Source of the DNA: Sphingobium boeckii | GTDB lineage: Bacteria > Pseudomonadota > Alphaproteobacteria > Sphingomonadales > Sphingomonadaceae | Direction: 5' to 3' | NCBI RefSeq assembly: GCF_014199215.1 | Contig: NZ_JACIJC010000005.1 | Coordinates: forward strand, 186,001 to 250,000 | Length of the DNA stretch: 64,000 nucleotides | Shown: in pieces, positions 1 through 64,000 of the stretch | Position numbering within the stretch: position 1 is the stretch's first letter | Layout of the letters: each line of letters opens with the position of its first letter | Translations under genes and position numbers: made by a program | Notes under the pieces: generated by a model | Database searches by the model: none | What the model was told of the DNA's origin: nothing | Seen by the model: only the letters and a program-made list of their open reading frames with translations

Positions 1-1271
1 TCAAGGAATTCGCGCGCAACGAGACGGACGATGTGGATTTCGTATTGTGCGAGATCGGCGGCACCGTCGGCGATATCGAATCGCTGCCGTTCATGGATGC
101 GATCCGCCAACTCCGGAACGATCTGGGCCGGCTGATGAGCGTGTTCGTGCACGTTACGCTGGTGCCCTATATCGCGGCCGCGGGCGAATTGAAGACCAAG
201 CCGACGCAGCATAGCGTGCGCGATCTGACCTCGCTGGGCATCCAGCCGGATGTGCTGGTCTGCCGGTGCGAGCGCGAGTTGCCCGAAAGCGACCGCGCAA
301 AGATCGCCTTGTTCTGCAATGTGCCCAAGGAAGCCGTGATCCCCGCGCTGGACGCTAAATCCATCTATGGCGTGCCGTTGCAATATCATGCCGAGGGATT
401 GGACGAAGCGGTGCTATCGGCCTTCGCAATCGATCCGGGCGACAAACCCAATTTGGCGCGCTGGGACGACATCATGGACCGGCTGCACAATCCCGAGGGC
501 GAAGTGACGATCGGCGTGGTCGGCAAATATGTCGGGCTGGCGGATGCGTATAAGTCGCTCAATGAAGCGCTGGTGCATGGCGGCATCGCCAATCGGGTGA
601 AGGTCAACGTCAAGTGGATCGACGCCGAACTGTTCGCGCAGGACGAGGCCGAAGTGGCTGCGGCGCTTGAGCCCATGGACGCGATCCTCGTGCCCGGCGG
701 CTTTGGCGAACGCGGTAGCGAAGGCAAGATCGCCAGCGTGCGCTTCGCCCGCGAACGCAATGTGCCTTTCTTCGGCATCTGTCTGGGAATGCAGATGGCC
801 TGCATCGAAGGTGCGCGGAACACGGCCGGGATTGCGGACGCCTCCACCACCGAATTCGGCCCCACGTCAGAGCCGGTCGTCGGCCTGATCACCGAATGGA
901 TGACCGGCGAAGGCTTGCAGAAGCGCGAAGAGGGCGGCGATCTGGGCGGTACGATGCGGCTGGGTGCCTATGATGCCAAGCTGACGGGCAACAGCCATGT
1001 CGCGAGCATCTACGGCACCAATGACATCAGCGAGCGCCACCGTCATCGCTATGAAGTGAACGTGCATTACCGCGATCCGCTCGAAAAGGGTGGGCTGGTG
1101 TTCAGCGGCATGTCACCCGATGGCACGCTGCCGGAAATCGTGGAGCGGCCGGATCATCCCTGGTTCGTGGGCGTGCAATTCCATCCGGAACTCAAAAGCA
1201 AGCCCTTTGACCCGCATCCTTTGTTCGCAAGCTTCATCGAGGCGGCATTGAAGCAAAGCCGGCTGGTTTAA
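1..1271 (+). CDS. pyrG: CTP synthase, 5'-truncated by window edge
   Basis: CTP synthase amidates UTP to CTP with glutamine-derived ammonia. The reading frame is open from base 3 and carries 422 residues, so roughly the first 120 of the usual 540-550 residues lie outside the window; the GTG at 33 is internal. Seen are the synthetase core ([13 protein letters not shown]), the linker, and a class I glutamine amidotransferase domain with the nucleophile in [10 protein letters not shown] and the His-Glu pair in [12 protein letters not shown]. The stop at 1269-1271 is followed by an 87-bp gap to a methyltransferase gene. The family assignment is certain. Confidence 0.98.
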
Positions 1272-1358
1272 GTTGTCGAACAGGAATTTTTAGGGACTAA
1301 GCTTTCACTTAATAGACCATCATTTTCGTTTGGGCGCGGGCTGATTGAGGGACGGACA

Positions 1359-2144
1359 ATGCTAAGAGAAAAGCTAATCGGATCGCTATTTGAAAATCAT
1401 ATCATCGGCACGCGCAATTTTTTTGATTTGGTGAAATTGGCCGCCGTCCGATCTGAGGGCATTGGCGATGCCTATAACAATCAGCTTGCCAGCAAACTGG
1501 TCACCGCAATTGCCAAACCAGGAAGCACTTTCTTAGATATTGGGGCTCATATCGGCTCAGTCGTTTCGGCAGCTCTGCGTCGGAAATCACTCAATGTGAT
1601 CGCCGTTGAGGCCATTCCGGCCAAGGCGGAGCGGCTTACAAAGAAATTTCCGATGGTCGAGGTTCATTGTTGCGCGCTGTCGGACACGGATGGCGAGGCT
1701 TCATTTTTCATTAACCTCAATGCCAGCGGGTTTAGCTCTCTCGCGCGCAACGGCACCAATGTGCAGGAGATCAAGGTTTCTTTGAAAAGGCTCGATCAAA
1801 TTGTTTCGGCCGATGATGTCGATATGATCAAAATCGACGTCGAGGGGGCTGAATTAGGCGTGCTTAAGGGCGGCGAGCATTTGCTCAAACGGTGTCGGCC
1901 GACTGTGATGTTCGAGAGCGGCCCCGAAGAAGTACTGGGGTTTACGAATGTAGCCATGTGGTCGTGGCTCAATGAGCACGATTACGCAGTTTTTGCGCCA
2001 GATCGGCTGGGACACACTGGGCCGCCGATGGGATTAGATGTATTTTTGGACAGTCATTCCTACCCACGCCGCACGACGAATTATTTCGCGGTGCATGAAA
2101 GCAGAATCGAAAAAATACGTGTCTTAGCTTCCAACCCGCTCTGA
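1359..2144 (+). CDS. FkbM-family methyltransferase
   Basis: A 261-residue protein with a Rossmann SAM-binding motif at about residues 64-77 (FLDIGAHIGSVVSA) and the family acidic motif MIKIDVEGAELGVLKGG, as in FkbM-type methyltransferases that usually act on sugars or polyketides in surface polysaccharide or natural-product loci. Start ATG at 1359 follows GGGACGGACA. The gene is visibly richer in A/T codons than pyrG upstream and dnaE further on, and no partner sugar-biosynthesis genes sit beside it, which suggests acquisition by transfer. The acceptor substrate cannot be told from the sequence. Confidence 0.85.
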   Translation: MLREKLIGSLFENHIIGTRNFFDLVKLAAVRSEGIGDAYNNQLASKLVTAIAKPGSTFLDIGAHIGSVVSAALRRKSLNVIAVEAIPAKAERLTKKFPMVEVHCCALSDTDGEASFFINLNASGFSSLARNGTNVQEIKVSLKRLDQIVSADDVDMIKIDVEGAELGVLKGGEHLLKRCRPTVMFESGPEEVLGFTNVAMWSWLNEHDYAVFAPDRLGHTGPPMGLDVFLDSHSYPRRTTNYFAVHESRIEKIRVLASNPL

Positions 2145-2375
2145 AAATAAATTCGGATGATACTCGCAGTGTTTTGACGGTCGCGGGCCTTTCAAAACGC
2201 GGTCGAGCGCCTGCCCTTATGGCATCTTACGTCATCTTATCGTCATCCGACAATGTTTCGGACCAACGCTGCCGCCTTCAACCCGGCCATTGAGGTTGCA
2301 CGTGTAGCATTGGTGGCGCTGATTCAAGAGGCGAGGGGCAGGGGGCGTTTCGCCGCCTGAACCCCGTCACCTGCT

Positions 2376-2624
2376 TTACTTCGTTGCGAACTGGCCGGTT
2401 TCGGCGCCAAACGCATCGCGTGCATGGCCTTTGGCGGCGTGCGCGGTCTTGAAGGTTTCGGGCTGGAGCGTCGCCGTAACCAGGGGATAGCCCTGTCCGT
2501 TGTAGCGCGTCTCGCGGACGGTCACACGGAAGAGACCTTCTTCATCCTTGGCGATGAGGAATGGCTTGAGCGGTGTGGTGATGGCGATAATCGGTCTCCA
2601 ATGAGGTGGGGGAACGCGCTCCAT
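2376..2624 (-). CDS. Conserved hypothetical small protein
   Basis: An 82-residue minus-strand ORF starting at ATG 2624 (an in-frame ATG at 2666 would add 14 residues). Neither start has a clear ribosome-binding site. The protein has no membrane segment or signal peptide and no motif I recognise; it contains a stretch that looks like a small beta-sheet domain (LFRVTVRETRYNGQGYPLV). Plus-strand ORFs over the same bases have less protein-like composition. It is divergent from the Crp/Fnr gene, so the CRP-type operator at 2734-2749 lies between the two and could act on both. Confidence 0.5.
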   Translation of the reverse strand: MERVPPPHWRPIIAITTPLKPFLIAKDEEGLFRVTVRETRYNGQGYPLVTATLQPETFKTAHAAKGHARDAFGAETGQFATK

Positions 2625-2733
2625 AGCAGAAGATGCGCGCAAAGCGGAGGGATTTCCCCATTCCATCGTTATGCGGAGGGACCGGGGATTTGCCTCGGGG
2701 GATTACAACGCGTTAAACGTCGTTAACCGTGAC

Positions 2734-2749
2734 TGTGATTTCCGTCACA
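2734..2749. promoter_or_regulatory. CRP-type operator
   Basis: TGTGATTTCCGTCACA is a perfect TGTGA-N6-TCACA palindrome, the E. coli CRP consensus half-site arrangement. It sits 75 bp before the start of the Crp/Fnr-family gene at 2824, whose recognition helix (MSREQINRQL) has Arg-Glu-x3-Arg at the positions used by E. coli CRP to read TGTGA. Autoregulation is an inference. Confidence 0.65.
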
Positions 2750-2823
2750 CGCACGACACTCAAAGTCTGTCATTCCTCTGTGCAACGGCGAATCGGAAAG
2801 CATCCGGGCCGGAAAGGGAAGCG

Positions 2824-3510
2824 ATGAAAGCCGAACACCTCGCCGCATTATTGCCCCAGCATTCGCTCTTTGCTTCGTGCAGCGAAGACGAACTGGCCGC
2901 CATCATCCTGCACGGCACGCTGCAGACCTTCTCCAAGGGCAAGGATATCGTCACCCAGGGAGACGAGGGCGCGTCGCTGATCATTTTGCTCACGGGCACG
3001 GCGCGCATCTCGATGGTATCAAGCAATGGCCGCGAGATCATTCTCGATTATGCCGAGCCGGGCTCGGTCATCGGCGAGATCGCGCTGCTGGACGGCGGCG
3101 AGCGGACCGCTTCAGTCACCGCGCTTGAGCCGGTGAGCGGGCTGCGCCTGTCGCGTCATTCCTTTGAGACCATCATGGCCGAACACGCCGGCATGGCGCT
3201 ACGCATCTTGCGCGAGCTGGCGCGGCGGTTGCGCCAGGCGAACAGCACGATCGAGAGCGATCGCGCTTACGCGTCCGGCCCAAGGCTCGCGCGATTTCTG
3301 CAGCGCCTGAGTCTGGCGGGTGCAGCTGATGGACGATTGCGCATGGATTTGAGCCAGAGCGAATTGGGGATGTTCGCCGGCATGTCACGCGAGCAGATCA
3401 ATCGCCAGCTTGGTGCCTGGGCGGATGCCGGGATCGTCGCGATCGATGCGGGCAAGATCAAGATATTGGATAGCACCTTGTTGTCGGAGATCGCCGAAAC
3501 AGCCGATTGA
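2824..3510 (+). CDS. Crp/Fnr family transcriptional regulator
   Basis: A 228-residue regulator. Residues ~10-125 form a cyclic-nucleotide-binding beta-barrel with the phosphate-binding cassette IGEIALLDGGERTASV (Glu and Arg-Thr retained, compatible with a cyclic nucleotide). The C-terminal winged helix contains the HTH LSQSELGMFAGMSREQINRQL. No N-terminal cysteine cluster is present, so it is not an oxygen-sensing FNR. ATG 2824 was chosen because it is preceded by GGAAAGGGAA and begins at the natural domain edge; the frame is open further upstream to 2671. A strong terminator follows at 3585. An operator matching its recognition helix lies upstream. Confidence 0.9.
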   Translation: MKAEHLAALLPQHSLFASCSEDELAAIILHGTLQTFSKGKDIVTQGDEGASLIILLTGTARISMVSSNGREIILDYAEPGSVIGEIALLDGGERTASVTALEPVSGLRLSRHSFETIMAEHAGMALRILRELARRLRQANSTIESDRAYASGPRLARFLQRLSLAGAADGRLRMDLSQSELGMFAGMSREQINRQLGAWADAGIVAIDAGKIKILDSTLLSEIAETAD

Positions 3511-3584
3511 AGGCGTATCACGGCCTTTTGCGACCCGGGCCGTGATGCGCCGTCCATCGGTGACGATCAAAGATAGGGTGCTTA

Positions 3585-3623
3585 GGGCAGCCGGACCTTC
3601 TGCGGACCGGCTGCCCTTTTTTT
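3585..3623 (+). terminator. Rho-independent terminator after the Crp/Fnr gene
   Basis: A perfect 10-bp stem (GGGCAGCCGG at 3585-3594 with CCGGCTGCCC at 3607-3616) is followed directly by seven T residues, 75 bp past the stop of the regulator gene. Confidence 0.93.
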
Positions 3624-3765
3624 GACGATGCACAACAAAATCGCCCCAACCTCATCATGGTTAATTATTGTTTGTAATGCCTTAGCCGCCTGCTATGGTG
3701 CGCCGCACAATTGTGGGGGAAATAAGCCATCTGTGCTTGCGTCCCGGAATATCGAGGAATTTCAG

Positions 3766-4323
3766 ATGAAGACCATGGCTCTTGCCCTTTGCTTGCTTTC
3801 GACGGCTGTTGCGGCCCCCGCCCATGCGGCGGTCTTTTCTGTGAGCCCCAATGCTTCGAGCACATCGCTTGGCGTGCTTCTGGCGGGCCAGCAATATAGC
3901 ATCACGGTGACGGGCATCGTCGATCTGGTGGGGGATGCGATCCCCGGTCGGTTCGATGTGGACGCCAATGGCGTTCCGACCAGCCCGGTGACCTATCCCG
4001 GTTATGCCGCGTTCAATCCCACAGGCTCCTTCGTCGCTGACGGCCAGTTCGGGCCGGCAGGCGCGGCGATCAAGATCGGTGCCCTTGCCGGCAGCTTCGA
4101 CAATGCCAATTATTTCCTGATCGGCACCAATTTGCTGATCACCGGCACCGGCCAGGAATTGTTCGGCCGCGTCAACGATATCAACGCCAATAACAGCGGC
4201 AGCTTTACGGTGAACGTCGCGGCTGTGCCCGAACCTGCCATGTGGGCGTTGATGCTCATTGGCTTCGGCATGGTTGGTTTTGCGATGCGCAATCGCCCGA
4301 AGGTAACCGTCGCCTATTCCTGA
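3766..4323 (+). CDS. PEP-CTERM sorting domain protein
   Basis: A 185-residue secreted protein. Residues 1-23 are a Sec signal peptide (MKTMALALCLLSTAVAAPAHA). The C-terminus is a classic PEP-CTERM signal: PEPAMWALM, a hydrophobic segment (IGFGMVGFAM) and a basic tail (RNRP), recognised by exosortase in Gram-negative bacteria that make exopolysaccharide. The middle is a low-complexity beta-rich domain with no recognised fold and no cysteines. ATG 3766 was chosen for the signal peptide and the GAGGAATTTCAG just upstream; the frame is open back to 3622. It stands alone between two terminators, and no exosortase gene is in the window. Confidence 0.88.
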   Translation: MKTMALALCLLSTAVAAPAHAAVFSVSPNASSTSLGVLLAGQQYSITVTGIVDLVGDAIPGRFDVDANGVPTSPVTYPGYAAFNPTGSFVADGQFGPAGAAIKIGALAGSFDNANYFLIGTNLLITGTGQELFGRVNDINANNSGSFTVNVAAVPEPAMWALMLIGFGMVGFAMRNRPKVTVAYS

Positions 4324-4339
4324 TCCTTCCGGAATCGAA

Positions 4340-4378
4340 AAAAAGCGCCGCGCACCCACCGGGTTCGCGGCGCTTTTT
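4340..4378 (+). terminator. Rho-independent terminator after the PEP-CTERM gene
   Basis: A perfect 13-bp inverted repeat, AAAAAGCGCCGCG (4340-4352) and CGCGGCGCTTTTT (4366-4378), with a 13-nt loop. The A and T ends make it able to work in both directions. Confidence 0.94.
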
Positions 4379-4736
4379 GTTGTGATGTTCGAGAGCCGCT
4401 ATTTCGAGAAAGGCTGAAACGGGAAGTGCCCGGATCGTTTCCGATCCGGGCACCCGCGTGACGAATGCTCGTCAGCCCCCTTTTTTGGCTTCAGCACACT
4501 GGCATTGTCGCTCCCTTAAACGACGCTGCCGGGCGAAGCCCTCCCCGAACCACGGCCGTTGCCTGCGTTTCAGAAGTTGGACGCTACGCAAAGGCCGGTG
4601 GCTTGTCATTGCCGGAATCGCTTTACTGCTACGATTGGCTTGCGCCTGTGTTCAAATGGCAACAGCGCAAAATGTTGCCAGTTTGGCTGAGCGCCCCTAG
4701 AGCAGCGTCCATGTCTTGCTGCCCTGGGCCGAACCC
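4379..4736. other. Gene-free structured intergenic region before lolC
   Basis: About 360 bases with no convincing gene; small plus-strand ORFs here have arginine-rich, non-protein-like composition. It contains a perfect 12-bp hairpin (GTGCCCGGATCG at 4426-4437 with CGATCCGGGCAC at 4442-4453, loop TTTC). A second 6-bp hairpin (TGACGA 4459-4464, TCGTCA 4469-4474) follows, then GCCCCC and six T residues to 4486. The arrangement resembles the 3' end of a small RNA or a second terminator. The rest up to 4736 should hold the lolCD promoter, which I could not pinpoint. Confidence 0.45.
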
Positions 4737-5987
4737 ATGATCCTGTCCCGCTATGAGCGGATGATCGCCAAACGCTATCTGTTGCCGGGCAAGGGGGAGG
4801 GGTTCATCTTCCTCGTTGCCGGGATCAGCCTGTTCGCCGTGATGCTGGGCGTCGCCGCGCTCATCATCGTGATGAGCGTGATGAACGGCTTTCGCGCCGA
4901 ACTGTTCGACAAGATCGTGGGGCTGAACGGCCATGCTGTGGTGCAGGGCTATGGCGGGCAGTTGAACGACTGGCGCACCGTGCTCGACGAGGCCAACAAG
5001 ACGCCGGGGGTGACGGTCGCCACGCCACTGATCGAGCAGCCGCTGATGGCGAGCGCCGCGGGTCGTGTCGAGGGTGTACTGGTGCGCGGCATGACCATGA
5101 AGGACATCATGGAAACGCCCGAGATCACGCGCAATGTGAAGCAGGGGCGCTTGTACGATCTGAAGCCGGGCGTGGACAATGTGGCGATCGGGATTCGGCT
5201 GGCCGAGCAACTGGGCGTGCAGGTGGGCAGCCAGATCAGCCTGATCAGCCCGCAGGGTCAGACGACGCCGTTCGGCAGCGTGCCGCGCATCGTGAGCTAC
5301 CGCGTGGCGGCGATCTTCGAGGTTGGCGTCTATGATTATGACAAGGCGTTCGTCGTCATGCCGATGGAGAATGCACAGATATTGCTGCTGATGGGTGACG
5401 CCGTGGGCATGATCGAGGTGACCACCAGCGATGCCGATCAGGTGGGAACGATCCTCGCACCTCTGGTCGCCAAGGTGGGCAATCGCGCGGTCGTGTCGGA
5501 CTGGCGTTCGATGAATGCTGAATTGTTCGAGGCGCTGGCGGTGGAGCGGGTGGCGATGTTTGTCGTGCTGTCGATCATCATCCTGGTCGCGGTGTTCAAC
5601 ATCCTCTCCTCGCTGATCATGCTGGCCCGCGCCAAGGCGCGCGATATAGCAATCCTGCGGACGATGGGCGCGACGCGCGGCGGGATATTGCGGATATTCA
5701 TGACGGTGGGCGTGATTATCGGCGGGCTCGGCATATTGGCCGGCGTTGGCCTCGGCTTCGTGTTCCTGTTTTTTCGCCAGTCGGTCGTCAATCTGATCCA
5801 GTTGATCACGGGGCAGAATCTGTGGGATCCCTCGATCCGCTTTCTCACCGAATTGCCCGCCAAGACCGATCCGTTCGAGGTGATCGGGATCTGCGTGATG
5901 GCGCTGGTGTTCAGCTTCCTCGCCACGCTCTATCCGGCGTTCAAGGCTTCGAGCACCGATCCCGTGCAGGTGCTACGTTATGAGTGA
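4737..5987 (+). CDS. lolC: Lipoprotein-releasing ABC transporter permease
   Basis: A 416-residue inner-membrane subunit of the LolCDE machine that extracts outer-membrane lipoproteins and passes them to LolA. One transmembrane helix lies near residues 24-48, followed by a ~220-residue periplasmic MacB-like domain and three C-terminal helices, ending in [20 protein letters not shown], the standard LolC/E ending. ATG 4737 gives [15 protein letters not shown], the usual family start; a TTG at 4716 is in frame but less likely. As in most alphaproteobacteria a single permease gene precedes lolD, so it probably acts as a homodimer (LolF-like). Confidence 0.94.
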
Positions 5988-6651
5988 CATTCTTTCCACC
6001 GGCGATCTGCGTCGGAGCTTCATCCAGGGCGAGACGGAAATCCACGTCCTGCGCGGGGTGAATCTCCATGTCGGCCCCGGCGAGATCGTGGCGCTGCTGG
6101 GGCCATCGGGTTCGGGCAAGTCCACGCTGCTTCAGGCTGTGGGGCTGCTCGAAGGCGGTTTCGAAGGCTCGATCCGCATCCGCGGCGAAGAGGCGGCCAA
6201 GCTCAACAATGACGGCCGCACGCGCGTGCGCCGCGACTCGCTGGGCTTCGTCTATCAATTCCATCACCTGCTGCCCGATTTTACCGCGGTGGAGAATGTC
6301 GTGCTGCCGCAACTCATTCACGGGGCCACCAACGAAGACGCCAAGACGCGGGCGGAAAGCCTGCTTTCGTCGCTCGGTCTCGGGCATCGCCTCACCCACC
6401 GACCCAGCCAGCTTTCGGGCGGCGAGCAGCAGCGCGTGGCGGTGGCGCGCGCGCTGGCCAATCGCCCGGCGCTGGTGCTGGCGGACGAGCCTACGGGCAA
6501 TCTGGACGAGGCGACCGCCGATGTGGTGCTGGCCGAGTTTTTGCGGCTGGTGCGAGAAGAGGGATCGGCGGCGCTGGTGGCCACGCATAATGAGCGGCTG
6601 GCGGCGAAGATGGACCGCGTGGTGCGCCTGCACGACGGGGTGCTGGGCTAG
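5980..6651 (+). CDS. lolD: Lipoprotein-releasing ABC transporter ATPase
   Basis: A 223-residue cytoplasmic ATPase driving lipoprotein release with LolC. Walker A is GPSGSGKST, the Q-loop is [13 protein letters not shown] (a LolD/MacB-type signature), the ABC signature is [15 protein letters not shown] and Walker B is [12 protein letters not shown]. It overlaps the end of lolC by 8 bp, so translation is coupled. The stop at 6649-6651 overlaps the end of a convergent gene. Confidence 0.97.
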
Positions 6652-7169
6652 CGGCCTTTGCGATAGCGCCAGGCGGTGATCACCGTGACTGTCGAAGCTG
6701 CAATCCACAGATAGGTGATCACCATCAGCGGTCCGATCGGCCGGTATAGAATGGCGTCAATTGCGTGCAGCGAGATCATTTCAAGCAGAAAAAGCCCAAC
6801 CAGTGTCATCGTGGCGCTGGCAGCAAGCCGCGTTGAAGCTTTGATTTTGCCCAAGCGCATTAAATAAAGACCCATGGCTGTCAGGATGACGATGGCCAAG
6901 GCCGCAATCAGCATCTCCTGCAAGCCTGAGCGGGCGGAATATTCGCCCGTGATCTTCAGCAGTGCGTTGACAAAATCGTGGATTCGATGGCGCATTGCGG
7001 CGATCATTTCGATCGCGAGCAGACCATAAACAATCGAGAGCCCACGCCAGATGGACAGATCACGCGATTTCCGACGCGCGCCGCTTGCGATGAGGCAAGC
7101 CAATGACGCAATGACGAATGCCAGAATCCCGGCAATTTGCGTAAGGTTAAACCCGAATCTTTCGATCAT
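6648..7169 (-). CDS. Hypothetical membrane protein
   Basis: A 173-residue protein with about five predicted transmembrane helices (near residues 10-30, 42-62, 85-106, 117-138 and 143-165). There is no motif I recognise. The start codon is ATG 7169. It is convergent with lolD, sharing 4 bp of 3' end, and divergent from the next gene at 7227, which leaves a 57-bp shared promoter region. Function unknown. Confidence 0.72.
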
Positions 7170-7226
7170 GCGTCAATTGATGGCGCATAAATCGGGTCTT
7201 CGTCCAACAGGAAAGCGAAATGGCCT

Positions 7227-8630
7227 GTGATCGAGGCTGTATTTGCCGGCTTCGCGCTGATCGCCATCGCCCTATTCTTTGCGCTGCCGCCCGGTCGGGC
7301 GGTGATCGCCGTCTGCATATCGGGCTGGATATTGCTGCCCGTCGGTCATTTTCCAGCCGGCTCAACAGCGACGAATTTTCCGGACTGGATCGTGGGCGCT
7401 GCGGTGCCCACGGATATGCTGCTTACCAAAATGTGGTGGCCGCCTGTTGTCGCACTGACACTGGCGCTCACGCGGGATTGGGGGACGATGAAACTATGGC
7501 GTCCGACGACGATGGATTTGCCTGTCGCGCTTTGGTGTCTCTGGCCTTTAGGGCAATCGGCGTTCGTCGCCGATCAGGATTCCGCGCCCGTCATCTCCGC
7601 GCTCTACCTCGCGGGCACTTGGGGTGCGCCCTGGCTGTTGGGGCGCGTGTATCTGGCGGGAAAGGGGGCAACGGACCTGTTTGCTGCTCTGGCGATCGGC
7701 TTGCTGATTCTGTTGCCAATGGCGCTGATCGAAGGCGTGGCCGGACCGATCGTCTACGATCTGGTCTATGAACCGCATCCCTATCGCTACGAAGGCCATA
7801 TCCGTTACATCGGATTCAGGCCGCTCGCCTTTTTCGAACATGGCAATCATTATGGCATCTGGATCGCCATGTCGGCGCTGGCCGCGGTGTGGTTGTGGCA
7901 CAGCGCTCCGGATCGGCGGATGCGAGGGCGGCAGGCGGGCGTAGCGGCGCTGGGCATCATGATGACCGTCATCGCCCAGTCGGCGGGTGCGATCATCTGG
8001 ATGATCGGGGGGCTGATCACCGTGTTTGCCGCCGGGCGCTTTCATTTCCGCAATATTCTGATCGCCACGGGGCTTGTCTGCGCGGTGGGCGGGGTGGCGT
8101 ATATTTCGGGCGCGTTGCCGCTGCGTGCCATCGCGATGGAAACGGCGGTAGGGCGTCAGATGGTCGATGCGGTGCGATCGACCGGGCGCTCCTCCTTCAC
8201 CTATCGGGTCGCACGGGATCAGGAGGCCATTGCCCTGATCGCGCAGCATCCTGTGGCGGGTTCAGGGCATTGGGATTGGTGGCGGGTCAATGGACGACGG
8301 CCGTGGGGCTTGGCCTTCCAAATCTTGGGCCAATTCGGCCTGATTGGCTTGTTTCTGGCTTTTGGCACGCTGCTTTGGCCCGCGGTGAAAGCGCTCGCGA
8401 GCTATCGTTACAAGGCAGGCGCAAACCCGATCGCCCTGCCTTTGGCGACCATCGTCCTGATGGCGGTGGGGGATGCGCTGCTCAACTCGTTCCTCTTCTA
8501 TCCAGCGCTTCTGGCGGCGGGCGCGCTGGCCACGGGGCTCAGCGTATCCCCACCCGGTCAAGCATCGCGTCGATCCGCGCCAGCGCAGCCTGATATTTCC
8601 GGGTCTCGATCGTCTGATAGTGATCGGTGA
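7227..8630 (+). CDS. O-antigen ligase-like (Wzy/WaaL-type) membrane protein
   Basis: A 467-residue polytopic inner-membrane protein with about 11 hydrophobic helices and a central non-membrane loop (TGRSSFTYRVARDQEAIALI, then HPVAGSGHWDWWRVN) of the type found in the Wzy_C domain of O-antigen ligases and polymerases. It starts with GTG 7227 behind AGGAAAGCGAAA. Its last 91 bases overlap the 3' end of the convergent gene at 8539; whether both ends are really used is unclear. The substrate polysaccharide is unknown; no other glycan genes are adjacent. Confidence 0.75.
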   Translation: MIEAVFAGFALIAIALFFALPPGRAVIAVCISGWILLPVGHFPAGSTATNFPDWIVGAAVPTDMLLTKMWWPPVVALTLALTRDWGTMKLWRPTTMDLPVALWCLWPLGQSAFVADQDSAPVISALYLAGTWGAPWLLGRVYLAGKGATDLFAALAIGLLILLPMALIEGVAGPIVYDLVYEPHPYRYEGHIRYIGFRPLAFFEHGNHYGIWIAMSALAAVWLWHSAPDRRMRGRQAGVAALGIMMTVIAQSAGAIIWMIGGLITVFAAGRFHFRNILIATGLVCAVGGVAYISGALPLRAIAMETAVGRQMVDAVRSTGRSSFTYRVARDQEAIALIAQHPVAGSGHWDWWRVNGRRPWGLAFQILGQFGLIGLFLAFGTLLWPAVKALASYRYKAGANPIALPLATIVLMAVGDALLNSFLFYPALLAAGALATGLSVSPPGQASRRSAPAQPDISGSRSSDSDR

Positions 8631-9783
8631 ACGCCTTTTCGCTCAGGCCTTCCTCCAGCGCGAGCACTTCGGGCGGGAGGATTTGGGCGGAGGAGGCGGT
8701 TTGCAGCGCGGTGCGGATGCGGACCGCCTGATCCGGATCGGACGCCAGGCGCGCCATACGCAGGCCTGAACGGTCTGCTGCCAGATCGGCAAAGGAGAAG
8801 CCTGAGCCGGAGGGCAGGCTGTCCGACAGTTCCTTCCATTCGCCCATCGCTTTGGAGATGTCATTGCCCAGCATGGCGCCCATCGCGGCCGAGAGCGACC
8901 AATGTTGCGGCAGATCGCTGCGTCCCTCCAGCAGCAGCAATGGCGCGGGCTGGCGGCAGGATGCGCTTTCCTTCACCGCGCCGCCGGCCAGTTCGCCCGC
9001 GCGCTCGTCCACCACGAACATCGCGAGCGCGACGAAGGCTGCGCGATTGATCTGCTCCGGCGGTTCGGTTCCGGCATATTGGGCCACAGTAAACGCTCGC
9101 CGCAATTGGACGGTGAAATTGCTTTCTGGTTGGCGTTTTTGCGCCTGGGTGAGCGCGCAATAGATTTTCGCCACTGTCTTTCCGCTGACCGGGCCGGTCT
9201 TCAGGCCGGCAAACTGGCGCAACAGCGTATCGCCCCTAGACGGCGGGAGTTCGGCTTCGAGCACATCTTTTTTTACCGCAGTCTTGCGTACCACGCTATC
9301 GAGCGGCGGCACATCGGCACCGCGCAGCCGGAGAATCTGGCGAATAAGCTCGGCAAAGGGGCGCGAGACCGATGGCGGCAAAGGCAGGCGACCGATCTTC
9401 AGCCGCAGCGCCGGAAAGCCCCGGCTTTCACCCGCGATGTCCGCGCGGACGTTGATCCAGGCACCAAGCGGGAAGGGAATGCTCATTTCGCCGGTGAATA
9501 GGCCGTCCTTCACCGTGGCGTTGATCCGGTCCATCTTCAACGCATTGGCGGCGAGCGCCATCATGCCATCCAGCGCATCGTTATCAAAGCGCACCTGCGT
9601 GGGGCCGGTTGCGGTGGCCGCGCGGAGATCGCGCAATTGCATCGCTGCCATTTTGCCGTTGCGCACCTGTTCGGCGGTCGGCGCGCTTCGGGCGGGAACA
9701 TTGGGGCTGAAACTGACCGTGAGCAGGATCGAAACCGTCAGGATCAAAAACATTCCCAAAGCGATCCGGCGGATAATTCTCAT
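8539..9783 (-). CDS. Hypothetical membrane-anchored protein
   Basis: A 414-residue protein with one N-terminal signal-anchor (RIIRRIALGMFLILTVSILL), leaving about 390 residues probably in the periplasm. The only distinctive stretch is SGSGFSFADLAADRSGLRMA; I do not recognise a catalytic site. Start ATG 9783 places the anchor at the N-terminus; an ATG at 9819 would add 12 residues. The 3' end runs into the coding end of the gene at 7227. It is divergent from the glutathione peroxidase gene. Confidence 0.65.
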   Translation of the reverse strand: MRIIRRIALGMFLILTVSILLTVSFSPNVPARSAPTAEQVRNGKMAAMQLRDLRAATATGPTQVRFDNDALDGMMALAANALKMDRINATVKDGLFTGEMSIPFPLGAWINVRADIAGESRGFPALRLKIGRLPLPPSVSRPFAELIRQILRLRGADVPPLDSVVRKTAVKKDVLEAELPPSRGDTLLRQFAGLKTGPVSGKTVAKIYCALTQAQKRQPESNFTVQLRRAFTVAQYAGTEPPEQINRAAFVALAMFVVDERAGELAGGAVKESASCRQPAPLLLLEGRSDLPQHWSLSAAMGAMLGNDISKAMGEWKELSDSLPSGSGFSFADLAADRSGLRMARLASDPDQAVRIRTALQTASSAQILPPEVLALEEGLSEKAFTDHYQTIETRKYQAALARIDAMLDRVGIR

Positions 9784-9924
9784 GAAACGCGAATCCCGGA
9801 GACTGTTGGACGCTGGCATGGCAGGCTATTCGCATGTGCCGCGGAATCAGGGAAGCGAACTCCTGTGCATTCGGTGTGTTTATACGGTGGATCGCCAAAG
9901 GATCCGGCGTGATGGGAGGATGAG

Positions 9925-10401
9925 ATGGCGGTCACTGATTATGCGGTAAAGCTGCCAGACGGGGCGGAAAAGCACATGGCGGATTATGCAGGCAAGGTTC
10001 TGCTGATCGTCAATGTGGCCTCCAAATGCGGGTTTACACCGCAATATGAGGGGCTGGAGGCGCTGTATCGCCAATATAGGGACCGCGGTTTCGAGATCCT
10101 CGCCTTTCCGTGCAACCAGTTTGGTGCGCAGGAACCCGGTGACGCGCAAGAGATCGCCAGCTTCTGTTCGCTGACCTATGACGTGACCTTTCCGTTGTTC
10201 GACAAGGTCGAGGTCAACGGAACGGGCGCTGCGCCGCTGTTCGATTATCTCAAATCGGCTCAGCCGGGTGTGCTCGGCACCACCGGGATCAAATGGAATT
10301 TCACCAAATTCCTTGTCGATCGCGCGGGCAAGGTGGTGGAGCGCTATGCACCGACAACCAAGCCGGGGGATCTGGCGAAGGATATCGAAGCGCTGCTGTA
10401 G
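9925..10401 (+). CDS. Glutathione/thioredoxin peroxidase (Cys type)
   Basis: A 158-residue thiol peroxidase that reduces hydrogen and lipid peroxides. The peroxidatic residue is Cys35 (NVASKCGFTPQ), the second family motif is FPCNQFGAQEPG, and the tetrad Trp is in KWNFTKFLVD. A further Cys81 is in the position of the resolving cysteine of thioredoxin-dependent Cys-GPx enzymes, so despite the name it may use thioredoxin. ATG 9925 follows GGGAGGATGAG, a strong ribosome-binding site. It stands alone, 48 bp before dnaE. Confidence 0.94.
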   Translation: MAVTDYAVKLPDGAEKHMADYAGKVLLIVNVASKCGFTPQYEGLEALYRQYRDRGFEILAFPCNQFGAQEPGDAQEIASFCSLTYDVTFPLFDKVEVNGTGAAPLFDYLKSAQPGVLGTTGIKWNFTKFLVDRAGKVVERYAPTTKPGDLAKDIEALL

Positions 10402-10449
10402 GCGCCGTTAAGGGTTTCCCGAATCGCTCCGCGGGTCTTAGGGTGAGCC

Positions 10450-13400
10450 ATGCCGCACGCCTCCTTCGTTCCCCTCCGCATCTTTTCGTCCTTCACCATG
10501 CTCGATGGCGCGATCGAGCCGAAGGCGATTGCCAAGCGCGCGCGCGAACTGGGTTTTCCGGCGGCCGGGCTGACCGATCGCAACGGCCTCTACGCCGCCA
10601 TGGCATTTTCAGATGCGTGCAAGGATGCGGGGATTCAGCCGATCATCGGCACGATGCTGAGCGTGCAGCGGCCGGGGATGCCCGAGGGCGTGGAACCCGT
10701 CTATGACTGGATCGCGCTCTATGCGCAGGACGAGACCGGCTATGGCAATCTATGTGCTCTGGTGTCCGCCGCGCATCTCGATCGGCCGGTGGAGCAGCAG
10801 GCGCATGTCACCTTCGACGCTCTCCAAGGGCAGACGGATGGGCTGATTGCGCTGACCGCCGGCAATGAAGGCGGGCTTGCGCGGATGTTCGCCGAGGAAC
10901 AGATCGATCGCGCGCAAGATTATTGCGATCGGCTGCAGACACTGTTTCCCGATCGGCTCTATATCGAGATCGTCCGGCGGCTGGACGAGATCGAGGGCCG
11001 TGCCGAACCGCATCTGCTCGATCTGGCCTATGCGCGCAATCTGCCGTTGGTGGCGACCAATCCCTGCTGCTATTCCGAAGAGAGCTTCCACCCCGCGCAT
11101 GATGTGATGCTGTGCATCGCGGGATCATCCTATGTGGAAAGCGAAGACCGCAGGAAAAGCTCACCCGACGCGTGGATGAAACCCGCCAAGGACATGAAAC
11201 TGCTGTTCGACGATCTGCCCGAGGCGTTGGCGAACACGATGGTGGTGGCGCAGCGCTGCGCGGTGATGGCCCCCAAGCGCGATCCGATCCTGCCCAGCCT
11301 GGCGGGCGACCGCGACGCGGAATCGGCCAAGCTCAGGGTGGACGCGCACGCCGGACTGATCAGGCGGCTGGAGAAGATCGACGGGATGCACCCGCGGGAG
11401 GGCGCTGGCTTGCTCGCAGAACGATATGCTGAATATTTCGAGCGGCTCGATTTCGAGCTGAACGTAATCATCCAGATGGGTTTTCCCGGCTATTTCCTGA
11501 TCGTGGCGGACTTCATCAAATGGGCCAAGGATAACGACATTCCCGTGGGGCCGGGGCGTGGTTCGGGCGCGGGCTCGGTGGTGGCATGGTCACTGACGAT
11601 CACCGATCTCGATCCGATGAAGCTCGGGCTGCTGTTCGAACGCTTCCTCAATCCCGAACGCGTCTCGATGCCGGATTTCGATATCGATTTCTGTGAAACG
11701 CGGCGCGAAGAGGTGATCCGTTACGTCCAGCAGAAATACGGCCGCGATCATGTGGCGCAGATCATCACCTTCGGGCGGCTGAAGGCGCGCGCGGTGCTGA
11801 AGGATACGGGCCGCGTATTGCAGATGAGCTATGGCCAGGTTGATCGGCTGGCGAAGCTGGTGCCCAATCATCCGACCGATCCCTGGACGCTTCACCGCAC
11901 CATGGAAAAGGGCGGGGTCGCCGAATTTCGTCACGAATATGAGAATGACCGCCAGGTGAAACGGCTCGTCGATCTGGCGATGAAACTGGAAGGCCTGCCG
12001 CGGCACAGCTCTACCCATGCTGCGGGCGTGGTCATCGGGGATCGGCCGCTGGCGCAATTGGTGCCGCTCTATCGCGATCCGCGCTCGGACATGCCCGTCA
12101 CCCAGTTCGACATGAAATATGTCGAGGGTGCCGGTCTGGTAAAGTTCGATTTCCTCGGATTGAAGACGCTCTCCGTGTTGCAAAAGGCGGTGCAGTTGCT
12201 CGCCAAGCGCGGGGTGACGATCGATCTGGAGGCGCTCGAATGGGATGATGAGGGCGTTTATAAATTGCTGCAGAAGGGCGACACGGTCGGCGTGTTCCAG
12301 CTCGAATCCGAAGGGATGCGGCGCACGCTGGCGGCAGTGAGACCGTCCAATTTCGGCGACATCATCGCGCTCGTCTCGCTCTATCGCCCTGGCCCTATGG
12401 ATAATATTCCGATGTTCGGCGCGCGCAAGAACGGGCGCGAGGCGATCGAATATCCGCACCATCTGCTCTCCGGCATTCTGGAGGAGACCTATGGAATCTT
12501 CGTCTATCAGGAACAGGTGATGCAGGCCGCGCAGATTCTGGCGGGCTATTCGCTGGGCGAGGCCGATCTGCTGCGCCGCGCCATGGGCAAGAAGATCCAG
12601 GCGGAGATGGATGCGCAGCGCGCCCGTTTCGTCGAAGGCTGCGCGGCGAATGATATCGCGCCGCCCAAGGCCAATGAGTTGTTCGATTTGATCGACAAGT
12701 TTGCCGGCTATGGCTTCAACAAGAGCCACGCGGCGGCCTATGCGCTGCTCGCTTATCAGACGGCTTGGCTGAAGGCGCATCATGCGCCCGAATTCTTCGC
12801 CGCTTCTATGTGCTTCGATATGGCGCTGACCGACAAACTCGGCGTGTTCGTCGAGGATATGCGGCGCATGAACGTCCCCTATCTCCCGCCCTGCATCAAT
12901 GCGAGCGAGGCCGAATATTCGGTGGAGCAGACGGAAGAGGGGCTGGCCGTGCGCTATGCGCTCGCCGGGCTGAAGGGCGTGGGCGAGAAGGCGATGGAGA
13001 CGCTGATCGTGGAGCGCGCGGCCAATGGTCCTTATCAGTCGCTCGATGATCTCGCAAACCGCGTCGATCCCAAATTGCTCAACCGACGGCAGATGGAAAG
13101 CCTGGCCGGTGGCGGCGCCTTCGATGGCGTCGATCCCGATCGCGCGGGCGTCTTTGCGGTGGTGGAGACGATCCTCGCGGTAGCGTCCCAGGCGGCGGAA
13201 ACGCGCAACAGCGGGCAGCATGGTTTGTTTGGCGAAGGCGAGGCCAAGGCGACCTCGATCCAATTGCCCGCCAGCGCACATTGGTCTCTGGCGGATCGCA
13301 TGGCGCAGGAAAAGGAAGCGTTCGGCTTCTATTTCTCTGCCCATCCGGTGGACCGCTATCTGCATCTCGCCAATGCGCATGGCGCGCGCAGCTATGCAGC

Positions 13401-13962
13401 GTTGTGTGCACAACCCGGCTCGGCCGATGGCAGCCGCACTGGCGCGGTGATGGCCGGGCTGGTGGAGGATGCGCGCTGGCGGACGTCCGCGCGTGGCCGC
13501 CGCTATCTGATGGCGACCTGCTCGGATGCCTCGGGCCAGTTCATCGCCACCTGTTTCGAGGAGAGCGTAGCCGCCGATCTGGAGCAGGCAGCCAAGGACG
13601 GGAATTGCGCGTTGCTGACCGTGGAACTGGACCGTCGGCCCGGCGAGGAAACGCCGCGCGTGACGGTGAAGCGCAGCCAGCCATTTGATCAGCTTGCCGG
13701 CAATGTCCGGCTGACGCTGGAGGTGGCGATCGCTGATCCTTCCGCATTGGCGGGGCTGGCCGATCTGATGTCCGGCCAGCGCGGCGGGCGCGGTGAACTC
13801 ATGCTGCGTGCGGACATGGGCGACGGGCACGAGGCCTGGGTGCGGCTGGGCGCGGATTATATGCTCGACGCCGAACTGGCGGCGCGGATCGAGGCGCTGC
13901 CTGGCGTGTTGAGCGTGGCGCTGCGCAGCGCCGAACCGCCAAGGCTTCGACTGGTCTCCTGA
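10450..13962 (+). CDS. dnaE: DNA polymerase III alpha subunit
   Basis: The replicative polymerase, 1170 residues, normal DnaE1 length. An N-terminal PHP domain (residues ~5-280, FVPLRIFSSFTMLDG) precedes the palm, where PDFDIDFCETRR holds the two catalytic aspartates of the C-family polymerase. The helix-hairpin-helix, finger region (YHHLLSGILEETYGIFVYQEQ type) and a C-terminal OB-fold/tau-binding part follow. The start ATG 10450 comes directly after GGTGAGCC. It is monocistronic here. Large antisense ORFs inside it are codon-phase shadows. Confidence 0.98.
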   Translation: MPHASFVPLRIFSSFTMLDGAIEPKAIAKRARELGFPAAGLTDRNGLYAAMAFSDACKDAGIQPIIGTMLSVQRPGMPEGVEPVYDWIALYAQDETGYGNLCALVSAAHLDRPVEQQAHVTFDALQGQTDGLIALTAGNEGGLARMFAEEQIDRAQDYCDRLQTLFPDRLYIEIVRRLDEIEGRAEPHLLDLAYARNLPLVATNPCCYSEESFHPAHDVMLCIAGSSYVESEDRRKSSPDAWMKPAKDMKLLFDDLPEALANTMVVAQRCAVMAPKRDPILPSLAGDRDAESAKLRVDAHAGLIRRLEKIDGMHPREGAGLLAERYAEYFERLDFELNVIIQMGFPGYFLIVADFIKWAKDNDIPVGPGRGSGAGSVVAWSLTITDLDPMKLGLLFERFLNPERVSMPDFDIDFCETRREEVIRYVQQKYGRDHVAQIITFGRLKARAVLKDTGRVLQMSYGQVDRLAKLVPNHPTDPWTLHRTMEKGGVAEFRHEYENDRQVKRLVDLAMKLEGLPRHSSTHAAGVVIGDRPLAQLVPLYRDPRSDMPVTQFDMKYVEGAGLVKFDFLGLKTLSVLQKAVQLLAKRGVTIDLEALEWDDEGVYKLLQKGDTVGVFQLESEGMRRTLAAVRPSNFGDIIALVSLYRPGPMDNIPMFGARKNGREAIEYPHHLLSGILEETYGIFVYQEQVMQAAQILAGYSLGEADLLRRAMGKKIQAEMDAQRARFVEGCAANDIAPPKANELFDLIDKFAGYGFNKSHAAAYALLAYQTAWLKAHHAPEFFAASMCFDMALTDKLGVFVEDMRRMNVPYLPPCINASEAEYSVEQTEEGLAVRYALAGLKGVGEKAMETLIVERAANGPYQSLDDLANRVDPKLLNRRQMESLAGGGAFDGVDPDRAGVFAVVETILAVASQAAETRNSGQHGLFGEGEAKATSIQLPASAHWSLADRMAQEKEAFGFYFSAHPVDRYLHLANAHGARSYAALCAQPGSADGSRTGAVMAGLVEDARWRTSARGRRYLMATCSDASGQFIATCFEESVAADLEQAAKDGNCALLTVELDRRPGEETPRVTVKRSQPFDQLAGNVRLTLEVAIADPSALAGLADLMSGQRGGRGELMLRADMGDGHEAWVRLGADYMLDAELAARIEALPGVLSVALRSAEPPRLRLVS

Positions 13963-14022
13963 TCCTGCTGGCAAATCCGATCGGTTTCGCTAGTCTTGCG
14001 AAAACGAAAAATGGAGAGCCGG

Positions 14023-15615
14023 ATGCTGGGCGGAATGCAGGATTTCGAGCTGCGGGTGCCACGCCTGATCGATCACGCCGCGCGCGAACATGGCCCGCGC
14101 GAGATCGTGACCTATTGGGCGGATGGCAGCGAGACGCGGACCGATTGGGCGGGGATCGCGCGCGATGCGCGCAAACTGGCGCAGGCGCTGGAACGGATGG
14201 GGATGAAGCCGGGCGACCGGATCGGCACGCTGGCGATGAACCACAGCCGGCATCTCGTCGCCTGGTATGGCGCGATCGGGATGGGCGGGGTGATCCACAC
14301 GATCAATCCGCGGCTGTTCGACGAGCAATTGGTGTTCATCGCCAATCATGCCGAAGATCGCGTGCTGCTGTATGACAAGGCGTTCCAGCCAATCGTCGAT
14401 CGGTTGAAGCCGCAATGGACGCATATCGATCATTATATCTGCTTCGATGGCGCGGGCGATGAGAGCTTCGAAGCGGTGATCGCACGCGAGAGCGGTGATT
14501 ATGCCTGGGTCGAAGGGCCGGAGCGCGATCCGTGTATGCTCTGCTACACCAGCGGCACCACGGGCCATCCCAAGGGCGTGCTCTATACGCATCGCTCGAC
14601 GGTGATCCACGCCATGGCCGAGGTCGCGCCCGATGTGTTCGATCTGTCGTCGAAATCCGTATCGCTTCCGATCGTGCCGATGTTTCATGCAGCCTCATGG
14701 GGTCTGCCCTTCGCCGGCGCATTGGCGGGGTCCAAATTCGTTTATGCCGCCGTCAATGATCCCGTGGTGCTTTGTCGCTTGATGAATCAGGAGAAGGTCA
14801 CCCATTCCGCGGGTGTGCCGACCGTGTGGCTTTCCATGTTCCAGCATATGGATGCGACGGGCGAAGTGCCGCAATATCTGAAGCTGGTCAGCATCGGCGG
14901 GTCTGCGGCACCGCGCGCGATGATCGCGCGGCTGATGAAGATGGGCGTGCGTGTCGCGCATCTCTGGGGGATGACCGAAACCTCTCCCGTGGGCACGTCG
15001 GGTGCGCCCCTTCCCAATTGGGACGCACTGAGCTTCGACGAGCAACTCGATCAGATTTCCAAACAGGGCCGGGCGCCTTTTGGCGTCGAACTGCGGGTGA
15101 TCGACGAGGAAGGCCGCGCGCTGCCGCGCGACGGGGTCAGCGCCGGCCGGCTCCAGATCCGTGGCCCCTGGGTGGTGAAGCGCTATTTCCAGGCGGAAGA
15201 GGATGCGATCGACTCGGATAATTGGTTCGATACGGGCGATGTCGCGGTGCTTCATCCCTGCGGCACGATGCAGATCACGGACCGGTCCAAGGATGTCATC
15301 AAATCCGGCGGCGAATGGATCAGCTCGGTCGAATTGGAAAATGCCGCGGTCGGCTGCCCCGGCGTGGCTGAGGCGGCGGCGATCGGCATCCATCATCCCA
15401 AATGGGACGAGCGGCCGTTGCTGCTGATCGTGCGGAAAGAGGGCGCTGCCGTGAGCGCGGGTGACGTGCGGGATCATCTGGCGGACAAGGTCGCCAAATG
15501 GTGGCTGCCCGATGAGATATTGTTCGTCGGCAGTCTGCCGCATACGGCGACGGGGAAATTGCTGAAGACCGCATTGCGGGCGCAATATAAGGATTTCCGC
15601 TTCGAGACGGCTTAA
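14023..15615 (+). CDS. Long-chain acyl-CoA synthetase (AMP-binding)
   Basis: A 530-residue adenylate-forming ligase. The phosphate-binding loop is [16 protein letters not shown], the A5 motif is [11 protein letters not shown], the A7 region is [14 protein letters not shown], followed by the hinge [16 protein letters not shown] and the C-terminal lysine in [11 protein letters not shown]. The composition matches the medium/long-chain fatty acyl-CoA ligases of alphaproteobacteria. ATG 14023 is preferred because GGAGAG lies 6-8 bases upstream and it yields MLGGMQDF, a typical start; ATG 14011 is an alternative. The fatty-acid chain length preference is not visible. Confidence 0.9.
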
Positions 15616-15616
15616 T

Positions 15617-15640
15617 CCCTCTCCCGCTTACGGGAGGGGA
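15617..15640. terminator. Hairpin between convergent genes
   Basis: CCCTCTCCCG and CGGGAGGGG form a short imperfect stem in the 25-bp space between two convergent genes. No T-tract is present, so termination efficiency is uncertain. Confidence 0.4.
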
Positions 15641-16717
15641 CTACAACAGCCGCATCTGATCGCCCTCGGGCGGCACGAACAGATCCGTGCGCAGCTTCAT
15701 CCATTCGCGTTTGCGCAACCCATATTTGCGACAGGCGATCTGGAAACGGGTGCGCAGAAGATCGGCCCATGGGCCTTCGGATTTCATGCGCGAATGGAAA
15801 TTCGGATCATTGTCTCGCCCGCCGCGCATGTCGCGGATGATCGTCATCACCTTGCCCGCGCGATCGGGGAAATGCGCATCGAGCCAGGCACGGAATAGCG
15901 GGGCCACTTCGAAAGGGAGCCGCACCGGGATGTAGGAGGCGTTCAGCGCGCCCGCTTCGGCCGCCGCCTGAAGGATATGCTCCATCTCGTGATCGGTGAT
16001 CGCGGGAATGATCGGCGAGATGGAGACGGTCACCGGTATCCCCGCATCGCTCAGTGCCCTGATCGCCGCGATCCGGCGCGCTGGGCGGGGCGCGCGCGGC
16101 TCCAGCGTCATCGCGATCTTCGGATCGAGCGAGATGACCGAAATCATCACGCCGACCAGTCCGCGCGCCGCCATGGGGGCCAGCAGATCCATGTCACGGA
16201 CAATGCGGTCTGATTTGGTGGTGATCATCAGCGGATGGCCGGTCTCGCTCAAAATCTCGACGCATTGGCGCATGATCCGCCATTCGCTCTCGATCGGCTG
16301 ATAGGGATCGGTGTTGGTCCCCATTGCGATCGGGCCGACGACATAGCCGGGCTTCATCAATTCCTTGCGGAGCAGGACGGGGCCATCGGGCTTGGCGAAC
16401 AGCTTGGTCTCGAAATCCAGGCCGGGGGAGAGATCGAGATAGGCATGGGTCGGCCGGGCGAAGCAATAGATGCAGCCATGTTCGCAGCCGCGATAGGGAT
16501 TGATCGAGCGATCGAAGGCGATGTCGGGCGATTGATTGCGCGTGATGATCGTCCGCGGCTTTTCCACCGTGACAATGGTCCGCAATTTGGGCGCGTCGCC
16601 GTCCACGCTGGCGCGCGCATCCAGCCAGTCGCCATCGGCTTCCCGCGCGGGAAGATGGAAGCGGTCGCTCGTCCGATTGACGGTCGCGCCGCGCGCAGGG
16701 CGGAGCTTTGAATCCAT
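15641..16717 (-). CDS. PA0069-family radical SAM protein (SplB-like)
   Basis: A 358-residue radical SAM enzyme. The [4Fe-4S] motif is YRGCEHGCIYC (Cys-x3-Cys-x2-Cys) at about residues 76-86, and the SAM-binding strand follows (ITTKSDRIVRD). The family (COG1533, related to spore photoproduct lyase) is widespread in proteobacteria, but its reaction is not established. Start ATG 16717. It is divergent from the gene at 16793 with a 75-bp shared upstream region. Confidence 0.88.
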   Translation of the reverse strand: MDSKLRPARGATVNRTSDRFHLPAREADGDWLDARASVDGDAPKLRTIVTVEKPRTIITRNQSPDIAFDRSINPYRGCEHGCIYCFARPTHAYLDLSPGLDFETKLFAKPDGPVLLRKELMKPGYVVGPIAMGTNTDPYQPIESEWRIMRQCVEILSETGHPLMITTKSDRIVRDMDLLAPMAARGLVGVMISVISLDPKIAMTLEPRAPRPARRIAAIRALSDAGIPVTVSISPIIPAITDHEMEHILQAAAEAGALNASYIPVRLPFEVAPLFRAWLDAHFPDRAGKVMTIIRDMRGGRDNDPNFHSRMKSEGPWADLLRTRFQIACRKYGLRKREWMKLRTDLFVPPEGDQMRLL

Positions 16718-16792
16718 GATGTCTTGTGCACCCCGCGATAGAACATATCAAGAACAATTGCGATCAGATACGCGATCGCCTAGCCTGTCACG

Positions 16793-17368
16793 GTGACCCG
16801 CTTCATCAGCCTCGGCCGCCATTGCCAGGCGGCGCACCAGATCGACCGGGTGACCGGGCCGGGGCGTCCCGCGCAGTTTTTCGATTGGCTGATCACGCCG
16901 CATGAGGGGCTGATCGCCTTGTTGAAGGGTGGCTTCGGTGGTTTCCTCGCACCCCATAATCTGCGGTCGCAGGGCGAACATGAGGGGTTTCACGCTGTGA
17001 CAGATGCGGCGTTCGGGGTGGAAATGCTGCACGATTTTCCTTTCGACGCGCGGATCGACGTGCGGCTGGCGGGCGTGCAGGCGAAATATGCGCATCTGGC
17101 GCAGCGGTTTTTGACATTGCCGGGCGGCAGGGAGTGCGTGTTCATGCGTCAGGTCGAGGCCTTCGATCCAATCCAGGCCGGCGCGATCTTTGCGGTGCTC
17201 GGCCAATGGTTCAAACCCGGCTTCAGGCTGGCGATCCTGGCGGATTCAGAGATCGCTGATCAGCCGGTGATGCCCGATATCCGGGTGGTGCATGTGCCGC
17301 AACCCGCTCCCTATGTCTGGAAGGGCAGTGATCCGGCATGGGACAAGGCGTTCAAAGCGCTGGAATAA
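16793..17368 (+). CDS. DUF1796-type papain-like peptidase family protein
   Basis: A 191-residue protein starting with GTG 16793. The N-terminal pattern SLGRHCQAAHQ plus FDWLITPHEGLIALL matches the DUF1796 family, proposed from fold comparisons to be papain-like cysteine peptidases and often seen near glycan genes. The conserved Cys is residue 10. A basic ribosome-binding site is hard to see. Function in the cell is unknown, and it could equally be a non-catalytic relative. Confidence 0.65.
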   Translation: MTRFISLGRHCQAAHQIDRVTGPGRPAQFFDWLITPHEGLIALLKGGFGGFLAPHNLRSQGEHEGFHAVTDAAFGVEMLHDFPFDARIDVRLAGVQAKYAHLAQRFLTLPGGRECVFMRQVEAFDPIQAGAIFAVLGQWFKPGFRLAILADSEIADQPVMPDIRVVHVPQPAPYVWKGSDPAWDKAFKALE

Positions 17369-17427
17369 ACCGCTTGCGGGGTGCGCCGCGTCCAGCCAGA
17401 TTGTTGCGCGGAAAATGGGGGGATCAG

Positions 17428-17928
17428 ATGCGAATTTTGAAAATATTTACAGCGGCAGCATTGGGTTTCGCGACGCCGGCCTGGGCGGCTGATGATGGGC
17501 CTTGCGGACAGGGAATGGTGTGCGCCAGCGCCCCGCAGACGATCGCCGACGCCATGAAGGCGGCGGGGCTGGAGGCTGATGTCGAAAAGCAAAGCGACGG
17601 GAAAATCGCGGTGAAAAGCGAGGCCGGCGGCTATGAATATGGCGTCTATCTCAAAGACTGCAACGATGCTGAAAAAGCGTGCGCGGCGGTCCTGTTCGAA
17701 GCCGGTTTCAGCGCCGACGACGCACATACCACCGAATTGGCCAATCAGTGGAACCGGGACAAGCGCCTCGCCAAGATGTGGATCGCCGCGGACAAGGCGC
17801 TTTACGTGCAATATGATATCGCCACCGTGGGCGGCCTCAACCAGACCCAATTCAGGGATACCGTGGCCTGGTGGAATTCGATGATGGACGAGCTTGGCGA
17901 TTTCTTCGACGAGAATCTGGAGCCGTGA
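17428..17928 (+). CDS. YbjN-domain secreted protein
   Basis: A 166-residue protein with a Sec signal peptide (MRILKIFTAAALGFATPAWA, cleaved near residue 20) and a YbjN-type alpha/beta domain (TIADAMKAAGLEADVEKQ followed by NRDKRLAKMWIAADKALYVQ). Four cysteines in the mature part may form disulfides in the periplasm. ATG 17428 follows GGGGGGATCAG, a strong ribosome-binding site; the frame is open back to 17338 but that part has no protein character. YbjN domains resemble type III secretion chaperone folds; the role here is unknown. Confidence 0.8.
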   Translation: MRILKIFTAAALGFATPAWAADDGPCGQGMVCASAPQTIADAMKAAGLEADVEKQSDGKIAVKSEAGGYEYGVYLKDCNDAEKACAAVLFEAGFSADDAHTTELANQWNRDKRLAKMWIAADKALYVQYDIATVGGLNQTQFRDTVAWWNSMMDELGDFFDENLEP

Positions 17929-17934
17929 TCTGGC

Positions 17935-18471
17935 TCAACGTTCCATTAGGCGGGGCATGAGCTCGACGAAATTGCAGGGTGTGTGGCGGCTATCGAGCTG
18001 GCTGGCGAGAATGTCGTCCCACCCATCCTTCACCGCCCCAGTCGATCCGGGCAAAGCGAAGATATAGGTGCCGCGGGTCACACTGGCGCAGGCGCGAGAC
18101 TGAATGGTGGAAGTGCCGATCTTGGCGAAGCTCAACCAGCGGAACAGTTCGCCGAAGCCGGGAATATCCTTGCCACCAAGCCGGTGAAGCGCTTCGGGGG
18201 TCACATCGCGTCCGGTCACGCCAGTGCCGCCCGTGGTGATGATGCAATCCACCTCGGGATCATCGACCCAGGCATGAAGCCGCGCCACGATCTCGTCGAT
18301 ATCGTCATGCACGATTGCACGATCAGCCAGGATGTGGCCCGCCGCTTCAACGCGACCCGCCAATATGTCGCCGGAGGTGTCGTCGGCGCGGCTGCGCGTG
18401 TCGGAAATCGTGAGCGTCGCGATCCTGACGGGCAGGAAGACGCGACTTTCGTCAATCGGCATGGCTGTCAA
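17935..18471 (-). CDS. moaB: Molybdenum cofactor biosynthesis protein B
   Basis: A 178-residue MoaB/MogA-fold protein that adenylates molybdopterin or acts as a non-catalytic homologue in molybdenum cofactor synthesis. The molybdopterin-binding signature is IITTGGTGVTGRDVTPEAL, and FALPGSTGAVKDGWDDIL is the second family motif. It starts 4 bp inside the end of the lytic transglycosylase gene (stop at 18468), so the two are co-transcribed. The two genes have no obvious functional link. Confidence 0.95.
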   Translation of the reverse strand: MTAMPIDESRVFLPVRIATLTISDTRSRADDTSGDILAGRVEAAGHILADRAIVHDDIDEIVARLHAWVDDPEVDCIITTGGTGVTGRDVTPEALHRLGGKDIPGFGELFRWLSFAKIGTSTIQSRACASVTRGTYIFALPGSTGAVKDGWDDILASQLDSRHTPCNFVELMPRLMER

Positions 18472-20240
18472 TCGGCACTGGCGATCTTGCCGCTATTGTC
18501 CATGCGGACCGCACTGGCACCGCTCATCCCGGGAAAGCGCGGCCACATGCCCTGGGACATGGCGGCGAGGCTGGGCGCGGGCTGGCCGGCGTTGCGCTGA
18601 TACATCCAGTAATTGCGCAGCACGATCGTGACGTAGCCGCGCGTCTCCCAGAACGGGATGGATTCGATGTAGAGCAAGGGATCAGCGCGATCGATGCCAA
18701 GCTCATTCCATTTCTTTACCGAGCCGGGGCCGGCGTTATACGCGGCGATCACCTTGGGCAGCAGCCCCTCCGTGGCGGAGAAATCGCGCATCTGCTCCAG
18801 ATAGCTCTGGCCATATTCGATATTGGTGGAGGGCTCGGTCAGCCGCGCCTTGGAATAGGTTTCGCCCTTGCGGCGCGCAATCAATTGCGCGGTGCCGGGC
18901 ATGATCTGCATCAGGCCATAAGCACCGGCGGGGCTCACCACATCGCGGCGGAAGTTCGATTCCTGCAGTGCATGGGCGAAAACGAGCGACTTATCGACGC
19001 GCCAGCCGCCATCCGGCGTCCAGGCCGGTGCGGGATAATGCTGACTGTTGGCCACTTTCGCGCCATTGGGGCCGTTATGCGCCAGCCATATCTGGGTTTC
19101 GGGCAAGCTGAGCCTGCTCGCCACGCCGAGCAGCGCGCCATGATCCTCGCGCGACCCGATCCGCGCCTGATGCCGCAGCAGATCGTTCGCCAGGGCATAT
19201 TCGCCAATCTCGGTCAGCGCGACCGCGGCGCGGACATTGGGGCGGGACGAAAGCCGTTTCCAGTCTGCGCCGCCCCGATCACCATCCATCGCGCGCGCGG
19301 CGCGGATGCCGAGCATTTCGCCCGCCAGCATCCCGTAGAACGTGTCGTCCATCTTCGATGCGATGCGGAGACGCGGCTGCACCTTTTGCGGTTCGCCCAG
19401 CGCCATGTCGGCGCGCGCCGCCCAATAGAGCCCGGCCGCGCGCATGTCTTCGTCTGGCGCGCGGCGCGATACCGTCTCGAACGCCTGCTGCGCGGCGCGA
19501 TAGTCGCGCTGCCGCCATGAGGCGAGACCCATGATCCAATCGGCCTGAGAGGACCATTCGCCCGTGCCGCTTTGCGCCTTGGCGGCGATCGCGCGGCAGG
19601 CGGCGTCATTGCCCGCCTGATAATGCGCCCAGGCGATCTTCTGCTGCCATTCGGTCAGGGCTTCGGGCGTGAGCGTGGTTTCGGCGCCGGTCAGCAGCAA
19701 TTCGGCGGCGATCGGATCGTTCGCCTTGATCAGCGGCATGATCTTCGCGCCCAGCGCCGCGCCGGCGGTGTCGCCCTTGGTGGTTGCGGTGCGCGCCCGG
19801 CTCGGCTTGCCGCCCAGCCAGATCATGCGCTGTTCCTGAGGGAAACTGGGAATCTCGATTGCGCCGCGCTTTCTGGCGATGGCGGCGATCTTGTCGGCCT
19901 CGGGCAGTTCGGGGGCGCTGACGAGCAGCGTCATCAGCGCTGGCGTTTCCACCTTGGGCGACCCCTTGGCCAGATAGAGTTCGGAACGCGCCACATCATG
20001 CAGCGGCCCCTGTTTCATATCGTCCAGCTTCTTGGCCGCCTCGGCCCAGGCCTTGGCCCGGATCGCCGCGAACACCGCGCGATAGGCATCGCGCTCTTCG
20101 CCCGAAAGCTGGCGCGGCAAAGCGGTGTTGGCGGATTTCGCCTCGCCCTTGCGGACGGAGGACAGGTCTTCATTGGCCGCAACGGCCGGAATCACGGGCA
20201 GTGCGATCAGCGCACAGGCAAGCGCGAACCTCAACTTCAA
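18468..20240 (-). CDS. Soluble lytic murein transglycosylase (Slt-type)
   Basis: A 590-residue periplasmic enzyme that cleaves peptidoglycan glycan strands to 1,6-anhydromuropeptides. Residues 1-22 are a signal peptide, residues ~40-420 form the alpha-helical U-shaped domain of Slt70 (TPR-like helical hairpins), and the C-terminal SLT domain carries the catalytic Glu in HALQESNFRRD and the motif GAYGLMQIMPGTA plus AYNAGPGSVKKW. It overlaps both neighbours by 4 bp, placing it in the middle of a UDG-like/slt/moaB operon. Confidence 0.93.
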   Translation of the reverse strand: MKLRFALACALIALPVIPAVAANEDLSSVRKGEAKSANTALPRQLSGEERDAYRAVFAAIRAKAWAEAAKKLDDMKQGPLHDVARSELYLAKGSPKVETPALMTLLVSAPELPEADKIAAIARKRGAIEIPSFPQEQRMIWLGGKPSRARTATTKGDTAGAALGAKIMPLIKANDPIAAELLLTGAETTLTPEALTEWQQKIAWAHYQAGNDAACRAIAAKAQSGTGEWSSQADWIMGLASWRQRDYRAAQQAFETVSRRAPDEDMRAAGLYWAARADMALGEPQKVQPRLRIASKMDDTFYGMLAGEMLGIRAARAMDGDRGGADWKRLSSRPNVRAAVALTEIGEYALANDLLRHQARIGSREDHGALLGVASRLSLPETQIWLAHNGPNGAKVANSQHYPAPAWTPDGGWRVDKSLVFAHALQESNFRRDVVSPAGAYGLMQIMPGTAQLIARRKGETYSKARLTEPSTNIEYGQSYLEQMRDFSATEGLLPKVIAAYNAGPGSVKKWNELGIDRADPLLYIESIPFWETRGYVTIVLRNYWMYQRNAGQPAPSLAAMSQGMWPRFPGMSGASAVRMDNSGKIASAD

Positions 20241-20983
20241 AACTCGATACCCCCGATCAGCAATCGCAGATCCCGCCAGGCGTCCGCCTTGCGGGCGGGG
20301 CTCTGAATCAGGAAGCGCGGCGCAAATGTCGCGACAGCCTCCGTCTTGGCACCATCATGGTTAACCCCGTGTAACTTTCCACGCGCGGAGATGAGTTCCG
20401 TCCCGAGAATGGCACGACTGACCGCCTGACCCATCAAAAGTAAGCGTTTCGGCGCGGCCAGAGCGATGTGATGGCGGGCGATTTCGCCCATCCGCACGAT
20501 CGCTGCCGGGTTGGTCTGGCCGCCGATGGGGCGTTCGAAACAGAGCGACGCGAAATAGACCGAGGCGCGATCGCGCCCGATCGCGGCGAGCATCTTATCG
20601 AACAGCCGGCCCGAATCATCGGACAGCAGCGATCCCGCGGCACCATCGGCCGGCTCCGGCATGTCGATCATCACCATGATCCCGCTGATCGCATCGCCTG
20701 AAGGCAGGATGCGGCGGCCCTGGCGCGATCCATCCGCCATATCGGGCGCTTCCGCGATCCACTGGTGAAAACCGGCAAGCGTATTGGGGAGCGCGGCCGG
20801 AGCGGCTGCGACAGAAATTGCGGGCGCCGTAGCGGCGGTGACGCGGTGTTCGGCAAGCCAGTTGCGCGGCTCCTCGGCGATCGGGGTATCGACCCCCGCG
20901 CTTTGCCACCAATCGAGCGCGCTCAGCGCACCCGTGATATCCAGCATATCTGCCCCCGCTTGCATGGGATTGCTTAGAGTCAT
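20237..20983 (-). CDS. Uracil-DNA glycosylase family protein, degenerate
   Basis: A 248-residue protein; the C-terminal ~165 residues follow the family-4 UDG outline (LFDKMLAAIGRDRASVYFAS, ERPIGGQTNP, a PKRLLLMGQAVSRAIL strand-helix). The usual GEAPG active-site motif reads MIDMPEPAD, the four Fe-S cysteines of family 4 are absent, and the HP-type motif near the end reads FLIQSPARKADAW. The N-terminal ~75 residues are unrelated and low complexity. ATG 20983 was taken; ATGs at 20965 and 20947 are also possible, the last preceded by GCGGGGGCAGAT. Activity on uracil is doubtful. Confidence 0.75.
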   Translation of the reverse strand: MTLSNPMQAGADMLDITGALSALDWWQSAGVDTPIAEEPRNWLAEHRVTAATAPAISVAAAPAALPNTLAGFHQWIAEAPDMADGSRQGRRILPSGDAISGIMVMIDMPEPADGAAGSLLSDDSGRLFDKMLAAIGRDRASVYFASLCFERPIGGQTNPAAIVRMGEIARHHIALAAPKRLLLMGQAVSRAILGTELISARGKLHGVNHDGAKTEAVATFAPRFLIQSPARKADAWRDLRLLIGGIEF

Positions 20984-21083
20984 GGTTGACGGCAGGGTCA
21001 ATCAGAGTGCACCGGCAACATGACAAGGCGTTGTGCGGACGCGACGACAGGAAGGCGCGCGCTGCGGATGGAAGGGAATGACG

Positions 21084-22733
21084 ATGAGTGAACGGGAATC
21101 CATGCCCTATGACGTGGTGATCGTCGGCGGCGGCCCTGCCGGGCTGGCGGCGGCGATCCGGCTGAAACAGCTTGCCGGCGAAAAAAGCGGCGAGATTTCA
21201 GTATGCGTATTGGAAAAGGGCTCGGAGATCGGCGCGCATATCCTCTCCGGCGCGGTCGTCGATCCCAAGGCGCTGGACGAATTGCTGCCCGATTGGCGCG
21301 AAACCTGCCCGATGGCGCAGGTGCCCGTGGTGGAGAACCACCATTGGGTGCTGACCAAGACCGGCAAATTCGCCATGCCGCACATCTTCATGCCGCCTTT
21401 CATGAACAACAAGGGCACTTATACCGGGTCGCTCGGCAATCTCTGCCGCTGGCTGGCGGAGCAGGCCGAAGCGCTGGGCGTGGAGATTTTCCCCGGCTTC
21501 GCGGCTGCCGAAATCCTGTTCAACGAGGATGGCTCGGTGAAGGGCGTCGCCACCGGAGACATGGGCGTCGCGCGCGATGGCACGCACAAGCCCGATTATA
21601 TGCCGGGTATGGAATTGCACGCCAAATACACCTTCTTCGCCGAGGGCGTTCGCGGGCATCTGTCCAAGGAACTCAAGCGCATCTTCAATCTGGAATCGGA
21701 GTGCCAGCCACAGACCTATGGCATCGGTATCAAGGAATTGTGGGATATCCCGGCGGACAAGCATGTGCCGGGACGGGTGATCCATTCGCAAGGCTGGCCG
21801 CTCACCGAAGAGGCCGGGGGTGGATTCCTCTATCACCAGGCCAATGGCCAGGTGGCCTTGGGCTTCGTGGTCGATCTGGATTACAAGAATCCCTATCTCT
21901 CGCCCTTCGAGGAGTTCCAGCGCTGGAAGCAGCATCCCGCGATCCGCGCGGAGATCGAGGGCGGCAAGCGCATTTCCTATGGCGCGCGCGCGATCAACGA
22001 AGGCGGCTGGCAGGCGGTGCCCAAATTGGTGTTCCCCGGTGGCGCGCTGATCGGCTGCTCCGCCGGCTTCGTGAACGTGCCGCGGATCAAGGGCAGCCAT
22101 ACAGCGATGAAATCGGGGATGCTGGCGGCCGAAGCCGCATTCGACGCGATCGCCGCCGGTCGCGAATTTGACGCACTTTCGACCTATCCGGACGCACTCG
22201 ATGCAAGCTGGATCGCGACGGAGCTTAAGATGGTGCGCAATGCCGGGCCGGCGATCCAGAAATTCGGACCGGTGGGCGGCACGCTCGTGGCAGGCATGGA
22301 CATGTGGATGCGCACGCTCAAGATCGGCCTGCCTTTCACGATTCGGACGCATAAGGACAATGAAAGCCTCTGGCGCAAGGATATGGTCCAGAAGATCGAC
22401 TATCCCAAGCCCGATGGCGTGATCAGCTTCGATCGCCTGTCCTCGGTGTTCCTCTCAAACACCAATCATGAAGAAGATCAGCCGATCCATCTGACATTGA
22501 AGGATCCGGACGTTCCGATCGCCTATAATCTACCCATGTATGACGAGCCTGCGCAGCGTTATTGCCCGGCAGGCGTGTATGAGGTGGTAGGACAGGATGA
22601 GGGCAATCCCCGGTTCCAGATCAACGCGCAGAATTGCGTCCATTGCAAGACGTGCGACATCAAGGATCCTACCCAGAACATCAACTGGGTGGTGCCAGAG
22701 GGCGGCGGGGGGCCGAATTATCCCAATATGTAA
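21084..22733 (+). CDS. Electron transfer flavoprotein-ubiquinone oxidoreductase
   Basis: A 549-residue membrane-associated flavoprotein that passes electrons from ETF (fed by acyl-CoA dehydrogenases) to ubiquinone. The N-terminal FAD motif is VVIVGGGPAGLAAAIRL; the C-terminus has the [4Fe-4S] site CVHCKTCDIKDPTQNINW with an earlier cysteine in RYCPAGVYEV. ATG 21084 is preferred over ATG 21078 because GGAAGGGA then has proper spacing. It ends in NYPNM, and the next gene begins immediately downstream. Confidence 0.96.
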   Translation: MSERESMPYDVVIVGGGPAGLAAAIRLKQLAGEKSGEISVCVLEKGSEIGAHILSGAVVDPKALDELLPDWRETCPMAQVPVVENHHWVLTKTGKFAMPHIFMPPFMNNKGTYTGSLGNLCRWLAEQAEALGVEIFPGFAAAEILFNEDGSVKGVATGDMGVARDGTHKPDYMPGMELHAKYTFFAEGVRGHLSKELKRIFNLESECQPQTYGIGIKELWDIPADKHVPGRVIHSQGWPLTEEAGGGFLYHQANGQVALGFVVDLDYKNPYLSPFEEFQRWKQHPAIRAEIEGGKRISYGARAINEGGWQAVPKLVFPGGALIGCSAGFVNVPRIKGSHTAMKSGMLAAEAAFDAIAAGREFDALSTYPDALDASWIATELKMVRNAGPAIQKFGPVGGTLVAGMDMWMRTLKIGLPFTIRTHKDNESLWRKDMVQKIDYPKPDGVISFDRLSSVFLSNTNHEEDQPIHLTLKDPDVPIAYNLPMYDEPAQRYCPAGVYEVVGQDEGNPRFQINAQNCVHCKTCDIKDPTQNINWVVPEGGGGPNYPNM

Positions 22734-22770
22734 ACGCCTTGGCCTGACGGCGCTGGCCCTGTCCGCGCTC

Positions 22771-24381
22771 ATGTCGCCCGTGACGGCTCATGCGTCGGAT
22801 GCGGAGGCGATGGCGGATTATATCCGCGCGCGTATCGCGGATGGGGACGGGCAGCCCGATGCCGCCGCCGCGGCTTATGCGGCCTTGCTGACCGCCCAGC
22901 CGGGCGATGCGGCCATGGCGCTGCGCGCCTATCGCGGCGGGATGGCTGCCGGAGACAAGGCGCTGGCGCTGCGCGCGGCACGGGTGCTGGTGGCTCAGGG
23001 TGCCTTGCCCGCCGAGGGGCGTCTGCTGCTGCTGGCCGAAGCGATCAACGCCAGCGATTGGCGCGCCGCCGATCGAGCCGTGGATGCGTTGCGCGACGAG
23101 GGCAATTTCGACTTCGTCGGCCCGGTGCTGCGCGCCTGGGTGCATTTCGGCGCGGGCCGCAAGGATGCGCTCACCTTTCTCGAAGCGCCGCAGACGAGCG
23201 GTCTTACCGCCGCTTATGCGGGCGAACATCGCGCGTTGCTGATGATCGCGGGCGGCCATGCGGATCAGGGCGTCGCCATTTTGCGCACGCTGCCCACCAG
23301 CGGCACCGGCTTCGCTGGGGCGGCCGTGCGCATTGCAGCCGCCTCGGCGCTGGTTAAAGGCGGACGCCGGGCCGACGCACTGGCGATCCTGACGGGCAAT
23401 GATCCCGCAGTGGTGGCCGCACGATCCAGTCTTATGGCCGGCAAGGCGCTCAATGTGCGCGCCGATACCGCCTCGCGCGGCGCGGCCTTGCTGCTGATGC
23501 GGCTGGCCGAAGATATCGGCGGGCGGCAGGCCGGCGCGCTTTCGGTGTCGCTTGCGCGCATCGCGACCTTTCTCGATCCCGCCAGCGACGCGGCCTGGGT
23601 CGTGACCGCCGATCTGCTGCGCAATCAGGGGAATCCCGGTGCGGCTCTCGTCGCGGTCAGCCGGATCAATGCGAAAGGCCCGTGGCGCACCCAGGCGACC
23701 GATTTGCGCGTGGCGCTGCTGGCGGGCAGCGGTGACGGCGTTTCGGCGCTGGCAGCGGCGACCGTGGCGGCGAAAGCCCGCAATGCCTCGAGCGGCGATT
23801 TCACCCGGCTGGGCGATCTACTGAGCGTGGATGATCGTCATGCCGATGCGGTCAGCGCCTATCGTATGGCGATTGCGAAAGCGGAGACCGAGGGCGCGCC
23901 CGCCGCATGGTCCCATTGGCTGATGCTGGGCAGCGCGCTGAAAGATGCGGGCGATTGGGATGGAGCGAAGGCGGCGCTGGAGCAGGCGCTGGCATTGGCT
24001 CCGGATCAGCCCGTCATCCTCAACTATCTCGGCTATTCGCAGCTCGAACGGCGCGAAAATCTGGCCGAAGCGGAAACGCTGATCGCGCGTGCCAATGCGA
24101 TCAGCCCGGATGACGCCTCCTTCATCGATTCGCTCGGCTGGGCCTATCATGTGCGCGGACAGACCAAGCGCGCGATCGAGACACTGGAACGCGCGGTCAA
24201 TGTGGTGCCCGCCGAATCGATCATGAACGAGCATCTGGGCGATGCCTATTGGGCGGCCGGGCGCAGGATCGAAGCGCGTTATGCCTGGCAATCGGCGCTG
24301 GTGACGGCGGACGAGGATGCCGCGGTGCGTCTGAAGGCCAAGACCGATATGGGCTGGACCACCGCGACCGCCGCGCCATAA
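22771..24381 (+). CDS. Secreted tetratricopeptide-repeat protein
   Basis: Roughly 540 residues of alanine-rich helical repeats; the C-terminal third contains clear TPR units (ILNYLGYSQLERRENLAEAE, DSLGWAYHVRGQTKRAIETL, MNEHLGDAYWAAGRRIEARY). The frame upstream of the first internal ATG (22771) encodes what looks like a signal peptide (KRLGLTALALSALMSPVTAHA) but lacks an ATG, GTG or TTG at its head, so the true start is unclear; ATT/ATA codons at about 22718-22727 or ATG 22597 inside the ETF-QO gene are the only others. It lies 8 bp before ispE. Function is unknown; it is probably periplasmic. Confidence 0.8.
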   Translation: MSPVTAHASDAEAMADYIRARIADGDGQPDAAAAAYAALLTAQPGDAAMALRAYRGGMAAGDKALALRAARVLVAQGALPAEGRLLLLAEAINASDWRAADRAVDALRDEGNFDFVGPVLRAWVHFGAGRKDALTFLEAPQTSGLTAAYAGEHRALLMIAGGHADQGVAILRTLPTSGTGFAGAAVRIAAASALVKGGRRADALAILTGNDPAVVAARSSLMAGKALNVRADTASRGAALLLMRLAEDIGGRQAGALSVSLARIATFLDPASDAAWVVTADLLRNQGNPGAALVAVSRINAKGPWRTQATDLRVALLAGSGDGVSALAAATVAAKARNASSGDFTRLGDLLSVDDRHADAVSAYRMAIAKAETEGAPAAWSHWLMLGSALKDAGDWDGAKAALEQALALAPDQPVILNYLGYSQLERRENLAEAETLIARANAISPDDASFIDSLGWAYHVRGQTKRAIETLERAVNVVPAESIMNEHLGDAYWAAGRRIEARYAWQSALVTADEDAAVRLKAKTDMGWTTATAAP

Positions 24382-24389
24382 GCGCCGCC

Positions 24390-25229
24390 ATGATGCTGCG
24401 TGAAACTGCCTGGGCAAAGATCAATCTGGCGCTCCATGTCCGCCGCCGCCTGGCTGACGGCTATCATGATATCGAAAGCCTGTTCGCCTTTGCCCGGGAT
24501 GGCGATGCGGTTTCGCTTGCGCCGTCCGGTGATCTGACGCTCGCGATCGAAGGGCCGTTTGCGGCGGGGCTGGACGCCGGTCCGGATAATCTGGTGCTCC
24601 GCGCGGCAGAGGCCTTGCGCGGTGCGTTCGGGATATCGGACGGCGCGGCGCTGAGGCTGGTCAAAAATCTTCCCGTGGCGGCGGGCATCGGCGGCGGATC
24701 GGCGGATGCCGCGGCAGCGCTCAGATTGCTGATCCGGCATTGGCGGATCGATCCGCGCGACTTGCGCATTGCCGCCATCGCGTCTGCGCTGGGCGCGGAC
24801 GTGCCGGCCTGCCTTGAAAGCCGCACCCTGCGCGGCGAAGGACGCGGCGATGCCATGGCAATGCTCGATGAGCCGGAACTGGCGGAGATGCCGCTGTTGC
24901 TCGTCAATCCGAAGATCGCGCTGGCCACAGGCCCGGTGTTTGCCGGATGGGATGGCGTAGACCGTGGCCCGCTGGATGGCGGCCCCGCGCTGGCCGCCGC
25001 GCTGGCCGGGCGCAATGATCTGGAGCCGCCGGCTGCCGCGCTCGTGCCCGAAATCGCCACGCTGGTGGACGCGCTTCAGGCGCTGGAGGGCGTGAGGCTC
25101 GCGCGTATGTCGGGATCAGGCGCCACCTGCTTTGCCCTGTTCTCGGATGCGGCGGCGCGCGCGCGAGGCACATGCGTGATCCGGATGCGATGGCCCTCTT
25201 ATTGGTGTCTCGAAACGGCGCTGAAGTGA
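24390..25229 (+). CDS. ispE: 4-diphosphocytidyl-2-C-methyl-D-erythritol kinase
   Basis: A 279-residue GHMP kinase of the MEP isoprenoid pathway that phosphorylates CDP-methylerythritol. Visible motifs are AKINLALHVRRRLADGYHDI at the N-terminus, the ATP loop LPVAAGIGGGSADAAAALR and the C-terminal MSGSGATCFALF. ATG 24390 (a second ATG follows at 24393) is 8 bp past the TPR gene stop, suggesting co-transcription. Confidence 0.96.
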   Translation: MMLRETAWAKINLALHVRRRLADGYHDIESLFAFARDGDAVSLAPSGDLTLAIEGPFAAGLDAGPDNLVLRAAEALRGAFGISDGAALRLVKNLPVAAGIGGGSADAAAALRLLIRHWRIDPRDLRIAAIASALGADVPACLESRTLRGEGRGDAMAMLDEPELAEMPLLLVNPKIALATGPVFAGWDGVDRGPLDGGPALAAALAGRNDLEPPAAALVPEIATLVDALQALEGVRLARMSGSGATCFALFSDAAARARGTCVIRMRWPSYWCLETALK

Positions 25230-25235
25230 CCCGAA

Positions 25236-25252
25236 TGTTCCATATCGGGACA
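25236..25252. promoter_or_regulatory. Candidate activator-binding inverted repeat
   Basis: TGTTCCATATCGGGACA is an imperfect palindrome (TGTyCC-N5-GGrACA) centred 50 bp upstream of the sigma-54 -24 element, the spacing range of a bacterial enhancer-binding protein site. A second, perfect repeat AATTGC-AC-GCAATT lies nearer at 25265-25278. The assignment is inference from position. Confidence 0.35.
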
Positions 25253-25293
25253 GGGATTTCTGGAAATTGCACGCAATTGCGTCGTTTTTGAAC

Positions 25294-25308
25294 TGGCACG
25301 GCGTTTGC
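25294..25308 (+). promoter_or_regulatory. Sigma-54 (RpoN) promoter
   Basis: TGGCACGGCGTTTGC matches the -24/-12 consensus TGGCACG-N4-TTGC at every defined position, with exactly ten bases between GG and GC. Transcription would start near 25320, about 130 nt before the gene at 25449. Confidence 0.75.
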
Positions 25309-25390
25309 GGCGTTGGTTGCGATCGGATCGATCACGCGTCTCGCAGCGCAGATCCATTCGGCCATGGTCCACGCCGACGGTGTGCATCAT

Positions 25391-25426
25391 ATTCGGGGCG
25401 GCAGGCCAAGGCTTGCCGCCCCGAAA
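25391..25426 (+). promoter_or_regulatory. Strong leader hairpin downstream of the sigma-54 promoter
   Basis: ATTCGGGGCGGCAGGCC and GGCTTGCCGCCCCGAAAT pair with one mismatch around a two-base AA loop. It lies in the leader between the sigma-54 promoter and the amidohydrolase gene. There is no T-tract, so it could be a leader structure, the core of a small RNA, or a weak terminator. Confidence 0.5.
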
Positions 25427-25448
25427 TCATTCCGGCACAGACGGTCGC

Positions 25449-26171
25449 ATGAATCCCCTCCATATTCCCGGCGATCCCGCGTCGGGCTTGCTCATCATCG
25501 CCGATCACGCGTCGAACGTCGTTCCAGCCGGCGTCGATCTCGGCGTGCCGCCTGCGGTGATGGGCCAGCATATGGCGGTAGACGTCGGCACATGGGATCT
25601 AGCGCATCGTCTGGCGGAAAAGCTCGACGCGCCCGCGGTGCTCGCCACGCTCTCCCGGCTGGTCGTGGATCTCAATCGCGAAGCCGATGCGCCCGGCGTT
25701 GTGCCGCTGGTGAGTGACGGAGTGGAGATTGCCGGCAATGCCGCGCTGGATGCCGATGAACGCGGGGCGCGGATCGATCTCTATTGGCGGCCCTATCATG
25801 CCGAAGTCGCGCGCCTGATCGCGCATTATTCCCCCGCAATGCTGATATCGCTGCACAGCTTTACCCCGCAATTGACCACCGATCCGCATCAAGCACGACC
25901 ATGGGAGATCGGCGTCCTCTATAATCGGGATGATCGTGCAGCGCGGCTCGCGATTCCCCTGTTAGGCGCTGCGGGCGTGGCGACGGGGGATAATCTGCCT
26001 TATTCCGGAAAAATACTGAATGCGACGATGAACGCTCATGCGGAAGCCGCCGGATTGCCCTATCTTGGTCTGGAAGTGCGGCAGGATCTCATATCGGATA
26101 CGGCCGGCATCTCTCGCTGGGCGGACATAATCGCACATATTATCGGCCACACACGTAATAGTCTTGCGTAA
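25449..26171 (+). CDS. N-formylglutamate amidohydrolase family protein
   Basis: A 240-residue metal-dependent amidohydrolase-type protein. Family motifs are LIIADHASNVVP near the N-terminus, DVGTWDLAHRLAEKL, VVDLNREADAPG and the SLHSFTP strand. In histidine catabolism (HutG) such enzymes split N-formylglutamate, but no hut genes lie nearby, and many relatives have unknown substrates. ATG 25449 was chosen because the protein then starts at the first family motif; the frame is open back to 25305. Upstream control by sigma-54 is suggested by the promoter at 25294. Confidence 0.86.
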   Translation: MNPLHIPGDPASGLLIIADHASNVVPAGVDLGVPPAVMGQHMAVDVGTWDLAHRLAEKLDAPAVLATLSRLVVDLNREADAPGVVPLVSDGVEIAGNAALDADERGARIDLYWRPYHAEVARLIAHYSPAMLISLHSFTPQLTTDPHQARPWEIGVLYNRDDRAARLAIPLLGAAGVATGDNLPYSGKILNATMNAHAEAAGLPYLGLEVRQDLISDTAGISRWADIIAHIIGHTRNSLA

Positions 26172-26213
26172 AACCCGGTCTTTGAGACATAGGGCGCGCA
26201 TGAAGGATGAAAC

Positions 26214-27935
26214 ATGACCCATATTTTCGATAAATCAAAGCTCCCCAGCCGCTATGTCTCCGTTGGCCCCGAAAGCGCACCCCACCGCAGCTATTATTAT
26301 GCCATGGGCCTCACCGAGGAAGAAATTAACCGGCCCTTCGTCGGCGTGGTCAGCGCGGGAAATGACAGTGCGCCATGCAATACCACGCTTGATGCGCAGG
26401 CCGACTGGTGTCGCCAGGGCGTGCATGATGCGGGCGGGTTGCCGCGCCGGTTCAACACCATCACCGTCACGGATGGCATCGCCATGGGTCATCAGGGGAT
26501 GAAGAGTTCGCTGGTCAGCCGTGAGGTGATCGCCGATTCGGTCGAACTTTCGGTCCGCGGCCATTGCTATGACGGGCTGGTCACCTTTGCGGGATGCGAC
26601 AAATCGCTCCCCGGCATGATGATGGCCATGCTGCGCCTGAACGTGCCGTCGATCTTCGTTTATGGCGGCTCGATCCTGCCGGGCCGCTATCAGGAACGCG
26701 ATCTGACCGTGATCGACGTGTTCGAGGCGGTCGGCCGTTATTCGGCCGGGAAATGCCCGCTCTCCGAGGTCACTGCGATCGAGAAGGCGGCGTGCCCCGG
26801 CCATGGCGCGTGCGGTGGCCAATATACCGCCAATACCATGGCCTGTGTGGGCGAAGCGATCGGATTGTCCTTGCCGAACAGCAATATGGCGCCCGCGGTT
26901 TACAAGAGCCGCGAGGAGATCGCGGTCGCGGCTGGTCGTCAGGTGATGGAATTGCTCAAGCTCAATCTGCGTCCGCGCGACATCTGCTCCCGTGATGCGT
27001 TCATCAACGCGGCGCGCATCGTGGCGGCCACGGGCGGTTCCACCAATGGCGCGCTTCACTTGCCGGCGATGGCGAGCGAATGCGGGATCGAATTCGATCT
27101 GTTCGACGTGGCGGAAATCTTCAAGACGACACCGTATCTCGCGGACCTCAAACCCGGCGGTAATTATGTCGCCAGGGACATGTATGAGGCGGGCGGGATC
27201 TACATGCTGATGAAGACGCTCCATGCCGAGGGCTTGCTGCACGGCGATTGCATCACCGTGACCGGCAAGACGCTGGCGGAGAATATCGACGAGATTACCT
27301 GGAACCCCGATCAGAAGGTGATTTACGATGCTAGGACCCCGATCACGCCCACGGGCGGCGTGGTGGGTCTGCGGGGCTCGCTGGCCCCCAATGGCGCGAT
27401 CGTGAAGGTGGCAGGGATGAAGCGCCTGCAATTCACCGGAACGGCCAAGGTGTTCGAGCGCGAGGAGGATGCCTTCGCCGCGGTCGAGGCGCAGCAGATC
27501 GTGGACGGGGATGTCGTCGTGATCCGTTATGAAGGGCCGAAGGGCGGCCCGGGGATGCGCGAGATGCTGTCGACCACCGCGGCGCTTTACGGACAGGGCC
27601 TGGGCGAGACGGTCGCCTTGGTTACGGACGGACGCTTTTCCGGCGGCACGCGTGGTTTCTGCATCGGTCATGTCGGCCCGGAAGCCGCGGAAGGCGGACC
27701 GATCGCGCTCATCGAAAATGGCGACACGATCGCGATCGATGCCGAAGCCGGCACGATCGATCTGGTGGTGCCGGAGGATGTTCTGGATGCGCGCCGCGCG
27801 GCCTGGACGCCGCGCAAGACCGATTATCAATCGGGTGCACTCTGGCGCTATGCGCAGAATGTCGGTCCGGCCTATAAGGGAGCGGTCACGCATCCGGGAG
27901 CCAGCGCCGAAACCCATGTCTACGCGGATATCTGA
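26214..27935 (+). CDS. ilvD: Dihydroxy-acid dehydratase
   Basis: A 573-residue Fe-S dehydratase that converts dihydroxy-acids to 2-keto acids in valine, isoleucine and leucine synthesis. Cluster cysteines are in [12 protein letters not shown] and [18 protein letters not shown], with the C-terminal [13 protein letters not shown] motif at the active site. ATG 26214 follows GAAGGATGAAAC. No other ilv gene is adjacent. The 3' end may overlap the beginning of the lipoprotein-like ORF that follows. Confidence 0.97.
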
Positions 27936-28380
27936 TTCAGCCCCATGCGACCCTTATCCTGAGCATGTCGAAGCACATCGCCGTCTCTCTTCATATTGGA
28001 AGAGAGGGAAAAGCCTTCGACAGGCTCAGCCGGAGCGGTGGGGCGGAGCGATCATTTGTTTGCTGCTCGCCGCCTGCGGGGCGGGCGGCGGTGATCCGAC
28101 GGCGAAGGCGGAGGATCTGATCGCCTGCATGGTGGACGGCGCAACCGTGTTCGCGCGGGTCTGCGCCCTGGAGCGCAGCATCTCGGATGCGGGCGCGTTG
28201 ATGCTGGTGGTTCGCCATCCATCGGGCGCGTTTCGCCGGATGACGGTGCCGAAGGACGGCCGCGGTGTGAGTGCCGCGGATGGCGCAGCGCCGGCGGAGA
28301 TTACGCCGGTGGACGATCAATGGGTCGATGTGACGCTGGCGGGGGACCGATACCGGTTGCCCGTCGCGATGAAGCCATGA
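27916..28380 (+). CDS. Lipoprotein-like ORF with unresolved start
   Basis: The reliable part is from about 28051: a hydrophobic run and lipobox ([11 protein letters not shown], Cys codon at 28075), then ~100 residues with no recognised fold ([20 protein letters not shown]). No ATG or GTG lies just before the signal. Choices are ATG 27916 inside ilvD (which would read through a palindromic repeat), TTG 28060 (11 nt past GGAG), or ATT 28054 (5 nt past GGAG). The stop overlaps the nnr start by 4 bp (ATGA), so the ORF is probably translated. A repeat may have displaced the original start. Confidence 0.55.
27959..28029. repeat. Palindromic repeat, CTGAGC/TGTCGAAG class
   Basis: CTGAGCATGTCGAAG (27959-27973) and CTTCGACAGGCTCAG (28015-28029) are inverted copies with one mismatch, enclosing an inner hairpin (TCTCTTC/GAAGAGA). 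The same core sequence appears as a half-site at 62354-62364. It sits between ilvD and the lipoprotein-like coding region. Confidence 0.75.
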
Positions 28381-29762
28381 GCCGCGGCCGCGCGATCCTG
28401 ACAGCCGCCGCCATGCGCGCGGCGGAAGACCGTGCAATCGCGCGCGGTGCATCCGTGGAAAGCCTGATGGCGCGCGCCGGAAAGGCGGTGGCCGAAGCGG
28501 CATGGCGCTTCGGCGGCGGACGTCCCGTGCTCATTCTGTGCGGCCCCGGCAACAATGGCGGCGATGGCTATGTCGCCGCGCGGGTTCTGAAAGCATTGGG
28601 GGCGAATGTGCGGGTGGCTGCGCCGTGCGATCCGCAATCGGAGGCGGCGATCCAGGCGCGGCGGGGCTGGGACGGGCCGGTCGAGCCGCTGACCGACACC
28701 ACACCTGCGCCCATGCTGGTCGATGCGCTGTTCGGCACCGGACTGTCCCGGCCGCTGCAACCGGACGTGGCGGACGCCCTCATGCGCCTGGTGTCGCGCG
28801 CGCATCTTGCGTTGGCGGTGGATCTGCCGAGTGGTCTGGCGACGGACACCGGAGCCTTGCTGGCACCCGTGCCTCATTTTTCGCTGACGCTGGCGCTGGG
28901 TGCGCTCAAACCCGTGCATCTGCTGCAGCCCGCCGCGCATCTGTGCGGCGCGGTGCGCGTGGCTGATATCGGGATCGCCACGGAGAGTCTGATCACCGAA
29001 CTGGCGCGGCCACACCTTGCCGCGCCGGGACCGGCGGATCACAAATACAGCCGCGGTTTCGTGGCCGTGGTCGGCGGCGGAATGCCCGGCGCGGCGCGTC
29101 TGTCGGCCACAGCGGCGCTGAGAGCGGGATCGGGCATGGTGAAGCTGCTGGGCGGCCAGGGTGGACCCGATGCGCTCGTGTGCCGCCCAATCGAGGAACT
29201 CGCCGCCACCCTGGCGGACAAGCGCCTGAATGCGGTGGTGATCGGGCCGGGCTTGTCTCCCGATGCTGCCGGCCGGAGCCTGCTGGACCAGGTGATGGCT
29301 GGCCGTGCCCCCGCGGTGATGGATGCAGGCGCTTTGCGGCTGATCGGGGATATGGGTGCAGAGGCATTGAAGGGGCTGCCCGCCATGGCGATCCTCACCC
29401 CGCATGATGGAGAATTCGAATCGCTCTTTGGCAAAGGGCAGGGGAGCAAGATCGATCGCGCTGGCCAGGCCGCCGCGGCCTCGGGCGCGGTGATCGTCTT
29501 CAAAGGCGCGGATACAGTGATCGCGTCGCCCGATGGCCAGATTGCCGTTGCGCCTGATGCCTCGGCCTGGCTCTCGACCGGCGGCACGGGCGATGTGCTC
29601 GCGGGAATCGTCGCCGCGATGCGCGCGCGGGGGCTTGATGCGTTCGATGCGGCCTGCGCCGGCGTATGGCTCCATGGGGATGCCGCACGCCGCGCCGGGC
29701 CTGCCTTTGTCGCGGATGACCTTGCCAATCACCTCCCGGCCGCTATTGCCGCCTGCCTGTGA
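28377..29762 (+). CDS. nnr: Bifunctional NAD(P)H-hydrate epimerase/dehydratase
   Basis: A 461-residue metabolite-repair enzyme. The N-terminal YjeF_N domain (GPGNNGGDGYVAARVL) epimerises damaged NAD(P)HX, and the C-terminal ribokinase-like YjeF_C domain (YSRGFVAVVGGGMPGAARLS; STGGTGDVLAGIVAAM) dehydrates it back to NAD(P)H. ATG 28377 overlaps the preceding stop (ATGA), and its own stop overlaps the next start (GTGA), so three genes form a coupled unit. Confidence 0.95.
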   Translation: MSRGRAILTAAAMRAAEDRAIARGASVESLMARAGKAVAEAAWRFGGGRPVLILCGPGNNGGDGYVAARVLKALGANVRVAAPCDPQSEAAIQARRGWDGPVEPLTDTTPAPMLVDALFGTGLSRPLQPDVADALMRLVSRAHLALAVDLPSGLATDTGALLAPVPHFSLTLALGALKPVHLLQPAAHLCGAVRVADIGIATESLITELARPHLAAPGPADHKYSRGFVAVVGGGMPGAARLSATAALRAGSGMVKLLGGQGGPDALVCRPIEELAATLADKRLNAVVIGPGLSPDAAGRSLLDQVMAGRAPAVMDAGALRLIGDMGAEALKGLPAMAILTPHDGEFESLFGKGQGSKIDRAGQAAAASGAVIVFKGADTVIASPDGQIAVAPDASAWLSTGGTGDVLAGIVAAMRARGLDAFDAACAGVWLHGDAARRAGPAFVADDLANHLPAAIAACL

Positions 29763-30973
29763 CTGAAACTGCTGAGATCATCCGCATCGCCGCGCGCGGC
29801 GACGGCGTTACCGCCGACGGCCGCCATGTGCCCTTCGCCAGCGTGGGTGACGTCGTGACGTCAGAGGGCGTGATCCTGCCCGGTCTGCGCCATGCCGCGC
29901 CCGCCTGCCCGCATTTCGGGGATTGCGGTGGATGCCAGCTCCAGCATCTCGATGACGAGAGCTATAAGGATTTCGTGCGGGACCGGATCATCACCGGCCT
30001 GGGCGCGCAGGGCATCGCGCCGCCGCCTTTCGCCCCCGTGCATCTCTCGCCCCCGCGCACTCGCCGCCGCGCCAGCCTGAAGGCAGAGCGGCGCGGCAAG
30101 AAAGTAACGATCGGGTTCAATGCCGGGAGCAGCCACCGGATCGTGGACATGGTGGATTGTGCGATTCTCCATCCCGCGCTGTTCGCGATGATTGCCCCGC
30201 TGCGGCGGCTGCTCTCCACCACGCTCCCCGAAAAGCGCGTGGCGAACATCACGATGACGCTGGCGGATCAGGGCGTGGACATGGTGATCGACGGGATCAA
30301 GGCCGATACGCTGGCCGCCGCCGAAGGCCTGTCGGACTTTGCCGATGCGCAAAAGATCGCGCGCCTGTCGATCGACGACGGGTTCGGCCCGCAGACGCGC
30401 TGGGAGCCGGAACCGGTGACCATCACCTTTGGCGGCGTGCCGGTGCCATTGCCGCATAACAGCTTTCTCCAGGCGACGCTGGATGGCGAGGCCGCGCTGG
30501 TCGCCGCGGTGCTGGCGTCGGTCGGCGACGCGGGCGCGGTGGCGGATCTTTTCTGCGGGCTGGGCACGTTCGCGCTGGCGCTCTCCACCACGCGCAAGGT
30601 CTATGCGGCCGAAGCCGGGCGCGATTCGGGCATGGCGCTCAAGATGGCCGCCGGGCGCGCGCAAAGGCAGGTGTTTTTCGAGCATCGCGATCTCTATCGT
30701 CGTCCGCTGACGGTGGCGGAAATCAACCGCTTTGGCGCGATCGTGCTCGATCCGCCGCGCTCCGGAGCGGAGGAGCAATGCCGGGCGCTGGCGGAATCGA
30801 GCGTTCCGCACATCGCCTATGTTTCCTGCAATCCCGCCACTTTCGCGCGCGATGCGAAGATATTGGTGGAAGGTGGCTATCGGATCGAGATGATCAGCCC
30901 TGTGGGCCAGTTTCGCTGGTCGACGCATGTGGAACTGGCGGCAGCTTTTGTGAAGCAAGATTTTCAAAATTGA
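29759..30973 (+). CDS. RlmD/TrmA-type RNA (uracil-5) methyltransferase
   Basis: A 404-residue SAM-dependent RNA methyltransferase. The N-terminal Fe-S motif CPHFGDCGGCQLQH is of the RlmD type; the catalytic domain has LFCGLGTFALAL, the DPPRSGAEEQC loop and the nucleophile in YVSCNPATFARD. There is no full TRAM domain. RlmD methylates U1939 of 23S rRNA, but alphaproteobacterial relatives are called RlmCD/RlmD-like, so the target is not certain. GTG 29759 overlaps the nnr stop by 4 bp. Confidence 0.9.
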   Translation: MTETAEIIRIAARGDGVTADGRHVPFASVGDVVTSEGVILPGLRHAAPACPHFGDCGGCQLQHLDDESYKDFVRDRIITGLGAQGIAPPPFAPVHLSPPRTRRRASLKAERRGKKVTIGFNAGSSHRIVDMVDCAILHPALFAMIAPLRRLLSTTLPEKRVANITMTLADQGVDMVIDGIKADTLAAAEGLSDFADAQKIARLSIDDGFGPQTRWEPEPVTITFGGVPVPLPHNSFLQATLDGEAALVAAVLASVGDAGAVADLFCGLGTFALALSTTRKVYAAEAGRDSGMALKMAAGRAQRQVFFEHRDLYRRPLTVAEINRFGAIVLDPPRSGAEEQCRALAESSVPHIAYVSCNPATFARDAKILVEGGYRIEMISPVGQFRWSTHVELAAAFVKQDFQN

Positions 30974-30974
30974 A

Positions 30975-31048
30975 CCGTTTGTCCCGAGCGTAGTCGAGGG
31001 ACGCAGGTGCAAGTGACCACGTCTCTCGACTACGCTCGGGACAAACGG
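30975..31048. repeat. 74-bp palindromic repeat, TTTGTCCCGAGCG class, copy 1
   Basis: The ends CCGTTTGTCCCGAGCGTAGT and ACTACGCTCGGGACAAACGG are exact reverse complements. The element lies between convergent genes. A second 74-bp copy is at 61616-61689 and a diverged copy lies inside a coding sequence at 38772-38865. Confidence 0.9.
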
Positions 31049-31072
31049 GGCGAGGGTTTGGCCTGTTTTCGG

Positions 31073-31498
31073 TCAGAAAACCAAAATTGCCGCCCTTATA
31101 ACCAGCGCGACAAGTACGAGGCTTGCAAGAAGGAATATCCCGAAGCGGATCGTCACCTTGTTCACCATCGCTTGAACCAAGCTGTGGACCACGCGCAAAC
31201 CGACATAAACCCAGGCGAGCTGAAGGTTCAGGCCGTCGCCCGCGCCCAGCAAGGCTAGGCTGAGCGCCACGGCGTAGAAAACCGTGGGCTGCTCCATCAA
31301 ATGATTGTAATTATGCGCCTTCCACTGGACCGTGGCGGGCAGCATCTCATCGAGCTGCTTGCCGGTATTGCCCACCAATTTGTCGGGATCGACCTTGGCC
31401 CTTTGCATCGCGGGAATGCGTGTGGCGTACATCCATAGCCACATCACCATCGTCCAGGCCGTGAGCGCGATCACGGGCGCGAGTATCTGCGTGCTCAT
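31073..31498 (-). CDS. MAPEG family membrane protein
   Basis: A 141-residue protein with four hydrophobic helices (near 7-27, 68-86, 90-110 and 120-140) and the MAPEG-type motif HNYNHLMEQPTVFYAVAL. MAPEG proteins include microsomal glutathione S-transferase-like enzymes; the bacterial members are mostly uncharacterised. Start ATG 31498 is directly downstream of the terminator-like hairpin of the polyamine operon on the same strand. Confidence 0.86.
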   Translation of the reverse strand: MSTQILAPVIALTAWTMVMWLWMYATRIPAMQRAKVDPDKLVGNTGKQLDEMLPATVQWKAHNYNHLMEQPTVFYAVALSLALLGAGDGLNLQLAWVYVGLRVVHSLVQAMVNKVTIRFGIFLLASLVLVALVIRAAILVF

Positions 31499-31501
31499 CA
31501 G

Positions 31502-31537
31502 AAAACACCCTCTCCCTTGTTTTCAAGGAAGAGGGTG
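31502..31537 (-). terminator. Terminator of the polyamine operon
   Basis: CACCCTCT and AGAGGGTG, then CCTT and AAGG, form a nearly perfect stem with one mismatch; on the minus strand it is followed by TTTT. It lies between the ornithine decarboxylase stop and the MAPEG start. Confidence 0.65.
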
Positions 31538-31567
31538 CTTCAGTTCGTTTCGAAGGTCAAATGCGCG

Positions 31568-32770
31568 TTACAGCCGCTTGATGGACACCACGGTGCCGGG
31601 CTTGCGCACGGGGTCTTCGCTCTCGTCCATATAGAGGCTCGCCATGGGCTCATCCTCGGCTTCCACGGTCTCGACATCGCCGAAACCGTTAAAGGCCGTG
31701 CGCATGGCGCAGCCATAGGCACCCAGCATCCCGATCTCGATATAGTCGCCCGCCTTGGTGTCGCCAGGCAGCATGAACGGACCCGCCATATGATCCATAT
31801 CGTCGCAAGTGGGGCCATAGAAGCTGAACGGCATGTCGCGCGTGTTGCTTTCCGGTTCGCGCAGCAGCTTCACCGGAAAGCGCCAGCCGACATGCGCCGC
31901 ATCAAACAGTGCGCCATAGGCGCCATCGTTGATATACAGTTCATCGCCCCGACGGCGTTCGACACGAACCAGCAGGCTGGCATATTCAGCGCACAAAGCC
32001 CGGCCCGGCTCGCACCAGAGTTCGGCCGAATAACTGATCGGCAGGCTCTCGAACGCATCATGGATCGCCTGGAAATAGCCTTCCAATGGTGGCGGTTCCA
32101 TGCCGGGATAGACGGATGGAAAACCGCCGCCGACATCGATCAGATCCACCGTAACGGCGGCTGCAACGATCGCCGCGCGCACCTGCTCCATCGCTTCCAG
32201 ATACGCCTTGGGCGTCATCGCCTGGCTGCCGACGTGGAAGCAGATGCCCAAAGTGTCGGCCGCCTGACGCGTGGCCATCAGCAATTCCGCCGAATCGCGC
32301 GCATCAGCGCCGAATTTTGCGGCGAGGCTGAGCTTGGAGTGATCTGAGGAGACACGCAGACGCACTGCCAGCGTAAGATCGCTGGCGTGGCGGGTGGCGC
32401 GCTGGATCTTTTCCAGTTCCTCGATCGTATCGAGCGAGAAGGTCTTTACGCCATGATTGAAATAGGCCTCGCGGATCGCTTCCTCGGCTTTCACCGGGTG
32501 CATGAAGCAAAGCTCGGCTTCAGGCAGGATCTTCGAAACCAGTCTCACTTCCGCGATCGACGCCACGTCGAAATGCGTGATGCCGCTATCCCAGAGAATC
32601 TGGAGCAGATCGGGCGACGGATTCGCCTTCACCGCATAAAGCGACCGGCCCGGAAACTTCTCCACGAAGAAGCGGGCGGCGCGCTGTGCAGCGTGCGGAC
32701 GAATGAGCGTGACCGGTTGAACCGGACGAAGGGCGGCAGCTAGCCCCAGCGCGCTATGATGCTTGTGCAA
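31568..32770 (-). CDS. Ornithine decarboxylase, eukaryotic-type fold (type III PLP)
   Basis: A 400-residue alanine-racemase-fold decarboxylase. The PLP lysine is in SLYAVKANPSPDLL, followed by the Gly-rich DVGGGFPSVYPG, the phosphate motif CEPGRALCAE and the substrate-site FYGPTCDDMDHM. These fit ornithine (or ornithine/lysine) decarboxylases that make putrescine. It starts with TTG 32770, supported by GGAGG 9 nt upstream; no ATG is available nearby. It is the last gene of a polyamine operon. Confidence 0.93.
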   Translation of the reverse strand: MHKHHSALGLAAALRPVQPVTLIRPHAAQRAARFFVEKFPGRSLYAVKANPSPDLLQILWDSGITHFDVASIAEVRLVSKILPEAELCFMHPVKAEEAIREAYFNHGVKTFSLDTIEELEKIQRATRHASDLTLAVRLRVSSDHSKLSLAAKFGADARDSAELLMATRQAADTLGICFHVGSQAMTPKAYLEAMEQVRAAIVAAAVTVDLIDVGGGFPSVYPGMEPPPLEGYFQAIHDAFESLPISYSAELWCEPGRALCAEYASLLVRVERRRGDELYINDGAYGALFDAAHVGWRFPVKLLREPESNTRDMPFSFYGPTCDDMDHMAGPFMLPGDTKAGDYIEIGMLGAYGCAMRTAFNGFGDVETVEAEDEPMASLYMDESEDPVRKPGTVVSIKRL

Positions 32771-32942
32771 CTCAAGGGACCTCCAGTGTAGTCAACGAAA
32801 AGCTGCCTTGCGGTGGAAGTCCCATGGGGCAGCGGGGAAGCGCGATATATGAGGAGGGGGTCCCGGTGTAAAGTGGGTTTGCACATGCAAATCTCGCAAT
32901 ATGTCATTTGCATGACACATGCGCGGGCCATAGCGCCTCGTT

Positions 32943-34115
32943 TCAGGACAAACGGTCTCGAAAATCCTCATAGCCGAATGATTTGATGAGCTTGAGCGAA
33001 TCGGTCTCGCTGTTCCACAAAGCGATCGCGGGCAGGGGGACGCCGTTGAACGTGTTGGTCTTCACCATGGAATAATGACCCTGATCGAGAAAGGCGATGC
33101 GGGTGCCGGGCGGGGGCGTGTCGGTGAAGGTATAATCCCCGATGATGTCGCCCGCGAGGCAGGACGGGCCGCCCAGTCGCATCGTGACGCCGGCGTCCGC
33201 CTCGCCCAGCAACGCGGGACGATAGGGTGCCTCGATCACATCGGGCATGTGGCAGGTGGCGGAAATGTCGGTGATCCCGACCGGCAACGTGTTTTCGAAC
33301 GTGTCGAGGATTTCGCCCACCAATATGCCCGCGTCGAGCGCCACCGCTTCGCCGGGTTCGAGATAGAGATCGAGACCCGTTTCGTCTCTGACCTGTTGGA
33401 GATAGGTGATCAGATCCTCGCGCTGATAATCGGCGCGGGTGATATGATGTCCTCCCCCAAAATTCAACCATTTCACTTGTTTGAAATGCGGACTTAACAA
33501 AGGTTTCAAGCTGTCCCAAGTGCGGCGGAGCGGTTCGAAATCCTGTTCGCACAAGGAATGGAAATGCAGACCGCTGACGCCCTCCAGATGCGCGGGGCGC
33601 AGTTGCGAGACCGGAAAGCCAAGCCGTGATCCGGGCTGGCAGGGGTCATATTTGGGGACTTCACCTTCGCTATGCTCGGGGTTCAGGCGCAGCCCGATGT
33701 CGAACACCGCCCCTGCCGCGCGCGCCGCGGCAATCTCGGGTGCGAAACGCGAATGCTGGGCGGGAGAATTGAAGATGACGTGATCGGAAAGGCGGAAGAT
33801 TTCCGGCAAATCCTCGGCCTTATAGGCGGCGCAATAGGTTTCGACCTCGCCGTAGTAATGTTCTCGGCCCAGTTTGGCCTCCCACAGGCCCGAGGCGCAG
33901 ACGCCGTCGAGATATTCGCCCACGACATCGCCCAGGGACCACATGGAGAAGGCCTTGAGCGCGAGCAGCACCTTCACCCCCGAACGATCGCCCACCTCTT
34001 TCAGGATGGCGAGATTGCGCCGGATTGCAGCTTCGTCGACGACGAAACAGGGCGAAGGGACGCGGGTAAGATCGAAGCGCGCGAACGCGCCGGGATCACC
34101 GGCTTTGGTTTCCAT
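32943..34115 (-). CDS. nspC: Carboxynorspermidine/carboxyspermidine decarboxylase
   Basis: A 390-residue PLP decarboxylase that removes the carboxyl group from carboxy(nor)spermidine to give the triamine. The PLP lysine is in KVLLALKAFSMWS; further motifs are LNFGGGHHITRADY, YLEPGEAVALDAG and GGPSCLAGD, which fit the CANSDC family rather than DAP decarboxylase. ATG 34115 (METKAGD) has CAGGAG 8 nt upstream; the in-frame ATG at 34136 falls inside a palindromic repeat. It is separated from the dehydrogenase gene by that repeat. Confidence 0.93.
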   Translation of the reverse strand: METKAGDPGAFARFDLTRVPSPCFVVDEAAIRRNLAILKEVGDRSGVKVLLALKAFSMWSLGDVVGEYLDGVCASGLWEAKLGREHYYGEVETYCAAYKAEDLPEIFRLSDHVIFNSPAQHSRFAPEIAAARAAGAVFDIGLRLNPEHSEGEVPKYDPCQPGSRLGFPVSQLRPAHLEGVSGLHFHSLCEQDFEPLRRTWDSLKPLLSPHFKQVKWLNFGGGHHITRADYQREDLITYLQQVRDETGLDLYLEPGEAVALDAGILVGEILDTFENTLPVGITDISATCHMPDVIEAPYRPALLGEADAGVTMRLGGPSCLAGDIIGDYTFTDTPPPGTRIAFLDQGHYSMVKTNTFNGVPLPAIALWNSETDSLKLIKSFGYEDFRDRLS

Positions 34116-34130
34116 GATCAATACTCCTGC

Positions 34131-34218
34131 CGTCATTCCCGCGAAGGCGGAAATCCCGCTTTTCCGTGAAGCATCCGAAGAAAGAAGAAGAGGGATCCCC
34201 GCTTTCGCGGGGATGACG
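34131..34218. repeat. Palindromic repeat, GTCATTCCCGCGAA class
   Basis: CGTCATTCCCGCGAAGGCGG and the reverse complement of CCGCTTTCGCGGGGATGACG differ at two positions. The 88-bp element lies between two genes of the polyamine operon, only 16 bp from one start and 9 bp from the other's stop. This is a repeat sequence type seen in many proteobacteria. Confidence 0.85.
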
Positions 34219-34226
34219 GTGTGATC

Positions 34227-35432
34227 CTAGAACCCAAGCGGCCCGTCCAGTTCCTTTACCTGCCAGGGCAGGCCGTGGGTGTTGAGCATGTCCATGAAGG
34301 GGTCGGGATCGAACTGCTCCATGTTGAACACGCCCTCACCCTTCCAGGCACCGGTCAGCACCAAGGCAGCGCCGATCATCGCGGGGACGCCGGTGGTATA
34401 GCTCACCGCCTGATTGCCGGTTTCGGCATAGGCCTCCTCATGATCGCAGATTTGATAGACATAGACCGTCTTGGGCTTGCCGTTCTTTTCGCCGGTGGCG
34501 ATGTCACCGATATTGGTCTTGCCCTTGGTCGTCACGCCGAGCGACGCGGGCTCGGGCAACACGGCCTTCAGGAATTGCAGCGGGATGATCTCGCGGCCTT
34601 CGTGCATCACTGGATCAATGCGGGTCATGCCGACATTCTGCAACACTTCCAGATGCTTGAGATACGCATCTCCGAACGTCATCCAGAAGCGGATCCGCTT
34701 GATCTCGGGATAGTGTTTCGCCAGCGATTCCAGTTCCTCATGATACATGAGATACATATTCTTTGCGCCGACCTGCTCGAAATCGAACACCTGCTTGGTG
34801 GAAAGCGGCGGGCTTTCGACCCATTGGCCATTTTCATAATGACGCGCCGGCGCGGTCACTTCGCGGATGTTGATCTCCGGGTTGAAATTGGTCGCGAAAT
34901 GCTGGCCGTGATCGCCGCCGTTGCAATCGAGGATGTCGAGCGTGTCGATCCGGTCCAAATGGTGTTTTTTCAGATAGCTGGCGAACACGCTGGTCACGCC
35001 GGGATCGAAGCCCGAGCCGAGCAACGCCATCAGGCCGGCTGCCTTGAAGCGCTCCTGATAGGCCCATTGCCAGCTATATTCGAACTTGGCCTCGTCGCGC
35101 GGTTCGTAATTGGCGGTATCGAGATAATTGACGCCGGTCTTGAGGCAGGCGTCCATGATCGCCAGATCCTGATACGGCAATGCGAGATTGACGACGAGCG
35201 CAGGTTTCACGCGCGCGATCAGCGCGGCGGTCGCCTCGACATCATCGGCATCCACTTGCGCGGTGTCGATCACGACGCCGGTGCGCGCCTTGACCGATTC
35301 GGCGATGGCGTCGCATTTGGCGACGCGGCGGCTGGCGAGCGTGATGTGCGAAAAGATGTCCGAATTCATCGCCATCTTGTGCACCGCGACCGAGCCGACG
35401 CCACCCGCGCCGATAACCAGAACCTTGCTCAA
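34227..35432 (-). CDS. Carboxy(nor)spermidine dehydrogenase (saccharopine dehydrogenase family)
   Basis: A 401-residue Rossmann enzyme that condenses aspartate semialdehyde with a diamine and reduces the imine. The NAD(P) motif is VLVIGAGGVGSVAVHK at the N-terminus; later motifs are YLDTANYEPRDEA, GSGFDPGVTSVF and DCNGGDHGQHFATNFNPE, which fit carboxynorspermidine/carboxyspermidine synthase. It starts with TTG 35432 just after GGAGAGAGAG; the frame is open upstream but lacks the fold there. First gene of the operon; divergent from a dehydratase gene. Confidence 0.93.
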   Translation of the reverse strand: MSKVLVIGAGGVGSVAVHKMAMNSDIFSHITLASRRVAKCDAIAESVKARTGVVIDTAQVDADDVEATAALIARVKPALVVNLALPYQDLAIMDACLKTGVNYLDTANYEPRDEAKFEYSWQWAYQERFKAAGLMALLGSGFDPGVTSVFASYLKKHHLDRIDTLDILDCNGGDHGQHFATNFNPEINIREVTAPARHYENGQWVESPPLSTKQVFDFEQVGAKNMYLMYHEELESLAKHYPEIKRIRFWMTFGDAYLKHLEVLQNVGMTRIDPVMHEGREIIPLQFLKAVLPEPASLGVTTKGKTNIGDIATGEKNGKPKTVYVYQICDHEEAYAETGNQAVSYTTGVPAMIGAALVLTGAWKGEGVFNMEQFDPDPFMDMLNTHGLPWQVKELDGPLGF

Positions 35433-35519
35433 CTCTCTCTCCAATTGCCGGAATTCAATGGGGCTATATAGGGATCCATCATGACAGGGCAAAGTCTCGC
35501 GGTGTTCGATGGAGGTCCA

Positions 35520-36482
35520 ATGCGTAAACCGACAGCCCAGGGCGTCATCGAGGCCGCGGCAAAAGTGGCGCAGATCGTCCCGGTCACACCGCTGCTGCCA
35601 CTCGAAACGCCCGCGGGCACGATCTGGTGCAAGGCCGAATCGCTTCAGCCGATGGGCGCGTTCAAGCTGCGCGGCGCCTGGCATCGGCTGAGCGCGCTGA
35701 GCGCCGCCGAGCGCGGCGCGGGCGTAGTGGCCTTTTCATCGGGCAATCATGCGCAGGGCGTGGCCTGGGCCGCAAGCCGGCTGGGCATGGCGGCGACGAT
35801 CGTGATGCCCGCCGATGCGCCCCGCCAGAAACTCGAATCGACGCGCGCGCTGGGCGCGGAGGTCTTGCTCTATGACCGCGTGACCGAAAGCCGCGAGGCG
35901 ATTGCAGGCGCGTTGGCGGCCGAACGCGGGTCTGTGCTCGTGCCGAGCTTCGACGATCCCTGGGTGATCGAGGGGCAGGGCAGCGCGGGGACAGAGGCGG
36001 CGGCGCAGATGGCCGCACTGGCGGGCGGCGCGCCGGACCGGATCATCATACCGTGCGGGGGCGGCGGATTGGCCGCTGGGATCGCGCTGGCCTGTCCGGA
36101 TGCGGAGATTATCGTGGCCGAACCCGAAGGCTGGGATGACATGACCCGATCGCTGGAGGCCGGCGCGATCGTTCCGGTCGGCCCGAATCCGCCCAGGACC
36201 GCCTGCGATGCGCTCCAGACCCTGCGCGTGTCTCCGCTGACCTTCGACATTCTGAACGCGCGCGGCGCGACCGGCGTTGCGGTGAGCGAGGACGAGATTG
36301 CGGAAGCGATGCGCGTGGCGTTCAGCCAAATGCGGCTGGTGATCGAGCCGGGCGGCGCGGTGGCGCTGGCGGCGGTTCTCGCGGGGCGGGTGGCGCTGAC
36401 AGAGCGGACGCTGGTCATCCTGTCCGGCGGCAATGTGGATCCGGCGGATTATGTGCGAATATTGGAAGGAGGGGCGGGGTGA
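35520..36482 (+). CDS. Threonine/serine dehydratase (PLP fold type II)
   Basis: A 320-residue PLP enzyme. The lysine is in MGAFKLRGAWHRL; next are FSSGNHAQGVAWAAS, the phosphate-binding glycines CGGGGLAAGIAL and a C-terminal SGGNVDP. It lacks a C-terminal ACT domain, so it resembles catabolic or short threonine dehydratases and serine racemase-like enzymes. ATG 35520 is preceded by GGAGGT. The stop codon overlaps the start of a small membrane protein gene. Confidence 0.92.
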   Translation: MRKPTAQGVIEAAAKVAQIVPVTPLLPLETPAGTIWCKAESLQPMGAFKLRGAWHRLSALSAAERGAGVVAFSSGNHAQGVAWAASRLGMAATIVMPADAPRQKLESTRALGAEVLLYDRVTESREAIAGALAAERGSVLVPSFDDPWVIEGQGSAGTEAAAQMAALAGGAPDRIIIPCGGGGLAAGIALACPDAEIIVAEPEGWDDMTRSLEAGAIVPVGPNPPRTACDALQTLRVSPLTFDILNARGATGVAVSEDEIAEAMRVAFSQMRLVIEPGGAVALAAVLAGRVALTERTLVILSGGNVDPADYVRILEGGAG

Positions 36483-36670
36483 TGCAGGCGGTTTTGGGCA
36501 GCATCGTGCAATTCGCGGTCAGCGTGGGGCCGGCTTTGCTGATGATTGCCGTGTTCGTGCTGGTGCTTGGCGGGGTGCGCATCATCCGCGCGGGAAACCG
36601 GCAGAAGGGTGTGCTGATGCTGGTGTGCGCGCTGGTGTTTTTCGTCAACGTGCTGCTGCTGACGCTGTGA
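36482..36670 (+). CDS. Small two-helix membrane protein
   Basis: A 62-residue protein with two hydrophobic helices (about residues 6-31 and 43-62) joined by a short basic loop (RIIRAGNRQKG). The start ATG 36482 uses the last base of the preceding stop (TGATG) and is preceded by GGAAGGAGGGG, a very strong ribosome-binding site. It is coupled to the threonine dehydratase gene. Function unknown. Confidence 0.7.
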   Translation: MQAVLGSIVQFAVSVGPALLMIAVFVLVLGGVRIIRAGNRQKGVLMLVCALVFFVNVLLLTL

Positions 36671-36703
36671 AGCGGCAGATCGCGCCGCAGTGGCGGGCGC
36701 GCT

Positions 36704-36732
36704 AATCCTCCCCATCTGCGATGGGGAGGATT
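36704..36732. terminator. Bidirectional terminator-like hairpin
   Basis: A perfect 12-bp inverted repeat, AATCCTCCCCAT (36704-36715) and ATGGGGAGGATT (36721-36732), with a 5-nt loop, between convergent genes. There is no long T-tract. Confidence 0.55.
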
Positions 36733-36739
36733 GAGACGG

Positions 36740-37396
36740 TCACTTGATCGGCGAATTCGGATCCAGCCGCATATCGAGATAATTGTCCACCGAGCGCATC
36801 AGATCGGGCATTTCATGCTCGAAGAAATGGTTGGCGCGGGGAATTTCGTCGTGATGGATCGTGATGTGCTTTTGCGTGCGCAGCTTTTCGACCAGTTTCT
36901 GCGTTGCGAGCGGAGTCGCGACTTCATCGCCGGTGCCCTGGATGATGATCCCCGACGAGGGGCAGGGCGCGAGGAAGGTGAAATCATACATGTTCGCGGG
37001 TGGCGCGATCGAGATGAAGCCCTTGATCTCCGGACGGCGCATCAAAAGCTGCATACCGATCCAGGCACCGAAGCTGAAGCCCGCGATCCAGGTGGTCTGC
37101 GCTTCGGGATGGAAGCTCTGCACCCAATCGAGCGCAGACGCCGCATCGGACAGCTCGCCGACACCATTGTCGAACGTGCCCTGCGATTTGCCGACGCCGC
37201 GGAAATTGAAGCGCAACGTGGCGAATCCGCGGCGCACGAACGTCTTGTAGAGCGCCTGGGTGATGCGATCGTTCATCGTGCCGCCGCCCTGGGGATGCGG
37301 ATGGAGGATCATCGCGACAGGCGCGCGAGGACGGGGAGGGGGGCTGAAACGCCCTTCGAGACGGCCTTCTGGGCCGGGAAAAATGACTTCGGGCAT
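36740..37396 (-). CDS. Alpha/beta hydrolase (COG2945 type)
   Basis: A 218-residue alpha/beta hydrolase. The N-terminal HPHPQGGGTMNDRI is a hallmark of the COG2945 family; the nucleophile elbow is GFSFGAWIG, the acid is likely in GTGDEVAT and the His in ANHFFEH. ATG 37396 has GAAGGTG just upstream; upstream in-frame codons to 37540 overlap the divergent aminotransferase gene. Substrate unknown. Confidence 0.88.
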   Translation of the reverse strand: MPEVIFPGPEGRLEGRFSPPPRPRAPVAMILHPHPQGGGTMNDRITQALYKTFVRRGFATLRFNFRGVGKSQGTFDNGVGELSDAASALDWVQSFHPEAQTTWIAGFSFGAWIGMQLLMRRPEIKGFISIAPPANMYDFTFLAPCPSSGIIIQGTGDEVATPLATQKLVEKLRTQKHITIHHDEIPRANHFFEHEMPDLMRSVDNYLDMRLDPNSPIK

Positions 37397-37513
37397 GGCA
37401 CCTTCGGATAAAAACAGGATTTTGGCGCGGCTCCAAGAGGCTTGGGGCTGTGCACCGTCGCGCCAGCCTATATAGAGACGCGCAAGGGTTTCGCAATCAT
37501 CGGGAGCTTTTGC

Positions 37514-38590
37514 GTGGGCGACCGTCTTTATCTGGATCATGCGGCGACGACGCCGATGCTCCCCGCCGCACGGGATGCGATGGCCGGCGCATGGGCGCGC
37601 TGGGCCAATCCCTCATCGCCGCACGCCGAAGGCCGCGCCGCGCGTGCCGCGCTGGAGGACGCCCGTGCGCGCATTAAAAGCGCGCTCGGCTGGAGCGGCG
37701 ACCTGATCTTCACCAGCGGCGCGACCGAGGCGATCGCAATCGCGCTCAAACGGACGCGGAGCGACGCAGTGCTGGTCTCCGCGGTCGAGCATGACGCGGT
37801 GCATCGCGCCGCGCCCAAGGCGTTTTTTCTGCCGGTGCAGGGCGACGGCACGGTGGCGGGCCATGCGCTCACCGGGCGGCTCGGCGCACTGGGCGCGAGC
37901 AACCCGCTGGTCGTGATCCAGTCCGCCAATAACGAGACGGGCGTGATCCAGCCCTTGGCGGAATTGGGCGCGATCGTGCGCGTCAATAAAGGCGCCTTGT
38001 TCGTGGATGCGTCGCAATCGGCGGGCAAGATGGCGCTGCCGGAGGCGGATATGATCGCGGTGTCCGCGCATAAATTGGGCGGGCCGCCGGGGATTGGGGC
38101 GCTGCTGATCGGGAATCTCGGGCTGATCGATCCCGATGGCGGGCAGGAAAAGGGCTATCGCGGCGGCACGGAGAATTTGCCCGCCGCGCTGGGCTTCGCG
38201 GCCGCGCTCGAATCGTCCAATGCCTGGTTCAAGCGGGCCGAGGATCTGCGCGCGCATCTGGACGGCGCGATCGAGGCGTCTGGCGGACAGATCGTGGCGC
38301 GCCGCACGCCGCGGCTGGCGACGATCGCCGCCTATCGGATGCCGGGCATGGCGTCCTCTGCGCAATTGATCCAGTTCGACATGGCCGGGATTGCGGTGTC
38401 GGCCGGGAGCGCCTGTTCCTCAGGCACGCTCAAGCCCAGTCATGTGCTCGCGGCCATGGGCTGGGATGCGGGCGAGGCGGCGGAGGTGATCCGGGTGAGC
38501 TTCGGGCCGGACACCAGCCGCGCCGACGTCTACCGTTTCGTCGAGCAATGGCAGCGGCTGGCGCGCGAGGCGAAGGCGCGCGCGGCATGA
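37514..38590 (+). CDS. Cysteine desulfurase family protein (copy 1)
   Basis: A 358-residue class V aminotransferase. The PLP lysine is in VSAHKLGGPPG, and the persulfide cysteine in SAGSACSSGTLKPSHVL is kept, so it can probably release sulfur from cysteine as IscS/NifS does. The start GTG 37514 (VGDRLYLDHAATTPM) fits the family. It overlaps copy 2 by 4 bp and is followed by a ferredoxin gene, pointing to Fe-S cluster or thio-cofactor work. Confidence 0.9.
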   Translation: MGDRLYLDHAATTPMLPAARDAMAGAWARWANPSSPHAEGRAARAALEDARARIKSALGWSGDLIFTSGATEAIAIALKRTRSDAVLVSAVEHDAVHRAAPKAFFLPVQGDGTVAGHALTGRLGALGASNPLVVIQSANNETGVIQPLAELGAIVRVNKGALFVDASQSAGKMALPEADMIAVSAHKLGGPPGIGALLIGNLGLIDPDGGQEKGYRGGTENLPAALGFAAALESSNAWFKRAEDLRAHLDGAIEASGGQIVARRTPRLATIAAYRMPGMASSAQLIQFDMAGIAVSAGSACSSGTLKPSHVLAAMGWDAGEAAEVIRVSFGPDTSRADVYRFVEQWQRLAREAKARAA

Positions 38591-39825
38591 GCAGCGCGGA
38601 CATCTATCTCGATTATCAGGCGACCACACCGCTCGCGCCCGAAGCGCTGGCGGCGATGATGCCCTGGCTGCGCGATGGGTTTGCCAATCCGCATTCGCCG
38701 CACAAGGCGGGGCGCGCGGCGCACGCGGCGGTGGAGGTGGCGCGGGAGCGCATCCTTTCTGCGCTTCACAATTTGTCCCGAGCGACGGCTTTCGTGAGCG
38801 AAGCCGAAGGGTCGAGCGACGCGGGGACCGGTGCGGGCGGTGTCTCGACCGCGCTCGACACAAACGGAATGAAGGAAATTCCAAAGGGTCAATTGATCTT
38901 CACCTCCGGCGCGACCGAGGCGGCCAATATGGCGCTGCAGGGCGCGCTGGCGCTGGCACCCGCCGGGCGCCGCAAGATCGTGACGATCGCGACCGAACAT
39001 GCCTGCGTGCGCGATACCGCGCTATGGCTGGGTGCGCATGGCCATCAATGCGTGATGCTGCCGGTTCATGCGGATGGGCTGGTCGATCTGCAGGCTGCCG
39101 CGGCGGAGATTGACGGCGAGACCGCGCTCGTCGCGGCGATGCTGGTCAACAATGAGATTGGCGTGATCCAGCCGATAGAGGCGCTTTCCGCGCTGGCGCG
39201 TGGGCAAGGCGCGCTGTTGTTCTGCGACGCGGTGCAGGGCTTCGGTCGCGTGCCCTTGCCGGTCGATGCGTGCGACATGATCGCGCTGTCGGCCCACAAG
39301 ATCCATGGCCCCAAGGGTGTGGGGGCGCTCTGGCTGCGGGACGGCGTGGCAATCGGGCCGATCATCCATGGCGGCGCGCAAGAGGGCGGATTGCGCTCGG
39401 GCACGCTCAGCCCGGCCTTATGTGCCGGTTTCGGCGCGGCGGCGGAACTGGCGGACGCGCGGGCTGCGCCGGACGCCGCGCATGTGAGCGCGCTGGCCGC
39501 GCGGCTGTGCGAGCGTTTGAGCGGCTGGACGGTCAATGGATCCACTGACCAGCGCTATGCCGGCAATCTCAATCTGCGACTGCCCGGCCTGGATGCGGCG
39601 CGGCTGATCTCCGAGCTGCGTTCGGTCGCCTTTTCGGCGGGCTCGGCCTGCGCCAGCGGATCGGGGCGGCCCAGCCATGTGCTGTCCGCGCTCGGCCTGA
39701 CGGATGCGGAAGCGCGCGCGAGCATTCGGCTGGGCTTCGGACGCTACACCACGATGGATGAAATCGACCGAGCGGCGGCGTTGATCGCCGAGGCCGCCGC
39801 GCGGCAGGACGCGCTGGCGGCATGA
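38587..39825 (+). CDS. Cysteine desulfurase family protein (copy 2) with in-frame repeat insertion
   Basis: A 412-residue class V aminotransferase like copy 1, with lysine in LSAHKIHGPKGVG and the persulfide cysteine in SAGSACASGSGRPSHVL. Unlike copy 1 it has about 38 extra residues (61-98) between the helix ARERILSAL and the strand GQLIFTSGATEA, encoded by a palindromic repeat. The frame is intact throughout, so a full protein is made. Start ATG 38587 overlaps copy 1; its stop overlaps the ferredoxin start (ATGA). Confidence 0.9.
   Translation: MSSADIYLDYQATTPLAPEALAAMMPWLRDGFANPHSPHKAGRAAHAAVEVARERILSALHNLSRATAFVSEAEGSSDAGTGAGGVSTALDTNGMKEIPKGQLIFTSGATEAANMALQGALALAPAGRRKIVTIATEHACVRDTALWLGAHGHQCVMLPVHADGLVDLQAAAAEIDGETALVAAMLVNNEIGVIQPIEALSALARGQGALLFCDAVQGFGRVPLPVDACDMIALSAHKIHGPKGVGALWLRDGVAIGPIIHGGAQEGGLRSGTLSPALCAGFGAAAELADARAAPDAAHVSALAARLCERLSGWTVNGSTDQRYAGNLNLRLPGLDAARLISELRSVAFSAGSACASGSGRPSHVLSALGLTDAEARASIRLGFGRYTTMDEIDRAAALIAEAAARQDALAA
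38772..38865. repeat. Palindromic repeat inside coding sequence, TTTGTCCCGAGCG class, copy 2
   Basis: TTTGTCCCGAGCG (38772-38784) and CGCTCGACACAAA (38853-38865) are inverted with two mismatches, followed by CGG; ends match those of the 74-bp intergenic copies at 30975 and 61616. Inner sequence differs (GGCTTTCGTGAGCGAAGCC is an inner hairpin). It lies wholly inside the copy 2 cysteine desulfurase gene. Confidence 0.85.
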
Positions 39826-40151
39826 CTTTGGTGCGCTTTCTCAATGGCGGCGGGATCAGCGAAGTCACCGGCCAACCCGGCGACAATCTGCTGACGCTTG
39901 CCCAGAATGACGGCCAGCCGCTGGAAGGCACATGCGAGGGGCAGATGGCTTGTTCCACATGTCACGTGATCGTGGCGGCCGAGGATTTCGGGAAATTGCC
40001 GCGCGCGTCGGAAATGGAAGAGGATATGCTCGATCTGGCGGCAGGCGCGACGCGGACGAGCCGGCTGGCGTGCCAGATCCAGCTCACCGAAGCGCTGGAC
40101 GAACTCACTGTCCGCATCCCCGGCGAAGTGCGGAACATGCAGGGTCGTTGA
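39822..40151 (+). CDS. [2Fe-2S] ferredoxin, adrenodoxin type
   Basis: A 109-residue ferredoxin with the cluster motif CEGQMACSTCHV (Cys-x5-Cys-x2-Cys) and the fourth cysteine in SRLACQIQLTEALDEL, as in Fdx of the Isc system. It can supply electrons for Fe-S assembly or to cytochrome P450s. Its start overlaps the stop of the cysteine desulfurase gene, so the three genes form one unit. The other Isc components are not present here. Confidence 0.94.
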   Translation: MTLVRFLNGGGISEVTGQPGDNLLTLAQNDGQPLEGTCEGQMACSTCHVIVAAEDFGKLPRASEMEEDMLDLAAGATRTSRLACQIQLTEALDELTVRIPGEVRNMQGR

Positions 40152-40183
40152 CAAACTTTGGCAAGAATGAGAAATTTTCTGTC

Positions 40184-40432
40184 ATGGCAACGATGAACAT
40201 CTCACTCCCTGATGAAATGAAAGCTCGGGTTGAAGAGCGCGTCAAATCTGGTGTCTATGCCGATGTGAGTGATTACGTCCGCGACCTGATCCGGGACGAT
40301 CTCAGCGATCCTGACCGTTGGATATCACCTAATATCGCCAGCATAATCGAAGATGGAGAGGAAAGCGAAGACAGTGAAAAAACGCTGGAACAGATTTTTG
40401 CCGAGGCGAAATCACAATATCGCTCAAGCTGA
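40184..40432 (+). CDS. parD: ParD-like antitoxin
   Basis: An 82-residue ribbon-helix-helix antitoxin: the strand MNISLPDEMK, helices RVEERVKSGVYADVSDYVRDLIRDD, and an acidic C-terminal tail (EDGEESEDSEKTLEQIFAEA) that would bind the toxin. The ATG at 40184 (MATMN) comes after GAGAAATTTTCTGTC, without a strong ribosome-binding site; the ATG at 40193 is also possible. The stop overlaps the likely start of the toxin. ParD represses its own operon in known systems. Confidence 0.88.
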   Translation: MATMNISLPDEMKARVEERVKSGVYADVSDYVRDLIRDDLSDPDRWISPNIASIIEDGEESEDSEKTLEQIFAEAKSQYRSS

Positions 40433-40713
40433 AAATCAGCAGGCGTGCTGAACGCGAGTTGATCGAAATCTGGCGCTATACGGCGCGCGAATGGGGCGTG
40501 GCGCAAGCCGAGCTTTACGAAACCGAAATTCTCGAGGCTGCGGGAATTTTGTGCAAGCACCCCAACATCGGCAGCCCACGCCTATTCAAAGATAAAGTCT
40601 ATCGAAAATTGACCGTCGGGCGGCATGTGATCATTTACCGACGCGAGCGCAGCAATATCCGTATTCTGAGCGTCGTCCATTCGGCAACGGCAGAAGCAAA
40701 GGGAAATGCCTGA
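40429..40713 (+). CDS. parE: ParE-like toxin, non-AUG start
   Basis: A RelE/ParE-fold toxin, 94 residues if read from CTG 40429 (LKISRRAERELIEIWRYTA), which is the natural family N-terminus and overlaps the ParD stop as CTGA. From the first conventional start, TTG 40459, the first helix is cut. The C-terminus RKLTVGRHVIIYRRE and IRILSVVHSA match the ParE core. No ATG, GTG or TTG occurs in frame between the upstream stop and 40459. ParE toxins generally target gyrase. Confidence 0.85.
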   Translation: MKISRRAERELIEIWRYTAREWGVAQAELYETEILEAAGILCKHPNIGSPRLFKDKVYRKLTVGRHVIIYRRERSNIRILSVVHSATAEAKGNA

Positions 40714-40717
40714 CCCC

Positions 40718-40746
40718 TTGTCTCCCGCCTCGACTTCGCCCATATG
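40718..40746 (+). promoter_or_regulatory. Promoter of the 4.5S RNA gene
   Basis: TTGTCT (40718-40723), a 17-nt spacer and CATATG (40741-40746) give a sigma-70-type promoter whose start point would fall at 40753, the first base of the SRP RNA helix. Confidence 0.5.
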
Positions 40747-40752
40747 CGCCGC

Positions 40753-40841
40753 GGGAGTCGGGCGGACGGAGCAGTCGCCAACCCGGTCAGATCCGGAAGG
40801 AAGCAGCCGTAACGAATTCGCCCCGGGTCGTTCCGGCTCCC
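40753..40841 (+). ncRNA. ffs: Signal recognition particle 4.5S RNA
   Basis: The conserved tip GGTCAGATCCGGAAGGAAGC with the following AGCC loop is diagnostic for the Ffh-binding domain. The outer ends GGGAGTCGGG and the CTCCC at 40837-40841 pair, giving a small ~89-nt 4.5S RNA. It lies directly upstream of dnaX, the usual place in alphaproteobacteria. The RNA works with Ffh in co-translational membrane targeting. Confidence 0.95.
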
Positions 40842-40913
40842 ACCTTCCCCACGCCGCCTTCGACAAAACTGGCCCTTCGACAAAAGCGGCGTCAGTCCCT
40901 AGATTGATGCGCG

Positions 40914-42527
40914 ATGTCCGAATCTCCCCAACCTTATCGCGTGCTTGCGCGCAAATACCGACCGCAGAGCTTTGCCGAACTGATCGGCCAGGATGCGATG
41001 GTCACCACGCTTGGCAATGCGATCAAGCGCGACCGGCTGGCGCATGCCTTTCTGCTGACCGGCGTGCGCGGTGTGGGCAAGACCTCCACCGCGCGGTTGA
41101 TCGCCAAGGCGCTCAACTGCATCGGGGCTGACGGGCAGAGCGGTCCGACGATCGCGCCCTGCGGCGTGTGCGAACCCTGCATCGCGATCGCCGAGGGGCG
41201 GCATATCGATGTGGTGGAAATGGACGCCGCCAGTCATACCGGGGTGGACGATGTGCGTGAGATCATTGAGGCCGTGCGCTACGCCGCGGTCTCGGCGCGC
41301 TACAAAGTCTACATCATCGACGAAGTGCACATGCTTTCCAAGAACGCGTTCAACGCGTTGCTCAAGACTCTGGAAGAGCCGCCGCCGCATGTGAAATTCC
41401 TGTTCGCCACCACTGAAGTGAATAAGGTGCCGGTCACGGTGCTTTCGCGCTGCCAGCGTTTCGATCTGCGCCGGATCACCGCGGACATGCTGGCGACGCA
41501 TTTCGCGAAGATCGTGCGCGCCGAAGGCGTCGAGGCCGAACCCGAAGCTTTGGCGCTGGTGGCGCGTGCCGCGGAAGGCTCTGCGCGTGACGGGCTTTCG
41601 ATCCTGGATCAGGCGATCGCCCATGCCGATATGGAAGGCAGTCATGGCGTCACTGCGCAACAAGTGCGTGAGATGCTTGGGCTTTCCGATCGTGGCGCGG
41701 TGCGCCGTCTGTTTGGTCACATGGTCGGCGGCGATGCTGTCGCGACCTTGAAAGCCTTGCGCGACCAGCATGATCTGGGGGTTGAGCCGGTGGCGATCCT
41801 GCGCGCGTTGCTGGAGACGGTGCATGGCGTGACGCTCGCCAAAGTGGGAGGGTCGGACGATCCGGCGCTGTCCGCCGAAGAGCGCGAAGCCCTGCAGGAC
41901 TGGTCAAGTCGCTTATCCTATGCGGCGCTGCACCGGCTGTGGCAGTTGCTCCTGAAGGGGCATGATGAGGTGGTGCGCGCGTCCTTGCCGATCGAGGCGG
42001 CGGAAATGGCGCTGTTGCGCGTGATCCACGCAGCGCAGCTTCCCGATCCGGGCGAACTTATTAAAAAGCTCAGCAATGGCGAGGCCGTGGCGACGCCCGT
42101 CCAGCAAGGGGCGGCGTCCGGTCAACCCAGTCCGCCGCCGCCGTCGCAGACGCTGCCTGCGGATATGCCCGCATTGGTGGCGCTGCTGGAAACGGGCGGA
42201 CGACACCGTCTCGCGCAAATTCTGCACGATGATATCGGCCTGATCCGGCTTGAGCCGCCCGTGCTCGATATCCGGCTGCTGCGGCCGCAATCGAGCGAAG
42301 TCGTGCGCGATCTGGCGGTGGAGCTGAAGGCGCTGACCGGTGCGGCCTGGGAGGTCAATTGCCTCGATGGTCCCGCGGCGCCCAGCCTCAAGCAGCAGGA
42401 TGAAGCGCGCGAGGATCGCGCCCGTGCGGCGATCATGGCCACGCCGATCGTGAAAGCGGCGTTTGAAACATTTCCCGGATCCGAAATGGATTGGGAGCGG
42501 ACTGAATTACGGAGTGCACAAGCATGA
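40914..42527 (+). CDS. dnaX: DNA polymerase III subunit gamma/tau
   Basis: A 537-residue clamp-loader ATPase. The Walker A motif is GVRGVGKTSTARLIAKAL; a zinc-type cysteine group lies at CGVCEPC; DEVHMLS is the Walker B; sensor 1 is LFATTEVNKVPVTVLSRCQRF. The C-terminal third is a proline-rich linker and a tau-like domain. No clear A-AAA-AAG slippage heptamer is seen (only TTAAAAAG near 42060), so a gamma form is not predicted. It overlaps ybaB by 4 bp. Confidence 0.97.
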   Translation: MSESPQPYRVLARKYRPQSFAELIGQDAMVTTLGNAIKRDRLAHAFLLTGVRGVGKTSTARLIAKALNCIGADGQSGPTIAPCGVCEPCIAIAEGRHIDVVEMDAASHTGVDDVREIIEAVRYAAVSARYKVYIIDEVHMLSKNAFNALLKTLEEPPPHVKFLFATTEVNKVPVTVLSRCQRFDLRRITADMLATHFAKIVRAEGVEAEPEALALVARAAEGSARDGLSILDQAIAHADMEGSHGVTAQQVREMLGLSDRGAVRRLFGHMVGGDAVATLKALRDQHDLGVEPVAILRALLETVHGVTLAKVGGSDDPALSAEEREALQDWSSRLSYAALHRLWQLLLKGHDEVVRASLPIEAAEMALLRVIHAAQLPDPGELIKKLSNGEAVATPVQQGAASGQPSPPPPSQTLPADMPALVALLETGGRHRLAQILHDDIGLIRLEPPVLDIRLLRPQSSEVVRDLAVELKALTGAAWEVNCLDGPAAPSLKQQDEAREDRARAAIMATPIVKAAFETFPGSEMDWERTELRSAQA

Positions 42528-42847
42528 AAAGTCTCGATGACATCCTGAACATGGCAAAAAACGTGCAGGACGAGTTGGAAAAGGCGCAGGCCAATCTCGA
42601 TACGATCGAGGTGGAAGGCGCATCCGGCGGCGGGCTGGTGAAGGTGAAGGCCAGCGCCAAGGGCCGCATCATCGCGGTTACCATCGACGAAAGCCTGCTC
42701 GCGCCGTCCGAAAAGCAGATGCTGGAGGATCTGGTGGCCGCGGCTTTCAACGATGCGCGCGCGAAGGCGGATGCGGCGTCGAGCAGCGAAATGAGCAAGA
42801 TGACCAGCGGCCTGCCGCTGCCGCCGGGCTTCAAGCTGCCCTTCTGA
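42524..42847 (+). CDS. ybaB: YbaB/EbfC nucleoid-associated protein
   Basis: A 107-residue DNA-binding protein with the family core KVQDELEKAQANLDTIEVEGASGGGLVKV, then VTIDESLL and EDLVAAAFNDARAKADAASSSEMSKM. The overlap with dnaX (ATGA) is the conserved arrangement across bacteria. recR, which often follows, is not here. Confidence 0.95.
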   Translation: MKSLDDILNMAKNVQDELEKAQANLDTIEVEGASGGGLVKVKASAKGRIIAVTIDESLLAPSEKQMLEDLVAAAFNDARAKADAASSSEMSKMTSGLPLPPGFKLPF

Positions 42848-42894
42848 TCCAGCCGGGCCATTCCGCCCATGGAACGTCCTTCGGCGGGCGGCGT

Positions 42895-42923
42895 TGATCC
42901 TCCATATTGAAAAAGGAGGATCA
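42895..42923 (+). promoter_or_regulatory. Hairpin sequestering the ribosome-binding site of the next gene
   Basis: TGATCCTCC (42895-42903) and GGAGGATCA (42915-42923) pair perfectly over 9 bp around an 11-nt A/T-rich loop. The GGAGG is the ribosome-binding site of ATG 42925, so in the folded state translation should be blocked. This is the layout of a simple RNA thermometer or a leader switch. Confidence 0.65.
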
Positions 42924-42924
42924 T

Positions 42925-43233
42925 ATGTCTGAAGAACGGATCACCGAACGCACCGACGCCAGTGGCAATGTCACCGAGCGCGTGATCGAGCGCGGCACCC
43001 CCGGTCTCACGGTCGTGGAACGACGCGGCGGCGGTGGTGGCGTGGTCGTGGGGCTGATCATCGTCTTCGCACTGGGCATCCTCGGCTTCTTCCTGTTCGA
43101 CATGAACAAGAGCGAGACGGCGAAGGATGATGCCATTACGCAAGCCGTGGGCAAGGTGGGCGACGGCGCGCAGAAAGTGGGCGACGCGGCGGATCGCGCT
43201 GCGGACAAATTGACGGGCGATGACACGAAGTAA
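42925..43233 (+). CDS. Small single-pass membrane protein
   Basis: A 102-residue protein. Residues ~1-42 are polar and acidic/basic (SEERITERTDASGNVTERVI), a glycine-rich patch leads into one helix (VVVGLIIVFALGILGFFLF, about 43-61), and the C-terminal ~40 residues are a helical repeat (VGKVGDGAQKVGDAADRAAD) that resembles amphipathic stress proteins. ATG 42925 has a perfect GGAGG ribosome-binding site, which lies in a hairpin. Function unknown. Confidence 0.78.
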   Translation: MSEERITERTDASGNVTERVIERGTPGLTVVERRGGGGGVVVGLIIVFALGILGFFLFDMNKSETAKDDAITQAVGKVGDGAQKVGDAADRAADKLTGDDTK

Positions 43234-43268
43234 GACCTTGTAATTGCCGCCTGCGTGGGAATGACAGA

Positions 43269-43991
43269 TCAGCGCAGGCAGCGATCATAGCCGTCGCGGC
43301 GGATGACATTGACCCAGCGCGCCAGACGATTGCCGTGTTTGCGCGTAAAACCGCCCGGATCGATCGCGGCGCGCTTTTTCGGCAAGGGGAGCACAGCCGC
43401 GATCCGCGCGGCCTCTGTGGGCGTCAACCGGCTCGCGTCATGACCGAAATAGCGCTGCGCCCCGGCATTGGCACCATAAGTGCCGATGCCGGTTTCGGCG
43501 ACGTTGAGATACACCTCCATGATCCGCGGTTTTCCCCAGATCCATTCGATCAGCAATGTGAAATAGGCCTCAAGCCCCTTGCGGAAAAACCCGCCGCCCT
43601 GCCACAGAAACGCGTTTTTCGCGGTCTGCTGGCTGATCGTCGAGCCGCCGCGAATCCGCCCGCCCTTGGCATTGCGCTTGATCGCATCCTCGATCGCATC
43701 GGCATCGAAGCCCGAATGCGTGCAGAATTTCCCATCCTCCCCCGCGATCACCGCGCGCGCCATATTAGGGTCCATGCGCGACAGCGGCATCCAGTCCTTC
43801 TCGATCCCGCGCCCGGCGGTCCAGTCCCCGATCATCGTGAAGGTCATGGGCGGCGGCACGAATTTGTAGAGCAGCACCCACAGCAATGAGCCGATGAAAA
43901 AGATCGCGATCCCGCGGCAGAGCCAGCCGAAGATACGACGCGGCCAGGAGCGTCTGGATCGGGAGCGGGTGGGCTTTGCGCGGCGGGCCAT
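43269..43991 (-). CDS. mtgA: Monofunctional peptidoglycan glycosyltransferase
   Basis: A 240-residue GT51 enzyme that polymerises lipid II into glycan strands. A basic N-terminus and one TM anchor (IFFIGSLLWVLLYKF) precede the catalytic domain with AGEDGKFCTHSGFD (catalytic Glu), RGGSTISQQTAKN and EVYLNVAETGIGTYGA. ATG 43991 (MARRAKPTRS) is favoured; ATG 44027 adds 12 residues. No transpeptidase domain. Confidence 0.95.
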   Translation of the reverse strand: MARRAKPTRSRSRRSWPRRIFGWLCRGIAIFFIGSLLWVLLYKFVPPPMTFTMIGDWTAGRGIEKDWMPLSRMDPNMARAVIAGEDGKFCTHSGFDADAIEDAIKRNAKGGRIRGGSTISQQTAKNAFLWQGGGFFRKGLEAYFTLLIEWIWGKPRIMEVYLNVAETGIGTYGANAGAQRYFGHDASRLTPTEAARIAAVLPLPKKRAAIDPGGFTRKHGNRLARWVNVIRRDGYDRCLR

Positions 43992-44104
43992 GGTGTAGCG
44001 ATACGGGGATAGGGCGGGGCTTGGCAATTGCGATGTGGCGGATCGGACGAAACGTCGCTCTGGCAGCGCCGTCGATCCCCATCACTCATCTTTTGCCTTG
44101 GAGA

Positions 44105-45673
44105 TTATTTGGTTCGTGGTGGCTTTGCATCTAACTTTGGATTTTGCGCGGAAACCGGTCTTGAAATAACGACCGTACCGCTTGAAGTTGTTACAAATTC
44201 CAGGCCGGACGACTGATCGAACGCGATCTCTGCATATGAGAGCCTTGCGGGCCCGTCACCTGTCAACGCATGATGGTCTGCCCAAAGAACGATTGGGCAA
44301 TGTTCAGGGCGCGGCAATTTTACCACTCCCTCAAGGGGGAGCAAAGTGACGGAAAAGCCAGCTTCATGGGATAGCCGTTTGTAAATGGAATATAATATTT
44401 CGCTCTCGCGCTTTGCAACCTTTGAATATCGTCCTCCGGACCCACGCCAAGAACTAGTCGCAAAAACTCTTGTGTCAGGACAATTATGGACGATGTTTGC
44501 GATGAGCGCTTGACCCTCATACCAGCCCAAATATTTCGAGGATTTATAGCCATTGTACATGACGGAAGTGATCGCGGCCGTCAGAAAAAGAAAGAAATAC
44601 AACTTTCGTTTCAATATGTGAGATGCTGACAAAGCAGTAATCAGACCGCATAATATGACTGACCATATCGTCAGGTATCTCTGATCTATTACAGGCTTGA
44701 AATAATGTATTGAAAGCAATAATGTTGCCGATATGAGCAGGCTCAGCGCTAAAATCACGATGAAATTATTTTCATTATTTGGATGAAGCGTGGAATTCCA
44801 ATTTCTGAATGAATATATTGAAGAAAAATTGGCGACTGGATTTGCGATAAATATTTTTATTGCAACAATGCCAAACAAGAATACACTATGTATTACAGTT
44901 GTTTTCAGCCAGCTATAGTCAAAGTCGTTCACAATATAGGGAAATTGTAGGCTGACGAATAACAGGGTTACGCACCATGCGAAAATCGCAGGGATAGCAA
45001 TGATCAAAAACCAGAATTTGCGGCGCCAATATATCAGATAGGCCAAAAATAAACCAACGACAGTGCTGACGATCAGGCCAGTCAAAAAATGTATGCTGAT
45101 ACCAAATGCTATGGAGACAATACCAAGCGCCGTTATCAACAAATTTTTGAAAGGACTCTCATTTTCTGCACGCAAAATTACATGAAATACGAATTGTATA
45201 ACAATTCCGATAAGGCAAAGTTGAAAAAAATACGATCTGAATTCCGAAAATGAATTCATAAAATAGGGTAATGAAGTAATATATACTGAAAATAATATAA
45301 AAAAAGGATGTTTGTTATTGGCCCGCCACATCGAGAATGACGAAAAATATAATATAAAGAGTGGGGGTGTGTTTAGAATCAGTCTTAAAAAATGTATGTT
45401 TTCAAGACCAATTCTCATACTGACGTAATAGAGCGCATTTGCAAATACGGGATGGGTATCTCTAAGCCAGCGATCATGAAGCGCTGTTGCAAAGGAAATT
45501 TTCAGATCACCAAAATGCAACGACCAGAATTCATCCAGTCCAACACCCCGTAACTGGGTCACGCCGATCATTACAGCGATACTGAATACAAAAAACAGGA
45601 TAAGCGAGATTTTTTCGTCGCGCGAGCCAAGGGCTCGCTTCTGAATATCGTTCACTGTTGTTCCCCCAGCCAT
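44105..45673 (-). CDS. AT-rich polytopic membrane protein, GT-C/GT39-like
   Basis: A ~522-residue protein with about ten hydrophobic helices. The loop after the first helix contains GVGLDEFWSLHFGD and later DTHPVFANALYY, matching the Asp-Glu motif of GT-C glycosyltransferases that use polyprenyl-linked sugars. The C-terminal ~120 residues are soluble. ATG 45673 (or GTG 45655, which has GGGGGAA upstream) is the start. Base composition is far more AT-rich than all neighbours; bases 45181-45240 contain 18 G+C of 60. Recent acquisition is likely. The acceptor is unknown. Confidence 0.75.
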   Translation of the reverse strand: MAGGTTVNDIQKRALGSRDEKISLILFFVFSIAVMIGVTQLRGVGLDEFWSLHFGDLKISFATALHDRWLRDTHPVFANALYYVSMRIGLENIHFLRLILNTPPLFILYFSSFSMWRANNKHPFFILFSVYITSLPYFMNSFSEFRSYFFQLCLIGIVIQFVFHVILRAENESPFKNLLITALGIVSIAFGISIHFLTGLIVSTVVGLFLAYLIYWRRKFWFLIIAIPAIFAWCVTLLFVSLQFPYIVNDFDYSWLKTTVIHSVFLFGIVAIKIFIANPVANFSSIYSFRNWNSTLHPNNENNFIVILALSLLISATLLLSIHYFKPVIDQRYLTIWSVILCGLITALSASHILKRKLYFFLFLTAAITSVMYNGYKSSKYLGWYEGQALIANIVHNCPDTRVFATSSWRGSGGRYSKVAKRESEILYSIYKRLSHEAGFSVTLLPLEGVVKLPRPEHCPIVLWADHHALTGDGPARLSYAEIAFDQSSGLEFVTTSSGTVVISRPVSAQNPKLDAKPPRTK

Positions 45674-45703
45674 CGTTATATGAGGCTTTGGGGCGGCGGC
45701 AAC

Positions 45704-45745
45704 ACGAAAAGACCATCCGCTCCATATCAGGAGCGAATGGTCTTT
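45704..45745 (-). terminator. Terminator after rpoH
   Basis: Two 16-nt arms (45708-45723 and 45730-45745) pair with one mismatch around a 6-nt loop; on the minus strand the stem runs into CTTTTCG. It lies 48 bp beyond the rpoH stop. Confidence 0.85.
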
Positions 45746-45792
45746 CAAGACATACACCCGACGTCATTGCACGAGACCGGGTTGATTTCAGA

Positions 45793-46701
45793 TTATATCG
45801 ATAGCGGCAGCAGCCTCTTTTCGCCCGCAAGCCGCATCATCGCCTTCTGCAGCTTCTCAAACGCGCGCACCTCGATCTGGCGGACGCGCTCGCGCGACAC
45901 GCCATAGACCTGGCTCAGTTCCTCCAGCGTCTTGGGCTCTTCGGCCAGACGGCGTTCGGTCAGGATATGCTGTTCGCGCTCGTTCAGATCGTCGAGCGCT
46001 TCGGTCAGCATCGTATGCCGCACGTCCTTTTCCTCGGCATCGGCCAGACGCTCGTCCTGCAAAGGATCGGTATCGACCAGCCAATCCTGCCACTGGCCAT
46101 CGCCATCCTCGCGCATGGGGACGTTCAGCGAAGTGTCACCGCCCATCGCCATGCGACGGTTCATGCTGGTCACATCATCTTCGGACACGCCCAGATCGGT
46201 CGCAATCTTGGTCAGATGTTCGGGCTTCAGATCACCATCCTCGAACGCATCGAGCTTGTTCTTCATCCGGCGCAGGTTGAAGAACAATTTCTTCTGCGAC
46301 GCGGTGGTGCCCATTTTTACGAGGCTCCACGACCGCAGGATGAATTCCTGGATCGAGGCGCGGATCCACCACATGGCATAGGTCGCCAGACGGAAGCCGC
46401 GATCGGGCTCGAATTTCTTCACGCCCTGCATCAAGCCGATATTCCCTTCGGAAATCAGCTCCGACACGGGCAGGCCATAGCCGCGATAGCCCATCGCGAT
46501 CTTCGCCACGAGGCGCAGATGCGAGGTGACGAGTTGCGCCGCGGCTGCGGGATCCTGATGCTCCTGAAACCGCTTGGCGAGCATATATTCCTGCTCGGGC
46601 GCGAGAATGGGGAATTTCTTGATCTCGGACAGATAGCGGTTGAGGCTTTGTTCACCACCCAAAGCGGGGATCGTCGCGGGGACGTTGGTGTTGCCGGCCA
46701 T
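45793..46701 (-). CDS. rpoH: RNA polymerase sigma-32 factor
   Basis: A 302-residue heat-shock sigma factor. Region 2 (HLRLVAKIAMGYRGYGLP, ATYAMWWIRASIQEFI) is followed by the RpoH box QKKLFFNLRRMKNK, the diagnostic motif that binds RNA polymerase and chaperones; region 4 ends in VSRERVRQIEVRAFEKLQ. ATG 46701 follows GGGAGAAAGAAAGATT. Alphaproteobacteria often have two rpoH genes; which this is cannot be told. It lies downstream of rluD on the same strand. Confidence 0.97.
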   Translation of the reverse strand: MAGNTNVPATIPALGGEQSLNRYLSEIKKFPILAPEQEYMLAKRFQEHQDPAAAAQLVTSHLRLVAKIAMGYRGYGLPVSELISEGNIGLMQGVKKFEPDRGFRLATYAMWWIRASIQEFILRSWSLVKMGTTASQKKLFFNLRRMKNKLDAFEDGDLKPEHLTKIATDLGVSEDDVTSMNRRMAMGGDTSLNVPMREDGDGQWQDWLVDTDPLQDERLADAEEKDVRHTMLTEALDDLNEREQHILTERRLAEEPKTLEELSQVYGVSRERVRQIEVRAFEKLQKAMMRLAGEKRLLPLSI

Positions 46702-46756
46702 AATCTTTCTTTCTCCCTGGTCGCGTCCCGGACTCGGGGGCGACTGTGTTGAACGT

Positions 46757-47707
46757 CTATACCACTAATAGGCTGAACAGTTCCTGCATATCGTCAGGAA
46801 TTTCGCTATCGAAGGATAAAGCCGCGCTTGTGACGGGGTGGATAAAGCCCAGATGCGCAGCATGAAGCGCCTGCCGCCGGAAATCCAGCCTCTGGATGAT
46901 CGCGCGCTGATTGCCGCGCGGACGCCCGTAAACGGGGTCGCCGATCAAAGGGTGACCGATGGAAGCCATGTGCACGCGAACCTGATGCGTGCGCCCGGTC
47001 TCCAGCCGGCATTCGACCAACGCGGCGTCCCTGAGCGGGCGGATCGTGCGATAATGAGTCACTGCGCGCTTGCCGCCCTGGACGATGGCGATCTTCTTGC
47101 GATTGTTGGGAGCGCGCGCGAGCGGGGCGTCCACCGTGCCCGAGGTGGGACGGAGCAGACCGTTCACGATCGCGCGATAGCGCCGGTCTATGCTGTGCGC
47201 GGCGAATTGCTCCGCCAGGCCGATATGCGCCGCATCCGTCTTGGCGGCGACCATCAGGCCGGAGGTATCCTTGTCGATTCGGTGGACGATGCCAGGCCGC
47301 GCCACGCCGCCGATGCCGGAGAGGCTCCCGCGGCAATGATGGAGCAGGGCGTTCACCAAAGTCCCGTCCGCATTGCCCGCCGCGGGATGAACGACCAGCC
47401 CGGCAGGCTTGTCGATCACGATCAGATGCTCGTCTTCATAAGCGATATTGAGCGCGATATCCTGGGCTTCATTGTGAAGCGGCGTGGGGGCGGGAATATC
47501 GAGGCGGAAAGCCGCGCCCGCCCTGGCCTTGGCGGAGGGATCTGACACGGATGCGCCCGCTTCGTTGCGCACCTGCCCACCGGCGATCAGCGCCTTGATC
47601 CGCTCACGCGAGAGATCGGGGAGCGCGTCGGCCAGCGCCTTGTCCAGCCGCCAGCCATCGGCCTTGGTGCCTATCAGTGCGTCAACAGTGGAAAGCCCCC
47701 GTTCCAT
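46757..47707 (-). CDS. rluD: 23S rRNA pseudouridine synthase
   Basis: A 316-residue RluA-family enzyme. An N-terminal S4 domain (RLDKALADALPDLSRERIKALI) precedes the catalytic domain with GIVHRIDKDTSGLMVAAK (catalytic Asp), and the C-terminal ETGRTHQVRVHMASIGHPLIGD. The domain order fits RluD/RluC; RluD is the more probable because of its length and place upstream of rpoH, common in sphingomonads. Start ATG 47707. Confidence 0.92.
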   Translation of the reverse strand: MERGLSTVDALIGTKADGWRLDKALADALPDLSRERIKALIAGGQVRNEAGASVSDPSAKARAGAAFRLDIPAPTPLHNEAQDIALNIAYEDEHLIVIDKPAGLVVHPAAGNADGTLVNALLHHCRGSLSGIGGVARPGIVHRIDKDTSGLMVAAKTDAAHIGLAEQFAAHSIDRRYRAIVNGLLRPTSGTVDAPLARAPNNRKKIAIVQGGKRAVTHYRTIRPLRDAALVECRLETGRTHQVRVHMASIGHPLIGDPVYGRPRGNQRAIIQRLDFRRQALHAAHLGFIHPVTSAALSFDSEIPDDMQELFSLLVV

Positions 47708-47723
47708 TGGCTAGGATGTGGGC

Positions 47724-48146
47724 ATGGCCGTGCACATATCAAGAGCCTTGATGGACCGAATTCTGGATCACGCGGCGGGATCGCCCACTCGCGAGGTCTG
47801 TGGGCTGCTGCTGGGCGATGAAGGCCGAATTCTGGATGTGGTCGCCGCCGCCAACGTCGCCGCCGAACCCGAGACGCGGTTCGAGATCGATCCCGCCATC
47901 CTTTTTGCGGCGATCAGGGCCGAGCGTTTGGGCGGACCAAGGGTGATCGGCCATTATCATAGTCATCCAAATGGGATCGCCGCGCCTTCTCAAAGAGACG
48001 CGGCGGATGCTGGCGATCGGGCGCGGCTCTGGCTGGTGATTGCGAAAAAACAGACGACGCTGTGGCATTCCGGGGTGGTTACAGGGCTTCACGGGTGCTT
48101 CGCGCCGCTCGAACTGAGCATCGAAAGCGGCTGCGCGGTTGCATGA
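47724..48146 (+). CDS. JAMM/MPN metalloprotease (M67 family)
   Basis: A 140-residue MPN-domain protein with a complete JAMM motif: Glu24 (EVCGLLLG), His79-Ser-His81-Pro and Asp92 ten residues later (PSQRDAAD). Prokaryotic relatives remove sulfur-carrier or ubiquitin-like proteins or cleave C-terminal peptides (for example CysM-linked Mec+). ATG 47724 follows CTAGGATGTGGGC; GTG 47718 is in frame. It is divergent from rluD and 60 bp before chpT. Confidence 0.87.
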   Translation: MAVHISRALMDRILDHAAGSPTREVCGLLLGDEGRILDVVAAANVAAEPETRFEIDPAILFAAIRAERLGGPRVIGHYHSHPNGIAAPSQRDAADAGDRARLWLVIAKKQTTLWHSGVVTGLHGCFAPLELSIESGCAVA

Positions 48147-48206
48147 TGCGGCGCGCTTCGCCAGAAGGGCCGCCAATCAGAACGTGTTTCCTTTGAAAGG
48201 GGCCGA

Positions 48207-48851
48207 ATGTCGATCAACGCCGTGGATTTCGCCAGCCTGCTCTGTTCACGGCTGTGCCACGACCTGCTGAGCCCTGTCGGCGCGCTCAACAACGGGCTGG
48301 AGCTGCTCGCGGACGAGCATGATCCCGAGATGCGCGCGCGCTGCCTGGATCTGCTGTCCGAAAGCGCGCGGACATCGGCCAACAAGCTCAAATTCTTCCG
48401 GCTCGCCTTTGGCGCGGCGGGCGGTTTCGGCGAGGAAGTCGATACGCGCGAGGCCAAGGCGGCGATCGAGGGGCTGTTCGGCGTGGATGGCCGGGTCGAA
48501 CTGGGCTGGCTGGTGGCCGAACAGGCGCTGAGCAAGACCGCGATCAAGATATTGCTCAATCTGGCGCTGATCGCGGGCGATGGCCTGGTGCGCGGCGGGC
48601 GGCTTGATGTCGGTGCCGAAAAAACCCCGGACGGGACCGAGATCGTGGTGCGCGCCGAAGGCCCGCGACTGGTGCTCGATCCCGAACTGCGCAAGGCGCT
48701 GCTGGGCGAAACGCCTGAAGATGCGCTCACCCCGCGCGCCGCCGCCGCCTGGCTGGTTCACCGCATCGCCGCGGATACGGGCGGATCGATCCAGGTCTCC
48801 GAGCCCGATGCGCCATTCTTGCTGTTCGGCGCGCAAATCGGGAATGGGTGA
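48207..48851 (+). CDS. chpT: Histidine phosphotransferase ChpT
   Basis: A 214-residue dimerising phosphotransferase of the CckA-ChpT-CtrA cell-cycle and motility relay. His18 lies in DFASLLCSRLCHDLLSPVGALNNGL-type context (key part CSRLCHDLLSPVGA), and the C-terminal part is a degenerate HATPase fold (AIKILLNLALIAGDGLVRGG). Length and motif match alphaproteobacterial ChpT. ATG 48207 follows TTTGAAAGGGGCCGA. Confidence 0.93.
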   Translation: MSINAVDFASLLCSRLCHDLLSPVGALNNGLELLADEHDPEMRARCLDLLSESARTSANKLKFFRLAFGAAGGFGEEVDTREAKAAIEGLFGVDGRVELGWLVAEQALSKTAIKILLNLALIAGDGLVRGGRLDVGAEKTPDGTEIVVRAEGPRLVLDPELRKALLGETPEDALTPRAAAAWLVHRIAADTGGSIQVSEPDAPFLLFGAQIGNG

Positions 48852-48962
48852 ATGAACACCAGCCTCAGGCTGCTATTCCGGCATAGAAATCAAACAATAT
48901 GTGCCTGGAACGGTTGTAGATATTCCGGAACCAATCTAGGCATCGACCCTTGGGTGGCGGAT

Positions 48963-50588
48963 TTATTTTCCTGCCAAAAAATCCAGTACGGCCCGGCGCT
49001 TCGGTGTTTCGCTCAGCGGTTGACCCGCATATTCGCGGATGCCCCAAGCACCATATTGCGAAATTCCGCCGGTTGCCGAAAACATGACCATTAAGTCGCC
49101 GGAATTTGACTTCCAGTCGGCCATATAAGTTTTGTAGATGTCGTACATTCGCTGATCCCGATTCAGGGCGGCAAGGGTTGGCTGGTTGCCTGGAGCGACA
49201 ATGTGCTGGCCCGCTTCATAAGTGATATACCGCTTCCGGTATTTTGTGGCCGCGGCCTTGTTCTCGGAAGTTTTATCAGCCATCACGTTCTTGGCTTGCG
49301 CAGCCAAGAGCGCGAATAGTTTGTTCAGATCTGTCTCGGCGGCGTTTGCGCCGGCGAGAAGATCATGCCCGAAATACGGAGCTGTTGCGAGTGCATCGAC
49401 ATATTGCGCGGTATCACCAAAGCCGAGCACCTCTCCGGCTTGCCACGGATTGTCATGTTGGGTCGCCACGACGCGAACCAACCGATCGGGGTTAGCGGCA
49501 AATACCTCCGTCCAGATTTTGAGCGCCCATGCAGATTTCTGCGCGTAGCGATATAGCAGCCCTTGATACTTGTCGGTGGCAAGATTGGCTGCGACTGCTT
49601 CGGCCAAAATTTGGTTAAAAACGGGGAAGGCCGCGTTCCACATTTCGTTAGTCAGCTCGACATAAACCTTCCGGTCTGGCGAAAGGCGATCTCTAACGAG
49701 CGTCGCGAAATTGCGAATATAGGTTTCATCGGCATTCCATGGGATGGTGAACCATGGGTCAGTTTGGGTCTGATTTGCCAAGTCGATCATATGTTCGATC
49801 GCAACGCCCTGGGCTCCCGTTTGAGAAACGTTCGACGGCAGCGTGCGGATCGACCAGTTTACGACCGCAGGATTGGTATTGGCGGGCATCCAGTCTAGAA
49901 ATCGCAAAACCTGAAACGGTCTCAAGGATTCGATGAATTCCGGCGCGAACAGAAGATTGCGATCCATGTCGGCTTCGCGACAGTCAAGGTTACGCAATGG
50001 ATTTTCGGGATTTGTTTTATTCAAATATAGAAATGTTTTTGTCGCCGTTGCTATCCAAGTGAATTCGATCCCATTTTGGATTATCTCCATGGGGCGAGGA
50101 TAAAATCCATCATAGGATAAAGATCCTTCGCCGCTATATGTGCAACGGATGCGGACGTCTTTGCCTTGCATCTGCTCGGCGGGTCGCGCCAAATTTATGG
50201 CCGCTTTTTGTCCAGCGTTCAGGGATTTAACGGTGCCGTTTTCGTCAATTTGACTTGGGTCAAGCGCGCCCCAGCCTGCGGTACCTGGGTCGGTCCAATT
50301 TCCTCCCGATGCCAAGTTGGCGAAACTGCGTTCGCCACTCCAATAAGAAGTACCAGCGACGTTGATACCGACGTTCGCCTTGGACGCCCTGGGGGGCGTC
50401 GGCGTCGGCGCAGGTGTCACCACCACGGGATCCGGGCCGGCTGGTTCGACGATGCTGCCGGTGTCCGTCTGGGGCGCGCCGGTGGCGCCTTCTCCGCCGC
50501 AGGCGGCGGTGGCGAGGCAGGTGGCGAGTGCGATATGACGCAGCGCCTGGAGACGGTTGAATTTCGTTGTCGTGGAACGACGAAGCAT
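48963..50588 (-). CDS. Glycoside-hydrolase-like lipoprotein
   Basis: A 541-residue exported protein. N-terminal basic and hydrophobic stretch ends in ATCLATAACGGEG, a lipobox-like sequence, then a Pro-rich linker (VVVTPAPTPTPPRAS). The large domain carries VYVELTNEMWNAAFP, the Asn-Glu acid/base motif of clan A glycoside hydrolases. A second catalytic Glu may be in YITYEAGQH. Proteins like this are often annotated as cellulose-binding. It could be cell-surface attached and act on polysaccharide. It is divergent from cheA. Confidence 0.7.
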   Translation of the reverse strand: MLRRSTTTKFNRLQALRHIALATCLATAACGGEGATGAPQTDTGSIVEPAGPDPVVVTPAPTPTPPRASKANVGINVAGTSYWSGERSFANLASGGNWTDPGTAGWGALDPSQIDENGTVKSLNAGQKAAINLARPAEQMQGKDVRIRCTYSGEGSLSYDGFYPRPMEIIQNGIEFTWIATATKTFLYLNKTNPENPLRNLDCREADMDRNLLFAPEFIESLRPFQVLRFLDWMPANTNPAVVNWSIRTLPSNVSQTGAQGVAIEHMIDLANQTQTDPWFTIPWNADETYIRNFATLVRDRLSPDRKVYVELTNEMWNAAFPVFNQILAEAVAANLATDKYQGLLYRYAQKSAWALKIWTEVFAANPDRLVRVVATQHDNPWQAGEVLGFGDTAQYVDALATAPYFGHDLLAGANAAETDLNKLFALLAAQAKNVMADKTSENKAAATKYRKRYITYEAGQHIVAPGNQPTLAALNRDQRMYDIYKTYMADWKSNSGDLMVMFSATGGISQYGAWGIREYAGQPLSETPKRRAVLDFLAGK

Positions 50589-50758
50589 ATGCAGGTATCC
50601 TTACCCGAAAGAGCGTTGCTGCTCTCGTGCACGGGAAAAGTGAATTTGTGGTAAATGCGCGAACGCGTCGAAGATATAATTTCCGAGCTTGTGCGCGGGT
50701 TTGATTGGTTAACAATTAACACTCTTGGCAAGGTTTCCGAAACCCCATGAAAATGAGG

Positions 50759-50775
50759 CTAACCGCTTCTTAACC
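50759..50775 (+). promoter_or_regulatory. CtrA-like binding box upstream of cheA
   Basis: CTAA-N7-TTAACC resembles the CtrA consensus TTAA-N7-TTAAC with one mismatch. It lies 65 bp before the cheA start in the intergenic region, which is AT-rich (a further TTAAC and TTAAC pair at 50709-50720 has a 3-nt spacer and does not fit). Confidence 0.4.
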
Positions 50776-50839
50776 ACCATTGGTCGAAAAGATGGCCGGG
50801 AACATGCCTGGATCGGGCAGGTCGGAAAGTGGCGGCAGC

Positions 50840-53182
50840 ATGGACGAGATACTTCAGGAGTTCATTGCAGAGACGCGCGAGACGCTGGAAGCCGTGGCAG
50901 GGGAACTCGTGGCCTGGGAAGCGAATCCCGAAGACCGCAACCGGCTCGATACCATTTTCCGGTTCGTTCACACGGTGAAGGGCAGTTGCGGGTTTCTCGA
51001 TCTGCCGCGACTGGAGCGGCTGAGCCATGCTGCCGAAGAAGCTTTGTCCGAAGCCCGCGACGGCAAGCGTCGGGCGAACAGCGCCATGGTGAGCGCGGTG
51101 CTGGCGGTGATCGACCGGATCGGCGAATTGACCGAGGCACTGGATACCGGCGAAGCCGTGCCCGATGGGGGTGATGAGCGTTTGATCGCGGCGCTCCGGG
51201 TTGACGCGATCATGCCTGATGGCGCCGTGCCAGCGGCGGCAGCGGCCAAGGGCAATATCCGCAGCATCCGGATTTCACTCGATCTGCTCGACCGGATGAT
51301 GAACGGCGTTTCCGATCTGGTCCTGTCACGCAATGAAGTGTCCCGCCGCTTGCAGGAGAGCGAAGCCGATCCGGCGCTGGGCGGTGCATTCGACCGTCTC
51401 TCGGCCTGTGTGGCGGATATGCGCGACGCGATCACGCGCACCCGGATGCAGCGGATCGAGAAACTATTTTCATCGGTGCCGCGCCTGGTGCGAGATGTGG
51501 CGGGGGATCTGGGCAAGCTGGTTGACCTTGAGATCGATGGCGGCGACGTCGAACTCGACCGCGAAATGATCGAGATGATCCGCGATCCGCTGACTCATAT
51601 CATCCGCAACGCGCTTGATCATGGCATCGAATTGCCCGACATCCGCGAGATCGCGGGAAAGCCTCGTGCGGGACGGTTGCGGATCACGGCGCGACAATCC
51701 GGCAATCAGATATTGATCGGCGTTTCCGACGATGGTCGCGGCATAGATCCGGCGCGGCTGATGGAAAAGGCGATTGCCGCCGGCGTCGTCAGTGCGGAGC
51801 GCGCGGCGCGATTGAGCCCCGAAGCGCGGCTGGCGCTGATTTTCGAACCTGGCCTGTCCACGGCGGACGGCGTTACCCAGCTTTCCGGGCGCGGCGTCGG
51901 GATGGATGTGGTCCGCTCCAACATCGAGACCATTGGCGGTGTCGTGGAAATCGACAGCCAGCCTGGGCGGGGCCTTACCCTCAATATGCGCGTGCCGCTG
52001 ACGCTGACGATCATCCCCGCGCTCACGGTGAGTGTGGCGGATCAGCATTTTGCCATCCCGCGCTCCGCCATTCAGGAGATCGTGCGCGAAACCAGTGAAT
52101 CGGTGCGGATCGAACGGATCGGCAGCGCGCTGATCGCGCGTATCCGCGATCAGCGCATCCCCGTCGTCAGGCTGGAAAGCGTGCTGGGGCTGGATGAGGG
52201 AGAGGGCGCCGCGCCGCGCTGTCTCGTCGTGCTCAATCCGGCGGGCGGCGCGGTCTATGCCATCAGCGTGTCTGCGGTCCACGATCATCAGGAGTTGGTG
52301 ATCCGTCCCTCCTGTCCGGCAATCATGGGAACGGGCGTCTATGCGGGCATGACCCTGCCGGACACGGGTGAACCGATGCTTTTGCTCGACCCCGCCGGGA
52401 TTGCCGAGAAATCGGGCATTGCTGCGATCGACATTGCCGATGAGGCGGACAATGCGCCGGATCCCGCCCAGATGCACGAACGCGTGGCGATGCTGTTGTT
52501 TCGCGATCTGGACGGCGTGGAGCGCGCGGTGCGGGTCGGCGTGGTCGAGCGGATCGAGGATGTTTCGGGTGATCAGATCCGGTTCGCCGCCGGTCGGTTG
52601 CGCCTGTCGATCGATGACCGGATCATCCCGTTGGTCGGTTTCGACAAACTCACCGATCGCGCCGCCGTCACCGTGCTGCGGCTGAACGACGGCACCGTGG
52701 AACTGGCTTACGCAATCGATGAAGTGATCGATATCGTGACGCTCCCTCCCGTGATCGAGCGTGCGGCCAGGCCGGGTGTGATCGAGGGTGTGGCGCTGAT
52801 CGATGGTCGCCAGGTTGAATTGCTGGATCCCTATTGGCTGTTTTCGGAAGCCATGGACATATCGACCGCCGGCCCAGCGACGGCGCGCCCCTTGTGCCTG
52901 CTTCCGGCTGGAGATGATCATTGGACGCGCGAAGTGTTGCGCCCGCTGGTGGAAGCGGCGGGGTATCGCGTCGCCTTTGCCGGAGACGTTTCGCCCGAGG
53001 ATGCCGATTTCGTGATCGCGAGCGACGACGCGCCGTCCGCATTGCCTGCAGGATCGGGCAAATTGCTCACACTGCGCAAGGATCTGGGCAATCGCGATGC
53101 CGATCCGGCCAGCGTCTATCGCTATGATCGGGCCGGATTGATGTCCGCGCTCCAGATCAACCGCACGCGGGCCAAGGGGTAA
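50840..53182 (+). CDS. cheA: Chemotaxis histidine kinase CheA, unusual domain set
   Basis: A 780-residue CheA. Residues 1-105 are the HPt domain with His44 in FRFVHTVKGSCG; then dimerisation, HATPase (IIRNALDHGIE, DDGRGID, GRGVGMDVV) and a CheW-like domain ending near residue 480. No P2 (CheY-binding) domain is evident between HPt and dimerisation. Unusually, a second CheW-like segment follows (~545-665), then a C-terminal ~90-residue receiver-like remnant lacking a clear phospho-Asp. ATG 50840 is preferred; ATG 50792 or TTG 50780 are in frame. First gene of the che operon. Confidence 0.92.
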   Translation: MDEILQEFIAETRETLEAVAGELVAWEANPEDRNRLDTIFRFVHTVKGSCGFLDLPRLERLSHAAEEALSEARDGKRRANSAMVSAVLAVIDRIGELTEALDTGEAVPDGGDERLIAALRVDAIMPDGAVPAAAAAKGNIRSIRISLDLLDRMMNGVSDLVLSRNEVSRRLQESEADPALGGAFDRLSACVADMRDAITRTRMQRIEKLFSSVPRLVRDVAGDLGKLVDLEIDGGDVELDREMIEMIRDPLTHIIRNALDHGIELPDIREIAGKPRAGRLRITARQSGNQILIGVSDDGRGIDPARLMEKAIAAGVVSAERAARLSPEARLALIFEPGLSTADGVTQLSGRGVGMDVVRSNIETIGGVVEIDSQPGRGLTLNMRVPLTLTIIPALTVSVADQHFAIPRSAIQEIVRETSESVRIERIGSALIARIRDQRIPVVRLESVLGLDEGEGAAPRCLVVLNPAGGAVYAISVSAVHDHQELVIRPSCPAIMGTGVYAGMTLPDTGEPMLLLDPAGIAEKSGIAAIDIADEADNAPDPAQMHERVAMLLFRDLDGVERAVRVGVVERIEDVSGDQIRFAAGRLRLSIDDRIIPLVGFDKLTDRAAVTVLRLNDGTVELAYAIDEVIDIVTLPPVIERAARPGVIEGVALIDGRQVELLDPYWLFSEAMDISTAGPATARPLCLLPAGDDHWTREVLRPLVEAAGYRVAFAGDVSPEDADFVIASDDAPSALPAGSGKLLTLRKDLGNRDADPASVYRYDRAGLMSALQINRTRAKG

Positions 53183-53186
53183 AGCG

Positions 53187-53621
53187 ATGAAAAACCTCTA
53201 TCTGATCGCCAGCCTCTCTGGCCAGCGCATCGCCTTCGATGTGGCGTGCGTCGATTCCGTGGTGAATGTCGCCGCGATCACACCCGCGCCGCTCGCGCCG
53301 CCGCATGTGTGCGGGCTGGCAGCGTTGCGCAGTCGGGTGATCACCATGATCGACTGCCGCACCGCATTGGCGCTGGACTCCGGGCCGAAGCCCGATGTGA
53401 AGCGGACGATCGTCGTCAATCTAGATGGCCATCAATATGGCCTGATCGTGGACCAGGTGGAGGATGTGTGCGCGATTGCGGGCGGAACCGCGCCGGTGCG
53501 CGCGCGGCTGGGCAAAGGCTGGGCACGCGCCGCTATCGGCATGTTGGATCATGAAGGACAATCCATCCTTCTGCTCGATCCCGCGGTCGTGGTTTCGGGC
53601 AGCGTGGCCGTGGGCGCATAA
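53187..53621 (+). CDS. cheW: Chemotaxis coupling protein CheW
   Basis: A 144-residue SH3-like CheW protein that bridges receptors and CheA. It starts 5 bp after the cheA stop. The fold is seen as YLIASLSGQRIAFDVACVDSVVNV, PHVCGLAALRSRVITMIDCRTALAL and a C-terminal GMLDHEGQSILLLDP. No chemoreceptor gene is in the window. Confidence 0.93.
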   Translation: MKNLYLIASLSGQRIAFDVACVDSVVNVAAITPAPLAPPHVCGLAALRSRVITMIDCRTALALDSGPKPDVKRTIVVNLDGHQYGLIVDQVEDVCAIAGGTAPVRARLGKGWARAAIGMLDHEGQSILLLDPAVVVSGSVAVGA

Positions 53622-53691
53622 TTTGGCCTTAACGGGACGCTTACCCTTCCGTTCTATACAGTGTGTAACACTCCGTTGAGGCAGCCCCATA

Positions 53692-54060
53692 ATGTCCAAG
53701 AAATGTCTGGTCGTCGATGACTCCAAGGTCATCCGCAAGGTTGCCCGTCACATTCTCGAAACGATGAATTTCACGGTGGATGAGGCCGTGGATGGGCGCG
53801 ATGCGCTCGCCCAATGCCTGCATATGCCACCCGATGTGATCCTGCTCGATTGGAACATGCCGGTGATGAGCGGGATGGAGTTTCTGCGGGCGCTGAGGGA
53901 GAGCGATCTGCCGGTGCGGCCCAAGGTTGTCTTCTGCACCACCGAAAACGGGCTTGGCCATATCCGCGCCGCGATCGAGGCGGGCGCGGACGAATATGTC
54001 ATGAAGCCGTTCGATCGCGAAACGCTGGAAAGCAAATTGCAGATCGTCGGCATGGCTTGA
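53692..54060 (+). CDS. cheY: Chemotaxis response regulator CheY
   Basis: A 122-residue single-domain receiver. The acidic pair is Asp9-Asp10 (VVDDSKVIR), the phosphorylation site Asp53 in LLDWNMPVMSGMEF, followed by the switch region FCTTENG and KPFDRETLESKL. It lies 70 bp after cheW with a small palindrome AGTGT-GTA-ACACT (53660-53672) in the gap, and precedes cheB. Confidence 0.95.
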   Translation: MSKKCLVVDDSKVIRKVARHILETMNFTVDEAVDGRDALAQCLHMPPDVILLDWNMPVMSGMEFLRALRESDLPVRPKVVFCTTENGLGHIRAAIEAGADEYVMKPFDRETLESKLQIVGMA

Positions 54061-54072
54061 GGCGGCGAGTTT

Positions 54073-55179
54073 ATGGGCGGCGCGCTTATCATTGAGAATC
54101 GCGGGTCCTCTGATGGGGCGGCCCGCAGGATAAGACTGCTCATCGTCGATGATTCAGCGGTGGCGCGCGCCGTGTTGGCTCGGATGGTGTCCCAAAATCC
54201 GGCATTCGAGATCGTGGATGCCGTGTCCAGCGCGCGCGAAGCGCTGGCGCTGCTCGAGCGCGAGACCGTCGACGTCATCCTGCTCGATATCGAAATGCCC
54301 GGTCGCACGGGGATCTCGGCGCTGCCCGACCTGATCGACAAGAGCCGCGGCGCACGCGTTCTGATCGTATCGGCGCTGGCCGAGGATGGTGCCGCCGCCA
54401 CGGTGGAAGCACTCACGCTGGGGGCTGCGGATACGCTCGCCAAGCCGGGGCGGGGCACGTTCAGCGGCAAATTCTCCGAAATATTGTGTGAACGCCTGAT
54501 CCGGCTCGGGCAATCCGACATGGGGCAGGGGATGATCCGTAACCGCGCGCCGGATCATCGCGAGGTGCCGATCACTCCTGCCGCCCCCCATATCAAGCGT
54601 GGCGCGGTGGCGTGCGTGGCAATCGGGGCGTCCACGGGCGGATTGCACGCCATCGCCGAATTCTTCAAGCATCTGCCCGCCGATTTTACGGCCCCCATTC
54701 TGATCACCCAGCATTTGCCGGCGGTGTTCATGCCCTTTTTCGCACGTCAGATCGAAACCGGATCGGGGCGCAGAGCAATGGTGGCGCGTGACGGGATGGC
54801 GCTCGAACCGGGGCTGATCCATATCGCCCCGGGCGATGCCCATCTGTGCCTGCATCGTAGCGGCGATCGTGTGTTCGTGCGCCTGAGCCGCGTCAAGGCG
54901 GTTTCCGGTTGTCTGCCCTCGGTCGATCCCATGTTCGTATCGGTTGCAGACATATTCGGCGATCGCGCCGTGGGCGTGGTGCTGAGCGGCATGGGCAGGG
55001 ATGGCACGATCGGTGCCGCGGACATGGCCGCCAAGGGCGCTGAACTGCTGGCGCAGGATGTGGAGACATCGGTGGTGTGGGGGATGCCCGGCAGCATCGC
55101 GAAGGCCGGGCTGGCCACCGGGGTGATGACTCCTGGCGCGATCGCCCGCCATATCGGGCAGCGCGCGGTGCGGGCGTGA
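54073..55179 (+). CDS. cheB: Chemotaxis methylesterase CheB
   Basis: A 368-residue two-domain protein: receiver with Asp72 (VILLDIEMPGRTG) and a methylesterase domain with Ser187 (GASTGGLHAI), His214 (ITQHLPAVFM) and the Asp in VVLSGMGRDGTIGAADM. It demethylates and deamidates chemoreceptors. The stop overlaps the cheR start (GTGA). Confidence 0.95.
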   Translation: MGGALIIENRGSSDGAARRIRLLIVDDSAVARAVLARMVSQNPAFEIVDAVSSAREALALLERETVDVILLDIEMPGRTGISALPDLIDKSRGARVLIVSALAEDGAAATVEALTLGAADTLAKPGRGTFSGKFSEILCERLIRLGQSDMGQGMIRNRAPDHREVPITPAAPHIKRGAVACVAIGASTGGLHAIAEFFKHLPADFTAPILITQHLPAVFMPFFARQIETGSGRRAMVARDGMALEPGLIHIAPGDAHLCLHRSGDRVFVRLSRVKAVSGCLPSVDPMFVSVADIFGDRAVGVVLSGMGRDGTIGAADMAAKGAELLAQDVETSVVWGMPGSIAKAGLATGVMTPGAIARHIGQRAVRA

Positions 55180-56024
55180 GTCAAAGCGCGGGTTCGCTCC
55201 GTATCCTGGCGGGGCTGCTCGAAGCGCGCACGGGGCAGCAACTGGCCACCAGCCGGGTGTGGCGGATTGAGACCTCGTTGAGGCCGCTGGTGCGCGAACG
55301 CGGATTCGCGTCGATCGACCAGCTTGCGAGCGAGGTGCTGACGGGCCGCCAGCCCGATCTGGTCGATCGCGTGATCGATGCCCTGCTGAATAACGAGACC
55401 TTCTTTTTCCGCGATCATGGCGTGTTCCAGCTTGTCGACAGCCAGGCGCTCGAGATGCTGCGCGCTGCGCGTCAGGCCAAACAGCGCTTGCGGATATGGT
55501 GCGCCGGCTGCTCCACTGGGCAGGAAGCCTATTCGCTGGCGATGATGATCGCGGATGATGCCGCGCGATGGGCCGGATGGACGGTCGATATCGTGGCGAC
55601 CGACATTTCCGGCGGTGCGATCGCGCGCGCGCAGGCGGGCATCTATTCGCAATTCGAGATCCAGCGCGGCCTGCCGATCAGGATGATGGTCAATTGGTTC
55701 GATCAAGATGGCGAGACCTGGGCGGCCAAGCGCGATCTGAAGCGCAAAGTGCAGTTCCGTCGCCACAATGTATTGGATCACCCCCCGGTGCCGGGGCGGT
55801 TCGATCTGATCCTGTGCCGCAATGTGTTGCTGTATTTTCCCGCGCCGGTGCGGACGCGCGCGTTCGATCGGCTGCACAGCGCCATCGAACCCGATGGCGT
55901 GCTGATGCTGGGTGCCGGCGAAACCGTGCTGGGGCAGACGGACAAATTCATCTCCGAACGCGAATTGCGCGGGCTTTATCGCCCGGGTGGCGTGGCGCGC
56001 GCGCGCGCCGGAAAAGCCGCCTGA
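55176..56024 (+). CDS. cheR: Chemotaxis receptor methyltransferase CheR
   Basis: A 282-residue SAM methyltransferase that methylates receptor glutamates. An N-terminal helical domain leads to LLNNETFFFRD, the SAM motif IWCAGCSTGQEAYSLAMM and the FDLILCRNVLLYF motif. It starts with GTG 55176 overlapping cheB by 4 bp; the frame upstream to 55077 is a shadow. It completes the che operon. Confidence 0.95.
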   Translation: MSQSAGSLRILAGLLEARTGQQLATSRVWRIETSLRPLVRERGFASIDQLASEVLTGRQPDLVDRVIDALLNNETFFFRDHGVFQLVDSQALEMLRAARQAKQRLRIWCAGCSTGQEAYSLAMMIADDAARWAGWTVDIVATDISGGAIARAQAGIYSQFEIQRGLPIRMMVNWFDQDGETWAAKRDLKRKVQFRRHNVLDHPPVPGRFDLILCRNVLLYFPAPVRTRAFDRLHSAIEPDGVLMLGAGETVLGQTDKFISERELRGLYRPGGVARARAGKAA

Positions 56025-56065
56025 ACGGGGCTGACGCAACGGGCGGGCGCGGCTATGGGCGGATC

Positions 56066-56959
56066 GTGACCATAAAAACCGCCCCCGGATTCGATACGCG
56101 CGATATCCTCGTGGCGATCATGATGAATGTGCTGTGGGGGCTCAATATCATCGCCGTGAAAATGGGCGTCGCGGCGATCGGCCCCTTTACGGCGGCGACG
56201 CTGCGCCAGGCGATCGTCTTCGTGATCTGCGCCAGCGCGCTCCGGATCGTTCCCGGCAAGATGCGCGAGCTGATCGGCCTGGGCGTTCTTTCCGGCGCGC
56301 TCTTTTATGTCTTCATCAACGCATCGGTGGCGGTGGCGGACAATCTGAGCGCGCTGGCGATCGCGGGGCAGGTGGGCGTGCCCTTCTCGCTGATCCTGGG
56401 CGTCGTGTTTCTGGGCGAAAAGATCCATCGCACCCGGATCATCGGCATGGCGCTCTCTTTCGCCGGGATCGCGATGCTGCTTTTCGATCCCGCCGTGCTC
56501 GACGAACTGCCGGGATTGATGCTCACGGCGTGCGGCAGTTTCATCTGGGCGGTCTCGTCGCTGGTCCAGCGGCGGCTGCGGGGCGTGCCGGTTGTCACCA
56601 TTTATGCTTGGATGGGGCTGGTCGGCACATTGTGCCTCGCGCCGCTCGCCTGGATCTTCGAACCCGAACATGTCCGCGCGCTGCCCGATGTGCCCTTGCG
56701 ATCGTTCGCCTGGGTGGTGTTTTCGGCGATCGGCTCCACCATGCTGGGGCATGGCGCCATGTCATGGCTGCTCCAGCGCCATCCGATCAGCGCCGTGACC
56801 CCGCTGACGCTGGCCAGCCCTATCATTTCCGTCATCGTCGCGTCGCTTTTCTTTGCCACGCCGCTTACGCCGCTTATGATCGCGGGCGGGACAATCGCGC
56901 TCGTGGGGGTGGCGATCGTCACGATCCGCACGGCACGGGCGAAGGAGAGACAGGTTTGA
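56066..56959 (+). CDS. EamA/DMT-family transporter
   Basis: A 297-residue inner-membrane protein with ten hydrophobic helices in two EamA repeats (NVLWGLNIIAVKMG; FFATPLTPLMIAGGTIALVG). DMT-family carriers export amino acids or other metabolites; substrate unknown. It starts with GTG 56066 and its stop overlaps the next start (TTGA). Confidence 0.88.
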   Translation: MTIKTAPGFDTRDILVAIMMNVLWGLNIIAVKMGVAAIGPFTAATLRQAIVFVICASALRIVPGKMRELIGLGVLSGALFYVFINASVAVADNLSALAIAGQVGVPFSLILGVVFLGEKIHRTRIIGMALSFAGIAMLLFDPAVLDELPGLMLTACGSFIWAVSSLVQRRLRGVPVVTIYAWMGLVGTLCLAPLAWIFEPEHVRALPDVPLRSFAWVVFSAIGSTMLGHGAMSWLLQRHPISAVTPLTLASPIISVIVASLFFATPLTPLMIAGGTIALVGVAIVTIRTARAKERQV

Positions 56960-57648
56960 AGGATATCATCGAGCGCCCATCGCCCAATTTCGACGAGCGC
57001 GCGCTGCCCGTATCGATGATCGTTCTTCACTATACAGGCATGGAAGATGCCGAATCCGCGATCGAACGCCTTTGCGATCCCGCATGGGCGGTATCCGCCC
57101 ATTATGTGGTGCTCGAGGATGGCCAGGTGATCCGCATGGTGCCCGAGGACAAGCGCGCGCGCCATGCCGGCATCTCGCACTGGCGCGGGATCAGCGACGT
57201 GAACAGCGCCTCCATCGGCATCGAGATCGTCAATCCCGGCCATGACTATGGCTATCGGGAATTTCCCGAGGCGCAGATCGAAGCCGTCATCCGGCTCGTC
57301 TCCGACATCAAGGAACGCCATGCGATCACGCGCGGCAATATCGTGGGCCATTCCGATGTCGCGCCCGCCCGCAAGCGCGATCCGGGCGAACTCTTTCCCT
57401 GGAGCCGGCTGGCCAGGCTCCGCCTCGCGCTGCCCCGGCCCACCAAGAATCTGATGGACCCGGAATGGACCGAAGGCGGCTTCCTGCTGGCGCTGGAGCG
57501 CTTTGGCTATGAAGTGACGGAGCGGATGGCGGCCATCATGGCGTTCCAGCGCCGCTTTCGCCCCGAGCTGATCGATGGCGAGATCGATGGCGAATGCCGC
57601 GCGATCCTGCTCGCCTTGCTGCTGCCCAAGCCGCAGGGGGATGACTGA
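56956..57648 (+). CDS. N-acetylmuramoyl-L-alanine amidase (AmpD-like)
   Basis: A 230-residue amidase_2-domain enzyme that cleaves the lactyl-amide bond of muropeptides. The zinc ligands lie in IVLHYTGM, GHSDVAPARKRDPGELFPW and a YREFPEAQ segment; the C-terminal ~50 residues look like a short peptidoglycan-binding motif (FQRRFRPELIDGEIDGE). It starts with TTG 56956 after AAGGAGAGACAGGT and overlaps the EamA stop. Length and lack of signal peptide suggest a cytoplasmic AmpD role. Confidence 0.9.
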   Translation: MKDIIERPSPNFDERALPVSMIVLHYTGMEDAESAIERLCDPAWAVSAHYVVLEDGQVIRMVPEDKRARHAGISHWRGISDVNSASIGIEIVNPGHDYGYREFPEAQIEAVIRLVSDIKERHAITRGNIVGHSDVAPARKRDPGELFPWSRLARLRLALPRPTKNLMDPEWTEGGFLLALERFGYEVTERMAAIMAFQRRFRPELIDGEIDGECRAILLALLLPKPQGDD

Positions 57649-57676
57649 CGGCGATTATGGCTCTAAGGCACGCCGG

Positions 57677-58057
<381 letters not shown>

Positions 58058-58136
58058 CAATTTATTGAGGATTGCTCGCGGCTTACGCGCGTTAATCCGT
58101 GTTGCGTCGCGCGCCGGTAATGATAATGCGAAGCGC

Positions 58137-59993
58137 ATGACGGGGGACAAGCTATCCTGGCGGGCGTTATGGCCCATCCTGCTCGGCTTTGCCGTGTTGA
58201 CGGGGATGGTCGGCGCGAGCCTGTGGCTGGCGCGCGGCCAGGAAGCGGCCGGCGTCGAAGCGGGGCGGTTGTTCGACTATCAGGCGTCCCTGCTGGAAGC
58301 GCTGTCCGCCACCAAGGATGCCGAAATCGGCCAGCGCGGCTATGTGTTGACCGGCGCGCCTACCTATCTGGCACCCTATGAATCGGGCGCTTCGCGCGCC
58401 GGGGCCGCGCTGGACGATATCGCCCGGCACGGCGGGACGCATGGCGTTGCGGTGGCGGCCGCGTTGAGGCCGCTGGTCAACGCCAAAATGGCCGAGATGC
58501 GCGACACCGTGGCGCTGACGGCCAAGGGCGATCATATCGGCGCGCTGGCGATCGTGCGATCGGACCGCGGCATGGCGATCATGGACCGCATTCGCGCCAC
58601 CGTGGGATCCGAAGTGCGCGCCACGCGCGCGCGTCTCGAAGCGAGCCGCACCGCCGCCGCAATGCAGGCTCAGGCGCTCAATGTCGGCTTGGTCGCTGGT
58701 CTGCTGGTGGTGCTGCTCACCGCCTATTTCTGGATCCGCTCCAGCCGCCAGCAATTGATCGGGATGAGGGCCGCGCGGGATGAAGCGCGCATCACCTATA
58801 ATGCGCTGCGCAGCGAGAATACGGCGCGCGAAGCGGCCGAGGGCCAGGTGCGCCAGATGCAGAAGATGGAATCCATCGGGCAGTTGACTGGCGGCATCGC
58901 GCATGATTTCAACAATATGCTGGCGATCGTGATCGGCAATCTCGATCTGGCCGCGCGCCGGATCGAAAGCGATCCCAAGAAGGCGCTCCGCTCGATCGCC
59001 GGGGCGCAGGAAGGCGCGGAACGCGCGGCGACGCTCACCGCACGGCTGCTGGCCTTCTCGCGACAGCAGCCGCTCGCGCCCGAAGCGCTGGACGCCAACA
59101 AGCTGGTCACCTCCATGTCCGAATTGCTCCGGCGCACGCTGGACGAGCAGGTGCCGATCGAAACCGTGCTGGCCGGCGGCCTCTGGCGCACGATGGCAGA
59201 CGCCGGGCAGCTCGAAAACGCCATCGTCAATCTGGCGGTGAATGCGCGCGATGCGATGCCCGATGGCGGCAAGCTGACGATCGAGACGGCAAATGCCCAT
59301 CTCGATGACGCCTATGCCGCCTCGCGCGCCGAAGTGACGCCCGGCCAATATGTGCTGATCTGCGTGAGCGATACCGGGACCGGCATGGCACCCGAGGTGA
59401 TCGAACGCGCCTTCGATCCGTTTTTCACCACCAAGGCCGTGGGCAAGGGCACGGGGCTGGGGCTGAGCCAGGTCTTCGGCTTCGTCAAGCAATCCGGCGG
59501 CCATATCGCCATCTATTCGGAAGTGGGCGATGGCACCACGATCAAGATGTATCTCCCGCGCGCGTTCGGCACGGTCGATGCCGCCCGGCCGGCGGAGAGC
59601 GAAGATGACGTGCCGCGCGGCCGCACCGAGGAGGTGATCCTGGTGGTCGAGGATGAAGAGCGCGTGCGCCATTTTGCCGTCGATGCGCTGCGGGAACTGG
59701 GTTACACCACGGTCTCCGCGGGATCGGGCGCGGAAGCGCTGAAAATCCTGGCCGAGCAGCCGAGCGTGGCGATGCTGTTCACCGATGTCGTGATGCCGGA
59801 AATGGACGGCCGCCGTCTGGTGGAGGCCGCCAAGATCGACCGGCCCGGCCTGAAAGTGGTCTACACCACGGGCTATACGCGCAACGCTGTGGTCCATAAT
59901 GGACGGCTGGATGCCGGCGTCAATCTGCTCGCCAAACCCTATTCGATCGCCCAACTCGCCCGCAAGATCAGGGGCGCGCTCGACGAGATATAG
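58137..59993 (+). CDS. CHASE3-type hybrid histidine kinase
   Basis: A 618-residue membrane sensor. TM1 (~12-31), a ~150-residue CHASE3 sensor (ATKDAEIGQRGYVLTGAPTY is the signature), TM2 (~183-200), a coiled coil, HisKA with His256 (QLTGGIAHDFNNMLAI), HATPase (NLAVNARDAMPDGGKL) and a C-terminal receiver with Asp550 (LFTDVVMPEMDG). Such proteins work in general stress or phyllosphere responses in sphingomonads; partners are not here. ATG 58137 clears the rnpB gene. Confidence 0.92.
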   Translation: MTGDKLSWRALWPILLGFAVLTGMVGASLWLARGQEAAGVEAGRLFDYQASLLEALSATKDAEIGQRGYVLTGAPTYLAPYESGASRAGAALDDIARHGGTHGVAVAAALRPLVNAKMAEMRDTVALTAKGDHIGALAIVRSDRGMAIMDRIRATVGSEVRATRARLEASRTAAAMQAQALNVGLVAGLLVVLLTAYFWIRSSRQQLIGMRAARDEARITYNALRSENTAREAAEGQVRQMQKMESIGQLTGGIAHDFNNMLAIVIGNLDLAARRIESDPKKALRSIAGAQEGAERAATLTARLLAFSRQQPLAPEALDANKLVTSMSELLRRTLDEQVPIETVLAGGLWRTMADAGQLENAIVNLAVNARDAMPDGGKLTIETANAHLDDAYAASRAEVTPGQYVLICVSDTGTGMAPEVIERAFDPFFTTKAVGKGTGLGLSQVFGFVKQSGGHIAIYSEVGDGTTIKMYLPRAFGTVDAARPAESEDDVPRGRTEEVILVVEDEERVRHFAVDALRELGYTTVSAGSGAEALKILAEQPSVAMLFTDVVMPEMDGRRLVEAAKIDRPGLKVVYTTGYTRNAVVHNGRLDAGVNLLAKPYSIAQLARKIRGALDEI

Positions 59994-60091
59994 GCGGTGC
60001 GCCTCGCGATATCGTTACGGCTGCGGCCATGGCTTTACACTGTGGCAACAAAGCGTCAGGTTGCGCGATCTGGCAAACAGGGAGCCTCATC

Positions 60092-60691
60092 ATGAGCATA
60101 GTCGATCGCGCGAAGAATATCCTGCTGACCCCGAAGACCGAATGGCCGATCATCGCTGCCGAACCGGCGACGACGGGCAGCATCATGACCTATGCCGCCA
60201 TTCTTGGTCTGATCCCCTTGCTCGGCTCTCTTCTGGCCGGCCTGCTTTTTACCGGCAGCATCGGGCTCGGCTTCAATTTCATCCTGATTTCCGGACTCGT
60301 CAGCTATGCCATCGGGCTTGGTATCCTGTTTCTCATGGGGATCATCGCTTCGGCGCTGTCGCCCAGCTTTGACGGGCAGAAGGACCAGATCGCCGGCCTC
60401 AAGCTGATCGTTTATGCGGCGACCCCGGTCTATGTGGCGGGCATATTGAACATCGTGCCGGGCCTGAACGTCATCGCCGCGATCGCCGGCCTCGCCTATG
60501 GCATCTATCTGATCTATCTGGGTTCCGGCCCCGTCCTCGGCATTCCGGCGGTGAAGACCGGCGGCTTCACCGCCGTGGTGGTGGTGATCTGGATCGTGCT
60601 GCAGATGGTGATCTCCGGCATCATCCTGGCGGCGGTGATGAGCGCGATCTTTGGCGGCATGATGCTGGGCGGCGCGGCGCTGGCGGGCTGA
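60092..60691 (+). CDS. YIP1-family membrane protein
   Basis: A 199-residue protein with five hydrophobic helices starting at MTYAAILGLIPLLGSLLAG, preceded by the family N-terminus MSIVDRAKNILLTPKTEW. It matches YIP1-type small membrane proteins of bacteria, function unknown. ATG 60092 has GGAG nearby; the codons upstream to 60029 are not protein-like. Confidence 0.85.
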   Translation: MSIVDRAKNILLTPKTEWPIIAAEPATTGSIMTYAAILGLIPLLGSLLAGLLFTGSIGLGFNFILISGLVSYAIGLGILFLMGIIASALSPSFDGQKDQIAGLKLIVYAATPVYVAGILNIVPGLNVIAAIAGLAYGIYLIYLGSGPVLGIPAVKTGGFTAVVVVIWIVLQMVISGIILAAVMSAIFGGMMLGGAALAG

Positions 60692-60764
60692 TCAGCCCGG
60701 ATTTCCGGCAAATAAATGACGGCGGCCCTTTGCGCTTTGCGCGGGGGCCGCTACATCGGGGGGA

Positions 60765-61295
60765 ATGGCACGTTCCTCCTCCCGATCCTCCGACTGGGGC
60801 TTTCCCCGCTGGCGCGGCTATGAATCCTCGCGCGAGGCGGTGAAAATCCGGCTGTGCGACCGGCATAATTGCGACAAGCCGGGCGATCGCCCTGCGCCCA
60901 AATCCCCCAACAGCCCCGATCGCTGGTATTTCTGCGAGGAACATGCCGGCGAATATAATCGCAATTGGGATTATTTCGAAGGCCTCTCAGCCGAGGAGGC
61001 CGCCGCGCGCGAAGCCAATGAGCGTCGTGACGCCGCCGGCTTCGAAGCCTCGCGTCACTATGGCTGGGGTGGTCCGGGAGACGGCAGCCGCTCGCGTGAC
61101 GAGCTTCATGCGCTCAAGGCCCTCGATCTGGACGATGAAGCCGATTTCGAAGCGGTGAAGAAAGCCTGGCGCACGCTCGCCAAGGAAAATCACCCCGATG
61201 TGAAGCCCGGTGATGCGATGGCCGCCGTCCGCTTCCAATCCGTGCAGGCCGCCTATGAGGTGCTCCGCTCTGCCGAGGAACGGCGGCCGCGTTGA
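60765..61295 (+). CDS. J-domain protein
   Basis: A 176-residue cytoplasmic protein. The N-terminal half has a small Cys motif (CDRHNCDKPG, CEEHAGEYN) and the C-terminal ~60 residues are a DnaJ-like J domain with HPD (KENHPDVKPGD), which would stimulate a Hsp70. It overlaps the following gene by 4 bp (TTGA). Confidence 0.9.
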   Translation: MARSSSRSSDWGFPRWRGYESSREAVKIRLCDRHNCDKPGDRPAPKSPNSPDRWYFCEEHAGEYNRNWDYFEGLSAEEAAAREANERRDAAGFEASRHYGWGGPGDGSRSRDELHALKALDLDDEADFEAVKKAWRTLAKENHPDVKPGDAMAAVRFQSVQAAYEVLRSAEERRPR

Positions 61296-61594
61296 ACCGC
61301 CATATCCGGGCCGACTGGGAGACCGCGCTGCTGGTCTGCCGCAAATGCTCGAAAAAGCTGGATGGCGGCTTCGGCCTCAAGGGCAAGACGCCGCTCGCCA
61401 AGGCCTTGAAGAAGGAACTCGGTGCCAAGGGTGGCCGAAAATCCAAAATCGGCATCGTCGAGGTGAAATGCCTCGGCATCTGCCCCAAACATGCGGTGAC
61501 CCTGATCGACGCGCGCAAAAGCCGGGATTGGCTGATCGTGAAGCAGGGGACGGATGCGGGGGAATTGGTGGCGGAATTGGGGTTGAAGGGGTAG
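61292..61594 (+). CDS. Thioredoxin-like [2Fe-2S] ferredoxin
   Basis: A 100-residue protein with Cys16-Cys19 (LVCRKCSKK) and two later cysteines (VKCLGICPKHAV), the four ligands of thioredoxin-like ferredoxins. It starts with TTG 61292 overlapping the J-domain gene stop. Its redox partner is unknown. Confidence 0.85.
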   Translation: MNRHIRADWETALLVCRKCSKKLDGGFGLKGKTPLAKALKKELGAKGGRKSKIGIVEVKCLGICPKHAVTLIDARKSRDWLIVKQGTDAGELVAELGLKG

Positions 61595-61615
61595 GATCAG
61601 CCCTTATTCCATTGG

Positions 61616-61689
61616 CCGTTTGTCCCGAGCGTAGTCGAGGGACGCAGTCATCTGCCCCAACGTGTATCGACTGCGCTCGACACAAACGG
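61616..61689. repeat. 74-bp palindromic repeat, TTTGTCCCGAGCG class, copy 3
   Basis: The left arm CCGTTTGTCCCGAGCGTAGT is identical to that of copy 1 (30975-31048) and the element has the same 74-bp length; the right arm CTGCGCTCGACACAAACGG differs at three bases. It lies between convergent genes. Confidence 0.88.
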
Positions 61690-61695
61690 TTTTCT

Positions 61696-62118
61696 TTAAG
61701 CTACCTGCCCTCGGTAACGCTCCGCCGTTTCCCGGATAAGTGCGATCATGTTCGGGATGCCCTGCGTCCGGTTGGAACTGAGCTGGTTCTTCAGATCGAA
61801 CGGTGCCAGTTCGCTCTCGATATCAGCGGCAAGGATCTCGGGGGCGGTGCGATCCTGTACGATCTGCAGGATCAGCGCGATGATGCCCTTGGTGATCGCC
61901 GCATTGCTGTCCGCCAGGAAATGGAGCCGGTCGCCCTGCTGCATGGGATAGACCCAGACCGAGGCGGAGCATCCGCGCACGAGCGTGGCGTCGGTCTTCA
62001 GCGCATCGGGCATGGCGTCCAGCGTGCGACCCAGATCGATCAACAGGCGATAGCGGTCATCGGCGTCCAGAAATTCATATTCGTCGCGCAGATCGGAGAG
62101 GGAAGGGCTGTCGGTCAT
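61696..62118 (-). CDS. sufE: SufE-family sulfur acceptor
   Basis: A 140-residue protein with the conserved Cys50 in LVRGCSASVWVYP, which takes the persulfide from SufS/CsdA-type cysteine desulfurase. Length and motif fit SufE. The suf genes are not in the window. Start ATG 62118. Confidence 0.93.
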   Translation of the reverse strand: MTDSPSLSDLRDEYEFLDADDRYRLLIDLGRTLDAMPDALKTDATLVRGCSASVWVYPMQQGDRLHFLADSNAAITKGIIALILQIVQDRTAPEILAADIESELAPFDLKNQLSSNRTQGIPNMIALIRETAERYRGQVA

Positions 62119-62248
62119 CCGCCGCGCTTAGCGGGGGGCGGGGGCAGGGGCAATGTCTGGAGGATTTTGAGGGGCGTCAAATGCCGCTCGGGTGAGTCTG
62201 TCAAAACCTCTTCCTCTATCTTCCTTCCACGCCTTTGTGGAGCGGCCG

Positions 62249-62341
62249 GGGGTGGTTCTTCTTCTTTCGTAGATTCTTGGAACCAGAAGAAGAAAGAAGC
62301 TGCCACCCCCAACCCCTCCAGCAAGGGCTGAAGGGGAGTTA
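62249..62341. repeat. Imperfect palindromes upstream of sufE
   Basis: GGGGGTGG (62249-62256) plus a TTCTTCTTTC arm pairs with AAGAAGAAAGAAG and CCACCCCC (ending 62311). Next to it, AACCCCTCCAGC (62312-62323) and GCTGAAGGGGAGTT (62328-62341) form a second inverted repeat. A half-site of the CTTCGACAGG class follows at 62354. The 278-bp gap holds no convincing gene. Confidence 0.5.
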
Positions 62342-62396
62342 GAAAGAGCAGGGCTTCGACAGGTTCAGCCTGAACGGGGTGGGAATGATGTGGCGC

Positions 62397-62630
62397 TCAA
62401 AGATCCACGCCGGCAGCGATTGCTTCCAGTTTGCGGATGCGTTCCTTCAAATCCGCCACTTCGATCCGCGATCCTGCGGAGGGCGTGGCGCTTTCCAATC
62501 GGGTCTGCTGCAGTTCAGCGCGTTTCAGCTCCAGCCAACCGCGCCATCCGCGCAGCGAGGCCAAAGCGATGATGCCGATCGCAGCGAGGCTGCTCATGGC
62601 GATGGTCAGGGCGATATATGGGTCAGTCAT
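62397..62630 (-). CDS. Small membrane protein of the psp cluster
   Basis: A 77-residue protein with one N-terminal helix (YIALTIAMSSLAAIGIIALA) and a C-terminal coiled coil (RIEVADLKERIRKLEAIAAG). It resembles PspB in layout but without its sequence. It is last in the cluster, 33 bp after the gene at 62664. Confidence 0.75.
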   Translation of the reverse strand: MTDPYIALTIAMSSLAAIGIIALASLRGWRGWLELKRAELQQTRLESATPSAGSRIEVADLKERIRKLEAIAAGVDL

Positions 62631-62663
62631 TGGTCTTCCCCGTCTTTCCTGTTGCGGTCGGGT

Positions 62664-62915
62664 TTACACCCGGTCCTTGTCGCGCAGCTTTTCGATCTCG
62701 CGATCCAGGCTGCTGGTGCTGTCTGTTGCCAGGCGCTCAAGAACGGCGATCCGCTCCTTCAACTGCCTGATCTCGTCCTTCATCCGGCCTGCGTCGGGAT
62801 CACGCGGGATGACATCATTGCCATGCCCGTCCCGGTTCATGTGGCGGCGGTTGCTGATCACCTTGCCGATCGTGACGATGGCGATGATCAGGACGACCAT
62901 TTCAAATGGGTTCAT
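62664..62915 (-). CDS. PspB-like small membrane protein
   Basis: An 83-residue protein: one N-terminal helix (EMVVLIIAIVTIGKVIS), a charged stretch and a coiled coil (MKDEIRQLKERIAVLERLATD). The layout matches PspB, of which a clear copy lies at 63445. It is probably co-transcribed with pspC and may be a paralogue working in the same membrane-stress complex. Confidence 0.75.
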   Translation of the reverse strand: MNPFEMVVLIIAIVTIGKVISNRRHMNRDGHGNDVIPRDPDAGRMKDEIRQLKERIAVLERLATDSTSSLDREIEKLRDKDRV

Positions 62916-63027
62916 TTCGAATTCTCCCTGAATTCTAAAATCGGTTGATTTGGCCCGTCAGGGCATTTGTACGAAAGCGACGCCATTTTTCGACCAGAGG
63001 CCTGCACTCTTCGATCAACGTCAGCCT

Positions 63028-63408
63028 TTAGCGCAGGCTGTCGATCTCGTTAGCGAGGCTGGTGTTGCGGCTGGTGTAATACAGCTCGACATCAGCCAGG
63101 CGGCGATCGATGTCGCGGAATTTGGAGCGGACATCGCGGGTGGTGCGCGCCGGAGACTGGCGCACGCCCTGCCAGAATTTGGCATCCTCGGGATCGTTAT
63201 ACAGGCCGTAAGGCCTGGGATTGGCCACCCAGGCGGTCGCGACATAAGCGATCAGCGTCCAGGGAAAGCCCCCGAGAAGCGTGAGGAGCACCGCGCCGAC
63301 GCGGACCCAGGTGACATCCACCCCGGTATAATCGGCGATGCCGGAGCAGACGCCCTTCCATTTGGCATTCTGCTTGTCGAGGTAGAAATTGGTGCGGCTT
63401 GCGGACAT
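63028..63408 (-). CDS. pspC: Phage shock protein C
   Basis: A 126-residue protein with the PspC domain (NAKWKGVCSGIADYTGVDVTWVR, then a hydrophobic helix GAVLLTLLGGFPWTLIAYV) and a C-terminal coiled coil. In E. coli, PspC with PspB senses membrane stress and recruits PspA. Start ATG 63408. Confidence 0.93.
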   Translation of the reverse strand: MSASRTNFYLDKQNAKWKGVCSGIADYTGVDVTWVRVGAVLLTLLGGFPWTLIAYVATAWVANPRPYGLYNDPEDAKFWQGVRQSPARTTRDVRSKFRDIDRRLADVELYYTSRNTSLANEIDSLR

Positions 63409-63444
63409 GTCATTCTCTCCCTGCGAGAAAATCGGTGAATGGAA

Positions 63445-63705
63445 TTAGTGGCGGTTGTCGATCCTGGGGGCGGGGGCATTCAGATCCCCCGCTTTCCAGT
63501 TCGGATTGTCGATCGTCATGATCCGCTCGATGGTATTGAGCCGGTCGTCGAGCCGCCGTGCGGTGTCGTGCAGCTCGTCGAGCAGATTTTCATCCTCCCG
63601 CGTGATGCCGCCGGCGCGCTTCCACTGGGTGACATAGTGAAGGATCAGCCAGGGCATTCCGATGAAGATCGAGACGATGGCGATGAGCGGGATCAGATTG
63701 TCCAT
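63445..63705 (-). CDS. pspB: Phage shock protein B
   Basis: An 86-residue protein with one N-terminal helix (IPLIAIVSIFIGMPWLILHYV) and a C-terminal coiled coil (ENLLDELHDTARRLDDRLNTIER), as in PspB. It is 4 bp downstream of pspA and 36 bp upstream of pspC. Start ATG 63705. Confidence 0.93.
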   Translation of the reverse strand: MDNLIPLIAIVSIFIGMPWLILHYVTQWKRAGGITREDENLLDELHDTARRLDDRLNTIERIMTIDNPNWKAGDLNAPAPRIDNRH

Positions 63706-63709
63706 GATC

Positions 63710-64000
63710 TCAGCCCTCCTGGCCGGCGGCCTTGGCCTTCATCGCTGCCAGTTCGGCATCGACCCGCTCATTGGAGCGCAGCTCGGCAATCTCTTCCTCA
63801 AGCGTCTTGCCGGGGGCGCCCAGCGCCAGCGCATCGGCGCGGCCCTCGGCCAGATCGGCGCGGCGTTCGAGCAGTTCGAAGCGCGAGAAAGCGTCTTCCA
63901 CCTTTTGCCCGGCATAGGCTTCGCGGACCTTGGCGCGGTTATGCGCGCTTTCAAGACGGGTCTGGATCGAATTCTGGCGGGCGCGGGCCTCACGCATCTT
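63710..64000 (-). CDS. pspA: Phage shock protein A, C-terminal part
   Basis: The frame is open to the right edge, so only the C-terminal ~96 residues are visible: a long coiled coil (VREAYAGQKVEDAFSRFELLERRADLAEGRADAL is its core, here given by its first and last part) and the charged tail ELRSNERVDAELAAMKAK, typical of PspA. The methionine near 63997 is internal. The sigma-54 promoter that usually drives psp genes should lie beyond the window. Confidence 0.9.
   Translation of the reverse strand, partial: KMREARARQNSIQTRLESAHNRAKVREAYAGQKVEDAFSRFELLERRADLAEGRADALALGAPGKTLEEEIAELRSNERVDAELAAMKAKAAGQEG

Follow-up and report, generated by a model that had tools for sequence, protein, structure and literature searches.

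Repeated, in-frame insertion of palindromic repeats at one loop of a sphingomonad cysteine desulfurase

A loop in the second of two tandem cysteine desulfurase genes of Sphingobium boeckii appears, on sequence comparison, to be a repeated landing place for palindromic repeats. The gene lies in the stretch of 64,000 nucleotides analyzed here (the window), and its loop holds a copy of a dispersed, REP-like repeat (38772..38864, + strand) in the reading frame of the enzyme. In relatives, the same loop has this repeat, a different palindrome, or no insert. We consider it very probable that a REP-like mobile palindrome entered the surface loop in frame and was tolerated there, and that the loop was refilled independently by families that happen to be abundant.

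The host gene (38587..39825, + strand) encodes an IscS/NifS-type cysteine desulfurase of 412 aa; the assignment stops at this type, with no subfamily, because the NCBIfam scores are below the subfamily cut-offs. Its closest solved relatives are human Nfs1 and IscS. The first, shorter paralogue (37514..38590, + strand) lies immediately upstream, and its stop codon overlaps the start of the second gene (ATGA). The stop of the second gene overlaps in the same manner (ATGA) the start of a 2Fe-2S ferredoxin-like gene (39822..40151, + strand; family by eye only). Downstream of the latter, at 40240-40713, ParD-like and RelE/ParE-like small genes are found in tandem (by eye only), likely a toxin-antitoxin pair.

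An AlphaFold2 model of the second desulfurase, built with 38 sequences, has a mean pLDDT of 90, and Foldseek gives a TM of about 0.85 between the model and E. coli IscS (1p3w). Within this confident IscS fold the insert is predicted to be a disordered loop: pLDDT is <50 at residues 69-76 and 81-91 of the insert, between helix 40-69 and strand 101-106. Comparison of insert-bearing genes with those of empty sisters gives dN/dS of 0.20 (G000/G002, G000 being the 4.03-Mb genome of the window and the other G numbers its relatives), 0.09 (G001/G004), 0.10 (G266/G109) and 0.14 (G254/G412), values that are approximate because dS is 0.8-1.0. They indicate purifying selection on the host gene, which looks functional with its insert.

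The left end of the insert, TTTGTCCCGAGCG (38772..38784, + strand), is identical to the genome-wide half-site. The right end, CGCTCGACACAAA (38852..38864, - strand), is the GTGTC variant of the half-unit and is directly followed by the canonical outer CGG at 38865-38867. Between the two (38785..38851, + strand), direct reading and fold computation reveal an expanded and rearranged centre, which contains another, short inverted repeat (CGGCTTTCG..CGAAGCCG) as well as a duplication of GAGCGA. The copy is degraded, in that its ends are preserved and it is not a clean palindrome. An ATG stands at 38868, just 3′ of the insert. An earlier note on this DNA had called the insert a palindromic repeat, which holds for the ends but not for the centre: the fold of the in-gene copy is not better than that of shuffled sequence (z -0.25), against z -12.1 and -7.6 for two intergenic copies. 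The same note had matched the ends to two intergenic 74-bp repeats, and they are indeed there with the same layout, an intact copy at 30975..31048 and a CCC/GTGTC heterodimer, like the in-gene copy, at 61616..61689 (both without assigned strand). It was also right that the frame stays open from 38587 to 39825, that the tandem first desulfurase has no insert at the matching place, and that the active-site residues are intact, the PLP lysine K238 and the catalytic C355 being invariant columns of the orthologue alignment. The gain of residues at one point stands as well, although the alignment with the family consensus puts it at 36 rather than the ~38 proposed. Together, these results support the note's claim that a dispersed repeat has inserted here in frame and would be read as protein.

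Could the insert be an assembly error, or the gene a pseudogene or one whose translation starts after the insert? Palindromes trouble assembly, the loop copy of one relative (G226) has a gap (NN) inside, and the ATG at 38868 is immediately past the insert. Such an origin is nevertheless exceedingly improbable, given the in-frame copies in independent genomes and the dN/dS of 0.09-0.20, and an internal start would lose the invariant YLDYQATTP segment. The insert-bearing desulfurase is presumably made and active.

A genome search for the repeat ends, a check that the note had proposed, found the exact half-site TTTGTCCYGAGCG 142 times in the 4.03 Mb and the reversed pattern, used as control, not once; the variant TTTGTGTCGAGCG occurs 28 times. 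A covariance model made from 22 copies yielded at least 150 full-length matches (E from 1.6e-26 to 4.8e-17 among the matches listed), each palindrome usually being scored on both strands. Two-armed copies (dimers) account for 95 of the 105 places surveyed, with a length of 74 bp in 43 and 73 bp in 31; CCC/CCC homodimers make up 47/95 and CCC/GTGTC heterodimers 33/95. The half-unit consists of a variable 5-bp stem flanking a conserved GAGCGNAGTCGA. In isolation the half-unit GTCCCGAGCGAAGTCGAGGGAC (5 bp and a 12-nt loop) does not fold significantly better than its shuffles, a possible tandem G.A extension of the stem being unscored in the fold. The two sides of the stem covary between genomes and halves (GTCCC/GGGAC, GTGTC/GACAC, GCTTC/GAAGC, GTTTC/GAAAC, GCATC/GATGC), which favors a real half-hairpin. 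The in-frame insertion and the multicopy family are both evident at the level of sequence. Elsewhere in this genome, two near-identical loci (C2:371662, L177, and C4:466400, L209) have an identical repeat copy directly upstream of a GTP-binding gene, probably CysN-like; the pair is a segmental duplication encompassing the repeat.

The repeat is presumably mobile through some enzyme. The flanks of 80 copies in the source genome show no excess of direct repeats (k 1-9) that would mark a target-site duplication, and we therefore infer the insertion itself from presence and absence. The flanks of these copies are biased symmetrically, A-rich at positions 2-4 and C-rich and G-poor at positions 5-8, counted outward, with CCCNAAAA on the 5′ side before CCG and its mirror after CGG. 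The bias reflects either a target preference or an unrecognized outer part of the element. A Y1 transposase was rejected as the mover, since Y1_Tnp (PF01797) was absent from the five genomes searched (G000, G001, G004, G156, and G266), the control search being positive in 5 known genomes. Capture of donor flanks was likewise rejected: the nifS2 flanks of G000 match none of the other copies compared.

The desulfurase is one of seven genes of the source genome with the element in frame. ORF and codon-composition tests on the 95 dimers, followed by NCBIfam, identified at least six further copies, in HrpB, IleS, a Sir2-type deacylase, ValS, PutA, and MtaB, in answer to the note's call for a search of other ORFs. 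Five of these (all except IleS) have PFVPSxVEG or PLVPSEVEG as their left part and DTNG or GTNG at the end. The IleS copy is expanded, as is the copy in the desulfurase. Several other ORFs that span copies were rejected by eye as antisense or upstream extensions with no recognized protein, and an abutting pair (L222) appears intergenic on reading. Bacterial genomes are mostly coding. With in-frame coding copies at ~7 of the 105 surveyed places, in a genome that is presumably no exception, the repeat seems strongly depleted in genes, a pattern that the loss of most coding insertions would produce.

A survey of 398 genomes of the family, together with the complete sets of two genera, found this repeat in the desulfurase loop of G000, G001, G266, G176, G156, G254, G373, G433, and G226. 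Six (G000, G001, G266, G176, G254, and G433) use frame A (RSSRAKSRD type), and G156 and G373 use frame B (VRFERSRE type). The loop holds different palindromes in G081 (TTCCGGCGTAGGCCGGAA plus CCCGGCTTTCGCCGGG), G431 (a GGGGACATGTACTTGTACGTGTCCCC pair, z -12.9) and G427 (AGTGACTGTCACT repeats), which by loop sequence appear to be three other families. Several loop copies fold as strong hairpins (z -5.5 to -12.9). Long inserts that are not palindromic occupy the loop in G424, G141, and G183; two of these, in the sister sequences L107 (G141) and L127 (G424), have a PW[IV]T..PWD motif in common and are possibly an old palindrome decayed past recognition. Empty relatives have in common a short GGxGGR-like loop, and the junctions of the inserts vary by several codons between species. 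At least 20 extra residues are found at consensus position 57 in 12 of 57 proteins, a frequency inflated because the orthologue set was partly chosen by an insert-bearing query, and more than 6 elsewhere internally in 0/57; such a query does not select against insertions at other points of the gene. Only C-terminal extensions exceed the loop insertions in length. In genus g75, searched whole, 7/24 genomes with a match have loop inserts of at least 20 residues.

In a 57-row orthologue tree computed without the insert, G000 is sister to the empty G002 (support 100/94) and G001 to the empty G004 (100/99), so that the alignment across relatives suggested in the earlier note finds the insert absent from the sisters of both. 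G266 pairs with the empty G109 and G156 with G081, and G433 and G431 are grouped with weaker support (84/83). A clade of G000 and G001 is rejected by the AU test (p 0.0009), and the tree requires a minimum of 10 changes when any insert is scored, 8 when this repeat is scored, and 12 in a multistate coding. These results point to several separate arrivals, and to different families in the same loop. A single ancestral insertion followed by many losses, with gene conversion by the resident family making the copies look local, would accommodate the frame and the CCC/GTGTC heterodimer subtype shared by G000 and G001, and conversion would also make copies resemble the variants of their own genome, as they do. 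The shared subtype is weak evidence, because such dimers are 33 of the 95 copies. The single insertion has more difficulty with the two reading frames and the three other families in the loop, with the different palindrome in G081, the sister of G156, and with yet another in G431, which groups with G433. Excision would moreover have to restore the short GGxGGR-like loop of the empty relatives, and G004 is without a copy by the pattern used. We find it quite improbable overall; for the G000/G001 pair within genus g1, one older insertion and two losses are conceivable.

Half-site counts by a broad pattern are 39 in G001, 18 in G002, 0 in G004, 76 in G156, and 155 in G266. G156 is rich in GCTTC units genome-wide and has the same variant in its nifS2 and valS copies; such a match to the resident variant agrees with an origin in the local pool, or with conversion by that pool. 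The contrast between G004 and its sister G001 reflects either wholesale loss or recent spread of the repeat family between sister species.

The desulfurase is not the only protein with such a loop. For the ValS site of G000, 299 genomes were searched and 12 loci were read. Ten of these, that of G000 among them, have this repeat in the loop; the two others (G226 and G176) have a CCCCTCCCCTTCAGGGGAGGGG palindrome there. Matches that span the ValS site also occur in more than 40 genomes outside the 12 loci read. The MtaB loop (L224, L249, L250) has this repeat in G000 and G005, an unrelated, C/G-rich palindrome of the CCCTCTCCCCCTAAAGGGGG type in G001 (peptide PSPPLGGEG..RPSPPKGGEG), and is short in G002 and G004. 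One loop is thus common to unrelated palindrome families in at least three unrelated proteins. This bears on the possibility that the desulfurase loop is a hotspot at the DNA level, preferred by the enzyme of the element or by the replication machinery, a possibility raised by the repeated hits in the loop and by the symmetric flank bias within 8 bp, which implies some preference for a target or an extended element. We regard it as unlikely, as unrelated palindromes would need an identical target, the junctions are several codons apart between species, and three unrelated genes behave alike. A DNA target effect could still lie behind part of the recurrence, which we attribute mainly to tolerance of the protein.

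That inserts recur in a single loop of a single paralogue, and that several copies keep strong hairpins, might also suggest that the insert was recruited, the loop or an mRNA hairpin having a selected role, for example in tuning desulfurase output or partner choice. We hold this highly doubtful: sisters are empty, unrelated peptides fill the same loop, the hairpin of the G000 copy is gone, and the insert is predicted to be disordered. For the copy in the desulfurase gene of G000, the z of -0.25 leads us to reject selection on an mRNA hairpin as the driver. The earlier note had spoken of a repeat domesticated as protein sequence; a gained function is unsupported, with sisters empty, with sequence, frame and family varying, and with predicted disorder. 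“Tolerated” fits the insert better than “domesticated.”

The account we prefer, tolerance of an inserted mobile palindrome, can be put in steps. A REP-like palindrome, made of two inverted half-units (about 74 bp, in ~100 genomic places), would have inserted into the surface loop of the desulfurase. The gene would have survived because the net length preserved the reading frame, and because the element has an open frame where it is read. The roughly 36 added residues would then form a disordered loop. The ATGA overlap suggests translational coupling with the next gene, so that an out-of-frame insertion would have a cost downstream as well. As the loop would be one of few tolerant places, insertions elsewhere would be lost and the loop filled repeatedly, each time independently by whichever palindrome family abounds in the genome. 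After arrival a copy would decay, as it seems to have done in the desulfurase gene of G000.

That palindromes can lie inside genes is already known, and passages of PMC3733652, PMC10969869, and PMC4316617 document intragenic REPs and RPEs. The earlier note was mistaken in holding that only the RPEs of Rickettsia are well described in coding sequence, since Di Nocera et al. (2013; PMC3733652), in the passages cited here, list REPs of the GTAG and CGTC superfamilies within ORFs of numerous species. The listed ORFs include genes for tRNA synthetases and pseudouridine synthases in two sphingomonadales, S. alaskensis and E. litoralis, and one case is given of a shared site, in the recB genes of two Xanthomonas species. 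According to the same passages, those REPs resemble our element in forming head-to-head dimers, hetero- and homodimers alike, in being mostly intergenic with some in frame inside ORFs, and in often adding 20-30 residues. The CGTC REPs also have no dedicated transposase (here PF01797 is absent from G000, G001, G156, and G266), are predominantly head-to-head dimers (here 95 dimers in 105 places), and have CGTC (or TGTC/CCTC) at an end of every unit, as do the inner ends of the consensus here (..GGGACGT / ACGTCCC..), although an unpaired motif is doubtful here because GTC overlaps the stem. They differ, as described there, in stem and loop (8-9 bp and 4-5 nt, vs. 5 bp and 12 nt here) and in a CCA-like tail (here the outer end is AAACGG), and because of these differences we do not file the element, REP-like as it is, as a CGTC REP. 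Those passages of PMC3733652 do not report that unrelated families refill a single loop in different genera.

RPEs (Ogata et al., 2000, 2002; Matsutani et al., 2013, PMC3767692) are likewise in-frame coding palindromes; their sites are solvent-exposed and shared between orthologues, and the biotin ligase genes of Wolbachia and Rickettsia have different palindromes in the same region (PMC3767692). RPEs are however 100-150 nt long and belong to small AT-rich genomes, whereas the present repeat is 74 bp and belongs to GC-rich free-living sphingomonads, in which a single loop accommodates at least four palindrome families. With the REPIN/RAYT systems of Pseudomonas and others the element shares inverted pairs of short units and a dispersed, non-autonomous population, but not the Y1_Tnp/RAYT (none in four repeat-carrying genomes) or a terminal GTAG tag. 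Like MITEs it is short and non-autonomous, with terminal inverted repeats of about 29 bp; unlike them, it has no target-site duplication detected in 80 copies and no parent insertion sequence identified. Among the papers searched in full text, none had the core sequence of the element or dealt with Sphingopyxis intragenic palindromes. What is new is the recurrence of unrelated families in one loop.

This hot-loop pattern merits further attention. It amounts to a replicated experiment of nature, in which different mobile palindromes have independently filled the same protein loops and empty sisters serve as controls. It allows one to ask whether coding palindromes are only tolerated or at times of use, how fast they turn over, and which enzyme moves such repeats. 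For annotation the pattern carries a warning: loop peptides such as PFVPSEVEG..RVSTSLDTNG would be translated mobile DNA. We lean toward the view that a few loops of sphingomonad housekeeping enzymes (desulfurase, ValS, MtaB, and probably more) are landing pads for unrelated in-frame palindromes. If so, disordered loops in these bacteria would grow and turn over through the traffic of mobile DNA, and not by ordinary indels.
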